From Apostichopus japonicus (taxonomy: Eukaryota > Echinodermata > Holothuroidea > Aspidochirotida > Stichopodidae): a stretch of 64,000 nt of DNA. The stretch covers positions 25,762,960 through 25,826,959 of the forward strand of contig NC_092563.1 of assembly GCF_037975245.1 (NCBI RefSeq), given 5' to 3'. The notes below the pieces were generated by a model. It worked only from the letters and a program-made list of their open reading frames with translations. It was not told the DNA's origin and did no database searches. A program made the translations under genes and the position numbers. This document shows, piece after piece, positions 1 to 64,000 of this stretch (position 1 is its first letter; each line of letters starts with the position of its first letter).

Positions 1-650
1 GTCACACTTGATGTATGCTATATCACTAGTCACTATCACACTTGATGATGTATGTTGTACCACTAGTCATTATCACAATTGATGATGTACATGCTATATC
101 ACTAGTCACTATCACACTTGATGATGTATGTTATATCACTAGTCACTATCACACTAGATGATGTGTGCTATATCACTAGTCACTGTCACACTTGATGTAT
201 GCTATATCACTAGTCACTATCACACTTGGTGATGTTTGTTGTACCACTAGTCATTATCACAATTGATGATGTACATGCTATATCACTAGTCACTATACAC
301 TTGATGATGTATGTTATATCACTAGTTACTATCACACTTGATGATGTATGCTATACCACTAGTCACTGACACACTTGATGATGTATGCTATATCACTAGT
401 CACTGTCACACTTGATGATGTATGTTATATCACTGGTCACTAACACACTTGATGATGTATGCTATAGCACTAGTCACTATCAGACTTGATGATGTATGCT
501 CTATCACTAGTTACTATCACAATTGATGTATGCTCTATCACTAGTCACTGTCACACTTGATGATGTATGCTCTATCACTAGTCACTGTCACACTTGATGA
601 TGTATGCTCTACCACTGGTTACCATGTACTTACCCTGATGATATAAGCTA
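1..650. repeat. 37-bp minisatellite array
   Basis: Tandem copies of a roughly 34-40 bp unit built on 'TCACTAGTCACTATCACACT' followed by TGATGATGTATGCTATA. About 17 copies run from the left edge to near 650, with single-base and 3-bp (GAT) variation between copies. It probably lies in an intron or the 3' flank of the minus-strand gene that starts at 1485. No coding signal is seen. Confidence 0.9.
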
Positions 651-1484
651 TATCACTGTTTCTTATTGTATGTTGAAGGCTGGAAGGCATGACTTTACAG
701 AGAGGTGATGACCAGCATCCAAGTAGAAAGTTCCGAGTGTATTTGATATCTTTCCCAGCATTAACTGTAGAGTAAATATGATAATAAAGCCATCAAAGGA
801 AACATAAAATGAAATAGTAAATAATTTGTAAGTTTACTATATTTCTTGCAAATTATTACCAAATACATATCAAACCTCAGTGTACTTAAAAACAGCTCCT
901 TTTGAAGATGATTTGGTAAACACTGTTGATCAAATCCTCTTAACTTGTTTTTGAAAGCTTGGTCAAGTTTACATTTATCAATTAGACTTAGATGCATATG
1001 AAACAAATAAACATGACAAGTTTATTTGGAGCAGTCTATATTTGCATTAAGCTGATTGGTTTCAAGTTATCAATCAGACTTTACTAGAACGACAATTAAC
1101 AACATTTTAGGTAATTTTCCATAAAGTTTGGAATTCTATTTAAGTTGGTAAACTTTGCACGACTTAGGAAGAAAAGTTCACCTCACATACACTATTGTAT
1201 CTCTGCCAGGTATTGAAGCTACAATCTTAACATATTATTAACTCCAGTGATGTCCAGTCCTACACTCACTGATTAATAGCCTTTGGAAAAAGTGTCACCA
1301 AAAGTACAGCCAACTCTTCTGATTCAAAGTGATCACATGTGATTGTTGTTTCTGAAGCTATTATAGGTAAATAAGGAGAAACATTTAAAATTTAATGTAA
1401 TGTAATTTAATTTTTTTTTTTTTTTTTTTTTTTAAATACAGAAATTTCTGGGTGGTATTTTCCAGACCTCTGACGTAACCTCAC
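651..1484. other. Non-coding; intron or 3' flank with 24-nt poly-T
   Basis: No supported gene. A run of about 24 T lies at 1411-1434, so the minus strand has a poly-A tract right after the open frame that ends at 1432. This could be a simple A-tract in an intron or the scar of a retroposition. I could not see a target-site duplication. Confidence 0.5.
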
Positions 1485-1948
1485 CTTTTAATAACCTGTA
1501 CTGTGCTGAAGATACGGATGAAGAGCTGTTTGAGCCGGCATCACTTTCGTTTGAACTGTCCGAACCATCGTCAGGAAATCTGTCCTCTGTATCGCAATCA
1601 CAGAAAATATCTTCACTTATATCTGACTTTCTGCTGCTCTGTCTGGACAAACCACTGGCTGCACTATCCCGTCTTGAATATGTCAATATCCCACTGCTGC
1701 TGCTACTTCCAGTTCTTGATCTCCCACTGCTGCCACCACTAGCCATCCTTGTCCTTGTGGATGGAGTATCTGCAGGAATTTTTGCAGGTTTAATTAATCT
1801 AAATGTACTCAGTGCTTTAGTAGGCATGAACTCCTCTTTCCTATTGTTCTCTAATTTTATCATAATGTTGAATTTCTCCCTCTCTCTCTACAACTCTGTA
1901 CCCTTCTTCTGTGTACATGTTTTCTAATGGAACCAACTTGTATACACC
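1485..1948 (-). CDS. Exon of MIF4G-like gene: acidic linker then Ser-rich tail, with a frame break
   Basis: The acceptor TTTTCAG sits just above 1948 and the intron is phase 0, matching the exon at 3606. In that frame the exon reads 'GVYKLVPLENMYTEEGYRVV' and onward, then meets TAG at 1841-1843. A second frame, open from about 1890 to 1432, has a strongly protein-like Ser-rich sequence ('SGILTYSRRDSAASGLSRQS', then an acidic 'DIFCDCDTEDRFPDDGSD' stretch). It holds a good phase-1 donor AAAG|GTGAGG at 1485. The two frames meet at a GAGAGAGAGGGAG run near 1880-1890. Losing one base there would join them, so an indel (assembly, allele or mutation) is likely. The alternative is a real stop at 1841. 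Confidence 0.5.
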
Positions 1949-4900
1949 CTGAAAACATGACTTTCAAATGACACAATATCTCCTTCTGCCCTGTAACACA
2001 TCAAACTCTGCTGATCATCTCAATGCACAGATACATCAGCCAGAGAAGGATGGATGTGTATATAACAGATATGTCAATGAACAGATAGATTTCAGAAGAC
2101 ATAAGGTTATGTTAATTTCACCAATCATACATGTTTTCATTCAGAACTCTTGTAGGTATGGCAACAAAACAAAAATAAAACGTCAATATATGGTTGCTCC
2201 AACGGCCATATTCAATGAGGTTAATCCAAGTGAAAATGGATCGTTAGCTTATAAAACAATGCTACCTGAATTGTTTTCACATGATTATGGACAACCTTTC
2301 AAGAATCTAATACCATTCACCTGTACAAGAATCTGATAGTTCACCTGCCTACATAAAGGCTTTCAAAGACCAAACAGTGCACGCCTCCTTTACAATCATG
2401 CAAGAACTTAAGGGTTCTAGTTGAGACTATCAATGGGCATCTTCAAGCCATTGACATTCAACAACCTAATGACATCAAAATGTGGTAACGACTCAAAAAG
2501 TATGGAATTATGACAATTGTTATCAAACTTTAGCCATGGAATCATCTGTACAATGTTTGTGATGAATACATTACACTTATGAACTACTCACATGCTTGAA
2601 CAAAACAGAACACACAGGCAAACTTTGGGCAAAAAATTAACTTGTATCATTGCATGTTTCAATGCAGCCTGGAAGAGCATGAATAGCTCAATGCATCCAT
2701 AATGCTGCACAGGTCTACAGAGTATAGAAGAGCACAGTATCATGACAGCTTTACACAACATTTTAACCTCTGGAAAGCTGATATATTCCAAGTTCATCTG
2801 CCACTGCCCAGTTCTTGAATCAAACATAACTTTGTGCAAAACGTAACATGGTCTTACCTTGTGGTGGAGACTTTGATATGTCGATAAATGCACAAGGTAC
2901 CTGCAAAATAAAGATAATGGTTTCATAATGGAAACAAAATTAGCATATGTTTCGTAATTCCAAGTACAATCGATATCTGGATGATCATTCTTCAATGAAG
3001 ATAGATTGGTAATCTATATTATGGATTAATAGAGATGATAAATGCAACAGCTTATTCTCTGCATTATCTTTACTAAGCTGCTTATAAGCATCATTTAACC
3101 CTATAAGGATTTAGACTACAAATATTATGCTCTTGTATGACCCAGGTACAAATGGCTGCTTACTTAAGGAACCAGTTAAAGCACCCTCTACATACAGCTG
3201 TGAGACAGTGTTACATTCCACGTCATATTAAAAATATTACACCATAAATTATTTAGTATGTTACCAGACAAATTCCGGAACAAAGTGTATTGTAAATGTA
3301 TCTATAGTCAAACATTCTTGTTAGTTCCTAACAAAGCCGATATTCACCATCGCAGCCCACCTAAAGAATGATACTCATGAATATCACAAGACACTAAGTA
3401 ATTTACGAGATTAAGGCCAAATATGAAGCAGAAAAGTTTTGAAAAAGTGCTCCTTTGCAGTTCTGCTTGAGTCTTTCCAGTGTATCCAATTGTCCATCAC
3501 CATTCAACACGTTACTGACAGATCAACAGCGACTACCCTCTCAAAACTGACACAACATTATTTTTATGTCACAGACAGAAAGACACTTCCTGAGAAGGAT
3601 CTTACTTTGAAGTTAGCTGGGTCTTCATAATACTCAGCTATCCTCTCACTATCCTCCCAGTTATTGGCTCTCAGTTCCAATAATTCCAGTATTTTCCACC
3701 TTGCAGCTTCGCTGTGAGTTTTGTTCAATACCATATCTCTCAAGTTGTTGAAGGTTTGATTAACAGTGTCTATTACAGAAAGAAAAACATCATGTATTGA
3801 TTAGTTCCAAACAGGCCAAATGGATATTACAAGAATGCAAAATATTAAACCCACCTTACAAAAACGTTACACCTTACAAAAACGTTACACCATACACAAA
3901 TGTTACACCTTAAAACCTCTCAAATAACTATTGTATAATACTTTAAGCTGTGATTGAGCAACAACATTACTTGCTAAAATGGCATCCCAACCAAATGACG
4001 TCTGCGGTCAGTTTTGGAAACCAACTGATCTGTATCTTTGTTCGTTACACACCCTTACCCTAGCTATTTCTTAAATGCCGCATCGAAATGAAACTGGGTG
4101 TGTGATAACTAGTTTCACTTAAGCACTGTGACGTTTTGTAATTTCAAACTTCTCTGAGTTGAGTGTCATTGGACTGAAGTATTACGTAATGAGATGAAAA
4201 CGCAACTATTGACATACCCTGATAAATATTGTGAAAATGATTGGATATTGACTGATTGATGTTACTAAGGTAAAACCTCTATGGAGAATAGATCTATTAT
4301 CTTGGACATTCTCTGCCAGATTTAAGGGCCATGTGATAAGAAGAGAAAAACCTACACCGTTCTTGTTGAGTGGTTACATTATACACCTATCTATTCTATT
4401 ATAAAAGGTTAAGTCTGTATATATCGCTTCATGAAGATCCCCTATGACAAATACGTAAATGCCAACACTTCAAGTTCATCTTTTACACATTTACTCAGAT
4501 AATATTGATGAGATCACCCTGTACACAAAGTCATGGATGACTCACCGTGATCTTCCATATCCAGATCGGACCCAGATGTCTTCAGCACCCAGTATAAACG
4601 ACCCATCAGTTTATCAAACTGTCTGAGATTGGGAAAGGGAGTGAGACAGAAGTGGAAAAAAGGTAAAATTAAATATGCAGGTGATGGCAAGCAGAGTAAC
4701 AATGTGGATACTATTGAGCAGTTGTGAGAACTGAACAGGGACAACAGGCTGCAGAATAAGAGCACAGTGAGGTAATATTATGTGAAGAAAAAAATGACAT
4801 AATGTGAAGAAAATTTGTTAGAAATAACTTATTCTCTAGCAAAACTTTCAAAAAGGGAGAATTGTAAAGGTAACTTTGGACACTCTAAACTGAATTATTT

Positions 4901-7900
4901 AAATATTCTAGAACTTTGCCAAATTTTTGGGAATTCATATGGGTTACTGTGTACAGTTTGTGGTAGACATTTACTCAATTTGCTGTGATCTGCACACATA
5001 ACATATATGTGCAGTTTATAGAGGGCACTAACAAGTTTTATAACTAAGATTAACTGCACTCACAGCACTGACTACCTATTTTCATCCCTTTATCCATTTT
5101 CTTTCTGTCTAATATCTGACGGTTCAGGTATTTAATGGGACTAAAAAGTAAAGCAGGTAACAGGAAGATAATAATAAATGCTCTCTGTTATAGAATCACT
5201 GTTGTAAATATATGGAATACATTATAAATATCATGTTAATGAGACCTGCAGGCAGAACATTCAGAGCATTGTTTAAATTGGAAACATTGTGTTCTATTTA
5301 GCAATATTGAGGATAGTATAGTCCCTGAAGCATATGAATACAATTTAAGAGTTAAATGCTTTCTTCCATAGTCCCATTAAGCTTCCACAGTAACTTTACT
5401 CAAGCCCTGTTAATTGCACACATACTTATTTCCTCTGTGGCTGCCTGAAGCATGCAAATGTATTTTAAGAGTTTATTGCTTTCTTCCATATTCCCTTTAA
5501 GTTTCCACACTAGTTTTACCCATGCCCTGTTAATGGCACATACTTACTTCCTCTCTGTGGCTGCCTGAAGCATGCTAATGTATTTTAACAGTTTCTTGCT
5601 TCCTTCAGAGAGCGGTTTCTTACTTCTGAGCAAAAAGTCCCCCTCATCTAGGTCACTGCATTCTTGAGATGATCTTCTGTGATCCTTACCAAATAGCGCC
5701 CTCGCTGAATATCCAAACGATCGCCTTGTGTTCAACTGAGACATCTTTACAGTGCTCACTTCAATTTCTGAAATAGAAAATTTGAAATCAGATGTTTATG
5801 AATACTAGTTTGTAAACTTAAATCAAAGGTAATGCTTATTTGTCACAAATTTGTTAATGCTGAATTGAAACCATTCATAGTTTTGTTATCTGTTGGTATA
5901 GCTCTTTTATTTATTTCCAGTAATCAAATGTAAAGTCCTCAGTTCCTGAGGGTGTTTTTTAAGAGGGGAGGGGGGAGGATGCGTAGGTCGAGGTGGGAAA
6001 AGGTCAAAGTCGATGGGATATTGTAGACCATTTAAAAGTATATAGCTACAACGAATGAAACTGGGTTAGCTGGCAAACACCAGTTGCCTACTGATAGAAG
6101 TTCTGCCTAATTAATCCAGTTACTAATGGCAAGACAAAACTACACAACTATTTATGTGAGTCACAATAAATTTCTTCCATCATGTTTTTAAACTATAATT
6201 ATGATTGATGTAGGCAATTTACTGTGCCCTTAGTGTTTGGACTTACATTAATGCAAGGAAAGACTAGAGGGGTCATTTTGGGGGCCACATACTGTAACTC
6301 TTGTCATTCAAACATTGCAAAAATTTCACTCATGCAACAATCCCAGCTTACATTAGCCATTGGTTTCTCACCAGCCCATTTTAACCGGGCGATGCAACTG
6401 GTTTAATTTGATTTTGATTCTCAGCACCAAGTTTGAAAATTTTGCACCCAGGTTTGTATGTTGAGCACCTGGTTTTAAAATTGTAAAGAATAATCAATAC
6501 TAACAAAAACAACTAATACATGTGGGCCTCTTTAACTTCAATTTAAGTTTAACCTTAATACAAACATTAACTAAAATATGCACTTTTTTCAGTAAACCCT
6601 ATTCCCTACTGCAACTATAGTCTACAAGCAGCCTAGACGCAAACAGTTGCGCAGTTAGCTAACCCAGTCTCTAGCCTAGCTGTCTGTTGTTGATAGGGCC
6701 TTATTTGAGGCCAGAAATTCTTATGTTAAAAAGTTGAGTAGGCCTTGGCCTAAGCTTTACTCAGTTAATTTGTATGGCTAGCCTGATTATGCACCGTATG
6801 TTTTATCTTCTATAGGAAATAAGTTCTCACAACAGTGTGACTCAGCGTAGCCTTGTCGAGGTTGAAATTCTAGGTTGCGTTATGCTATGGAGAGAATTAA
6901 TGAACTAATTCATTCAACTCTAGCCCGGCCAGATGGCCAGGAACGGCAGTATCGCACCGTGTCCATGGAATATGGGCCTCCCGTGACTACCCGTACTAGT
7001 TCATGTAGCATATATGCTGTCAAGTTGCATGGTTACAGTCTTATTCTGTACGTCCTAACACTTTCGTGCCACACGTACACAACACCCTATAATAAAATGG
7101 ACTGCGCTGAAATTGAACTTCTACGCAAGCATACCAAAATTATTTCAAAGTTACATTGGCGTAGAGTTAAGCAAATAAAAGAACAAAATATTAAAGACGT
7201 GTATGATGTCGTAACATCCCGTCACATTAATATAAAACAAAATCTACCAAAACAACCGTCCACATCTAGGTGTTCTCAATTTTCACAAGGGCTAATATTT
7301 ATTATCTCTGCACATGTGCTTGTGTTTATGTCCTAGAGAAACACATTTATGGAATGTATTTATATTCATGTGCCTGATTTTTGTTGACCTGGTAACATTC
7401 AGTCTATTTCATACCGGGATTTATGACATTTTCAAGTTAAATTCAGGGGCGTTTAAGCTAACTCCCATGTACGGAGGTAAGGGCCAACAAGCAGAAGATG
7501 AAAGATAGACTGTGACATTAATGGCATTGAAGACTCGCCCAAACCGCGTGCCGCGCTCTAAAAAAGTTAACTTTCCGTTGCTTGCAAGTGAAGTTTTCTT
7601 CTTGTCGCTACAAAATGCAGACAGTAATGAAACGTGATACCTTGTTATCTTTTATCTAGGCATGAGATGTCCGTCGCTGCTATGTACACTGTGCTGTGGG
7701 TATTGACCGTACCAGTATGTATTGACTGTATACTATTGTCTAATTACCGACGGTAGCAAGCTGTGTGTGTGTATTTTCTGGGATCGATGGTGGTGTCTAA
7801 CACTTCTGTTACACCTCATTCGAAACTAGGTCAAATTACCGGCATGAGACGTTTCTTTGTGCGCGAGTCTTCACGCCCTTCAAATGCTGCATTCTAAGTC

Positions 7901-9368
7901 ATTGGCCAATATGGGTTGATGTGTTTTATTGGCTCAATTATAGCATGTTATTGCTAGCTAGAAAAGTTTTGTGATTACGTAATCGACCTGCTACGGTCGT
8001 AAAACGACATGCGGGCTTTACAATTAGCCTGCATACCTTCTTAACACCATTAGTCCCATTGTGTAAACACTTTGTGGAAATATGTTCATGTCTACATTGT
8101 AGTTAACCCAGGGAGTTGTTATGGAACCATACAACGTTCACACAAAGATCCTCATACAAGAAAAAATATGCGTCAGGCGTTGCAAACTAATTGGTAAAAA
8201 AACAGGTCATTTTACGACCAAGGCAGGTCGATTACGTAATCTCAAGAAACTTTTCGATGATAGCATGCTATAGTCTATATAGCAGACCTGCCAGACCTTG
8301 AAACAGGTCTATTATTAGGTCTACACGCAAGGTTACGCCGATAACTACCCCTTTTTTGCGGCGTCGTTATTCTCAACTTATTTGGAGAACGACAGTACGT
8401 GCACATCCCCTACCTATTTTAATTTAGTGAATTCATATTATGATTACTCCCTGATCTATGTTGACTTTTACAGGTGTTAAACATAACGCCAACCTATTAT
8501 CGAATATTCCGACCAGCGACGAATGGGACATGATCCCGTTTTATTTTCGAAGTGGATGACGGTTTCCGATTCCAGTTTACTATTTAGCCGTTATTCCCGT
8601 CTGACATGCGCAGTTATCAATCTTGCGGACTTGCGATATTTTTTGTTCATTTTTTTTCCTCTTTCATTTAATTTTTTTTTTTTTTTTTTTTTTTTTGGGG
8701 GGGGGGGTTGTTTTGTTTTGAAGTGACGGCTAAATAGTAAACTGGAATCGGGAACCGTCTGACGGCTATATATCCACTGCCTTTTTTTTTGGTTAAATAT
8801 AAAATAGTACCTAGCTTAGAAAAGTTGTGTCGACGCGATTTCGATTGCACTGAAATCCTATTGCTATTGGCAAATATATGTATAGCGTGTATGTATTTTA
8901 GATCTTCCTTCAAGGGGGCAATTTTTTGGCCCGACCCATGGTTCGCTCCGACACGCCTCTACCCTTTAGTGAGTGGTGATTCATATAGGAGAAAATACAG
9001 GAAGTATATAGGTAACAATTAATGCGAATACTTCCTAGTGACGAAAGACCACTTCTAATTTAGCAAATAGCTCCCCTCCCTCCTCCTCCCCCACCATCCC
9101 AACCCATCCTAACATGCAGTTAGAGTGCACTCTATAGTTACCCCATATGTATCGCATTCATGCCTATAGGCCTACAGCTAATGGTTTCCCATGGAACATA
9201 ATTCACGTCACGGCGTGGTTGGCCATATATAGCCATTCCGTATACATATGACGTTATTACAATACTGAACATATCTTGCATATATACGGACCCCAAGTCG
9301 ATGAATTAAATGTGTAAGATGGTACTCACCTGTTGGAATTTCTTCTCTTTCGATTCTGTTGCGGTCAT
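1485..9368 (-). CDS. MIF4G-like helical-domain gene (multi-exon, 3' end off left edge)
   Basis: Minus-strand gene assembled from exons at 5548-5767, 4546-4622, 3606-3769 and 1485-1948, with a possible first exon at 9330-9368. Splice phases agree across the middle joins: exon one ends with two codon bases and the next supplies one; the 4546 exon ends with one base and the 3606 exon supplies two. The joined protein has a Ser/Arg-rich N-terminus, then helices including 'QFDKLMGRLYWVLKTSG' and 'RWKILELLELRANNW'. The latter resembles the last MIF4G helices ('LLxLxELRxxxW') of PAIP1 and MIF4GD, factors that bridge mRNA and translation initiation. This is a motif-level resemblance only; the function is not proven. 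A Ser-rich, probably disordered C-terminal region follows. Confidence 0.55.
1949..3605. other. Intron of MIF4G-like gene
   Basis: Bounded by donor GTAAG at 3605 and acceptor TTTTCAG at 1949 (minus strand). Open frames inside, at 1968-2336 and 2588-2995, look like chance ORFs with no recognisable domain. Nothing else was seen. Confidence 0.5.
3606..3769 (-). CDS. Exon of MIF4G-like gene: C-terminal helices
   Basis: 164 nt, acceptor CTGTAATAG and donor AAA|GTAAG. Phase in is 1 (two bases complete an Asp codon) and phase out is 0. It encodes 'TVNQTFNNLRDMVLNKTHSE' followed by 'AARWKILELLELRANNWEDS' and 'ERIAEYYEDPANFK'. The helix pair with an ELR..NW signature is the main basis for the MIF4G-like call. 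Confidence 0.7.
4546..4622 (-). CDS. Exon of MIF4G-like gene: middle helix
   Basis: 77 nt, acceptor CAATCTCAG, donor CACG|GTGAGT. It encodes 'QFDKLMGRLYWVLKTSG' then SDLDMEDH. The entry phase (one base) completes AA from the upstream exon to Lys, and the exit base plus AC gives Asp, so both joins hold. Confidence 0.7.
5281..5640 (-). repeat. 120-bp triplication of an exon's 3' end and splice donor
   Basis: Blocks at about 5521-5640, 5401-5520 and (more decayed) 5281-5400 align at exactly 120 bp. The first block contains the last coding bases of the 5548 exon and its GTAAGT donor. In the second block the same codons are recognisable ('LLKYI.MLQAATE') but the donor reads ATAAGT. The third keeps only part. 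This is a local tandem duplication that copied a splice site, with the copies now decaying in the intron. Confidence 0.75.
5548..5767 (-). CDS. Exon of MIF4G-like gene: N-terminal region, possible start at 5744
   Basis: 220 nt, acceptor TATTTCAG and donor GAGGAA|GTAAGT. It encodes a basic, Ser-rich segment ('MSQLNTRRSFGYSARALFGK') then 'GSKKLLKYISMLQAATERK', the first helix of the repeat region. An ATG at 5742-5744 in the context AAAGATGT is a reasonable start if the upstream exon is untranslated. The frame also stays open to the acceptor (phase 1), so an upstream coding exon is possible. Confidence 0.6.
7525..7890 (+). repeat. Interspersed repeat, copy 1 (partner at 41977-42345)
   Basis: About 365 bp match 41977-42345 in the same orientation with scattered substitutions. 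Shared blocks include 'CAGTAATGAAACGTGATACC' and 'AATTACCGACGGTAGCAAGC'. No open frame is conserved. Ends fade rather than stopping sharply, so the true element may be longer. The family was not recognised. Confidence 0.85.
7939..8272. mobile_element. Foldback element with ~70-bp inverted arms
   Basis: The left arm (about 7939-8008) and right arm (about 8203-8272) are inverted copies sharing 'GATTACGTAATCGACCTG' and a TATAGCATG..AT end. The spacer of about 195 bp has no ORF. Non-autonomous foldback or MITE; superfamily unknown because no clear target-site duplication is visible. Confidence 0.75.
8558..8759. repeat. 34-bp inverted repeat around poly-T/poly-G
   Basis: The arm at 8558-8591 ('GATTCCAGTTTACTATTTAG' core) pairs with 8726-8759 in inverted orientation. 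The loop contains a long T run followed by about 11 G. Likely a small foldback element. Confidence 0.8.
9330..9368 (-). CDS. Possible first coding exon of MIF4G-like gene
   Basis: On the minus strand an ATG at 9366-9368 opens 13 codons (MTATESKEKKFQQ) and runs into a strong donor, CAG|GTGAGT. Exit phase is 0, but the exon at 5548 needs phase 1. Either an unseen small exon lies between them, or this is an upstream ORF/5' UTR exon and translation starts at 5744. Confidence 0.3.
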
Positions 9369-11180
9369 CTCCGATCCACTAGTTCTGATAGACTGATTGT
9401 TCGCTACTGCTACTAAGATAATTTACCTTATTACATAATATCAAGAGTCTCACATATGGGAAGAGAGATGCTCTTTGTAACATGAACTAATTTCCCTGTG
9501 AACACATCATAGTCGACCACACAATATAATGCGTGGTGGTTCGGTGGATTAACACTTGATATATCAAAGTAACCGCTTAAAGTAACACATCTTTAAGAAT
9601 TAAGGCTAATTTCTACCGACTTGTGTCCAAATCAATAGTTTATCTCTGAATGAGAGAACGTCAGCTCTTTGTTAGTTGATTAGTAATAACATATACTGGT
9701 ACAGCCGAGAACATTGACTAAACTATATACCTGCAGTAGGCCTATATGTATAGCCATAGCTATGTCGCATTGTCCTACCTTCGAATTGTGTATATCGTTA
9801 TATTGACGTAATGTAATTCAATAACTCGAACCCGGGCGCAACTTGTACGAAGGCACCACGAGAGGACAAATCAGAAACCTCTTGTATACTGATCAAGATC
9901 ACAATGATAAAGTAAGGCGTGTATTTCTATCCTGATAAAACTAAAAGTTGTGTAAAAGTAAGTTGGCCTGACGTGTCGATCCTAGCAGGATCTTCTTCAG
10001 AGGCTAAAAAATCTAAACGTTGGATAAATTGATTGATTCCTGTCAGTTCATACTGCCATGTCGGTCCATCTAAATCGGTGCAAGACCTCCCTATTATAAC
10101 TGATCGGTATAAGAGTATATAATGTCATAAAAATATATCAGAGTGGTCTAGATTCGTTCATTTTTAGCCGTCTATATATTTGTATATGAAAAGAACTGGG
10201 CATCATAAGCTGTAGTCATAATTCAGATTTTGTACTCACATCTAAATACGTGATAACTGCAACCACTGTAGGTTTTATATATAAAGCAACGATACACAGC
10301 GTTGCTTTAAATGAATTCATGCGACAAACTCTCCCACAGGAGCGATTACATTGATGAATCATACTACGGCCAAATTCTGACACTTCTTGACTTTCGTTAT
10401 TCCTGGGTAACATCATGGGACGCGATCTCCATGGTAGCAAGAGGTCATTGCGATGCGAATTGTATTCTTTTCCGCTACATTTCCGATACAACTCAAGACC
10501 ATCTTGTCAGGGAGTACCGTATTCGTGCCAAAACCACATGGTATCAAATACATCACTTAATATCATGCATGGGACAAAAAGGTGACGAGAAGCTCGAGGG
10601 GAGTAGTTTCTATTAGGAGATAGCCCGCCCCCCCCGCCCACCCTCAGGGCAGAAATCACCCAACACCTGTGCCCCCCCCCCCAATAAAGGGAATTTTGTC
10701 GTGAATTGGGGGCATGGGTTCGTCCTTGTAGCAAGTCTTTGTAATCTCGATCAATTGATCACAAGAAACGGTGATTTCGATCTAATTATGCGAAATTTAT
10801 TAACAACACTATGAAAGCTGTTAATATCGGGAAAAGCAGCCCGTTACCATCAGACTATTCATAAACTTTTAAAATTATTATATTTCATCAGCATTTATTC
10901 CATCAGTATACGGAGGCTATTGATTTACAATTTGCTTGGCAGGCACTCCAGGCGTTTGTCACCTGTATCGAACAATACTGGTTCTGTTTTGGTGACATAT
11001 TGTACCGTATTCTCTATAGATCAATCATGATGCTAACCAACTCATGATTATATATATATTTATATTTGTTTATTTATTAATTTTTCTCTAAAGGTTACCC
11101 AGTCTACCCAGTATTATCGACCATTTCAGTTATTCGTCGCTCAGACTATTTTCATGATTATCACATGCATGTACAGCAAA
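9369..11180. other. Intergenic, no gene seen
   Basis: Probably the upstream flank of the minus-strand gene. A segment near 9951-10010 carries 'GTGTAAAAGTAAGTTG' and the palindrome ATCCTAGCAGGAT. The same block recurs near 21569-21610, so it belongs to a dispersed repeat. The ORFs at 10216-10734 overlap each other and carry no recognised domain. Confidence 0.45.
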
Positions 11181-11184
11181 TAGA

Positions 11185-11912
11185 AATATTTAAATGGTTA
11201 CATCTCTATGTTCCGACGTCTCTATGTTCCGACGTCTCTATGTTCCGACGTCTCTATGTTCCGACGTCTCTATGTTCCGACGTCTCTATGTTCCGACGTC
11301 TCTATGTTCCGACGTCTCTATGTTCCGACGTCTCTATGTTCCGACAAATTGTTTGGACTCAAAAAATTTTTTGACCAAAATTTTTTCGGACCCATTTTTT
11401 TGTGACCCAATTTTTTTCGGACCCCATTCTTTTTGGACCCAATTTTTTTTGGACCTAATTTTTGTGGACCCAATTTGTGGGGACCCAAATTTTTTTGAGA
11501 CTTAATATTTTGGGACCCAATTTTTTGGGACCTAATTAGGAGTCAGGGAAAAAATTGGTCAGAAATCATGTTGGTCCAAAAGTTGGGTCCCAAAAAATTT
11601 GGGTCCGAAAAATTTTGGTCCAAAATAATTGGTTCCAAAAAAATTGGGTCCGAAAAAAAATTGGGTCACGAATGGGATCCGAATAAAATTTGGTCAAAAA
11701 AAATTAGAGTCCAAACAGTTTGTCGGAACATAGAGACGTCGGAACATAGAGACGTCGGAACATAGAGACGTCGGAACATAGAGACGTCGGAACATAGAGA
11801 CGTCGGAACATAGAGACGTCGGAACATAGAGACGTCGGAACATAGAGACGTCGGAACATAGAGACGTCGGAACATAGAGACGTCGGAACATAGGGATGTC
11901 ACCATTTAAATA
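11185..11912. mobile_element. ~730-bp foldback with 16-bp minisatellite arms
   Basis: The left arm has nine tandem copies of TCTCTATGTTCCGACG (11203-11345). The right arm has eleven copies in inverted orientation (about 11721-11896). Inside them, degenerate 'GGACCCAATTTTTT' motifs (left, 11346-11540) are mirrored by inverted 'AAAAAATTGGGTCC' motifs (right, 11545-11720). Outside, ATTTAAATGGT is mirrored by ACCATTTAAAT. The whole is one near-complete palindrome with almost no unique loop. Open frames across it are by-products of the repeat. Confidence 0.9.
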
Positions 11913-12077
11913 TAAGATATTTTATTCCAACTTAGGCCTGCTATATGAAATGAAACTCACTTATGCGATAATGCGAACTTGCATATAGATTTTCCAAAAT
12001 TTCGGCCAAGCCGATCTAAGTAGGTAAAATCTTTGACTTGTTCAGTGGAGATGTTTATGTAATATATATTTCACATA

Positions 12078-12318
12078 AAGGAATAACGAAGGCAGAGATC
12101 AAAGACAATTTATATTGTTCAGTAACCATCATGTTGGAATTTGCGTAATGAAAGGCGGCTTACTGTGCATTGTGGTTAGGACTTAAGAACCAATTTTCAA
12201 AGCGAGCGTATTCAGTCTAACAGAAAGCGGTTAACTTAAAAATCGAATATTAGATAGTCTTGAGGTTACTGAACAATATAAAATTGTCTTTGATCCCTGC
12301 CTTCGTTATTCCTTGAAA
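12078..12318. repeat. ~50-bp inverted repeat
   Basis: The arm at about 12078-12127 ('GGAATAACGAAGGCAGAGAT' and onward to CAGTAACC) is inverted at about 12263-12315 with only a few differences. Related GAAAGGCGGCTTAC-type blocks lie just inside and outside. A short foldback MITE is likely. Confidence 0.8.
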
Positions 12319-14190
12319 GGCGCGGCTTACAGTTGGATAATTAACCGTTAGTGCTACGAAATTATCTGCCCAGTTTGCTACAAGTTTGGTAAAAAAACTG
12401 ATATATTGTTGCGCAAAATATGTTTCTTACATGTGTTAAAGTAGCATAAGATGACAGCTCATGGTATATTTTGGCGTCATGTTTGGATGACTTTTAAACG
12501 CATTATTGACCTTTAAGCAACAACATCCTTGAAAACACCAGTACACCTATGAAAACACCAACGACCCTGAAACCTGTATAATGTCAATACTGACATCTAG
12601 CAGATGTGTGTAGTCTATACATCTCAGTACAATCAGTATATACTTCCTACAACCATGGAGTTGTTATGGAACAACTGCTTGCTACAACAGGATAATATTA
12701 TCGAGTGGAACATGATCCCTGGCTATGTTGTTCTTCATTGGCAAACTTGTTGTACAACAAGTACGAGTGAAGATTACAAGACTAGTTGCCATACTGGATT
12801 CAGAAAGGTCCTAAGTATGACAACAAATCCAAGAGCGAGGGCGTACTCACTACAAGTCTCGTGTGCAAAATATGGCTTCTGAAACCACCTCCCCTTCCCT
12901 TATCTAACGGCGGGAGGAAAATATCTTTGATCTTTGAAAATATCTCTTATTTGCTAGTCCACTTTAATGCTATTGTTGCTTTATTTGCTAGTCGTCTGCA
13001 TTTACACCCAGACAAACAATAGAAAGCCAGTTATAGATTCAGCGGTAGGCTCATTATACATTGATATCGCTTCCGGTCTACATATCCTCCTGGTCAATAG
13101 AAGAATTATTTCCGTTCGAGTTGTGAAAGTGTGAAAAACTGCCTGTATAACCAGGGAGTTGCTACTCTGTTCCCTGGTATAACAGCAGGTGAAATGCCCC
13201 TGGTAAAATTATTATTCTTCGTGTGTAAGTTCCCCACGTAAAGCATGAAGATTGGTGGAAAGGAGGGGGAGGGGTGTTGTTTGAGTGCATAAGTATATGT
13301 AAGGTATGCAAAGCTGTTCATTGGTCGGTTTGTGTATGTCTTCTTTTTTAATCTTTTCCTAGTGTTCAGCTGACACGATGATGGACTCTAGCCAATTTCA
13401 CACACAATTACCACCTGACGTTACATGTCGCAATTTGCTGAGCCAAAGTGACAAAACAAACCGGCAAAATGAATTCTATCAGATAAACTCTCTAGATTAA
13501 AATTCAAATTGGGTGAAACCACTCTTCGAAACTTCTCACTGTTTTAATTAAGGGTGTAAGGTATACTTGCAATTGAACAACCACTCCCCCACCCCCACCC
13601 ACCCCATCCTCATTACAATTTTTGTTGGGTTGATGAGGGTTTTACCGTAAGTATGGGATCATGATGTTTCCCCCTCTCCCCGGTGGCACGGCACCAGAAA
13701 TCCCAAAGTGGCGGTGGAGGGGGAACAAACAGTTTAGTAGAAATTGAAATCGAAAAAGAGCATCTGTATACAGTGCACGTTACGGGTAAATTTAGGGTGT
13801 TAGGGAACACGTGTTATCCCCCTTCCCCTTCCCCTTCCCATACATTCTTTGAATACGATGGCTAAAGTATACGCCACTGGGCAATAGTTGGATTCAGAAA
13901 TGAAGTCAAAGATCACCAAAGTGCATGGAATTCAATACTCGCTATGTTGGTAAACTAACTGTTGTCTAGCCGGGCCTAGATAGGCCTATACTGTATACAA
14001 CGGGAGGGCTAGTTTTAACACGTATTGTATCTGTCTCTCCAATCTATAGTGGTCATTATTTATAATTCAAGCATTGTTTATGTACACAAGCTCCCCATGT
14101 GTGGTATAGTTCTGCACAGCAGTTGTTGTTATAACAGGAAGTGAGCTGTTATTATCCTCACCTACAATCAAATAGGATTATTGCGGAAGC
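12319..14190. other. Intergenic, no gene seen
   Basis: Only short overlapping ORFs without domains (12604-12882, 13106-13321, 13613-13865). Pyrimidine-rich runs occur near 13590 and 13820. Nothing else can be supported. Confidence 0.45.
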
Positions 14191-14194
14191 GTAG

Positions 14195-14635
14195 AAAGGA
14201 CATTGCATTGACGAGTTACCAACTTGACAAAACGACAATTTTCTGCAAATTGACGAGTTGTCGAGATGGTAACGTGACAAAATTCAGAAAATTGACGTTT
14301 TGACGAGATAACGGATCTCGTCAATGCAGCAATTTTCTGCAAATTGACGAGTTGCACACTTACTACCATCTCGACAAAACGACAAAATTCAGAAAATTGA
14401 CGTTTTGACGAGATAACGGATCTCGGCAATGCATCAATTTTCTGCAATTTGACGAGTTGCACACTTACTACCATCTCGACAAGATGACAAAATTCGAAAA
14501 TTGTCGTTTTGACGAGATATCGGATCTCGTCAATGCATCAGTTTTCTGCAAATTGACGAGTTGCACAGTTACTACCATCTCGACACTTACTTGCACACTT
14601 ACTACGTATACCATCTCGACAAGATGACAAAATTC
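14195..14635. repeat. ~105-bp tandem repeat with internal symmetry
   Basis: The block 'GACGAGATAACGGATCTCGT' starts near 14302, 14407 and 14511, giving a ~105-bp unit in about four copies. Each unit also contains AATTTTCTGCAAATTGACGAG-type motifs and CCATCTCGAC. Minus-strand ORFs here simply read through the repeat. Confidence 0.85.
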
Positions 14636-15269
14636 AGAGGCGGGGGGGGGGGGGGCAGGGGGGGCAGATTGCCCCAAAAAATTTCCAGAGGACAAGAAAT
14701 TCGGGCAAAAGTCCTGAATATCCCGAATATTTCCGTGAAACACCACCGTAAGCGCAGTTCATCTGGGCTACCACGCTTTTTGCACTATCGCCCAAAATTA
14801 TTAACTGGGAACGCCGCTCACAGTCGTGGTGACATGCATGCATGGAGATTAGCAGTCTCTGAAGTGAAAAAACAGCAGTAAACATTTTTTTTAACTAGTC
14901 AACTGTATACCTGGACATCCCCGACATGAGTGTATATAAGAAACATTTTCTTTTTCATGGATGGTGGGGGGGGGGGGAGGGGAGTGCCTACAAGCCTAAA
15001 AGTGCAGGTTTATCATATTCTTTGTTATTTTTTATACTTTTTTTGTGAGACAAATTGCAGTCTCACCCGACACAGCGACATTTTCCCGCCTACAATGTGT
15101 GTTTTTCTGGAGGTAGCTGAGTTCTGTGTTAAAATAATAAATACGGTAAAAAATATACTGTCCTATTTTTCCCCTTTAAAGTGATTTTACCATTTTTTCT
15201 TCTTCTAATTTACCAAATTTTTGGGGAATTGTAAATTTCTAAACGTGAGATTATAAAATAAATAATGTA

Positions 15270-15390
15270 TAGATGCAACTTGCAAGGCCTCAGAAGTGCC
15301 ATTTCCGGCAATCTGAGAGGCATTTTTTGCCAAAAAATTTCTTGTACGCTACGCGCCAACCCATGGTGGCGCTCCGCTTAGATAGTGTCA
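15270..15390 (+). mobile_element. hAT-like MITE subterminal core, copy
   Basis: About 120 bp with 'AGATGCAACTTGCAAGGCCT', AAGTGCCATTTCCGG, 'TTTCTTGTACGCTACGCGCC' and 'ATGGTGGCGCTCCGCTTAGA'. The same core recurs at 18440-18545 (-), 35555-35780 (+), 36930-37050 (+), 39100-39215 (-), 52790-52910 (+), 53125-53235 (+) and 54215-54320 (+). At 52962, 53281 and 39034 it sits next to a CAG(T/G)GGCGG-type terminus. Confidence 0.75.
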
Positions 15391-15789
15391 CGGGAACTTT
15401 TGGGCACAAAAGTTTCTGCCCCCCCCCTAAACCGAAATGGTCCCGTACGCCTATGGTTCCACATTCGGAAATGCGAATTTCCGAAATATTTCTTTCCTTC
15501 TATATATATTAATATTGCCCGTCTGTATGTGCGGCTGCTGTTTTAATGTTAATGGAGATATATGTTTGTACCTACGAAGGAGACAGACTTTAACTATATA
15601 TTATAACATGGGCAGTCTGGAGGACCATTAAACAATGTTGTTTTGAAGAAAAGATTACAGTCGAAAAGTAAGTGTCCCGAGACAGCCCGAATTTTTCAAC
15701 AACTTTTGCCGAATTTGGAGTCCCCTGAAATTTTGGGATATAAAAAGGCTGGCAAGTGCTTAATTTCTCGCGACGTTTTAATTATGTGT

Positions 15790-15965
15790 CGAAATATTCA
15801 GGCAAGAATCGGACACGATCTGGGCTAAAGTCGGGACCGATTCCGCCTAGAATCGGGAACGATTTTGGGCAGGAATCGGGAAAGATTAGGGCAAGAATTG
15901 GAAACGATTCGGGCCAGAATCGGGAACGCGACTAGTTGGGCAAGAATTGTGACCGTTCGGCAAGA
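15790..15965. repeat. ~24-bp degenerate tandem repeat
   Basis: About seven degenerate copies of a GGGCAAGAATCGGGAACGATT-like unit lie in a row. They are flanked by two copies of GCCCGAATTTTTCAACAA, near 15687 and 16062. No coding role is seen. Confidence 0.7.
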
Positions 15966-16317
15966 AATATAGGAAAATTGAGACAAGCGACCGTGTATTA
16001 AACCCTTTTGAAATAGATTTGTTTTAAGTTTAAAATTGAATTTCATGTTTTGTAACGAGGCTGCCCGAATTTTTCAACAAATTTTGTGTCCCTTGATTTT
16101 TTGGTAGTCTGCCCCCTCCCACACCTCGCCTCGTACGCCTAATTGTTGCCAGGGAAATCTAGTGTTCCTATTGGTGTTCTTCAAGTCTTATGTAATATAT
16201 GTTAGAGAGATTAAAATAAAATTATTTAATGGACAGTGAAAACGATAGACATACATGACAGAGAACCACAAGATTGTTTACATCTTGTAGCCCGATGGTA
16301 TGTCTTATGTGTTGTAC

Positions 16318-16347
16318 CATGGAGCTATTACCGGTAATAGCTCCATG
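16318..16347. repeat. 30-bp perfect palindrome
   Basis: CATGGAGCTATTACC is followed directly by its reverse complement, with no loop. A close relative lies at 16818-16844 (12-bp stem, 3-nt loop) and a decayed one at 20329-20356. Confidence 0.95.
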
Positions 16348-16694
16348 CTCCATGGTTGTAATTAGTTAGTGTTAACCCTTGGCTTCACTGTAGCTTGCAA
16401 CTATGTCGTCCGGTAAATGAGTTAAAAACCCTGGTGAAGTTGTAATTTGACCAGTTATAAACTTTGTATGTATACAAAAATGATGTCCCCTCTCAATCTT
16501 ATATGTGCTAAGATTGGTAGTGTTGACTCTTGCAGCCTTCTTCATATATGGTATCCGTGTAATCAAGCATTCATTCAGTTGCTACAGATCTTATCCAGTT
16601 CGCCTTTGCATAATATCCTTGCTGTATAGGATCGAAACGTTCGCCGTATTTACACGGCCCTGCACACATGTTTACATGTGCGCTTTGTATAATA

Positions 16695-16745
16695 GGTAAC
16701 TACCATAGAAATTGAACCACTAGGTCAATTTCTATAGTTATTACA
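16695..16745. repeat. Short hairpin, family with 19455-19504
   Basis: The arm ACCATAGAAATTGA is inverted as TCAATTTCTATAGTTAT with about a 9-nt loop. The copy at 19455-19504 has the same stem core, so this is a dispersed hairpin family rather than chance. Confidence 0.8.
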
Positions 16746-16817
16746 GACTCAGATTTTCTCTCTCTCTCTGATCCGATTTTTTTGGTTTCAAAGGGAAAAC
16801 TCTGGAGTCACTCTTAC

Positions 16818-16844
16818 CATGGAGCTATCACCGATAGCTCCATG
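16818..16844. repeat. Palindrome, 12-bp stem and 3-nt loop
   Basis: CATGGAGCTATC, ACC, GATAGCTCCATG. Same family as 16318-16347, about 500 bp away. The two could mark the ends of a small element, with the 16695-16745 hairpin between them. Confidence 0.9.
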
Positions 16845-17442
16845 CTCTTACCTACCTTGCAAAATTGTGAGGGGGACCTCGGATTGCAAAGACGGCAATG
16901 ACCAAAACGGGGATCGCGAAGCCGGTAACTACTATTATGGTTACATTTTCCCAAAATGGCAGCATTCAGAAAATGTTCTACTCAAAAGCCGACGCCAAAG
17001 TTAATTAATTAGGTCACACATCCGGGTATTCTAAGTTCTTCGATACCACACTTATTACCTTTCGGGAAACATATACTGTAGGTTTGATCAGTCATTACTT
17101 GTAGTAGTGAAGTGCTTTATGTTATTTGCTGGCAAAGGTTCCAAAAATCTACACTGCAAATCCCATTAAAAGGATTGTCTGGTGGCCCAAAGAAGTTACC
17201 TTAAAAAATAGTAAATAATTTTCCAAACATGTTGTCAAAGTATGAGAACGCTAATGTTGCGTTTGACAGAGAAACGATTTTTTAATCGTTATGGATAGAC
17301 ATTTCAAATATGATTTGAACAGTACAATACGTGACGTCAGCTCTGCCATAGCAGATTGCGTCATAACCCACCCTCCACACAGTACCTATACGGTAATCAC
17401 AACAAAAACAGCGTGTGTATACAGATAAATTTCTTCCTTAAT

Positions 17443-17945
17443 TTCCGGTGAAATTTCTTAAAAATTAGATATGTTTTCAAAAACTCCTTAAGCCACCATG
17501 TACTTGAGCGGTGGTTCCGTGGTCTTTGTGTAACACAAGGTAAATTTTAACAGCAGACTCTGAGTTGTTCAGGCTATACATCGCGCTATCCAGCTCCAAC
17601 GCGAAAAATGTTCGCACGTAGGCTGTACTCAAACGTTGACAATCGGACAGTTCTGCGAAGCCTAAGCTTTTCAGCGCTATATTCTGCTCTGACAACGATT
17701 CGATCAATTTCTTCAATAATTTCCGGTGAAATTTCTTATAAATTAGATATGATTTAAAAAACTCCGTAAGCCGCAATATATTTAGTAGATCGGTGGTTTC
17801 GTGGTCTTTGTGTAACACAAGATAAGTTTTAACAGCAGGCTCTTCGTTGTTTATACATCGCGGTATCCAGCACCAGCGCGAAGAATGTTCGCGTGTATAG
17901 GCTACCCTAACGTTTACAATCGGACAGTTCTGCGATGACATCGAT
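17443..17945. repeat. ~278-bp tandem duplication carrying a 158-codon ORF
   Basis: Sequence from TTCCGGTGAAATTTCTTA at 17443 recurs from 17721, diverged by substitutions and small indels. Shared blocks include 'GTGGTCTTTGTGTAACACAA' and 'CAATCGGACAGTTCTGCGA'. A minus-strand ORF at 17477-17953 spans both copies and shows the internal repeat 'YLVLHKDH.TT'. No known domain is recognised. It could be a repeat-derived open frame or an old duplicated exon. Confidence 0.8.
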
Positions 17946-18439
17946 CCCGCCAAGTTTCATCTTTCGGTTTAACGAATACTTTATTAGTTTCCTTTTACTG
18001 TTAATTTGAACCGTGAATTTTATTTCAGCGAGTTCGAAGAACAGTTAATGAACTGTGGTTTGAGTGTGAGTGTTATGTGTAACGCTATACAAGTACACCA
18101 ACTGAGCATCGTAGTATATACGTTCGCGAGTATGTACGTTATATATATGAGGCAATTCAATGTGCTTACACGTGAGTTAATTTGCTGCGGAATTGGGAGT
18201 GCTAACTTCAAGTCGCCTGTTTTGCCTATCTGCAAGCACTACGTCAAACACCATATTGAAGCGTTCGAACAAACGGTACTTTTGGTGAGAAACTGGTGAA
18301 TTTGAAAACCAGATTTCTACAAGAAAAAAATGTCGAATGGGGACAATTTTTACATGGTTAGAAAGAGAAAAATAATAACTACAAGGACAATGTATCAAAA
18401 TCTTCCACCAGACAATTCCTTTAAGAACGGATTTCCTGA

Positions 18440-18545
18440 AGATTGCATAATCGATTTTGGCAGAAAATGCCTCCCAGATCGCTGGAAATGGCACTTCCCA
18501 GGCCTTGTTAGTTGCATCTAAGCATTTTCTATTTTGAAATTACAA
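18440..18545 (-). mobile_element. hAT-like MITE subterminal core, inverted copy
   Basis: The reverse complement contains 'TAATTTCAAAATAGAAAATG', CTTAGATGCAAC, AAGGCCTGGGAAGTGCC and ATTTCCAGCGATCTGGGAGG. It matches 35560-35640 closely. It lacks the CGCGCCAAC..GGCGCTCCG part, so it is truncated. Confidence 0.7.
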
Positions 18546-20328
18546 GCGATATCATAAAAAATACAAAATATATGATCAAGGGGGGGCGGTCGCCCCCCCC
18601 CCCTTGGCTACGCGACGGGGGTTAGAAATCTTGAAGGAAACAGGCCAAATGGAAACCCAGTGAACCCATATCAATGTGGATCATATATATGATTGTACGT
18701 ACTTACACTCATACACAAGAGATGTACAGACATTACGATAATAATCATGAGTGAAAACTTGCTATACGGTCACAGGTCACAGGAACGACCACGAAGTGTC
18801 ATTTACCACCGTCAAATATGATTTGGATAAATAATCTCACGCATTATTTTCAATTTATAGCCACACAAACAAAATATGCCACCAAATATTGGGGGGATAT
18901 TAGATACTATATCCCCTCACCTAAAATATTGGGGGGAGGTCCCCCGTCCCTCCCCCCCCCCCCCCCCATGATCGCCGCCCATGGTTGCATTAGACATTCA
19001 GTAATAATGATTGAAACCACCAAACTTGTTGATGGTCAAAGCCGTATCTCTATATACGGCTCTGTTGATGGTTTGATGACAACGCCCTTAACCCCTCAAC
19101 ATCCAATAAATTTCGAACTAACGTTTTTGATCGAGGGCGCTATACACATAGACTGACATAGAACTCAATCGTGGCACAGTTGACCTATGTAAGTTTCAAT
19201 TTGCTCTGCATGAGATGTGACATTAATATAATAAAAGTGATGAAGTCATATTGCGATGTACACCTAAAGCTTTGAAGTAAAGCAGAAAGACAACAGGCTT
19301 AATAATTCGGTTTAAAAGAACGCATATTGTTGCAACAGTGTGCACCGTGAGTTTCAAGTTTTGACCTTTGACTTCCGTCTACGGATAACAATAGAGTTCT
19401 GGTGCTCACTATGGTGAATCTATATACATAAGAAGCTCATCCCAGTGGTAATTTGGGTTAAACCATAGAAATTGAAGGTCTAATTCAATTTCTATGGGTT
19501 AAACTTAGTTTATAAGATGGTCACGCATTGATCACTCGTGACCTTGACCTCCACCAAAGTAGGGTTTTCTAATCTGGAAGTATGATCCCCATACCAAGTA
19601 TGAAGTTAAGCCACCATATACGTTTCGAATTACATTGTTGAGTACAGCCTGCCGACAAGCAAGGGCGTCATGTATAGGCCACGCATGCATACATACACAT
19701 TGACACACTTGCATATATACCTGCATTTTCGCATAGATGTATTTGTCTTCAGCAATGCAAATTTTAAAAGAACTGTTTTCAGTGGACATCTATAACATTA
19801 CACTTGTTTGCTTGAAGTTATCTTTTGGTAAAATTAGGCTTATCGACTTTAAATAGGCCTACTGGTTATCTCTAAGCGGCGAGTACGAACTTGTTTGCAA
19901 ATTTATCAAGATGCTTAGAATCGGTTAAGTTTGCAGTCAACGGCTACAAATAAAGTTACCCTGATTTATTTTATTACAGAGAGAAATTTGATGCTCTATG
20001 CTCTTTTCCTGGAATAGTTCGTAATCCGCGGCGTGTATCAATTGCATTATAAATACGCTTATTCGGCGAACCGAGGGCGCACTGCATCAGCAGTGGTCAT
20101 GCAGAGCAGCATATAGACATACAGTATACACGGCTCTGTAGGTAGTATTCCGTCAAAACAAACATAAACGATTTTATGACACAAAACTTGCTAGGTCACC
20201 GCTGTCGTGCAAGAAAAGAACGGAGTTTAGAACAAATGCCAATTATAACAGGGTAGGCACATGATAATGTGTTCGATAGGGGCGGGTAGTGCCCAGCTTG
20301 ACTCACAGGAACAAAACCCTTAGTTCAT
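18546..20328. other. Intergenic, no gene seen
   Basis: G/C homopolymer runs at about 18581-18604 and 18950-18967, a hairpin at 19455-19504, and short ORFs without domains. No other feature can be supported. Confidence 0.4.
19455..19504. repeat. Short hairpin, second copy
   Basis: GGGTTAAACCATAGAAATTGAA is followed by a 7-nt loop and its near-exact inverted copy ending GGGTTAAAC. Shares its stem core with 16695-16745. Confidence 0.85.
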
Positions 20329-20356
20329 CCAGGGAGCTCTGTTAATAGCTCCATGG
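20329..20356. repeat. Decayed AGCTCCATGG palindrome
   Basis: CCAGGGAGCT, an 8-nt loop, then AGCTCCATGG. A third member of the palindrome family at 16318 and 16818. Confidence 0.65.
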
Positions 20357-20879
20357 TTCATCAAAGAAGTCCTCATCTCACCCCACCCCACCCCCCCCCC
20401 CAATTAATTATATAACTTCATTGTCGCAAATCGATCGAATGTTCTTGTGTACTTGTCATTACACTCGCATGTTCTGTCTATTATGGCAAGCAAAGAATAC
20501 CCCCTCCCCACCGCCCTCAACCCAACAACATGCATGTCGATAAGCTTGTTTCATGTGTGAATGCTTAATATAACCGCAGATTCTTGAATACTGCAAAACA
20601 TTTACAGCTTGTTGAAACAATAGATAGCAAAGCTCTAGAAGTTGAACTAGTAAAGTACCTATATATATAACTCCTCCTATACTGTTTACGTAGAGAATCA
20701 CAGGAAGCTGTTTACCGCATGTAATGAGGTTAAGTATCAGCTATAATTACTCCCCTGACGGGGGAGTGGAAACTATTATAGCAACCCACTTGTAGCATTA
20801 TACAGATTTATCGAGAGGATTTATCTGGAGGAAAGAAAAGGATATTATGTTATGTTACAAAAGTAATGAACGAAAGCAG

Positions 20880-21033
20880 TTACGGTGGCTTAATAGTGAC
20901 ATAGGGAAAACAAATTAAGTGTCCCCAAATCTCAAAATTTTGACTTTTTATCTCAAAATTTTGACTTCTTTTCTCAAAATATTGACTTCTTATCTCAATT
21001 GTTTTCTTCCTATGTCCCTATTAAGCCACCGTA
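20880..21033. mobile_element. ~155-bp MITE with ~25-bp terminal inverted repeats
   Basis: The left end 'TACGGTGGCTTAATAGTGAC' plus ATAGGG is mirrored by the right end CCTATGTCCCTATTAAGCCACCGTA, one mismatch in the core. The inside holds three copies of a TCAAAATTTTGACTT-type motif. A TA duplication at the ends is possible but too short to prove. Confidence 0.8.
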
Positions 21034-21129
21034 GCCTACTGATGTTCAAGAGATTTCTCAAACGGTCCAGTACGGAGCCTTTGAAGTGCCAACGAGATAT
21101 TAATATATTTTATGTGAATAATCCTTGTA

Positions 21130-21475
21130 TGTGTGCATTAGGATATTGAAATATTCTGATACGACATCTTAATATTTCAATCCCTTTACTTCAAAATATT
21201 GAAATACTAAGATACTTAATGTGCTAATATCCGTACATCGAGATATAGAAATATTTAGATAGGATATCTTAATATCCTAATAAATAAAATAATCATAAAT
21301 ACCAAATAATAATAATAAATACCAAATAATAATAATAATAAATACCAAAATACTTAAAACCTGCACATTGAGATACTGAAATATTAAGATGTGACATCTT
21401 AATATCCATACATTGAAATATATTGAGATACGAGATCTTAATATCTGTACATTAAGATATCGAGTTAGTCGCAAT
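21130..21475. repeat. AT-rich degenerate palindromic repeat
   Basis: Repeated GA(T)ATTGAAATATT and GA(C/T)ATCTTAATAT motifs in both orientations, plus an (AAT)n run at 21297-21345. A low-complexity repeat block; no coding role. Confidence 0.7.
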
Positions 21476-22029
21476 TAATTGTTTACCATGACCCTACAGT
21501 GTCATAAACCTGACCCGGTTAAACAATATATAAAGGACAGCCCTTTCATTATCTGTGTCAGAGAAGGTGTAAAAGTAAGTTGACCATTCAATCCTAGCAG
21601 GATCTTATTCAGCCTAGCACATATTGTTGACCTATCTTGGTCTATTGTTTATCACAGAGAATAAGCATTCTGAGTTTGGTAATTGTTTGTTGTGAACTCA
21701 TTGGCACTCCTTAAATCTTACCTTTTTCGAAAGTATTATTCATTTTAAACCTCCAGTTTTATTGTTTGTGTTGCCATCATTTTGATTGTTTAAATTATTC
21801 AAATTTATTTTCTATTTATATTGAGAGTCTTATTGTTACTCATTTTCGGCAGTAATAGTTTTGGTATTTTAGTTTTATTGTATGCTGTCATATTTTATTG
21901 CTTTCGTCTTTAATTTCCGAATTTTATTGCTTTAATAATTATTGTTAGGATATTTGTTTATTTTTGTAATTTTTATGATGCAATATTTTTAGGCTGTAAT
22001 ATTTTTAAGCTGTAATAATTTTAAGCTGT

Positions 22030-22115
22030 AATATTTTATGCGATTTTGTGAAGTGCTTTGAGATCATTCTTTGATGTAGAGAGCTATATAAAATAAATTA
22101 TTACTATGTTATTAT
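22030..22115 (+). mobile_element. SINE 3' tail fragment
   Basis: 'GAAGTGCTTTGAGATCATTC' then GAGAGCTATATAAAATAAATTATTA resembles the tail of the SINE at 55271-55575 (AAGCGCTTTGAGACC..AAAGCGCTATATAAA, then an ATT run). The 5' portion is a T-rich region with no recognisable tRNA head. Confidence 0.55.
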
Positions 22116-24263
22116 TATCTAAGTCATGTGACTCCCGGCAAAATCTCATTGCTAAGCAAAAGTCGCTGATGTCCTGACATACGTAGAATATGTTTCCAAG
22201 TTTTTTTGGGACTAGTTTACGTCTGTGCCTTCTGCAGGGGTTGTGTCCATGAATGGGTGTAATATAACAGACAAATTCAAAAACAGGAAAATGAAACTTT
22301 CCGTTTTGAACAAAATAGAGAAAGTGATACAAGAAGTATAAAATTTAAACCGCAAAACAGGTTTATTCAATGCTGTGCATTCGAAAACAAATTTAAAAAC
22401 GTGCGGATGACAATGAAATTTTAATTTCTTTCACATAGATCTGTTTTTAAAGGTACAATAAAACCCGTGAATATGGCAAAAAAACAACACTTAACATGGA
22501 AGGATTTAGAAACAACCACATAAGGTCATCTTACATTATTTAGGCAATAATAATCTTCTCACCAAATCAATCATTCCCAAAGGAAATGAAGGAGAAGAAG
22601 AAAAAACATGAAAAAAAAACACACAAAAATACAAACAAGAGATAATAACAATAGTTTCTATGGAAAGCCTTGGTCCCTTTAAGCCGTACAATCCTTAAAT
22701 AATTTAATTGCGACAAAGATGGTTTGCATATTAGGAAGAGGGCATGGCAAATACTATGGATAAGTTTCAGTTGGATGTATTCTCCTGTTAGTCTTGACTA
22801 TTTTGATAATGTAGACTAAAGAAATCATAAAATTGATGTTAACAGCCAAAAGCCAAAAAATATTAACTTCTTTATAAAATGGTGTCTTCAGGATGTGCTG
22901 GAGGAATTAGAAGAACCCCCACTCCCACCCAATTACCCACACTCACTTGGTACAGTAGGTGGGGGGGGGGGGAACACAGAAACTATTGTTACTGGGAATG
23001 TCAGTAGAAATGTCAGTAGAAATCTGCTAAATGTATAACAAGTACTACAGAGCTAATGTTTGCAAGATACTTAAGTTATTACCAAAGGTGGCTGAGATCA
23101 ATTCATGATATGTATGTTATTAACTTCATGGATATAAAATCCCCTACAATGATGATTGCAGGCAATAATACAAATCAGAAGTGGCTACAGCTGATTATCA
23201 ATGCTGACCAGAGCAGGCACTGGTTCATTAGAGCATACTGTTCGGTTCCATGTAGCCAGTAAGTGGCAGTAACATGATTACATGGTTCATCATAAGAATA
23301 CATACCAACAAAAGAGCAACATTAGGCTAACATTGATGTTAGTCTCATTACCAAACACACCAACTTAATCGAACCGGCCCACGACAAGCACTACTGGTAA
23401 CATGACGGTCAAAACTATGTTGCGGGAAGAAAAATATTCAGAAAAAAATCTGCAAAGTGCTTTGGCATTGAGCATACAGGTAAATGTGATCTTCTACTGG
23501 CTACTTTAAGTATGTACGTCATACTTATTCCATTTTTAGTCGTCCTGTTTGGGACTCTTGGTATAAATATACCTAAATGGAAGTTTGGGAGAAGTGTATT
23601 GCTGGGTGCAGGGACCAAGTGGATGGAAAGAATACCCGATGAGAGATGATTAAAAGTACCAACTGGGAATCTTCCACAATCAAACATATCAGGAGGAACG
23701 TTACTCAACATAATTTATGTGGTTACAATACAACACTTGAACTTAAACTATACACAGACAAAATAGTACTTTACTGTTAAGCAGCTTTACTGGCAGTCTC
23801 TTGGAGACTTACTGTGGCATCAGAACATGTACTACCAAAACAATTGGATTAATGAGTATCTGGCTAATTGAACAGGAGGGAAACAAACAGAAGGCACAGC
23901 CTCGCAATTTTAAAGTCGCGCAAAACAAAAAAATATTTTAAGACCCTGAGAAATGGTCTACTTGTGCATATGTTGGTTTAGACAAATAAAATGTTCCATC
24001 CATAATGAAAGTAAAGAAAAAAATTTAAAAATATTTTTTTTGTATTAATTATATCACTATTATCTGATCAGAGAACAGTGGCTAAACAGTCAGCTTAGGA
24101 TAAGCAGTAAACAATTACAATATCAAAGTACATTAGACAACAGAATCCCAAACATACTTGGAAAATATTAAAACATTTTGTAGCACTTTTTGAGGAAGCA
24201 TAGTGAAATTATAATATCTGGTATAGTGTACATATTCAGTGTCCTACTGTACATACATGAATG
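22116..24263. other. Intergenic or distal 3' flank of TRIM71, no gene seen
   Basis: Short ORFs only (22084-22332, 23056-23262, 23415-23711), none with a domain. A poly-G run occurs near 22963. A CCCTGAG (miR-125/lin-4 seed complement on the minus strand) at about 23944 lies too far from the TRIM71 stop to be called a site. Confidence 0.4.
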
Positions 24264-24735
24264 TTAGTACAAGCTAATTATTATAAAAGCATACAGGGAC
24301 AGTGTGACTGCCTGACCGAACTTCCAATATGCATGGTTGTACAAGCTGGTTATTATAAAAGCATACAGGGACAGTGTGACTGCCTGACCATACTTCAATA
24401 TCCGTGGTTGTACAGGCTGGTTATTATAAAAGCATAATGGGGTAAGTGTGACTGCCTGACCGAACTTACAATATGCATGGTCGTACAAAGCTGGTTATTA
24501 TAAAAGCATAATGGGGCAGTGTGACTGCCTGACCGAACTTCAAGATGCATGGTTGTACAAGCTGGTTCGTGTAAAAACATACAGGGACAGTGTGACTGCA
24601 TGATGTACTTTAATAAGCATGTTTGTACAAGCTGGTTATTTTAAAATATACTGGGACAATATGACTGCCTGAACATACTCCTATATGCATGGTCCAACAA
24701 ACTGGTTATTATAGAAAGCTTACAGGGACAATGTG
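24264..24735. repeat. ~72-bp satellite, about seven copies
   Basis: AGTGTGACTGCCTGACC recurs near 24300, 24372, 24445, 24518, 24589, 24659 and 24726, a spacing of 70-73 bp. Because 72 is a multiple of three, the minus strand stays open as a false 24-residue repeat protein. Confidence 0.9.
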
Positions 24736-26236
24736 ACTGCCTGGTCTGGAACAGTCTTACTCTCCTTCCATACATACAGAATTGTAAGAGCTGGTTGTTG
24801 TGTATTTTCACTGTAACTGGCTAGGATTATCCTGATTTGATACAATATACATGATGCCAGAATGCCAGTAGACACAATTTCTAGAAGTTCATAGCCACTT
24901 TCCAAAAGCATTCCACAGTATTGAAGATGCATGCTTCATACAGTAAGAATAGGCTATATTGTTGACCTCATCACTGCTATTGAGGTCAAGTACACACTGA
25001 CAATGTGGTCAAGGACACACTGACCAGTACTAGGGCTATTGTTCATGTTGCACTTGGTCCGAACAGAATTTACTTGCAGTATTTACCAACTACTGTACTA
25101 ACCCTAGCTGAAACCTAGAGCAATATGATCGTTTTGAAACAATTGAAATAAAATTTCCATCACACCAGAACTTTACAAGAGCTGTAAGAGAAAACTTTAG
25201 AAACAAAGGATCCTTACAGTAAATAGCAAAGTCTTATTTCATTTTTTGTGAGAGAGAAGGGGTAATGTTACATCTTATCATATTGAGAGAATGGTTGAGG
25301 TAGTTGTAGTTTAAGCTAACTTATTCCCTTACTTCACCTCCACCCCTCCCCCACCCCCACCCTCACACACCTCTTAACTAAGGACATCACAATGCATCCC
25401 TCCCATTGAAGCCAATGCAATGTACTCATAAGGGTTGAGGCATAAATGATGATATTTAAGGTTCATTAACTGTTTACTGAGGTACTGTAGCTCCTTAGTG
25501 TAGATATAAGACAAATGCAGAATGAATTGCAAACATTACAGGAAGTATGTAATGACTAGTGGAAATTACTAAGTATGTAATCATTACAACCAGTACCAGT
25601 GGTACTTTCAATCTGAGTATTAACCATTATAATAAATGTATGTTAATTAACTAAGTGACCTTTACAGAGAGTTACTGTATGTAATAGCCACAACACTGTA
25701 GAATTATATACAAAAAACAAAACAAATAAACACTACAGGAATACATAATCAAAATACAGATCTATGTAAATAGGAAGCAGCATGTAAGAAACATATGCAT
25801 ATTACAGGAAGTATTTAACAGCCAGGCAACCATTTGAGGAGACCTGTACGTAGTATTTATAACAGAATGAATATTACAGAAGTGGGAGAGGATAATTTGT
25901 TATTGGAGGTATGTTATGAAGGAATGGCCAGTAGGAGGTATGTTATATAAACTATTTGACAAGATAACAACTGAGGTTGCACAGCTATATTACAGAACCC
26001 CTTACATGAGGTATATGTAAATCCAAAGTAAAAATTATCAGAGGTACATATTAACGTTAAAATATATGAAATGAAGTACCAAATGTTTGCCAAAAAACAC
26101 TTAATAAGGAAACACATAAATGCAGCTTTTGAAAATTTCGGGAATCCCACAAGATTTATGTAAATATTTATAAAGGAGGTATTTGGTAATATAGTATCTA
26201 GTTAAGGAGGTAATCAGGAACATACTATTGTGAAGA
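24736..26236. other. Intergenic or very distal 3' flank, no gene seen
   Basis: No coding signal. It contains a let-7-like 17-mer at 25296-25312 and many short GGAGGTATGT/TGTAGTAACC motifs that foreshadow the 140-bp satellite downstream. Confidence 0.4.
25296..25312 (-). promoter_or_regulatory. Possible distal let-7 site with 3' pairing
   Basis: The plus strand reads TGAGGTAGTTGTAGTTT, which is let-7-like: the full 8-nt seed, then TTGTA-GTTT, resembling the let-7 3' half with a short gap. The minus strand would therefore be a target with seed and supplementary pairing. It matters only if the TRIM71 transcript extends about 4 kb past its stop; it may be chance. Confidence 0.25.
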
Positions 26237-26990
26237 TACCACAAATGGAGGTGTGCAATATGTAGCAACTAGTAAAGTAGGTATTTAATACCATACATGT
26301 AGCTACCAGTTTAACACTTAAGGAGGTATGTGATACATGTAGTATCTTAGTAAAGAGGTATGTATTTCTATATAGTTACCTCTAAAAGAGGTGTGCAATA
26401 TGTAGCAACTAGTAAAGTAGTTATTTAATACCATACATGTAGCTACCAGTTTAACACTTAAGGAGGTATGTGATACATGTAGTATCTTAGTAAAGAGGTA
26501 TGTATTTCTATATAGTTACCTCTAAAAGAGGTGTGCAATATGTAGCAACTAGTAAAGTAGTTATTTAATACCATACATGTAGCTACCAGTTTAACACTTA
26601 AGGAGGTATGTGATACATGTAGTATCTTAGTAAAGAGGTATGTATTTCTATATAGTTACCTCTAAAAGAGGTGTGCAATATGTAGCAACTAGTAAAGTCG
26701 GTATTTAATACCATACATGTAGCTACCAGTTTAACACTTAAGGAGGTACGTGATACATGTAGTATCTTAGTAAATAGGTATGTATTTCTATATAGTTACC
26801 TCTAAAAGAGGTGTGCAATATGTAGCAACTAGTAAAGTAGGTATTTAATACCATACATGTAGCTACCAGTTTAACACTTAAGGAGGTACGTGATACATGT
26901 AGTATCTTAGTAAATAGGTATGTATTTCTATATAGTTACCTCTAAAAGAGGTGTGCAATATGTAGCAACGAGTGAAGTAGGTATGTAATA
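26237..26990. repeat. 140-bp satellite, about five copies
   Basis: TCTAAAAGAGGTGTGCAATA begins at 26381, 26521, 26661, 26801 and 26941, an exact 140-bp spacing. Copies are nearly identical, with small differences that mark neighbouring copies as recent duplicates. Degenerate relatives continue to about 27150. Confidence 0.95.
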
Positions 26991-28203
26991 CCATGTAGTA
27001 ACCAGTTTTACCACACGGAGGTATGTATTATCATGAACTAACCGGTAAAGGAAGTCTGCCTGTGTAGTAACCAGTAAAGAGAGGTATGTACTATCATGTA
27101 ATAACTGGTACAGAAAGTCTGCCTGTGTATTAACCAGTAAAGAAATACTTCTCTGTAACTGGTTCCAGAAATGTGCCCATGTTATAACTGACAATTTAAC
27201 TCCTGTTTGAAGTTGTTATGTAGATATCTAGTTTATCAACTTTATCAAGGTATGAACACTGAAAAAATTGTCATATTTCTTTAACCAAACAAAATACAGT
27301 AAAATCATGTACTTACAACATGCCCTCTTACAAATACAAGAAACTCATCTGGAAGGTTATAACCTTCTTTTGAAAACCATTACATTTTTTAAACTGCTTA
27401 AAATTCATTTACAGAAAGCTACCCAATTCTGTCTGTAAGATATTTGACAAACTACATATCATGCACTGTCTTGCCTCAATGGATAATTATGTAAGGTGTG
27501 ACAAAAAAATCCATAATCAGCCCAATAATTCAGTTGTTAATACTATCAAAACTATGTTCAAACAAAACAAAGGAGTGGAAAAATTTCCCTCATAAATAAA
27601 GTTGCCTACAGTAAAGCCAGTGTTTCCTTAATTTTGATCAAATGACCAAATTTTCTGTCTGAACTATTGGGGCTTATCATGCAGTTATCTTCCTACCCTC
27701 TGACCCGAAGAAAGTTTTCCCACATTTCTACATCTACTGACCATGATTGTATTGTTTACATATAATATATATAGTACCCACCCACAGGGATGTTTCCATA
27801 CGACTAATTACAAACGTATACTGCTCTCACAAAACAACTTTAAAAGGCTCTTCAAAAGTGCTTTACATAGCTCAAAGGGAGAATTTTAAAAGTTATATTA
27901 ACAGACAAATGCTTAGTCCATGCTAATCGCCAAGCAAAGATCAAAAACAAAAAGAAAGTAAGAAAAGAAACATCAACGACAAGAACAAGAACAAAGGGAT
28001 AATAATAATTAATAATAAATATACAGGATCGACTATATGGCACGATATACATTAATATTGAAATTGACCAAAAAATTGGGCAAACTTTTATCTTCACCTG
28101 AACAATTTGATAAGAATTTTTAATTTCCTTTACAATTTTTGCTTTAGAAATATGTGCAGCACATTTTGAACATAACGCTTTGAAAAAGTAGAAAAATAAT
28201 TTT
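26991..28203. other. Distal 3' flank of TRIM71, no gene seen
   Basis: AT-rich with no supported ORF; the minus-strand ORF at 27852-28220 is hydrophobic low-complexity sequence. It could be part of a long 3' UTR. Confidence 0.35.
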
Positions 28204-28210
28204 TGAGGTA
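28204..28210 (-). promoter_or_regulatory. Possible let-7 7mer-A1 site
   Basis: The plus strand reads TGAGGTA followed by A, so the minus-strand mRNA would carry TACCTCA. Weaker than the pair at 28573-28602, and real only if the transcript extends this far. Confidence 0.3.
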
Positions 28211-28526
28211 AAAAATGCAAAACAAAGAGTTAGGGAGATGACAATGTCCGCAACAAGACAGATCAAAACAACAAAACATTTAATTGTACACGTAAGAACA
28301 ATAATTTTGAAACAGAAGCCTAGAAGTAGGCATTTCCCATGTGGCATTTTAGAAGGGTTGAATGTCTCTTCTCTTCGAACAGTATAAATTGCAGTTAACA
28401 GCTGCTTGTTGAAATATCACACCCTAAAGCTTGTAGATAGGCAATTTAACTTCCTGAGAATGGACTTGCTTTGAGCAATGCAATATTTATTTTTTTCCTT
28501 TTGCTATTTTCATCATTTTAATTCTC

Positions 28527-28532
28527 TTTATT
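28527..28532 (-). terminator. Candidate poly(A) signal for TRIM71
   Basis: AATAAA on the minus strand, about 40 nt past the second let-7 site and ~760 nt past the stop. Other AATAAA hexamers occur nearby (about 28486 and 28726), so the end used is uncertain. Confidence 0.35.
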
Positions 28533-28572
28533 TAAATACTTTCATTTACATTAAATATTAGGTAACAGAAAA

Positions 28573-28580
28573 TGAGGTAG
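28573..28580 (-). promoter_or_regulatory. let-7 8-mer target site (distal of a pair)
   Basis: The plus strand TGAGGTAG makes the minus strand CTACCTCA, the full let-7 8-mer (seed match plus A opposite position 1). It lies about 707 nt past the TRIM71 stop codon. No strong 3' pairing is visible beyond the seed. Confidence 0.7.
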
Positions 28581-28594
28581 AAAGCTTCTTACAT

Positions 28595-28602
28595 TGAGGT
28601 AG
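28595..28602 (-). promoter_or_regulatory. let-7 8-mer target site (proximal of a pair)
   Basis: A second CTACCTCA on the minus strand, starting 22 nt from the first and leaving a 14-nt gap between seeds. Paired let-7 sites in the lin-41 3' UTR are known from nematodes, and lin-41/TRIM71 is a conserved let-7 target in vertebrates. The gene identity and pairing make this far better than a chance 8-mer. Confidence 0.72.
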
Positions 28603-29287
28603 ATAAGTATTGAGCAATTGCAACAGTTTTTAATACAAAAAAAAAAAAAAAAAAGCTTATGTACATTTCATCTGCTATTATTCATATTTAAATTTTGTTT
28701 TAACTTAGCTACAAAAAGACATGTTTATTTATTCTCCTTCACGGGAGAGTGACTTGAACGGCAGTTACAATACAATGACCCGTAATAAATGTCCTCTCAT
28801 AGAAACAAACAGCCTAATATTCGGCAAATCGTGATGTTGTGAATGAAAAAAAAAAAAAAAACACATTCAGAACATCAAAGGAATAAAACAAGAAAGAGCA
28901 ATATATACTTTTCTACAAAATACCTGAGCAAGCGATGTAAAGCATTAGATAATTATTTAAATGCTAACAATTTCATTTGGGATTTGATTAAAGGTTTTCT
29001 TTTAAAGCTGAAAACAGCTGTGAAGCCAACATTTACAGACTGAGCAAAAAACAAACAAAAAAAAACAGGGCAAGAGGCAGTTGGAACTTCCCAACTTCAG
29101 TGGCTAAAAATGTAGTGAGATTGAGGTTAAGTCTGTAATATGTATGTAATCTACTCAGCATAACATACATACATGTATGAGAGTCTACATGTATCAAACA
29201 CCAGGCACTATTTTGCCAATATCAAGCAATGAGGCATGTTACTTCCCAACAGAATGCATGACAAGCACTGTCGTTCTTTCCTCATTT

Positions 29288-31588
29288 TCAAAATGCTTGC
29301 ACTCTATTATTTCCAAAGTCTACGACGAGTATGAGACCATCGGGGGAAACACATATGCCAGAGGGACGATCGAGTTCCCCCAGACTCACACCGGGTCCCG
29401 AACCGAATGAGCACACAAAATTACCATTAGGCTGAAAGACCTGAATCCGATTATTTCTAGAGTCTGCCACGATGATATTACCCTCCTGGTCGATTGCCAC
29501 CCCCTGAGGCCTCAAGAATTGGCCGTTACTAGTCCCCTCCGAGCCAAGAAACTTGGCAGATTGGAAGTCAGAGTGGATAACCAAGAGGCGGTGATTATTG
29601 AAGTCTGTGACCACAAAGTAACCTTCGTTAGTGAAAGCTACACCTCTCGGAGAATCAAAGTGTTTCCACAGGGGACCATCAAAGCCATACTTATTCCAAA
29701 AGGACCCATCGGCATGAAACATTTGGATACGGTGGTTACGGGTATCGGAAACCAGGATCTTTCCTTCATTGCTTACAGCAATGTCCCAAGGGTAGTTAAA
29801 CTGGCCATTTTTACTTCCTTTCTCACCAAATTTGAAAAGGAATTGTCCATTAAATGTGAAAACCTGAATCCTATGATTATCTTTATCTGCTACAATAATG
29901 TTATTGTCTGGTGTTACTGAAACACCAGCGGGGCGGTCAAACTGGCCATTTCTAGACCCAGGGGAACCAAACTTATGGTGGAAAGTACCATCGGCTTTAA
30001 ACACCTGAATTCTGTTATTACTACGGTCGGCCAATATTACATACCCATCTTTGTTGGCGGCAATACCCCACGGGCGACACATCAACCCATCCCCATCTCC
30101 CTCACCACCAAATGTGAGCAGAACTGCACCAATAGTGGCATAGTTCCTTGGTCTTCCCACACTGACGAGAAATGGACTACCCTGAATGTGCTTTCCCCTG
30201 ATGGTCACTGAGAGTATGTGTCTCCCTTCTAAATGAGGTATGTAACTCACGGTATAGCTACCATTCTGTCTATCAGATACCTCGCCAAACTGTGTTTTAC
30301 CTTTCGGGTCTTGCAGCATCGCCTCGACGACATCCCCACCAGTAAAAGACGTTTCGTTGCAGTGGTTCTTGCCATGTACCAGTATCTGTGTTGTCTTGTC
30401 AATCAGGGCTCTCCTGAGACCGCCTCCTGTAGCATACGAATTGGATGCATGAGCACCTGTGCTGAGTAGTCCCATGGATGAAATTGCAGTCAGCAAGGCA
30501 TTATCTGGTGGTGTGAAAACTATCTCATCTGTTTCGTGAGGGTTGAAATAACTCTGAAGGTTCTTCAATACCTGCATCTGTTTCACTAACTTTTCTCTCA
30601 TTCTTAAGATTTCCATGTCTGCACCACTCTGCAAGACCCTCTCACCATCCTCCACATTTTCAACGAGGGTGGACAAAGCATTGGATATTTCGGTGACTTG
30701 TTGATTAAGCGACTGCACTTTGACCTGTCTAACGACTTCAATCTTTCTTAGCATTTCCCCTTCTCTTTGCTCTAAGGAACTAACGTGACGAGCAATTGTG
30801 GACCGCACTTCTGCAGTCACCGTTTGGCATCGAGCAGTGACTCTATCTCGCATTGCCTGCACCTTTGTTAGACTTGATTCTAGAGCCTTCTGTGTTTTAG
30901 AGACTTCCCTGAGTAGTTGCACAGACATTGCTTTGCTTTCTTGTACTGCATCTTGGAGATACACACAACTATGGCCTTGGTGCTCTGAGAGTGTGCAGTC
31001 ACGGCATATGGCCATATTACAGGTGTCGCAAAAAAGTCTAACAATTTCATTTGGATGAATATTACAATAGCATGTAAGGTGCTCTGGGAGATGAGGCGAA
31101 TAATACTGAAAGTTAGGGATTGGAGTTGCCTTACCACTGCTTCCACTTTCGTCAAATTCTGTGATAAGGTGATCTTTGGTAAGTTTAACTCGATGGTGCG
31201 CAGACACACAACTATCACACAGGGCCTCATTGCAATCTTTGCAGAGGTGAGTAGCTGAAAGTCCATCATCACAAGAAGTGCAAATTTGCACAGAATTGGT
31301 GGTTCCATTTTCAAGTTCATCATCATGGCCACTGACAACATCCAGGAGATTATTAATAAGCATGTTAGAAGGCAACCCATCTAATCCCATCCCTCCCAAA
31401 GCCGTCTCTTGGAAACAAACTGGACATTTCACACTTTCTTTATCATGAACCTTATCCTCAAGGCAAGGCTTGCAGAAACTGTGAAGACAGGGTAAAATAC
31501 GTGGTTCATTTAGTCGATCGGAACACAGTGGACACCATAGCTGAGAGTCGTTCAGCTCATCCGATCCTGCTGCTGAAGCCATGGGCAT
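29288..31588 (-). CDS. TRIM71: E3 ubiquitin ligase TRIM71 / LIN-41
   Basis: A 766-residue TRIM-NHL protein in one uninterrupted frame. Order: a C3HC4 RING at about 19-58 (CPLC, 'PCLHSFCKPC', CPVC); B-box 1 at about 102-142; B-box 2 at about 175-212 (CNIHPNE, HQGHSC); a coiled coil at about 215-335; a filamin/ABP280 domain at about 385-480; six NHL repeats from about 495 to the end ('RPWGIAANKDGYVILADRSN', 'FDSPRGVAFTNEGYFVVTDF'). The NHL set and filamin domain match LIN-41/TRIM71 much better than TRIM2/3. Family role: a cytoplasmic RNA-binding repressor and ubiquitin ligase controlling developmental timing and stem-cell proliferation, silenced by let-7. Start: ATG at 31586-31588, ten codons before the conserved DELNDSQLWCPLC. 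Vertebrate TRIM71 has several coding exons; this copy has none interrupted. It is a little shorter than the human protein (868), mainly in the RING loop and N-terminus. Confidence 0.95.
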   Translation of the reverse strand: MPMASAAGSDELNDSQLWCPLCSDRLNEPRILPCLHSFCKPCLEDKVHDKESVKCPVCFQETALGGMGLDGLPSNMLINNLLDVVSGHDDELENGTTNSVQICTSCDDGLSATHLCKDCNEALCDSCVSAHHRVKLTKDHLITEFDESGSSGKATPIPNFQYYSPHLPEHLTCYCNIHPNEIVRLFCDTCNMAICRDCTLSEHQGHSCVYLQDAVQESKAMSVQLLREVSKTQKALESSLTKVQAMRDRVTARCQTVTAEVRSTIARHVSSLEQREGEMLRKIEVVRQVKVQSLNQQVTEISNALSTLVENVEDGERVLQSGADMEILRMREKLVKQMQVLKNLQSYFNPHETDEIVFTPPDNALLTAISSMGLLSTGAHASNSYATGGGLRRALIDKTTQILVHGKNHCNETSFTGGDVVEAMLQDPKGKTQFGEVSDRQNGSYTVSYIPHLEGRHILSVTIRGKHIQGSPFLVSVGRPRNYATIGAVLLTFGGEGDGDGLMCRPWGIAANKDGYVILADRSNNRIQVFKADGTFHHKFGSPGSRNGQFDRPAGVSVTPDNNIIVADKDNHRIQVFTFNGQFLFKFGEKGSKNGQFNYPWDIAVSNEGKILVSDTRNHRIQMFHADGSFWNKYGFDGPLWKHFDSPRGVAFTNEGYFVVTDFNNHRLLVIHSDFQSAKFLGSEGTSNGQFLRPQGVAIDQEGNIIVADSRNNRIQVFQPNGNFVCSFGSGPGVSLGELDRPSGICVSPDGLILVVDFGNNRVQAF

Positions 31589-34500
31589 TGTCTATCCTTT
31601 GTAATGTTTATTCCTTAGCATGCAGGAAATAGGCAAGCTGGGATAATGTGCTGCAAATGCTACCAGGGGGAGAGTAGGCCAACCAGTTCTCTACATCGAA
31701 ATCAGCCTAGCTAGTTAGGGCTACAACTACAAGCCTAGCTTAAAACCAGGGAAATCCTAACTTAGGCTCCCGCAGACTATGAAGTATGTGTCTTGGTGTT
31801 GGTCTGTGAAGGGCAAGATTTACCAAAATCTTGATGCCATCGCTAATTTATGCCAAGCCGAGTGAACTTCTATCCACTATCAAGTATTTTAGGCCCAAGT
31901 TCAATTTTAAAGGAACCTGGTTAGGCTTTATTTACTGGGCGTCGTCGTTGATTAGTGTAGCCTATGCTTACACGATATCACTAGCTTGAGCACGTATTTG
32001 TACAATCCAAGTCACCGTGTAACGTTACGTATTTCCCTCTGTCGCAGTTTTGAAGTGCTGGATTGTCTTCATGGAGCCTCATACTCCCCTGGTAAATGGT
32101 TTAAGTTATCCACATCATCTCCATGATAAGGATTTAAATGGCTATTACGTAACATTCTTTGAACAGGAATTCCTGCTTCTCCATGCTACGTTCGTTGCAT
32201 TGTTCCATAACAACTCCCTGGGCATGGTTCGTCCATTGCGTTCTAATACATTTTCAACGTGACACTAGCAAAGCGCTGGGACCTCAGCAGTATAACGTAC
32301 ATGCAATACTAATAAGTTAGCTACTTTGGCTTACGTTAAATTTATGTTTAGGTCACTTTCATAATATTTCTCATTTTGATTGTGTTCATCAGTGTTTTCG
32401 TGAATACTTTTTTATGATAAACTGTTTTTGGTGTGGACAAAATTTCCAATATATTTGAAAGTCACAGTGATCATAGTGACCCTACATGACCTCGAAAAGT
32501 GTGTGCAATAACAGGACACAAGCTAGATAGACACATGATGATTGCTATCAAGTGACGTCACGAGGAGGTACAGTAAGCAGATCTACAGAAATTAATAAGC
32601 ACAAATACGCTTTGTACATTAAACGGGACTAAACATTTACAGATCAGGGCATGCAGGTCCTTCATAATTCACAAGTGTGTGTGAAGGGATAAAGAAAGAA
32701 ACCGCCACACACGTGATAACATGGTGCTGTATACGGGGGGGGGGGGGGGAGACCCATGCGGTTGTCAAGTGTTCAGTGTTGGGAAATTATCACAATTTTT
32801 TGTTAGTAACTTTCGCTGAAATTTTGATACCAAATGGTTAACATTTAACTCTTCGAGTTGAAATTTTGGTAGAAAGTCGTAATCTAAAGATACTAAGATG
32901 ATATGATATGCAGATCAGAGACTGCGACTTGTTTACGGCTGGCCGGGATACTTCGGGGGGGGGGGGCCTGGGGATGGATGGTGGGGAATGGTGTGGTGGA
33001 GGCCCCTCTGTCTACTGTGGCGTTATCCCGTGACGTTTTGGTTCTCGCTGGGTGGGTCAATACAACACAATATCAGTCATACGCGTTACCGTAATAAAAG
33101 GAGACGCATTCGGAGGCATTTCTTATGAGAGGTTCATTTACCTCAGAACAAATTTAAGATTTCTTCGGATGAGATGAAACAGAAAACTGACATAGAAAGA
33201 TACAACACAGGGAAATAATAAATGTGGAACTTTTTCAATTTCCCTGTAACTTATTGTGATGTCTTCTTTACACAGATACGGTATAGCTCCACGATATGTC
33301 TCTTTAAGGCCACCGTAGAAATCGCTAAGTTTTTTTTCTGATCGCTCGATCACTCTGACGTTACAATTGTAGAGTGGGCCTACCTAGGCCTTAATTCAGC
33401 CCCTTCCAAATGATGGAACGCGAAAGCGTCAGTCCCACTCGAGTGTACCTTCCATGGAAGACAAAGACAAGAGTTAAAGATAGAAAGTTATTTGAATGCA
33501 GACATTCGAGCCAAAGACAACCAAAAGCATAGTTGCCAAATTTGTTAGTCCTAAACAGTGTGAATTATATATAGGCTGATATTTATAGGCCTACTTCATT
33601 TTATTTGTTGCCTTTTGCTATTTTATTTGCTCACCTTTTCATGTTACTTTTCATCCACCGTTTTGTCTGTAAATGCATGAGTTATAGTCGCCTTGTTTAG
33701 AACTAAAGAGGAAAGTCCAAAATAGGCCTCATTACTCTTTATTAAATTACATAGAAATGATCCAAGCACCAGCAAATCCACCCATGCAGTTATAAGTTTG
33801 CTATAGTCAGGGCCATAAATATGATGGTATAATTCGCGGCAGTACGAGTATAAATATTATTTTAAAAGATTTCGATGATGATGATGATGTCGCTGATTTT
33901 TCTCACTGGTTTAGTTCTATCAATTGAACTATTTCATTTCATCGATAGGTTGACCAAAGTTCACCAAAATAGAAAGAATTTTATCCTGTAAAGGTCGGGA
34001 GTCAAACCCCATGCACGAAGCAAGGAAATATTTCCCTAACAACAACTCGAGCTGGGCTTTGAATTTTACTAAATAATTTCGCTAAATCGGTGGAATAATC
34101 CACGAAAGTGTCTCATAATACAAAAATTATGTTTTTTAGTTTCGGCACCGCGGGCAATTTTGGCAGTTTTCGTTAAGGTTATGTAGATTAAAATTGCGAT
34201 TGCAAAATTAGTTACAATTTGACTAGAGTTCCTTTATATAGAACTCTACATTTGACTAACAAACACTGCCACAAATATTGTCTATCATTGCAGCTGCATA
34301 TGTAGCTATAACACAGTATGCGAATTTAGGAGACACACGAAGTGACCGTGTCCCACCATACAGGTGTGGGATGTGACAGCCCCACCCCCATCCCACCCCC
34401 ACCATGCAGTGAAATTAGAAGCCGGTCTCAAGTCGGAACCGGAAAACAGTCAGCTCATAGTTTTACACCCATCGTTGTGAGAGGCATATAGCCATACAAG

Positions 34501-35046
34501 AACAGATCGACATGTCTAAACCAGTGCACCTATATTCTATGGTTCATCTACGTTTCCCATATAAGCAGAACCTTTAGCAGACTTTGTAGGTGTTGGGGGG
34601 GGGGGGGTGGGCGAGGGGCCTATATCCCCCTTTAAATATTCAGAGCATTGAAGTTGAATTAACGCTAATTGTATGGATCAGACTTGATATGAAAGGATTC
34701 TAACCCTTCTACTCTGCCATGGGATATATCAAACCGATTGCCACATCCGGGGAGTCTGGGTCTCCACCCCATCAAATGATACATTCCGAGGGATATTTTG
34801 ACTTCAAGTTAGATTTAAAATTGGGTTTAATCGCTTGTGATAATAACTCCCTTTTAATTCTTGTGTGAGTTTAAAAAGGGGATCGGAAGTGTTGTGCGTG
34901 CTCCCACAACATGTTGGATCCGCGCCTAAATGCCGCCTTTTTTCGGATGGTTGTTCCCTCCTCTGTGAGGGTGTGGGCACAGGGGATGTACCCAGTTTGG
35001 GGAAACCTTTAAATGAGGAGTGTCCTATAGAAAATATATCCATATT
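31589..35046. other. Upstream flank of TRIM71, no gene seen
   Basis: The probable promoter and 5' UTR of TRIM71 lie in the first few hundred bases (minus-strand sense); a weak acceptor-like TGCATGCTAAG near 31617 might mark a 5' UTR intron. Beyond that are G runs (about 32737, 32956, 34596), a (GAT)n run near 33874 and short ORFs without domains. Confidence 0.4.
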
Positions 35047-35554
35047 CAGGTGCGTATCCAGGGGGGGGCGTTTGGGGCGCGCGCCCCCCGGGTAGGAAAA
35101 GGAGGAGAGAAAAAAAAGAGAAGAAAAAAGGAAAAAAGGGGGAAAAAGAGGAGGAGGAGAGGAAGGAAGGGAAAAGAAAATGAAGAAAGAGAGAAAAAGG
35201 AGAAAAGGAGGGAGTAAAAGAAAAACGCGAAGACATCGGGAAGAGAAAGAGGAACAGTGACATCATTACAGCGCTGAAGGGTAGCCAGTGACGGATCAAT
35301 GATTTCGTAAATGTGTGACTCACCCTACCCCTTACACCGACAACTCCATTTTTTGACGTTTCCATTTTCCTCTCTCACTAATGATCTATATATATACTAT
35401 ATATGGTCTATCATAACGCGTGTGTAGAATTGTGCTATGAAACCAACTGTGGCTGGTCTCGAACTCGACAGCGTCGTCGGGAAACATGACGATTTTTGGG
35501 ATGGGGGCGACCGCCCGCCCCCCCCCATTCAGCATTTTTTTAAATGATATCGCT

Positions 35555-35785
35555 AAGTAATTTCAAAATAGAAAGTGCTTAGATGCAACTTACAAGGCCT
35601 GGGAAGTGTCATTTCCAGCGATGTGGGAGACATTTTTGGCCAAAATTTGCTTGTACGCTTCGCGCTAACAAATGGTCCTGGGTAGTGTCATTTCCAGCGA
35701 TCTGGGAGGCATTTTCGGCCAAAATTTTCTTGTACCCTTCGCGCCAACCTATGGTGGCCCTACGCTTAGATAATTTGCCTACAGG
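35555..35785 (+). mobile_element. hAT-like MITE core, internally duplicated
   Basis: AAGTGTCATTTCCAGCGAT..GGCCAAAATTT.CTTGTACGCTTCGCGC occurs twice in a row (35605-35670 and 35680-35750). It then continues into the usual ATGGTGGCCCTACGCTTAGATA segment. Confidence 0.7.
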
Positions 35786-36929
35786 CTTCGCCCCTCCCTT
35801 GACAAATTCGTCGCTACGCGCCTGTTTGAATTTGTAACGCAAACAGCAGATATCACATCATATCAGTGAGCATGAAAATGGCGTTCCAGGATGAAAAGCC
35901 TCAAAACTGTCCGACTTGCCTGAAAAAATAACCAAAAATTTTCGCGCGCGCTCAACGTGTTAATTTCAATATCGTATAAGCAAGCCTCGGTTAATACATC
36001 GCATGCCATCATGTACCGTACGTTCCGTTAAAATTGCGCAGTATACCGCGGGATGCTAATGTAAACAACGACATGTCTCATGTAGATGTATAAAAAGCAT
36101 GGAGGTCCAATTATGTCAAAACTCTCTTTTACATTAGTAATGGCGAATTAGGGGCTGCACCCCCGCCACGCAGTGGCGGAGCGTCCATACGGTCATGGGG
36201 GCGGATGTCCCCCTGACGGACTCAAATGGACTGCTGGCGCCTTTTTCAGCTCTTTACCACTTTTTACTTATTCTAGATTATTGACTTTTTTATTGCGCTC
36301 TCATCTACTTATTTACATTTGTCACATTTTGTTGGTGTAATTTGGCGATGACACCTTATTCTTCGTTTATCTGCAAATTCTGCCACTGCCACTGCCGCCG
36401 CGCCTCCTACGCCTATGTGTGTAGTGTTCGGTTTCGGAAATATCTGCTATTTTTTCATTTCCTTCAACCAAGTTTTATAATAGCCGTTATAAGAGGTTTT
36501 AATATTTGTACACCAATAAATTAACTGTGTCTGAAGTTTCGAAAATTCTGACCAACATTCTGCATCACACTTCCCTCTACTCGTGCAATTTTGACCGGTC
36601 TGTTAGGGGTTGAAGGAAGTTTTTCTATATTGGTTGTCCATAGATGAAATTTTGTACAACATTATGGGTATGTTTTCAAGTGAGTTTATTCACGAGAAAT
36701 GTGAATTTTCAAATTCTGAACAAATATGGGGCTTACAACCTTGAAAAGTGGGGCTGACGGGTATTGTGGGCCGCGACGTAGAATCACCTACAAAAGCAAA
36801 GACCCACAGGAGATGCGATCAGGTCGAACATGATGTGTGCCGGGTTGACAATCTTCAAAAAGGTTATGGATGGAAAAAAAACTATTAGGAAATACTTGGT
36901 TCTCAGGCAAAAAGTGTACATCTGGTTGG

Positions 36930-37050
36930 TCATTTCAAGCCCGAGAAGTGCCGTTTCCGGTGATCTAAGGGGGGGGGGGGGGGGGTAACAAAATAAGAAT
37001 TTTCTTGTACGCTGCGCGCCAACCGATGGTGGCGCTCCGCTTAGATAGTA
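36930..37050 (+). mobile_element. hAT-like MITE core, copy
   Basis: AAGTGCCGTTTCCGGTGATC, a ~15-base G run, then 'TTTTCTTGTACGCTGCGCGC' and 'GATGGTGGCGCTCCGCTTAG'. Leads into the terminus at 37090. Confidence 0.75.
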
Positions 37051-37090
37051 ATTCGCGCCCCCGGGTTTGAAAATCCTGGATACGCGCCTG

Positions 37091-37778
37091 ATATTTCCAG
37101 TTTTGTAATCAGAAAGTGCCCTTTTGTTATGTGAAAGTGCCCTTTCGTAAAATACAGTTCAAATGTGTTTCAATGTTCTGGCATTGTGTTACATGAAACT
37201 AAAAATTGCTTTTCTTCTTAACATTCAAAGACTGGTATTTATGGTTCAATTCTATAGGGCAAAAAAGGTAGATCAAGATTCCTCAGACAAGAGAAAAAGT
37301 TTTATTAGAGGTACATTAAATACAGTGGCGGATCCAGGATTTCGCCCCCTCCCCTTTGGAAAATTTCACAAAATATGGAGGTCCTCGGTGCAATCTGGTG
37401 CTACTTTTCGTGAAAGTTTGGAGTAAAATTTATTTCCAATAAATCATGTATTCATGGTTTGCCGGGCATATATTTGCAATTTCGAGCAATGAGCTGGGAT
37501 TTACGTCTTTGGGGAGTAGGTGGTGATGCAAACTACTTTTTACCAGGCTACTCCAGGCCATTTCATCTCAGTGGATGCCCCCTTCCAGATGGAGACTATC
37601 ATGCAGTCAGAGTGCCCCTCTCATCTTCACTTTATCAGAATGATGGTGTACTCTTTTTGCAAATTTATTTTACAAAAAATTACACGTGGGATATCATTAA
37701 GGTGCAATAATTTCATGTTCTTAAAAGTAGCCTCGTGAGGTCACGCAATATCCAGTCATGGACTCACTTATTCCTGAT
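37091..37778. other. Repeat-rich spacer, no gene seen
   Basis: Contains a further MITE-like terminus CAGTGGCGGATCCAGGATTT at 37324. No partner end or coding sequence is supported. Confidence 0.4.
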
Positions 37779-38583
37779 ATTCGTGCCTCACCAGTCAACA
37801 AAGACTTTTCCAGTCAAGGCTCATCACTCTCACAAAAGAAATCTCTCCGATAGACGGCGATCAAAACGCCACCTATCAACTCAAGGTCCAAAGAGACCCA
37901 CCTAGACTCCCGGGGCTACTGAACCACTCGGAGGAGATTACTGATTCTTGGAATCAAGTACTCCAAAGAGCAGACAGGACACTCCGTAGTATCTGGAGAG
38001 AAGAGTTATCCCGCCAGGCAAAAAGGCAACGGGAGAGATTTCTAGAAAAGAAATATGTCCGATCAGTGAAAGCTACTAAAAGCTCCGAAAAAATCCGCAC
38101 CACCAACAGGGAGCTACAGACTACAAGTAGTCACTCAAAAGCCCAATGTCTTCGAAAAGAAGCAGAAACACTAAAAAAGTTCGTAAAGAACCTATCAGAC
38201 AGAAACATGTCCAATATAGAGTTTATTGCGTTGGGGAAAGGTCTGAAATTCATAGCAATTCCAGAAAAACCTAAACGTAGTAATCTTCTCAAGTCATTGA
38301 AAGACCTAAAAAGATAAATGAGAATCCGCTTCATCTTTACACAAAAAAAGCAATAAGGTTTACAAAACGCATTTGAAAAAAAGCACTTTTGAAACATTGG
38401 CACTTAATCTCGCAACACGCGGAATTATCCAAACTGTTTCCAAAAGAACCGATTCTAGCCTACAAAAAGGCCCAAAATCTCAAAGATTTACTTGTTAACT
38501 CAAGGTTTCGTACTAACGAAGAATCAGCTAACTCTCAAGGTTTACACGAAGCTTTTTTAGATGCTCTTATAGTTGCACCATGA
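37779..38583 (+). pseudogene. Penelope-like retroelement remnant lacking reverse transcriptase
   Basis: One frame is open from about 37779 to 38317. It holds a basic region ('EEITDSWNQVLQRADRTLRS'), then 'NLSDRNMSNIEFIALGKGLK' and FIAIPEKPKRSNLL, the signature just upstream of the reverse transcriptase in Penelope-like elements ('LS..GL.F.P'). After stops, a second frame (38389-38583) reads 'FPKEPILAYKKAQNLKDLLV'. This is the post-RT 'P.IA.RR.KNL.D.LV' motif. The whole catalytic domain that should lie between is missing, replaced by about 70 nt. It is an internally deleted, dead copy. Confidence 0.7.
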
Positions 38584-39033
38584 GTCCATAAAAACTCGTG
38601 CACAGAAAATAGATGCATTTTGAGAACGAGACGCTCATGCCGAATATAAAATATTCAAAGGCTTACTACTGATGAAGCTCCTCCTATAAAAGTTGAGAGC
38701 AGAAACCGGTCTAGTTGGTCATAAGAACCTACGCTAGTCTTTCCTACTATTAAAAGTACACTCAATTCACCTAATAGGTGCAATTATGTTTCACCATGAG
38801 GAGCATGCTATAAGTTCATGTTCCTCGGGCCCTCCCTTAAAAATACTTCAGGCTCTTGGCGCCTACGTTGCGTTAGATAGTGTAAAACCGCCTCCACCCT
38901 CATTTCATTTTTGAAAGTAATAATTTCATATACACACTGTGCGTGCTTCTGTGCAGCATGTAGCATGTATTGCTTTCGTCATATACTCACGTCTAGTTGC
39001 GAGTCGTTTCCCTCTCTGCTAGCTTCGTGCTTA
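38584..39033. other. No gene seen; possible PLE 3' flank
   Basis: Sequence just after the Penelope-like fragment, with no visible GIY-YIG endonuclease motif. Nothing else was recognised. Confidence 0.35.
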
Positions 39034-39215
39034 CCAGGGGCGGATGCAGGATTTGTGACAGGGGGGGGGGTCTGACTGGTCCAGCCGCGCCTGAACGTAA
39101 GACTATCTAAGCGGAGCGCCACCATCGGTTGGCGCGGAGCGTACCCGAAAATTTTTGGCTTTACAAACCCCCCAGATGGCCGGAAACGGCACTTCCCGAG
39201 TATTCTAAGCTGCAT
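39034..39215 (-). mobile_element. hAT-like MITE terminus and core, inverted copy
   Basis: The plus strand starts CAGGGGCGGATGCAGGATTT, has a G run, then the inverted core (CTATCTAAGCGGAGCGCCAC, 'TTGGCGCGGAGCGTACCCG', GGCCGGAAACGGCACTTCCC). This ties the core to a CAGGGGCGG terminus. The opposite end was not found. Confidence 0.7.
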
Positions 39216-39772
39216 GTACCTAGCCTGAAAATATGGATCTCATGTCTGCAATTTCTCAATTGATGAAAAAAAAAACAATCTATGAAATATGGTAACACAT
39301 ATCAGATGAGTTGAGATGATACGAAAATCATAATGCCTTTAGCCCCCAATCCCCCTCCCGTTCCGTCACCACTGTTTGATGCAGGGCCGGATCCAGTATT
39401 CTGGAAGGGTGAGGGGTTTGGCCTCCAGTGATCCTAGGGTCTAAGGGGAGTGGGTTTTCCTCCATCCATTGTGAAATTCTTGGATATTTAAGTACAACAG
39501 GGAACCCCCTTCAATTTAGCCATGCAAAGCACCTACAAAAACTCACTCGAAATGTATCTGCATCAGTAGGAGTTCCTATGCAGCCTACCGCTCTGCCACA
39601 TCACCGCCCAAAAAAATTCGAACACCACCTCAATTTTGAAACTTTTCGGTCTGAAAATTGAGATTTTTAGGCATTTTTGGCACGTGTAGCACGCGTGCAC
39701 ACTATAGTTCATTTGACGGAAAAGACACACCTGAATGACTTGTAAGGATAACCGCCCTTCTGACGTCCTACT

Positions 39773-40075
39773 CTCTTAAAATGAGAGACTGAAATTTCAG
39801 TCTAATCGACTGAAATTTCAGTCTAATGATGGATGGGATAAGGGATCAGACTACTTAGACTGAATTCCAGTCTGAAATGTAAAGACTGAAGATCAGTCTT
39901 AATTAGACTAAATACTCTTCAGTCTAATAGACTGAAAATCAAACCACTTTAGACTGAACAGTCAGCAGTTTAGACTGATTTATTGCAGCACCAGTCTTAA
40001 TAAGATTGAATACTTTCAGTCTATAAGACTGATATCAGACTGAACAGTCGGTCCTTTAGACTGAATTATTACACA
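39773..40075. repeat. AGACTGAA-rich symmetric repeat, copy 1
   Basis: Begins CTACTCTCTTAAAATGAG and then holds many AGACTGAA and TTCAGTCT motifs in both orientations, including the tandem palindrome GACTGAAATTTCAGTC. The related block at 50535-50735 ends in the inverted TTTTAAGAGAGTA, so the two are copies in opposite orientation. Confidence 0.75.
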
Positions 40076-41976
40076 TCACAGCTATACTGTCAATTTTATA
40101 AATTGCAAATTCTGGATTGAACAAGCTTTTCTATAGATCCTCCGTGTTGGCTAAGTGCTGGAATTCTTCAATAAAGATGCAGTTAAGGTCATCAAGACAA
40201 CATTCAATGATCTGTTAATGCAGGGGAATTTACTGAAAGGTGCTACTTCATGGAGTGACTTCACCTTCACATCCAATCATGTTAGGCTATAAAGACCAGA
40301 AAATCATTGTGACAGTCACACACAAAGTACATTAAAAATGGTATTCCATCAAGAAATATAATTGTCAATATCCACCGAACAGTAATTTTATTCCCACTAA
40401 CCCACTTATATATTCTTATATAATTTTTAATATATTAAAAAAAAAACAGAAATCAAAACTACAATATTCTGAGGGATGTTCAACAAAACATGTTATCTTT
40501 GCAACAAACGTTCAAATTATAAAGATACTTTACATAACAGTGACATATTTTCAGTTCAATATTAATCTGTCAAATTTCTGCTTGAATTGGGCCTGGATCT
40601 AAAATGTTCTTTAATTTTTTTGGAAAGGATTAGGTGAGCTGAGAACAGATCAGTGGTGTCGCCAATGGGTGGCCTGGGGAACCCCTCCCCCGAGAAGGAA
40701 TTCACAAATAGACATATCACCAACCAAGATTCAAATGTCTGGCAACACCACTGTAACAGAAAGCACTTTAAATTCTTTGTATGTCACCACCAGGTGGTAA
40801 TACCCTGGAATTCATTGACAACACAGCTGTAAATTGAGTGGTTATATACCCAGCTGATCCCATCTCCCGATCTCACTGAACTTTAAATTTTCCACTGTAA
40901 AGGATATAGTAACTATACGATCCTGCCTTTACAAAAGGGATATTATGGAAACACGACCATAGTACAATGGATCTGGTACATTGCCTTTTTTCCAGTTGTG
41001 AATCATTAATGTATAGTAGCAACAATTTTCTTAGAATGATTTCAAAATGGGGAAAACATATGACAAATTTTCAGCAGGTTATTTATAAAATATTAGGAAT
41101 GGTCAAACTATATATCAGTGCGGTGAACATTTAATACTTTGTGTTTCAATGATATAGATTGGCGATTGCTGAAAGTCATTATCCAGCACACACAAAACAA
41201 CATATTACAAGCAGTTAACAGAATGGCACAAACTTCATAATGGCTATTAGATAAACATGAACTATTATATACTGCATTCACGATTTCATGATATGGCATT
41301 CATATAAAGCAAATTTGTATGCAAAAACAGTACATGTGACTATTATACCACCCTCAATTATTTCTTAACTTTCTGATAGTAATCATATATAGTGATTTTG
41401 ATTGGGATTTCAATCAAATTTTAAAGTTTTATAAATTATCTCACGTGAATCCTTTAATGTCGGCCTCTAGCTGAAAAAGAAATGTCACTCGAGAGTCGAC
41501 TAAAAAATTGAAAACAGTTTTGACTCATTACATCACTAAAATTTAAAAAAAATGGGGGGGGGGGAATAATGAGGAAAGGATATTCTCAAATGGAATTTTC
41601 TACAGTTACTGACTTTATAATAATCAGGTTACTTGCTTTTCATGGAACAAATTATGGAATATTGTGCACAATAAATAATATTAGCTTAATTAATTGCTTA
41701 ATTAAATAAACCTTCAACATAGTGAGTGCAGTGAAATGTAGGAACATTAAAGTAAACATTAAAATAACATGCTCGAAAAATCATACAACAAAGTTTTTTT
41801 GGCAACTAGGTGTTTGTTTAATTACATTCATAATTAGATCAGTATCATTAAAAAACATTTTTAAAAACCAAAAATCAATTAAATATTTTTTTCTGGAGCC
41901 CTCCCTATTCATATAAAACTGTTTGTAAACTCCGGGTAATCAATTTAACGTTTTAGGGTATGTGTTAGTTACTCCT
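40076..41976. other. Intergenic, no gene seen
   Basis: AT-rich with short ORFs lacking domains. A short G run occurs near 41555. Nothing else is supported. Confidence 0.4.
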
Positions 41977-42345
41977 TAAAGGCATTGAAGATTTGTCCCA
42001 AACAGCATGCAGCCATCTGAAAAAGTTAACTTTCTGTTGCTTGCAAGTGATGTTTGTTCGTGTCGCTAAAAAAGACAGACAGTAATGAAACGTGATACCT
42101 TGATATCTTTAGCTGGACCTGAGATGTTCATCGCTGTATCGTTCATACACTGTAATGTGGGTATTGACCGTAGCTGTATGTACTGACTGTACACTAGTGT
42201 CTAATTACCGACGGTAGCAAGCTGTGTTTGTATTTTCTGGGATCGATGGCAGTGTCTAACACTTCTGTTACACCTCATTCGAAACTAGGTCAGATTACCG
42301 GCATTAGACGTTCTTTTTGCGCGAGTCTTCACACCCTTTTAAAGC
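41977..42345 (+). repeat. Interspersed repeat, copy 2 (partner at 7525-7890)
   Basis: Same orientation and length as the 7.5-kb copy, with roughly one difference every ten bases by eye. Homology stops near 42345. Confidence 0.85.
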
Positions 42346-43478
42346 TACTCCATGCTGACACACGTGGTTCCGGACTACAGAGCAATAAAAAAGTAACATT
42401 CACTCCTTGAAGTAACTCCATGCTGGCTGCCCTTATAGATGTGGCATGGATACGGACGAGAGACTTCACTTCTGTTGGTTGCAAAATTCCATACACCATG
42501 GAAGCATGGAACTCACAAAACTAGTGTTGTAGAGGGGGAGCATAGTCTATGTTAAATGTATGTTCTACGCCTCTGTCCCAGCTGGAATGGCCAGTTTATC
42601 TGCCACAATGAAGAATTGTTTGGGGTTCAATTCTGGTCCGAGAGATAGCATGAAAGGCTGTCAATATTGTCCTTGTCTGCCCTGTGCTGCACTCTCAATA
42701 TCTGTGCCCTCCTGTTTGGTGAAGATAAAAATAAATGTGATAAAGGACAAGCAATATGGTATAAATCAAAACATTCTTAAAAAAAGATATGTTGAGAGGT
42801 AGAGAGACTAGACTAGAATAATATTTAGGAGAGAATGGAGAAACAAGAACATGACTGGCATTGTACAAAGGAGATATATCAATTCACGATAGGCAGCAAT
42901 ATGTCATCCATGGCGGGTGAGATGTGTTATGTGAAGGTGGATTCAAATTCAACCTAACATTTATGGGTTATCATGTTGATTTTGGCAGGTACATGGTTAC
43001 CAAGCAAGGTTTGTTGTTAGTTGTTTTCAGAAATTTCTCTTTTTAAGGATAAATTGTTCATGACATCTCCTGATTCCATTACATCAGCATAGAAAACCAG
43101 TGAACAAGGAATATGATTTACATTTTAGCCTACTGATTTCACTAATATGTCTATCTGCTTGTAAAAGAAACTGATTTCATAACATTAGTGAATGGTAATA
43201 TTACTGTAAAATCTTATAATAAAGACTGATGGCCCACTATATGTTTAATAAAATAACAAAAGCATACCAATTTTTTTCCAGTTTCCACATGATTTAAATA
43301 CAATGGTAATGGTTTAACAGAATCGTGTTAGCTTCATGCTGTAATGGCTGTAGAAGTCACTACATTTTTTCAAATAATTAAGGGTGCTTACAATCTATGC
43401 ATAATAGTACTGTGTTTTGCAATTTCTTGAGCATTATTATGTTCAAGTATTTGTTATGAGGTTAACCTAGCCTAGATT
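42346..43478. other. Intergenic, no gene seen
   Basis: Only an 80-codon ORF at 42560-42802 without a recognised domain. No other feature. Confidence 0.4.
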
Positions 43479-43627
43479 CATTTGGGACGATCGAGTACAT
43501 ATTGCAGTCCTGACAAGCGTGCTTATTCGCCCGACGATTGGGTTCATATGCAGAACAGGCGGGCTGATTTGCCCGACGATCGGGGTACATATGCAGGACC
43601 GGCGTGCTTATTCGCCCGACGATCGTG
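43479..43627. repeat. ~45-bp GC-rich tandem repeat
   Basis: GACGAT(C/T)G recurs at 43486, 43533, 43575 and 43618, with the intervening TACATATGCAG and GCTTATTCGCCC conserved. About three and a half copies. Confidence 0.8.
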
Positions 43628-44611
43628 TTAATAGGCCCCACCAATTATAACAACAGCCTAGGCCTAGGCCCTATTTGCTATAGTACAGCCTAGCTACACT
43701 GTAAAAAATGTCTGTGATATAACAGCTTTACACCGTTCATCTACTAAAATTAATCATGTTGTTAAAAAAAATTGTTGTCCATTTACAAAATGTATTGTAA
43801 CAACATTTTCTGTATATGGGAACAAAATCTTCATAACAATACATCAACTGCTGTGTCGGAACAAAAGCATCAGGCTCGATCCAAGTTTTCATTATGCGGT
43901 CGAAGTGATCGCGAAAACGTTACACCGAATCTTGCATCATGAAACGAGAACCGTATTTTACATGTTGTTGGAATTTTAGAAAGGAGCATATACGTTTAGT
44001 CTTACGCAATCAATGAGTTTTTTCCGAAATAGTAAAGTTAACAACTGTGTCGCAAAGTTGTAGATGACCTTTGTACACTACTTACAGTTGAATGACGCTG
44101 GGCGCGCACCGATGGTCCGAAACCGCTGTAATTACGGTAAGTTATGATTTCAAAGCTTTTCAGTCCTTTTTAATCTAACATGAGTGCAACTATAGTGAAT
44201 TGAGTCATATGAAACTGTTACTTTTTACGTAAGCATTTATTAAACGTTCGTTCGTTTGTTGGTTTGTTTGTTTTGAAATAAGCGGCAAAGCAAGAAGGCT
44301 AGGCCGAAAGCACAGCTCTCTGTCGGTCCATTGTGTACATACTAGCACAAGATGCTATGGCAGTTCTTTGTTTGGCGAGCATATACGATCGCTTACTTCT
44401 AGCATATCGTCGTAGCTGTTTTGACAGTCATACCAAACCTAAGCTTACATTCATTCTTTGGCGGTATCGTTTCTATTGGCTATGATATAACGCAGCCTAG
44501 ACACAGGTCTCCAATCAGTGTCTATGCTTTACTATATAACATAGATTCTCTTAGGAAACTTCTTGATATCACTTTTACTGTTTAGTTTGAAGCCCCCCGA
44601 TCGGCTTACAC

Positions 44612-44673
44612 TAAATCTTGGGGGAGTCGTGCAGTCCCCTGTCCTGAATCTTGGGGGAGTCGTGCAGTCCCCT
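44612..44673. repeat. 33-bp direct repeat, two copies
   Basis: GAATCTTGGGGGAGTCGTGCAGTCCCCT (first copy with A for G) occurs twice back to back. Each copy contains the small hairpin GGGGGA..TCCCC. Confidence 0.85.
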
Positions 44674-45541
44674 ATGGCACGCCAAATGGTAAAATTCAGA
44701 AATGAACAATCTAGGCTAGGTTTATGGTTAACAAACTCTGGTCTATCACTAAAATAGATCATCGATCAATAAAATAGGTTTTTTTGTCTGATAAATCACG
44801 TTTTTCCAGTGATAAATCAGAATTTTACTAATACAACTTGTTTTGTTTTTCTCGCTGAATTTTGAAAACTAATTTTTGGTCGGTAAAACCACTTGTTATT
44901 CCTTGTTCAATTCTGAAGGATGCTACTGCATGCAATGGGGAAACCCTGTATGTACTATGTGCCTGTCATTTGATGCCTTGGCGTATAAACACGATATCAC
45001 AAGAACCAAGATGTTTGAACTCGAAATTTAGTATTTATAGGTATGTTTGAGTGGGAGAGGGCTTATGTGGAAGTTAACTATACAAAAAATTCCTGAAGGA
45101 AATTTCTTTGTAAAGGGAAAATGTGAGTATTGCGGGCTAGAAAAAAATTACAGGCAAAGTCTACCTCCTAGCCCTCCTCCCCCCCCCACCCATCCAGAAC
45201 TGTGCCTGAGCTGCTAATTGCCCCTAGCCTACTTTAAGTATCATGATCAGTTGATGTATGCACTGTTGTATGCTATACTAACCTGGTCTTAGCATGAATG
45301 TGTTGATTGTGGGTGTTATGAATTATGCCAAACTGTAGCCTACTTACAGTATTAACTGATAAGATTTGTCATCTGTCAATATATATGTAACCAAAAGTGT
45401 TTTATTGTTTTCCTTTCATAGGATAGGCTTCGGCTAAACCTGAGATGGAATAGTCAGGGGCACCGGATTTGTAATGTATTGTTGGAGAGCCTGACCCATT
45501 TCCGAAAGGTTTTAATTTCCATATGTTTTACTCTCTTGCAG

Positions 45542-45666
45542 ATGGTTACTTGTTCATGTGGTGTTCACTCTGATACTGCAGCTAGAAAGATGTGTCACTA
45601 CAGGCTTCATCAAAATCAACCAAATTTTCAATTTACGTGTCATGAAGAAAGTGCAACAGAATTTTT
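45542..45666 (+). CDS. Exon 1 (visible) of the uncharacterised three-exon gene
   Basis: 125 nt, acceptor CTCTTGCAG, donor TTTTT|GTAAGT, exit phase 2. It is Cys/His-rich at the start (TCSCGVHSD..CHYRLH). In the same frame reading past the donor hits TAA at once, which supports splicing here. Confidence 0.65.
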
Positions 45667-46705
45667 GTAAGTTATTCAGACTATAATAAGACTATGATTG
45701 GTCTCACATATCTATGCACTAGATCATCGGGTTTCACTTTTTTCGTGGTAAAGTGCGTCACGGTGACCACTGGACTCATCCAGAGTGCAAGAGTTTCACT
45801 TGCAGGCTACTCTTGCATAATTTCTGAAAGAAATTGCTTTTAAAATTATAATCCATGGATCTTTATACTCTAAGATATTCAAGGGCATAGGAATCGGGGG
45901 GCTGGGGGCGCCAGCCCCCCCAGTGAAAAATATGGAGGGGCGGAAGTATCATTCTGCCCCCCCCCCACTTCGCAAGTCAGAAAACCCCTTTTTCATTTCC
46001 AAATGAGAAAAAAATCTCATTTGGAGCACCAAATTGCATCTAAGGCCAGGTGAAAATGCAAAATTATATACAAAATCGAGTGGGTGGGTTGAAGTGTGCT
46101 ATATTGCACCAAATTGCATCTGAGGCCACCTTGAAATGGAAAAAAAATTCCAAAGGGGAGGGGGACACCCCCTCCCCTTAGACCCCTCCCCCAGGCCGGC
46201 AATCAGTCTTCAGCCCCCCCACTCAAAAGTACCTTCCTACGCCACTGAAGATATTAATAAAAAATGCTTTTGTTTTTATGTAACAGGTTGCAATCCATTT
46301 CTTAGAAACAGAATGGCAATAACAGTTGATCGGGAACCTCTGCTGTATCCTACATCCATTATTGCTGCGTTGAAGATGTTGTTCATGAGCTACTATGTGT
46401 TCAACATATGCTATCCCACAGAGGTTCAAGCAACCATGGAATACATACAGAGGTACAGTTTAAACCTAGTTTCTTGACAGATTAACAAAGGAGGTGCATT
46501 CAAACTACAGTTCCTCCATCTTGTTGAGATCATGCAAGAAGAACTGCAAAGTCATGTTCAGTTTGTTCAGTAATAGCTTTATGTCAGTGTCAATGCCAAC
46601 AAATGTTGTGCAACATTAAATGTTTTCTTTAAACTACTAGTGCACCTGTCACGGCATGCAAATTACAACAGTTTATACATAATAAAACGGATAAAAACTT
46701 TTACT

Positions 46706-46798
<93 letters not shown>

Positions 46799-47056
46799 TA
46801 TATAAATTTTGTGTGAAGTTTTACTAATTTTGGGGATACTTTTACCAAAATTAAATAAATTTAGGTTTTAAGCACTGGGATGTTTTTGGTAAACAATGAT
46901 AGATTGGACTCATGAAACTTTTTTCAAATTATTCCCTACAGAATACTGTTCGAGATTGATCCAGGGAGAGGGTCTAGGGCAAAGAAATCTTACAGATGGT
47001 GTATAAATCCGAAAGTAACTTCTCTTTATGAGTGGATGAAGGAAAGTAGAGAGTGA
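45542..47056 (+). CDS. Uncharacterised three-exon protein (SAMD3-like C-terminal family)
   Basis: Three plus-strand exons (45542-45666, 46306-46452, 46942-47056) join in phase to about 128 residues with a stop at 47054-47056. The sequence runs from 'MVTCSCGVHSDTAARKMCHY' through 'LMFMSYYVFNICYPTEV'-like hydrophobic helix sequence (FMSYYVFNICYP) and YIQR to 'ILFEIDPGRGSRAKKSYRWC'. The pattern YY.FN..YP.......FIQR..F.I.P..G is one I associate with uncharacterised, often expanded fish and marine-invertebrate proteins sometimes named SAMD3-like. Function is unknown and the family link is from memory. The first exon begins with ATG directly at the acceptor, so further 5' exons are possible. AATAAA at 47264 fits as the poly(A) signal. 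Confidence 0.65.
45880..46247. mobile_element. 368-bp hAT-like MITE with 8-bp TSD, in an intron
   Basis: Ends CAAGGGCATAGGAA and TTCCTACGCCACTG are imperfect inverted repeats. They are flanked by a perfect AAGATATT duplication at 45872-45879 and 46248-46255. The inside has long C/G runs and no ORF. An 8-bp duplication with CA(G)-type ends fits the hAT superfamily; P elements also duplicate 8 bp. Confidence 0.88.
46306..46452 (+). CDS. Exon 2 of the uncharacterised three-exon gene
   Basis: 147 nt, acceptor CATTTCTTAG and donor CAGAG|GTACAG. Entry base A completes TT to Leu, exit phase 2. It encodes 'RMAITVDREPLLYPTSIIAA' then 'LKMLFMSYYVFNICYPTEVQ'. The alternative acceptor at 46286 would give a stop with the exon 1 phase. 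Confidence 0.7.
46706..46802. repeat. (AT)n microsatellite
   Basis: About 45 AT dinucleotides with one TATTAT break, in the second intron of the plus-strand gene. Confidence 0.97.
46942..47056 (+). CDS. Exon 3 (last) of the uncharacterised three-exon gene
   Basis: 115 nt, acceptor TTCCCTACAG. AG+A gives Arg, joining YIQR to ILFEIDPGRG without a break. Ends 'VTSLYEWMKESRE' and TGA. Confidence 0.7.
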
Positions 47057-47263
47057 GATATGCAGTGAATGTGGCCAAAAGTATTAAGCTACTTGGTTTA
47101 ACTGCATTTAATTTTGTTTTGTTTAATGCCGTATACTTTTTGTTTTTTGTTTAATGATACCTCCATTTCAAAAGCACTGACTCTGTGAACTATTCTGCTA
47201 TAAATCACTAAATTTTACAGATTCATGTTACAATGTAACTTAAAGTTGATTTTTAAAATACTT

Positions 47264-47269
47264 AATAAA
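47264..47269 (+). terminator. Candidate poly(A) signal
   Basis: AATAAA about 210 nt past the stop of the three-exon gene. Others follow (about 48219), so use is uncertain. Confidence 0.45.
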
Positions 47270-48966
47270 CAGTAAGGTAATCTGCTTGCTTCAGAAGTAT
47301 TTTAACCAAACATTGTATATTCTGAAATACAAAATATGATTCTGTACAGAACAACCTCATAGCTTTTGCAGTACAAGTTGGATGTAACTATATAAAAATA
47401 TCCAAATTTGAGCACTGTCAAGTAGATTTTCTGATTGTTCTATATATTGGAAAGGGTTCATTTTAGCAAAAAAATATCCCAGTTTGCCTGAGCATTTCAA
47501 TGGAAGTTTCATCACTTTGACATTGACCATCAATCTAACTGTTTTCTTTTTTCTTTCTATTGATTTGGGAGTTGTTCTGATAGCAGTAAAGCTTATATTA
47601 TTTCCAAGAGTAGCAACAGTTGTCCTCATTCGAAACAAAGTATTTTTACTAGAAGAAATCCTTTTAAGTACTCTAAGCATATAAATAGTATTTGAGTTTC
47701 ACACTGTTTATAGCTTTTTGTTTCAGGTTCAGTTTCAATGCAACTTAAGTGGTTTCCAGGTTCATGTTATTGTTTTGTTTCTTATTTCTTTAGTACATAT
47801 GTCATAGAGTAGTATTTTTTAGTCGTTGCTCTTTCATTCTAGACACTATCTCTTTGTAAGAGTGCTAATTACAATGGACAGCAGTATCCTTGGTAGGTTC
47901 ATAAGGTAAATTGACCCCCTGCTATTCAGCATTTATCAATCTTGCTTAAATAGTATTTTACCTTTGGAAGTCTAATATCATCAGGAAAGTCCAGATTAAT
48001 ATGCTGAGATAGTTTAGTAGTAGTATGATAATATCACTGTTTTTCAACGCACTGGTAGACAAATTCACACTTTATCCCTGTCTTGGAATGATATCTAAAC
48101 TGTCCATGTTAGTGTAATATATTGTTACATTGTTGTTTGCAGTGCTAATTCCACATTTGCTGTATATGATGTTATCCTAAAAGTCTAAAACACCTGTCAA
48201 GATTGCATGTTGGTAAATAAAGATATGTGTGTTTGGTAAATTTGACTCTCTCAATGTGTTCCTCTTGGTATAACGTTTATTTTTTCATCTAAATCTCTTT
48301 CATGTACAACAAATTCCTCTCCACATATGATTCGCCCAGGATCACAAATTACTTTACCCATATATAGCAGCTTCATTTGAATAAATAATTTTTACTTTCA
48401 ACCACAACTTTTTACCGTGTATACAAACTGTTATTTGGTAAATTAACGGAAACATTCTGTCTAGAAACGAAAAAAGTTCGACCAATATACAAAGGGTATT
48501 TTGAATGTTACATCACTTTTTCCATGTTGCCACATAAAATTCTACCTGAATAAATAGAAATGAATCTGTTTCTACACAAACCGTAGTTGTGCATTTACAG
48601 TTACTGTTGTACACTGATGAAAAAACAGATGGAAACTAATTGACAGCTTTTCTTTTGTAAATATACAGAGAAATTTTTTACAGTGTAGGCCTACCTCGCG
48701 CACAAGCCTAGAATAACTAACGTTACGAACTGCCAAGCTTTTATTCTGTATTAATTGGAAAACAACAAAAAACATACATACATACCCTGGCCTGACTTTA
48801 GAATCCGTACCATATGAATGTGCAAGCTTACTTCGAATCGGCCGAAGAACAACTATATAATCCGGCTGAACGTGTGTGCTCGCACCGGCTTGGTTCAATA
48901 GAATAACAGTCGGTGAATAGGTGCGTCGCGTGAATGATTCGCTTGAATGAGTTAAAGCGGTATAGT
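47270..48966. other. Intergenic, no gene seen
   Basis: Short ORFs on both strands (47357-47684, 48572-48898) without domains. Nothing else. Confidence 0.4.
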
Positions 48967-49212
48967 AGGAAATAGGGTTAGGGTTAGGAAATAGGGTTAG
49001 GAAATAGGGTTAGGAAATAGGGTTAGGGTTAGGAAATAGGGTTAGGAAATAGGGTTAGGAAATAGGGTTAGGAAATAGGGTTGGGAAATAGGGTTAGGAA
49101 ATAGGGTTAGGGTTAGGAAATAGGGTTAGGAAATAGGGTTAGGAAATAGGGTTAGGAAATAGGGTTAGGAAATAGGGTTAGGAAGTAGGGAATAGGGTTA
49201 GGGTTAGGGTAA
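48967..49212 (+). repeat. Interstitial telomere-type repeat
   Basis: An alternation of GGAAATAGGGTTA (13 bp) and TTAGGG units for about 245 bp. TTAGGG is the usual animal telomere repeat. The regular AAATA insertion shows this is an expanded interstitial array, not a chromosome end, since unique sequence follows on both sides. Confidence 0.9.
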
Positions 49213-49832
49213 GCTGGCTATGGATTAACAGAAATAACTATCTAGGGTGACATTATCTCGCTGGAATTAAGAAAATAAGAACGTAGTGAAGACAAATTGT
49301 TATTACCTGTAGCCTTTCATAAACACTCCCTTGGACATTTACCAAGCTAAAGTCGTCAGCTTCTCCTTTGTGGAGTCTGTCATATCTCATTGGCTTGGTT
49401 ATATTTGCTATAGAACGACTATAACTTGGATTCCAAGAGGGCATGGAACTTAACCCATTTTATTAGTTAGGAACTTGGCTACACATTTAACACTAAGGTG
49501 TGTCTTTAAACAGAGCTGCTACAAGCTAGGATTATTGAGGTTTAAGCACCTGCTTAAGTCTTAATGCAGTAGACCATCACAAAAGAAGACGTTTCAATGG
49601 AAGTCGTTGTCAATTAGAATGTTTATTGGTCGTAAGTTATTACATATTCATTATGTGCTCTTATTTGTGTTAAATATTCATGTTATTTATTACATATTCA
49701 TTATATATTCATGAAATACTTGCATATTCATTATTTTGCTTTTGTTATATGGTAATGAATATTCAAATATGGTAATAAAGGAAAAGTTAAGGTTTCTATT
49801 TTTCTTCCAAACGCCAAATCTTCATCCGGCTC
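49213..49832. other. Intergenic, no gene seen
   Basis: Contains repeated TATTCAT motifs (49640-49760). No coding support. Confidence 0.4.
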
Positions 49833-49905
49833 ACATGGCCTGATCGGTTAGGAGTATGCGCTATTATTAATTCGCATCCTAACATCCCGGGTTCGATTAC
49901 TGCTA
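49833..49905 (+). mobile_element. tRNA-like Pol III promoter, probable SINE head
   Basis: A-box-like TGGCCTGATCGG (49836-49847) and B-box-like GGTTCGATTAC (49890-49900), with an anticodon-type stem ATGCG/CGCAT between. The anticodon loop is 12 nt, too long, and the T stem pairs poorly. It is therefore a tRNA-derived repeat or pseudogene rather than a working tRNA. Confidence 0.45.
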
Positions 49906-50534
49906 TGTGTTACTCATGTTATTAATCATGTTTTCTCCTCTCTTCTCTTCTCTTCATAGATATGTAGGTCTCATCCGAGAAAACGAGTGAGGAAGACAGA
50001 AAGAATAGAGAGAACTACGGTTGAAGGTGTGGGGGATGTGAAACGGGTACAATGAAGTGAAGCGAGTTTACTACTTTCATGAAAACCGCCAAACTCTTTT
50101 AGTCCCCCAAAAATATCCAAGCCCCATTTAAAAACGCTCACCCCATCAAAAAGAGCGCCCTCTTTTAGCCTGTCGGATATCGGATGGTACGGATTCTAAA
50201 TTAGTACCCATACCCTCGAACACTGTTATCACTTCTTCGTGGAAACCTTTATTTGTAAGAAAAGTTCTTAAAGACTCAGCCATTGCTAATTTATAACCTT
50301 TACTCTAGCTTAGACATACGGTCGTCTGTCTCGTTCATGCCTAGCTGTGTGTACGGCGTGCGTACGTACAGTACAGCGAGTACCTGGCTAAGCGAAGAAT
50401 ATAGTAGTATATATGTACACAAGTTGTAGCGCTCGTTGTCACACTTATTTTTGTGCAGCGTATTTGCAAGTTTTCGGATGACGTAGGCGCATTTCTGTTC
50501 TCTGATTGGATACATTTTTCAGTGGAATACAGAG

Positions 50535-50735
50535 ACTGAAAATGGTAAGATGACATGCCACATGTGATTAGCTGATTGGTTAATAAAGTCAGTCCAAAAC
50601 AGCGACTGAACGGTGTAACTGATAATACAGTCTAAGTAGAGTGTTTCTCAGTCTAAACTCAGTGTATAACACTGAAAAAAATTTCAGTCTTAAAGAAGAC
50701 TGAATTCTTCAGTCTAACATTTTAAGAGAGTACAT
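50535..50735. repeat. AGACTGAA-rich symmetric repeat, copy 2
   Basis: Inverted relative of 39773-40075, ending CTAACATTTTAAGAGAGTAC. Holds TTCAGTCT, AGACTGAATTCTTCAGTCT and similar motifs. Confidence 0.7.
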
Positions 50736-50811
50736 GTTTAAAATTGGCGTTTAATTTAATTATTTTTTTCTCTCTCTTTTTTTTTCTCATTTTTTTTTTT
50801 TGGCCAAGAGC

Positions 50812-51183
50812 AGGGGTGTCCGGACCCCCTGGACCCCCCTCTGGATCCGCGCCTGCTTACTGGATCGGGACTGCCGCGAACGTACGTTAAAAGTGCATCG
50901 TGCTCAGTGCTTCCACACTCAAAATTTGTTTTTCCCGAAATGGAATCCAAAATTTCCCGAATCGGCTCGGTATTTCCTGAAATTTCCAAAGTGCCGTACG
51001 GCTCACCCTACCCAACACCTACACTTTTGTATACAAATAATTTTCACACTTCGAGGCTCCATATGATTGTTTTTCTTTTAATTTTTACATCACGCATGGG
51101 GCCCTTTCCCTCGAACGCGGTAAAAAAAAATCAGGATTTTCAAAAAAGGGGGGGGGGCCGGGCCCCCCTGGATCCGCCCCTGA
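50812..51183. mobile_element. hAT-like termini, unresolved element(s)
   Basis: CAGGGGTGTCCGGACC at 50812, a reversed GGATCCGCGCCTG ending at about 50855, and GGGCCCCCCTGGATCCGCCCCTG ending near 51183 all resemble the MITE termini elsewhere. No matching 8-bp duplications were found, so element limits are uncertain. Confidence 0.4.
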
Positions 51184-51899
51184 AATAACTGTATTATTGT
51201 AAACAATAAATAAGGGATTAACAGGTAGCCTGGATGTGATAACTGATAAGAATAGATTTTGGACCAGTGGAGCCATCGGCGTACATTCACCCCTTTTTCC
51301 AAGAGGGTGCGAAGGCGTCAAGTGGTGTCGAGACCGACTAGCATTATTTAGATTGACAGGCCGAGCAAGCTTTTGAAAAGTAAATCCCCCCAAAAAGCAG
51401 CAGTTTGTTTGTAATTACAACTGCACACTGAGATTGAAATACAGTTGGTGGGGCGAAGTCGCCAGCTGCAGCGATTTAAAGTATTTCTTGTTCTCACCGA
51501 AGTACATGTGAGGTATACGAAATTCCATTTCTCTTGCATGTATTGAGTCAAACGCCCGGTTGGGGTCCAGGGGGAGAAGCTTTAGCGTTCACCATGATAG
51601 CATTTGTTGTTCTTTAGTTTCAATTTTGAAGCACCAAAACAAAATTAATTTATTTTATTTCAACTTTCAAGGGTAAAATGATAAAAACAAAGAAACCGCC
51701 CTAATCTTACATGAGGTCCTGAAACCAAAAATTAACAAGTATTCAGAAATCAAAATGTATCAACATTTATATAACAGTGAGCAAAATAAGAATAAAACTC
51801 AAAATAAAATCATCAAGAACTCTGAAAAAAAAGAAGTACAACGAGTAGATTAAACATATGAAGGTCTGGTAAATACACCATTACAAAAAATTAGCAATC

Positions 51900-52180
51900 A
51901 TTTCTCTAAAACTTACAAGAGTTTTAGCATGTTTTATTTTAGGACTTAGCTCTTTTCATTCTTTGCCGCTAACTGTACTAATCTATGGTATTCAGTATGT
52001 CCCCGGTGATGTAGAAATTCTTTGACGATGAGAATCTATAACAAATGGTTATGGAATTCCGTTATCGGGGTAAATAATTCCTTTTAGTAAGATGGGGTAA
52101 GATCATTTATAATTTTGTATACCATTATTATTCTTTTATGCTTTATATATCTATCAAAAGTCTTCCATCCTAATTCATCA
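51900..52180 (-). pseudogene. LINE reverse transcriptase remnant, 3' part
   Basis: The minus strand reads LGWKTFDRYIKHKRIIMVYKI with NDLTPSY, the post-RT segment of non-LTR retrotransposons ('W......R...........K...GL.P.Y'). Stops follow. It continues the segment at 53282-53580 across the hAT-like insertion. Confidence 0.7.
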
Positions 52181-53281
52181 CAGTGGCGGCGGAACCGGGG
52201 GGGGGGGGGGGGGGCTTGGGGGGGCTCAGCCCCCCAATAAAAAAGTTGAGGGGGCAAATGCATGATAAGCCCCCCCAATATTTACCAAGGCTCCGAAACG
52301 TATACATCTGCCCATTTTTCAATGCATACTTGTCGATCTGTCCGATGCACACGTATACTCTAATAATGTGTAATAATTTTAGTAATTGCTGGGGGACCCT
52401 CGGCCCGTCCCTTGGCTATAGACCACATTGTCACCCCAACCGCGTCTTCACGCCCCGTGAAAAGTGGAAACAGTGAGTGTGAGTACCGGTAAGCGTAACA
52501 CAACTTCGTCTTAGGCCAATGACTTGCCTCATTTCAGCCAGTTCTCCAACATCCCCTTACTTAGTGGCGGATCGAGCGTCCATATATACAGTCAGGGGCG
52601 GATGCCCCCCCCCCTGACGGACTCAAATGGACTGCTGGCGCCTTTTTCAGCTTTTCACTACTTTTTACTTATTCGCGATTTTTGACTATTTTATTGCGCT
52701 CTCATATACCTATTGACATTTGTCATATTCTGTCGGTGTATTTTCCGACAAAATGGCGACGACACCTATTTATTCTACGTTTATCTGCAAATTAGCAAGG
52801 CCCCGGAAAGGGTCATTTCCTGCAATCTCGGGAGTATCTTTACTCAAAAATTTTCTGTACGCTCCGCGCCAACCTGTGGTGGCGCTCCGCTTAAATAGTG
52901 TCGAAAGCGCCCCTACAGACCATTCTTGCCCCCCCCGACCAATACCCCTAGCCCCGCCACTGCCCTTACTACACTCAAAAACGTCTTTGCGAGTACACTA
53001 CGAGTAATAGCTACTCTCTTAAAACACCATCGAATATACAAATTACAATGTTTTTACAGACTTAACGTGCAATCTGAGAAATTGCAGGCTTGAGACCCAT
53101 ATTTTAGGGCCAGGTATTCGCAGCATAAAACACTCGGGAAGTGCCGTTTCCGGCCATCTGGGGGTTTGAAAAAACCCAAAATTTTCTTGTACGCTCCGCG
53201 CCAACCGATGGTGGCGCTCCGCTTAGATAGTCCCCACACATTAGCCCCCCCCCCAATAATTTTTCCGTTCCGCCGCGCCTG
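52181..53281. mobile_element. 1.1-kb hAT-like MITE inserted in a LINE, with 8-bp TSD
   Basis: Ends CAGTGGCGGCGGAACC and GTTCCGCCGCGCCTG are flanked by a perfect ATTCATCA at 52173-52180 and 53282-53289. With one duplication removed, the minus-strand LINE frame joins as LLFDE + LGWKTFD, which confirms both borders independently. The inside has long G/C runs, the subterminal core at 53125-53235, and a nested element. Confidence 0.93.
52562..52962. mobile_element. 401-bp hAT-like MITE nested in another
   Basis: Ends TAGTGGCGGATCG and GCCCCGCCACTG are flanked by a perfect CCCTTACT at 52554-52561 and 52963-52970. It carries its own copy of the core (52790-52910) and a block homologous to 36165-36390. 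It is younger than its 1.1-kb host element. Confidence 0.9.
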
Positions 53282-53580
53282 ATTCATCAAATAGCAATGT
53301 CGATCTGTCATGGTAAGGAGCATATTTTAAATTATCCTTGCAGCACTTTTCTGTAACTTTAAAATTCTTTCCTTGCTCCCAGCATTGCACGCTCCCCATA
53401 CGAGACAACAATAATCTAAAAATGGTAAAATATATCCCTTATAGAACAAAATGGAAGTATCATTTTCTAAAAAATGGTTTTTATTCTCCTACGAAGGGCA
53501 TATCTAGAACTAATCGTGTTACATACATAAGTAACTTGCTCTATATAGTTAATAGCAATATGTAGCTTTTCATCATTCAT
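53282..53580 (-). pseudogene. LINE reverse transcriptase remnant, 5' part
   Basis: The minus strand reads LDYCCLVWGACNAGSKERIL and KLQKSAARII, then a frameshift and KYAPYHDRSTLLFDE. This matches the 'P...Y...VWG......L..LQ..A.R.I' region after the RT catalytic core of CR1/Jockey-type LINEs. It is dead (stops and frameshifts). Confidence 0.75.
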
Positions 53581-54085
53581 CGTTTGACGCTGTTTAGAAC
53601 AGATTAGCATTCATAATTATGCCAGAAAGAGGAATAACAGTTCTTTGGAACGTATTCCAAGCCTTGGTGTGGAATCCTAGGGACTTCAGCTGCAACGTTT
53701 GAAGATATTTCTTGTTCCCTTGAAGTGACTTTCAAGCCGACAGCAATTTCTTCGAGGAATTCAAATTCATCGGAATGATTTATGATGCTATACAGTAGGG
53801 ATCGATTCAGGGGGGGGGGGGGTGTGCCCGCGCTTGCCCTGTGCTGCACTAGCATTATTTAATCAATTATATTATCCATATCTGGGGAGTTAGAGGTAAG
53901 GGAGATTCAGGGAGACCATTTTTTTGTTTTTATTACTCTTACGTGAAAGAGTATGATGAATTAGGCTCCTACGTTAGTACAGATTTTGCATCGATTTCAT
54001 ACCAACTTTTCTTTGTGGGAAAAGGTGGTTGGGAAGGGGTGACATTCACCGAGCCTCCGTTTGTGCGTGCGTCCCTGAGTGGAGC

Positions 54086-54635
54086 CAATGGCGGCGGAAC
54101 CGGGGGGGGGGGCACAGGAGGCACGTGCCCCCACTTTTTCCTCAGGTTAAAAATGTGCCCTTTTTCTACATAAAAATTGAGGTGTCTGAAGTTAGCAAGA
54201 GGCCAGTGTACCAGAATGAACACTCGGGAAGGGCCGTTTCCGGCCATCTGAGGGGTTTAAAACCAAAAATTTTCTTGTACACTCAGCGCCAACTGATAGT
54301 GGCGCTCCGCTCAGCCTTGGTCGTGCATACAACTTTGCAGATCTTGGCTACGCCCCTGACTTTCAATGAATTTCTGTGGGTCAAACTCAAAGCTATTTCG
54401 AATGGAGAATTTGTTAAGATATTAACAAGAAATAAACTCTAATTGGGAAGATTCCTACATTAGCAACTAGCATGGTTTCACCTCAATTTGTCTCAAAAGT
54501 TCCTTGTTTCCCAATTTGCACATTGGATATTGCAGTGCTAGTATGCATATTTTCCTTGAGGGGGGAGGTGGGGGGGGAGTGGGTTGATGGGGTTGGTCGG
54601 TGCCCCCCAGATTAAAAGTGCTTCCGCCGCCCTTG
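54086..54635. mobile_element. 550-bp hAT-like MITE with near-perfect 8-bp TSD
   Basis: Ends CAATGGCGGCGGAACC and GCTTCCGCCGCCCTTG are inverted repeats. They are flanked by AGTGGAGC (54078-54085) and GGTGGAGC (54636-54643), one mismatch. It contains the core at 54215-54320 and an internal terminus-like CTACGCCCCTG at about 54352, perhaps an older nested end. Confidence 0.78.
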
Positions 54636-55270
54636 GGTGGAGCTAATGTTCCACTTGAATATCATTTGCTCATTAACTGTCCGCTAACATATTCAAGGGA
54701 ACATTCACCACTAAGTATAATCTGAACATCAAATATGCTGAAGTTTGTTATTATGCCTATGATTTGTTACTAGGCCTATGTGGTTTTCAATTAGTTTCCA
54801 TTTCCATCACTGGGCATGAGGTATTGTAATCTATGGAGCAATTTTTTTGTGTTCAAAATTGCTGCCTACCTCTAACCCCTTGAGGAACTGAACTGAAACT
54901 GTGTGGGTTATCTGACGCAGTTGGGGGGGGGGGGGTGTACCATAGGGCGGCAAAATGACCATGGGTGGACAAAAAAGTGTCACGAACTCCCCCAAACCGT
55001 ACGACCGATTTACCTCAAAACTTGGTGTTTGTGTGTATGAGATGTAGTTTCTGCAGTTGCGAAGGATAATCATTGGCCCAGGCAGAATTATAGGTAAGTA
55101 TGGTAGGATAATGGTATTATAAATAGAATGGATAATTCTATTTACCATGCACACATCTATGAATTTAATCAAATATGTTACAAGACCAAAATTATACCAC
55201 AGAGAGGTGCTAAAGTTGAACATTCATGTATGTTGTCATGTGATGAAGCTCTTCTTATTTCATATACACT
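54636..55270. other. Intergenic, no gene seen
   Basis: A G run occurs near 54922. The ORF at 54831-55223 has no recognised domain. Confidence 0.4.
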
Positions 55271-55575
55271 CATCTGTGTGGAGCGTGGTGTCGGACTCGT
55301 GATCCAAGGATTGCTGATTCGATTCCTGCCTAGTTCATTATGTTGTGTCCTTGGGCAAGATGCTTTATCTCAATTGCCTCCCTCCACCCAGGGGTTAAGT
55401 GGGTACATGTGAGGTAATAACTTGTCACTGGGAGCAGTATATAACTGCAGCCGACTGGAGGGATTGTCTCTGGGACAGGTTTTCATTGACCAGGGGTAAT
55501 ATAACGTCTGTAAAGCGCTTTGAGACCTATATTGCTGGTATAAAGCGCTATATAAAAAGAATATTATTATTATTA
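55271..55575 (+). mobile_element. tRNA-derived SINE
   Basis: A tRNA-like head with a B-box-type GATTCGATTCC (about 55316-55326) is followed by a conserved-looking centre (CCTTGGGCAAGATGCTTTAT, CCCTCCACCCAGGGGTTAAG). The tail is GTAAAGCGCTTTGAGACC..TATAAAGCGCTATATAAA, ending in an (ATT)n run. This head-body-tail plan is typical of invertebrate deuterostome SINEs and looks nearly full length. Confidence 0.8.
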
Positions 55576-56747
55576 ATTTAACCATAAGCATAACACAAAT
55601 TTAACAAACAGTCTTCATTCATTTCTGGATAAACACTTCAAGGGTGTGTGAATACCATGATAGAGTTCGTGATCCATTGATGTGACCCTTTCTGCCTTTC
55701 TTCAATATGTTGAGATTAAGACCAGAGAGTATAACATGAGAAGTAAATTTCCATCCACCTGTATTGATCTATTTCAGAAGCATCAGTTTATATATAATTT
55801 GATAATACTTAATGTTTAAAAAAAAAAGGTTGTTTTTTCCACACTTTCTTGTCTTTTGTCCTTCTGCAGTTATTCCCTACCCTCTTCTCTTAATCCTCTC
55901 GTTGTCCCTTTCAGTTAATCTCCTCTTCGTCCTGTTGGTTTCTTTCTTCTCTCCACCCTTTGCCTACTAATCCCCTTACATCTATCTCTTTTGTGGTCAC
56001 CCTGCTCATTAACATATCTGTATTCTGTGATTCTGATCATCCTGCTAGGATCAAAATGTATATATATATATAAATATATATATATAGCACATTATGTATA
56101 AATTGGCACAAACAATTACTCACCACCTTCTAGATACATAAAAGATATATTAAAAAAACCTGATATAGGTATCAGGAACTAGTTTCTTATATATGTGGTT
56201 GTTATGACCTTTGCTGGTCATATCTCAGACAAAGTGTACTAAGTCTGTTAGAGAATGCAAGACAAAGTGCATTTACCAGTAAGAAACCTACTTAGAAACT
56301 TAAAGAATAGCATTGATTTCCACGGGCGAGTACCAAATACCTTGAAAAATCAGCTCTGTTAGGTATCATTATAGTAAAATCACATATAGGATGTTCTCAG
56401 CCATTGTAGACTATCAAGGACTTCATAAGGAAGTTACCATCACAAAGTTATTATTGAAATTTGTTATCATTTACAATTAAATTTCCTTGAGTTCCATAAT
56501 AAGATTACTTGTATAATAATAATAATAACAAGCCAATCGATAATAATAATAAGCCAATCAATAATGATAAGATATCCACCTTGCCAGCCTACCTCTGCTA
56601 AATAAAACACTGCAGTTTAAAACATTGCATAGATGATGTATAATATTTCATTATTTCCTATCAAATTTAATGTAGACTACTGACATTAGAAACTAGTACA
56701 GCAGGATCTCCATTATACAATACAAAAGCAACAACCATTGCATTCAA
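55576..56747. other. Intergenic, no gene seen
   Basis: A TATATA run near 56058 and AATAAT runs near 56516. No coding sequence is supported. Confidence 0.4.
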
Positions 56748-57175
56748 AATGTGTAAGATCTTAAAGCATATATTTTAAGTATATTGTTTGTAAAAGATCA
56801 TTTCAATATGTCATTTCAAAACAGTATATTGATTTGTGTAAAAGGTTTAATATATGTCCGTTGATTGTGTCAATCACCGGTCATGTTAACACTTGCAGAA
56901 ATAGCTTGTCATTTAGAAAGGCAAATTGTCAGCAAGCAATGTGTTATGGACATAGAATAAGAATGTGTAAGATCTTAAAGCATATATTTTCAGTATATTT
57001 TGGCAAAAGATCATTTCAATATTTTATTTAAAAACAGTATATTGATTTGTGTAAAAGGTTTAATATATGTGCGTTCATTGTGTCAATCACCAGTCATGAG
57101 TAACACTTGCAGAAAGAGCTTGCCAATTAGAAAAGGCAATTTGTCAGCAATCAATGTGTTATGGACATAGTATAA
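56748..57175. repeat. ~213-bp tandem duplication in the 3' flank of the HYR gene
   Basis: The block starting AATGTGTAAGATCTTAAAGC (56748) recurs at 56962 with a few substitutions and small gaps. Shared stretches include 'AACAGTATATTGATTTGTGT' and 'CAATGTGTTATGGACATAG'. It lies just past the stop at 57301, so it may be in the 3' UTR. Confidence 0.9.
57023..57028 (-). terminator. Candidate poly(A) signal for the HYR gene
   Basis: AATAAA on the minus strand about 275 nt past the stop, inside the downstream tandem duplication. Use is uncertain. Confidence 0.35.
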
Positions 57176-57300
57176 GAACCAAGAGAAACAATGCTTTATA
57201 CAACAATGTATTTACATACAAAGACAGATATAGGCTAGGTTTAAGTAACTAAAGAAATATTAATAGAAATAGAATGTTACCATTAACCCTGATAAATAAT

Positions 57301-57455
57301 TCACTGAATAACTACTTTCTCTTCTGCCCTGTGTTTGATTGTCCTGCTCTGTCGTTTTATCTGACAGATGGAGAGAGCAAAGAGCAATGCAAAAATTGCT
57401 ATGGCAGATATCATCATTAGTAGGATGAACCAGTCAGTAGAAATCTCTTCATTTT
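57301..57455 (-). CDS. Last exon: transmembrane helix and cytoplasmic tail
   Basis: Acceptor TTTTTTTGCAG, then ENEEISTD, a hydrophobic helix (WFILLMMISAIAIFALLF and a few more), then a basic tail with KRQSRTIKHR, ending at TGA (57301-57303). The tail is only about 20 residues, with no tyrosine motif. The acidic outside and basic inside fit type I topology. Confidence 0.85.
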
Positions 57456-60400
57456 CTGCAAAAAAAGAAATAAGTCAAGCTCAAAACATAGCAAAGTACA
57501 GTGACATATGGAGGAGAGAGGTTGGAGAAAGGTGAGGTAAAGGTATAGTGAAGGGGACAAAGACAAATATTTTATGAGTCAGAGAAGTTAAGTTTCATTA
57601 ATGTTTGCATTGCTATGACTTTTCATGACACCATATAGATTCTACTCTCTGTATAACACTGCAGAATTTGTAATGTGAAGTAGAACTAAATGCACAAATC
57701 ACACACATCCTACACCTTAGAAATCAGCCTGGCAGAGACATCTTAAGCAGCCTAAGCCGGGTGGCTAACAGACAGCCCTGTAAACAATACACACTAACTA
57801 ATATCAAAAATTTACAAATACATAATAGTGTGTGCAGGAAGGCACAATGTACAACATACTTAATGATCTACTAGTTTGAGTAACCACACATTCAAAGCAT
57901 GGCACAATGTACAACATACTTAATGATCTACTGGTTTGAGTAACCACACATTCAAAGCATGGCACAATGTACAACATACTTAATGATCTACTGGTTTGAG
58001 TAACCACACATTCAAAGCATTGCACAATGAACAACACACCTAATGATCTACTGGTTTGAGTAATCACACATACAATGGAATACAGACCAAGTCTTCATAC
58101 TACCAACTCTATGTCTAAGTTAATATTCATGATTCAGAACTTGTCCAACATATAGTCTATGTATGTGCATGCCATCTTTCTCTTGCACATATCAGAATCC
58201 ACCACCCCATTAAAAACTTACCCGCCACTTCTTCACATGTTTCTCCCTGCCAACCATCGGCACAACGACAAAGTGGATAGAATGAGTTTTCATAGACATG
58301 AATGAAGCATTCACCGCCATTGGCACAGTTCCAACCACTGCAAGGGTTTTCTTCTACTGTGATGGGCAAGTCACTCACTGGAAAACGAGATGTAAAGAAC
58401 AATCCTCAAAACAAGGAAATTTCACAGTCGACTTCAATTAAGCTAACAACAATAACTCTTTGGAAATTTAGCTTGCAGTAGATTTAAATATAGGAGTTAG
58501 AAAGGCATGTATACATGTATTACTGTAACTCATAAACCATGCATTCATGGATGGAGAAAATACTGACACTAATTGTATATTAAAAATAATTTGAGAAAAA
58601 TATCTTACTTTTCGAATCTTCAATGGCACGTTTACCCATAACAGGAACTGCAAAGAGAATGACAAAGACAGATCAAGGTGAAACATAGCAGAAAACCTAG
58701 TTTTTTTGGCAACCACTTAACTACATATGTAACCAAATAAAACAGGATTTTCATAGCAATAAAACAAAGATAAGGTGAACCAAATCCACATTCAATATTA
58801 GGACTATTTATTGTAACATTGAAGACAAGATTTTAATTTCAAGTTTTGACCTTCAAAGACAACAGTAGCATTCTTGCACTCACTGAATTGGACCCACACA
58901 CCATGTATGAAGAAATATAATAAACAGCCAATTTGATGTTAATGTCTTTTTTATACATAGTCTTAAATGTGATCTTTCTTCGCATCTGATACTCTGATGA
59001 CGCAATTTACAAAATATACAAAAGTTACTTACGCTGATTGCCCCGAAACACGTTGATAGTAAATGAGCATTCTGCAGTAATTGCTCTAACTCTATACGCA
59101 TATGTTAGAGGCGTTGATCCCAGTTGGAAGAATGCACTGTTTGTTGGAGGAGCTGTTAATGGCTGAATGGTGTTACCATTGAATGTAGCTGTTGGAACTG
59201 TCCATGTTACTATAACAAAAGTCTCGTTTGTTGGTAGCTCAACAGTCATATCAGTAGGACAATCTGGAATTTGGATTTGATCTGGTGGACGAAAACAAAA
59301 GTTGCATTTACAAATTGTTAGACACTATAAGGCATTTTTTGAAGTTCAATGACATAAATACTGCTGTTCTGTACCTACAATAAATGATGAGGTTTGTCTT
59401 AACTTCATATTTTGGTGCTAAGTTAACTTTAAGTTTGAAGGGTCAAAGTAACCTAGTACTTTTTTTTTTAAAGGAGTAAGAGACAGACTGGCCCCATCTA
59501 TTGCTATTACTATATATAAGGTAGCCCTGGTTGTCCATTGCACTCCCTCAAAGGGTAGTCCTTGAAACACCCACAAAGTGTGTCACCATCACAGGTACAT
59601 AGTGTAGCTAGTTTTTAGGCACCCTTCATGGGTAGCCTTGGTGGTATCCAAAATGGCACCCTCAAATGGCTTTCCTGTTTGTCAGACAAGACACTTGCTC
59701 ATGATGAATGATTAGAAAAGCATACTTGCAATGATGCAATCAGTTGCGGCTTGTCTGTTGATAAATGTTAACATTCAATTGCACAGTGGATGCGCCAAGC
59801 TGCAGTAGTAACACTTGATGCTGTAAAACCTATGACAGGGTATTAAATGAACATTGCAGACACCTAAATATAATTGTCATATCTTTCTTGCACCGAAAAG
59901 TAACATTTTCAATGAGCAACATCTCCCTAGCGAAGATCAATATTCAAGGAGACGTACTTGCAACTGTCGTCGAGACTCTCACTTCAAAGGAACAGTTCAA
60001 TGTGATGACATCTAGGACATTGAAAGAGTAAGTGACTGTTGTAACTCCAACAGGGAAGAAGTCTGCAGGATTATGTGAACTCATCTCCTCAATAGGTATG
60101 CTCCCAGCAATATTTGAAAGTTGAGGCTCAATCCAGGTAACACTAACTTCAGGGGTTCCAGAAGGTACAGACCGTATAATATTTGCAGGACAGTTGCTAA
60201 CAGCGGGTGGACCAGTGACTGAAAAAAAAAATGATGTCATGAATTTGTACCACATTAAAATATACACACAATGGATATTAGATGTTGGTGAGTTTGGTGA
60301 ATATTAAATTACTGAGACAGCAACTTTAATGGAAATGATACATGATTATAAAGAATCTTCAAGAATGAGCAAGGTTATTGAAAGCAAGGCAAGACTTAGG

Positions 60401-63400
60401 CTGACAAAGTAAAACCCTTATAGGATAGATGTAAATCAATGAGATGCAGTCAACCAATCACACACTTCATGTAAGTAACCAATATAAAGTAAGTGCTATG
60501 CCAAATAGTCTGATAGCTACACACAAAGATAATGCAAATCGCAAAGCCAAGAAGTCCTTCCACATTGTCAAACCAAATCAAATTTGAGAAGTTCTTTTAT
60601 TTACTGTGCTGCAAATTTTTACTCAAAGGGAAACCTTTGTTATGGACTAACTTGTACACTTGAAATGATTAAAATTGGAAACAAAATGAGAATTTCATCA
60701 CTTCAAGAAACATATGACTCATAATTGCATGCAACATGAAAACTACAACTTGAAAAAAAAAAAAAAAAAAGATATAACCTTAAGGTCACTCGAACAAATG
60801 AGAAAAACTGCAGTGTGGATCAAATCAATTGTAAATACGCTTTGGTAAGTCCAAGGCACATAACAGACACTAGTATTACTCAATTTCAGAAGAAAATGAT
60901 TAAAATTAAGGAAGTTTGAGATCAATTCAACAAAACCAATCAAATAGAACATGATAGGATTAAAGGTAAAATTATAATTGTCCAATGTGTACTGCAATGG
61001 CTATTTCATTTGTCATTTCTGAATGATTGGTAATTTTTTTATTGGGTTACTGAACATCTCTCATGTACTCTGTTAACAGAAAAGGATAATATATAAAACT
61101 CTAACACAGAAAGAATATGATACTGCATGCAGCAAGCCTTCAACAAATTGCAAGTTAAAAGGAGTATAGGGAAATGGAGCAAATTTACAACTCACTTCTT
61201 ATTACTGTGACAGTAAAGGAAATGAATACAGTGTTCTCTGACAAATCACTAAACACATAGAACACTTGAGTAACCCCATCAGGGAAGACACTGCCTGGTT
61301 CATGACTTCTTGTAATCAGAGTAGCTGGACCACTTTCATCAAATGCCAATGGCTCATCCCAAGTGACCACTGCTGACTCAGTGGGTGAAAACGTGGCCAC
61401 AATATCTTCAGGTATTCTAAAAACTACCGGAGGAGTGGTATCAACATTATCTAGGGGGAAAAAAGGAATGAAAACCTTGTTGGAGCAACCATGGCCAAAT
61501 AAACTTGTTATGTAAATTGCTTGCGTGCTTCCACTTTATGACTTAAAGGACTAGTTCAGGTGTCACAAATGTTTATCTTATATGAAAGAGAACAGTAAAA
61601 GAAACCCTATAGTGAAGAAATTATTCAAATATCTTTTTCCGTTTAGGAGATAATCAAGTTTAAATTTCTGTCTGATTGTGTAGAAACTGCTGTGAGCTCA
61701 TATCCTCACTGTCCTGAAAAGTCTTTGTTATTTTATTAAAATATTTTGTAAGATTTTATGACTTACAACCCAAAGATATGTCAGGAGATATCTTATGTGT
61801 CAAGTGAAGTACTTGAGATTTGACATCTGAAGAATGTTTGATTATATTTTTTTAGATTTGTGAAAAAAAATGCAATTATTTTTTAATGAAATATATTGAC
61901 ACATGTTCAGGAAGTGAGGATGTGACATCACACCCTCACAGTTAGTCTTTCTACACCAGTCATTTGCAAAGAAATTTTGAAATCTTCAAAGTGTGATATC
62001 TCCTTAACAGGGAATGCTATCGTGGTAGTTTCTTCACTGTTCTGTTTGTCTTTTTAAGCTCTTTCATACAAGGAAGACATGTCAGACACCTGAACCAATC
62101 CTTTAATACTAAGTAGAAGTCAAGCACTTCCTATTATTGAAAACAAAAAATAATAATTTGAAATATAACATTGTACATATGATGGACATAGATGGAAATA
62201 GGCATTTGTTCATAACACTGAGATTGAAAGTTCAAATCAACATCATTTCATCCCCTTTAAAATTGGTTGTAAAACTCACAAAACAGGATAATAAATAATT
62301 CAAGTGTAATCCAAACAAGTTGAGATATGCCGTCTATATAAATAAATGTAATATGTAAAATAAATATAATAAATGGACAACAAATGTCATAAAAAACAAA
62401 CCATTTATATCATTAACAATCACATCAAATGTAACTGTTAATTGATTCCCTGCAGGGTCAGAATACAAATATTCAACAGCAGTTCTTCCCACACTGAACC
62501 GAGATGCCCCAGAGAAATGTGACTGGCGGAGTAGTGTGACAGTTCCTGAGTTATCTGTGACCAAAGGTTCTACCCAATTAGCAGTTACACTAGTTTGTTC
62601 AGACCGTAATATTAGAACAATGGTGTCAGGTTGACTGATGACTGAGGGTGGTACATTATCACCAATCACTCCACCTAAGGCAAGAATAAAGCAGTTAGGT
62701 TAAGTGAAAAACAGGGTAGATATGATAGGGAGAGAGTGTGGGTTGGTAAAGGGCAAAGATGGTGAAATAAGGACAAACTAACAACAAGATTACAACAAAC
62801 TGATCCGATGATGGTTTGGATGCTAGTCCCAGTGGAAGAGCTTGCTGGTTTTCTAAATGATACCTGACACATTGTTGGAATCATAAAATCACAACCAACT
62901 TAATAGTGACTCAGAGCCTTATGCAAATGATTGATATAAAATCAAAGCAAGCATTGTTTATTTTTCAATTGAATCCAACAAACCTTTTATCTGTCAAGTT
63001 TTCTTTCAAATTCTTTTCAAGATTATCACATACAAGCCCCAAATCAGCACAAGTTCTTTTCTGTTCAAAGAGTTTTCTTCTTGAAATTTTCGACCACTTT
63101 GATGTGAATCGAGTAACATATTTGTATATACAATGTTATGTAAATTACAAATTTTGATAAGAAAATCAAAAGATATTCACAATTTATTATGATATGGATT
63201 GTCACCCTACCACATAACAAATCAAACGGTTGTTTTCCTTGATACAAGCCCAAAATCAGCACAAGTTCTTTTTCGATCAAGAAGTTTTCTTCTTTCAAAT
63301 TTTCTATTCATGACCACTTTGATGTGCATCAATTAACATATTTGTATTTCCAATGTTATGTAAATTACAAATCTTGATAAGACAATCACAAGATATTCAC

Positions 63401-64000
63401 AATTTATTATAAATTGAATTGTCACCCTACCACATAACAAATCAAAAGGTTGTTTTCCTTGATACAAGCCCAAGATACGCACAGGTTCTTTTTCGATCAA
63501 GAAGTTTTCTTCTTTCAAATTTTCTATACATGACCACTTTGATGTGCATCAATTAACATATTTGTAAATCCAACATTATGTAAATTACAAATCTTGATTA
63601 GATATTCACAAGATATCCAAGATAATTTAAATTGAATTGTCACCCTACAAAACATATCGAAAGGTTGTTTTCCCGAAAAAGAAATAAAACAAAAACAAAG
63701 AAAAACATATGGTCAACATAAACTTTTGTATGTACAGCATTTATATGAAAGACCAATGAGACATTTGGGAGACATCAGATTGTAACTTACCAACTCTAAG
63801 AGTGAAAGTACAAGTAGAGATGTCTGTCCCAGAAATGAATGTATAGGTGATCATCAATTCCTGATTTGGGGATAAAAAGACTGGAGGATTCCTATTAGCT
63901 TGTGGAATGATGGCATTATTTAGGCTGTCAAACCCTGTGGGTGGTGTCCAGGTGAATTCTGTGCCAGCTCCTCCAAATCCCGCTGGTTGTGTAATATCAT
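57301..64000 (-). CDS. Transmembrane HYR-repeat/EGF protein (3' end of a larger gene)
   Basis: Eight minus-strand exons, all joined by phase-1 introns: 63791-64000 (continues off the right edge), 62402-62674, 61196-61450, 59958-60218, 59033-59281, 58609-58647, 58222-58377 and 57301-57455. The first five are HYR (hyalin repeat) domains with the usual V.W..P, DNSG and F..G.T.V.Y..D marks. Then come a 13-residue linker, an EGF domain with six cysteines, a transmembrane helix and a short basic tail. HYR domains have an immunoglobulin-like fold and act in cell adhesion and matrix binding; echinoderm hyalin is built from them. A type I membrane receptor or adhesion protein is inferred. No signal peptide is visible because the 5' end is missing. 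Confidence 0.88.
57841..58080. repeat. 60-bp tandem repeat, four copies, in an intron
   Basis: GGCACAATGTACAACATACT and the following 40 bp repeat at 57841, 57901, 57961 and 58021 with almost no change between the first three. A minus-strand ORF over it is a by-product, since 60 is a multiple of three. Confidence 0.97.
58222..58377 (-). CDS. EGF-like domain exon
   Basis: 156 nt, phase 1-1, acceptor TTTTCCAG, donor GGCGG|GTAAGT. Six cysteines in EGF spacing: NPC, WNC, GEC, PLC, RC, ETC, with 'CADGWQGETC' as the typical C-terminal half. No calcium-binding DxxE start is seen. Confidence 0.9.
58609..58647 (-). CDS. 39-nt linker micro-exon
   Basis: Acceptor CTTTGCAG, donor AAAA|GTAAGA, phase 1-1, exactly 13 codons (L/PVMGKRAIEDSK). 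It lies between the last HYR domain and EGF. Being symmetric, it could be skipped without a frame change. GKR is a weak dibasic site. Confidence 0.65.
59033..59281 (-). CDS. HYR domain exon (last)
   Basis: 249 nt, phase 1-1, acceptor GTCCACCAG, donor CAGC|GTAAGT. Contains DCPTDM, VIVTWTVP and ECSFTINVF, so the cysteine pair of a canonical HYR domain is kept. Confidence 0.88.
59282..59957. other. Intron of HYR gene
   Basis: GT-AG intron between HYR exons. No further exon or repeat is recognised within it. Confidence 0.6.
59958..60218 (-). CDS. HYR domain exon
   Basis: 261 nt, phase 1-1, acceptor TTTTTTTTCAG, donor GCAA|GTACGT. Contains NCPANIIRSVP, VSVTWIEP, FPVGVTTVTYSFNVLD and LNCSFEV. The cysteine pair is kept. 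Confidence 0.9.
60219..61195. other. Intron of HYR gene
   Basis: Contains an 18-A run at about 60753-60770. No coding sequence is recognised. Confidence 0.6.
61196..61450 (-). CDS. HYR domain exon lacking the cysteine pair
   Basis: 255 nt, phase 1-1, acceptor CCCCCTAG, donor AGAA|GTGAGT. Contains TPPVVFRIPEDIVATFSP, VVTWDEP, 'GSVFPDGVTQVFYVFSD' and SFTVTVI. Both positions that normally hold Cys are replaced, so the disulphide is lost as a unit. Confidence 0.88.
61451..62401. other. Intron of HYR gene
   Basis: GT-AG intron; no exon or repeat is recognised inside. Confidence 0.6.
62402..62674 (-). CDS. HYR domain exon lacking the cysteine pair
   Basis: 273 nt, phase 1-1, acceptor TTGCCTTAG, donor AATG|GTTTGT (weak +3 to +5). 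Contains NVPPSVISQPDTIVL, NWVEPLVTDNSGTV, RTAVEYLYSDPAGN and TFDVIVND. No cysteines. Confidence 0.88.
63031..63660. repeat. ~215-bp tandem triplication in an intron
   Basis: TACAAGCCC begins at 63031, 63243 and 63463 (212 and 220 bp apart), each followed by GCACA(A/G)GTTCTTTT, 'GACCACTTTGATGTG' and 'TATGTAAATTACAAAT'. The third copy decays near 63660. ORFs read across it are not real. Confidence 0.92.
63791..64000 (-). CDS. HYR domain exon, partial at right edge
   Basis: Donor GTTG|GTAAGT at 63790. The frame reads DITQPAGFGGAGTEFTW, FLSPNQELMITYTFISG and STCTFTLRV, a HYR C-terminal two-thirds. The 5' part lies outside the window. Confidence 0.8.

What the first reader, a model, noticed from the sequence alone, without database searches (positions are those of the whole stretch)
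28573..28602. Paired let-7 8-mer sites in the 3' flank of a LIN-41/TRIM71 gene
Seen: two CTACCTCA 8-mers on the mRNA strand, 22 nt apart start to start, about 700 nt past the stop. Known: nematode lin-41 is repressed by let-7 through two nearby sites, and TRIM71 is a let-7 target in vertebrates. The spacing is within the range reported for cooperative miRNA action. Inference: the ancient timing switch is kept here with a tightly paired layout.
Basis: partly seen in the sequence, partly recalled or inferred. Interest (0 to 1): 0.82.

Follow-up and report, generated by a model that had tools for sequence, protein, structure and literature searches.

The report
Paired let-7 sites behind TRIM71
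In what looks like an echinoderm genome, the gene for the developmental-timing protein TRIM71 (LIN-41) is followed by two closely spaced, perfect seed matches to the microRNA let-7, so the known let-7 switch on this gene is probably present here too, although neither the messenger RNA's end nor conservation could be checked.

Summary
Two CTACCTCA 8-mers lie on the mRNA strand at 28602-28595 and 28580-28573, 686 and 708 nt past the stop of a TRIM71/LIN-41 gene, 22 nt start to start. The gene has the TRIM71 domain order, and its four best solved relatives are all TRIM71. The same genome encodes a let-7 with the matching seed, near a miR-125 sequence; a bindin match points to an echinoderm. Chance is unlikely: 1 of 100,000 simulated 830-nt flanks has two such 8-mers, and the exact layout occurs at four places in 671.6 Mb, one a tandem array. 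Most likely this is an ordinary let-7 target module. Unlike nematode lin-41, the sites are plain seed sites without 3' pairing beyond chance. Open: AATAAA signals lie both before (+555/+559) and after (+756, +797) the sites, so a short mRNA could lack them, and no related genome was held for a conservation test. New member of a known kind; modest interest. The most novel open reading is an alternative-polyadenylation escape from let-7.

The parts
29288..31588 (-). TRIM71/LIN-41 coding sequence in one uninterrupted frame, 766 codons from the first ATG (in-frame TAG two codons upstream of it)
   Evidence: Translation, Pfam domains, PDB TRIM71 matches, whole-genome protein search, 5' context
28595..28602 (-). 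let-7 8-mer site 1, 686 nt past the stop
   Evidence: Exact match; position; predicted P(8 nt unpaired) 0.452, 93rd percentile of the 1000 nt after the stop
28573..28580 (-). let-7 8-mer site 2, 708 nt past the stop
   Evidence: Exact match; position; predicted P(8 nt unpaired) 0.123, 70th percentile
28724..28733 (-). Overlapping AATAAATAAA, candidate proximal poly(A) signals at +555 and +559, before the let-7 sites
   Evidence: Motif scan; use not tested
28527..28532 (-). AATAAA at +756, candidate distal poly(A) signal, after the let-7 sites
   Evidence: Motif scan; use not tested
28486..28491 (-). AATAAA at +797, candidate distal poly(A) signal, after the let-7 sites
   Evidence: Motif scan; use not tested
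28637..28654 (-). Run of 18 U on the mRNA strand between the proximal signals and site 1
   Evidence: Read directly; role not tested

Best explanation
This is a let-7 response module in the 3' untranslated region of an echinoderm TRIM71/LIN-41 mRNA. When let-7 rises in development, two Argonaute-let-7 complexes bind the adjacent 8-mer sites by their seeds, the 22-nt spacing lets them act together, and TRIM71 mRNA is repressed. Shown: gene identity, the two sites, a let-7 gene with the matching seed in the same genome, the spacing, the rarity of the pair. Inferred: that the mRNA ends beyond the sites (at the +756 or +797 signal), that let-7 and TRIM71 meet in the same cells, that repression happens and is cooperative.
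For: Two exact 8-mers at +686 and +708. TRIM71 identity. One match to TGAGGTAGTAGGTTNTATAGTT in 671.6 Mb, read as TGAGGTAGTAGGTTATATAGTT, with an Rfam let-7 match of 56.3 bits, above gathering 53.5, and a miR-125 sequence about 180 nt downstream that folds as a hairpin. Two 8-mers in 1 of 100,000 simulated flanks. Exact layout at four places genome-wide. AU-rich flanks (0.70 and 0.75) and above-median predicted accessibility at both sites. The flank matches only itself in the genome. In human cells a reporter with a 468-nt TRIM71 3' UTR fragment loses activity when hnRNP Q knockdown raises let-7, and deletion of its two let-7 complementary sequences removes the effect (passages of PMC11230530).
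Against: Two overlapping AATAAA signals (+555, +559) and an ATTAAA (+654) come before the sites. No 3' pairing beyond chance: 37% and 43% of 2000 shuffled upstream sequences pair as well. No conservation test was possible. No 7-mer or 8-mer miR-125 site in the 4.5 kb after the stop. miR-10/100 also has one 7-mer match in the 830 nt, so a lone seed match means little. Pairs of this 8-mer also occur in tandem arrays without evident function.
Confidence: 0.78

Rival explanations
1. The sites are real but conditional: polyadenylation at the +555/+559 signals yields a short mRNA without them, and only the long mRNA (+756/+797) answers to let-7, so 3' end choice sets let-7 sensitivity. (Compatible with the best explanation; the odds overlap.)
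For: Signals on both sides of the pair and an 18-U run between. In human, TRIM71 3' UTR versions of 468 and 6,015 nt were tested, with two and seven let-7 complementary sequences (PMC11230530 passages).
Against: No transcript data; AATAAA is a common word in AT-rich DNA (its expected number was not computed); in the human case both versions keep sites.
Confidence: 0.2
2. The pair lies outside the mRNA (all transcripts end near +580) and is a chance motif in downstream DNA.
For: The first AATAAA after the stop is at +555; single 8-mers are common.
Against: Two 8-mers in 1 of 100,000 simulations, four places genome-wide, and the gene is the best-known let-7 target.
Confidence: 0.12
3. The 3' UTR is several kb long and carries more let-7 sites (third 8-mer at 25303-25296, +3985, and many 6-mers at 25900-27150). 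(Compatible with the best explanation.)
For: Third 8-mer on the same strand; 16 TACCTC 6-mers on the minus against 5 on the plus strand in 25900-27150; human 3' UTR of 6,015 nt with seven sites (PMC11230530 passages).
Against: No AATAAA from +797 to +4500, although ATTAAA occurs. By the positions, 8 of the 16 6-mers are copies within one tandem array (26248-26994); in that stretch only one 7-mer match is found.
Confidence: 0.12

Closest known systems
C. elegans lin-41 3' UTR let-7 complementary sites
   Same: Same gene family, same microRNA, two nearby sites whose loss reproduces let-7 mutant phenotypes in the worm (PMC6435043 passages)
   Different: A 27-nt sequence between the nematode sites is required (PMC8615635 passage) and the sites are called imperfect (title of Vella et al. 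2004 in reference lists). Here: two perfect 8-mers, a 14-nt gap, no 3' pairing above chance
Human TRIM71 3' UTR
   Same: let-7 effect through two let-7 complementary sequences in a 468-nt fragment (PMC11230530 passages)
   Different: The human full-length 3' UTR is 6,015 nt with seven such sequences; here two 8-mers within 830 nt and a third at +3985 that may lie outside the mRNA
Paired let-7 sites at 13-35 nt (Saetrom et al.)
   Same: 22 nt start to start lies in that range, and in the 16-30 range of Hon and Zhang (passages of PMC2374997)
   Different: Those ranges come from reporters and expression data in other systems; no repression was measured here

Membership tests
TRIM71/LIN-41 | RING, two B-boxes, filamin domain and six NHL repeats in that order | tested here: met
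   Pfam: RING 20-59, B-box-type matches 104-141 and 175-210, filamin 380-474, six NHL stretches
TRIM71/LIN-41 | Closer to TRIM71 than to TRIM2/3, Thin or Brat | tested here: met
   Best four PDB sequences are TRIM71 (480-588 bits); then Thin 229, TRIM3 165, TRIM2 164, Brat 130
TRIM71/LIN-41 | No second copy in the genome | tested here: met
   1794.5 bits for itself; the next match, a gene on C14 found in pieces, has 175.4 bits at 26% identity in its best piece (59 of 439 candidates scored)
let-7 target site | Seed match to a let-7 encoded by the same genome | tested here: met
   Two 8-mers; let-7 gene
let-7 target site | Site lies in the mature mRNA | not testable with these tools
   No transcript data; AATAAA on both sides
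let-7 target site | Conservation in related species | not testable with these tools
   G000 has no relatives here (stated)
let-7 target site | let-7-dependent repression | not testable with these tools
   Needs a reporter experiment
C. elegans-type lin-41 site architecture | Sites with strong 3' pairing to let-7 (feature recalled) | tested here: not met
   Duplex energies -16.3 and -16.0 against shuffled means -15.7 and -15.9; 37% and 43% of shuffles as good
C. elegans-type lin-41 site architecture | 27-nt spacer between the sites (PMC8615635 passage) | tested here: not met
   14 nt between the two 8-mers, 22 nt start to start

The most novel reading that the evidence does not exclude
Alternative polyadenylation between +555/+559 and +756/+797 places a tightly paired let-7 module in or out of echinoderm TRIM71 mRNA in a stage-dependent way, so that 3' end choice decides when TRIM71 escapes let-7, for example between larva and juvenile.
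Probability: 0.15. Interest if true: 0.55.

Novelty: new member of a known kind. Interest (0 to 1): 0.36.

Why it matters
let-7 control of lin-41 is known from nematodes and vertebrates. An echinoderm case with two perfect adjacent sites would fill a deuterostome gap between them and would give a simple, testable switch in animals with a marked larva-to-adult change. It is an expected extension rather than a surprise: PMC7018135 already states that a lin-41 target site is maintained from nematodes to humans (passage).

Tried and rejected
Repeat origin of the flank: rejected, since 28400-28800 and 28800-29287 each match only themselves in the genome. 3' supplementary pairing, also at the third 8-mer (47% of shuffles as good): no better than shuffles. 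miR-125 co-targeting: no 7-mer or 8-mer site in 4.5 kb. Pumilio-type element TGTACATA at +623 (motif recalled): 608 of 5000 simulated flanks have such an element, so not significant. Other NHL-type genes as controls: three matches chosen from the 64; in 3017, 3007 and 3325 nt of DNA after the first in-frame stop none has a pair, and one has a single 8-mer at 2571 nt (those stops may lie in introns rather than at the gene's end, so the control is weak). The other two non-array places with the exact layout: C13 lies about 2.8 kb beyond a frame that I recognise, from memory, as a fatty-acid transport/acyl-CoA synthetase C-terminus; C17 lies in repeat-rich DNA near frames that look amidase-like, again from memory (no family search was run on these). 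Ten of the 21 other ORFs of at least 120 aa in the window were scanned and none gave a Pfam match at E 0.001. The whole window gave no Rfam match at gathering threshold. Literature: ten searches ran. Those for let-7 with lin-41 and sea urchin (5 papers, 4 listed), let-7 with lin-41 and echinoderm (2) and TRIM71 with echinoderm (8) listed no title on let-7 sites in an echinoderm lin-41; of these I opened passages of two (PMC1976426; PMC12066098), which say nothing on such sites. The others were seen as listings only.

Full report
Observation. The window holds three CTACCTCA 8-mers, all on the minus strand. Two of them, 28602-28595 and 28580-28573, lie 686 and 708 nt after the TGA stop of a minus-strand frame and 22 nt apart start to start.

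The gene. The frame 29288-31591 translates without an internal stop; an in-frame TAG stands just before ACA-ATG, so the protein starts at 31588 unless an upstream exon is used (sequence). Pfam finds a RING, two B-box-type fingers, a filamin repeat and six NHL repeats. The four best PDB sequences are all named TRIM71 (480-588 bits), well ahead of Thin (229), TRIM3 (165), TRIM2 (164) and Brat (130); the two best alignments are shown. In the 671.6-Mb genome the next match, a gene on C14 found in pieces, has at most 175 bits and 26% identity (59 of 439 candidates scored). I take it as TRIM71/LIN-41.

The microRNA. TGAGGTAGTAGGTTNTATAGTT occurs once in the genome, as TGAGGTAGTAGGTTATATAGTT, and Rfam recognises a let-7 precursor there above its gathering score (56.3 against 53.5 bits). 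With a looser threshold the opposite strand of the same hairpin also matches mir-3596, of the same clan, at 59.3 bits, below that family's gathering score of 96. A looser let-7 pattern gave three further matches that differ through the middle, and three matches to its reversed control; they were not pursued. A miR-125 sequence lies about 180 nt downstream and folds as a hairpin (-31.4 kcal/mol); Rfam's mir-10 family, which I recall covers miR-125, matches there only below its gathering score (22.2 against 47.5). No match to CCCGTAGA (miR-100, recalled) was found in the 3,022 bases of L001. A Pfam bindin match above cut-off, absent from 14 control genomes, points to an echinoderm. That bindin is a sea-urchin and sea-star sperm protein is recalled, and the species was not identified.

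Chance. In first-order Markov sequences made from the 830 nt after the stop, 479 of 100,000 have one 8-mer or more and 1 of 100,000 has two. In the whole genome the exact layout gives 21 matches, against 13 for the reversed control pattern; the 21 fall into four places: this one, C13, C17, and an array on C15 with 18 of the 21. By simple arithmetic, four places in 1.34 billion strand positions give about 3 in a million for any chosen 1-kb flank, but that fixes the gap after the fact. The fairer figure uses gaps of 1-30 nt: 297 matches against 172 for the reversed pattern, so the genome as a whole is not strongly enriched; 100 of the 297 are printed, in 25 clusters by my count, which scales roughly to 5 in 100,000 per 1-kb flank. 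The flank matches only itself in the genome.

Mechanism. Both sites are full 8-mers in AU-rich surroundings (0.70 and 0.75 AU in 30 nt each side), with predicted accessibility at the 93rd and 70th percentile of the 1000 nt after the stop. Pairing to the rest of let-7 is no better than in shuffles (37% and 43% as good), so recognition would be by the seed. The 22-nt spacing lies within the 13-35 range that PMC2374997 quotes from Saetrom et al. and within its own 16-30 range (passages). The most likely mechanism is joint repression of TRIM71 mRNA by two let-7 complexes. The repression itself is inferred.

Weak points. AATAAA occurs at +555 and +559, before the sites, and at +756 and +797, after them; ATTAAA occurs at +654 and +766 among other places. 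An mRNA cut after the first signals would lack both sites. The third 8-mer, at +3985, lies beyond a stretch without AATAAA. The TACCTC 6-mers at 25900-27150 number 16 on the minus and 5 on the plus strand, with one 7-mer match; by position 8 of the 16 lie in the tandem array 26248-26994.

Comparison. In C. elegans, lin-41 lacking the two let-7 sites reproduces let-7 mutant phenotypes (PMC6435043 passages), and a 27-nt sequence between the sites is required (PMC8615635 passage). In human cells a 468-nt TRIM71 3' UTR fragment answers, through its two let-7 complementary sequences, to a knockdown that raises let-7; the 6,015-nt version carries seven (PMC11230530 passages). PMC7018135 (passage) states that lin-41 keeps a let-7 site from nematodes to humans. 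let-7 is reported from echinoderms (PMC1388199 and PMC1976426 passages), although the sea-urchin list of PMC1388199's own survey names six families, miR-125 among them, without let-7. The present case works like these and is best filed as a new member of a known kind. It does not share the nematode site architecture as far as I could test it.

Noticed in passing
window 25900-27150 (140-bp tandem array at 26248-26994): let-7 6-mer matches are dense downstream of TRIM71: 16 TACCTC on the minus strand and 5 on the plus strand, 8 of the 16 inside the tandem array. Only one extends to a 7-mer, and the mRNA is not known to reach them.
   Followed up: partly
window 25296-25303: A third CTACCTCA on the same strand, 3985 nt past the TRIM71 stop; pairing to the rest of let-7 no better than shuffled.
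   Followed up: partly
G000:C15:2041498-2043009 and G000:C1:20743544-20744518 (outside the window): Tandem arrays whose units contain a full let-7 8-mer (18 exact-layout matches on C15, 36 printed pairs on C1). They could soak up let-7 if transcribed on that strand, or be plain minisatellites.
   Followed up: no
L007 1011-1040 (G000:C13:18864510-18864539): A second non-array pair of let-7 8-mers with the same 14-nt gap, about 2.8 kb beyond a frame that looks like a fatty-acid transport/acyl-CoA synthetase C-terminus (identified from memory).
   Followed up: partly
window 11203-11345 and 11722-11893: Two 16-bp tandem arrays with 100% matches whose units are reverse complements of each other, on either side of A/T-rich arrays at 11367-11715.
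   Followed up: no
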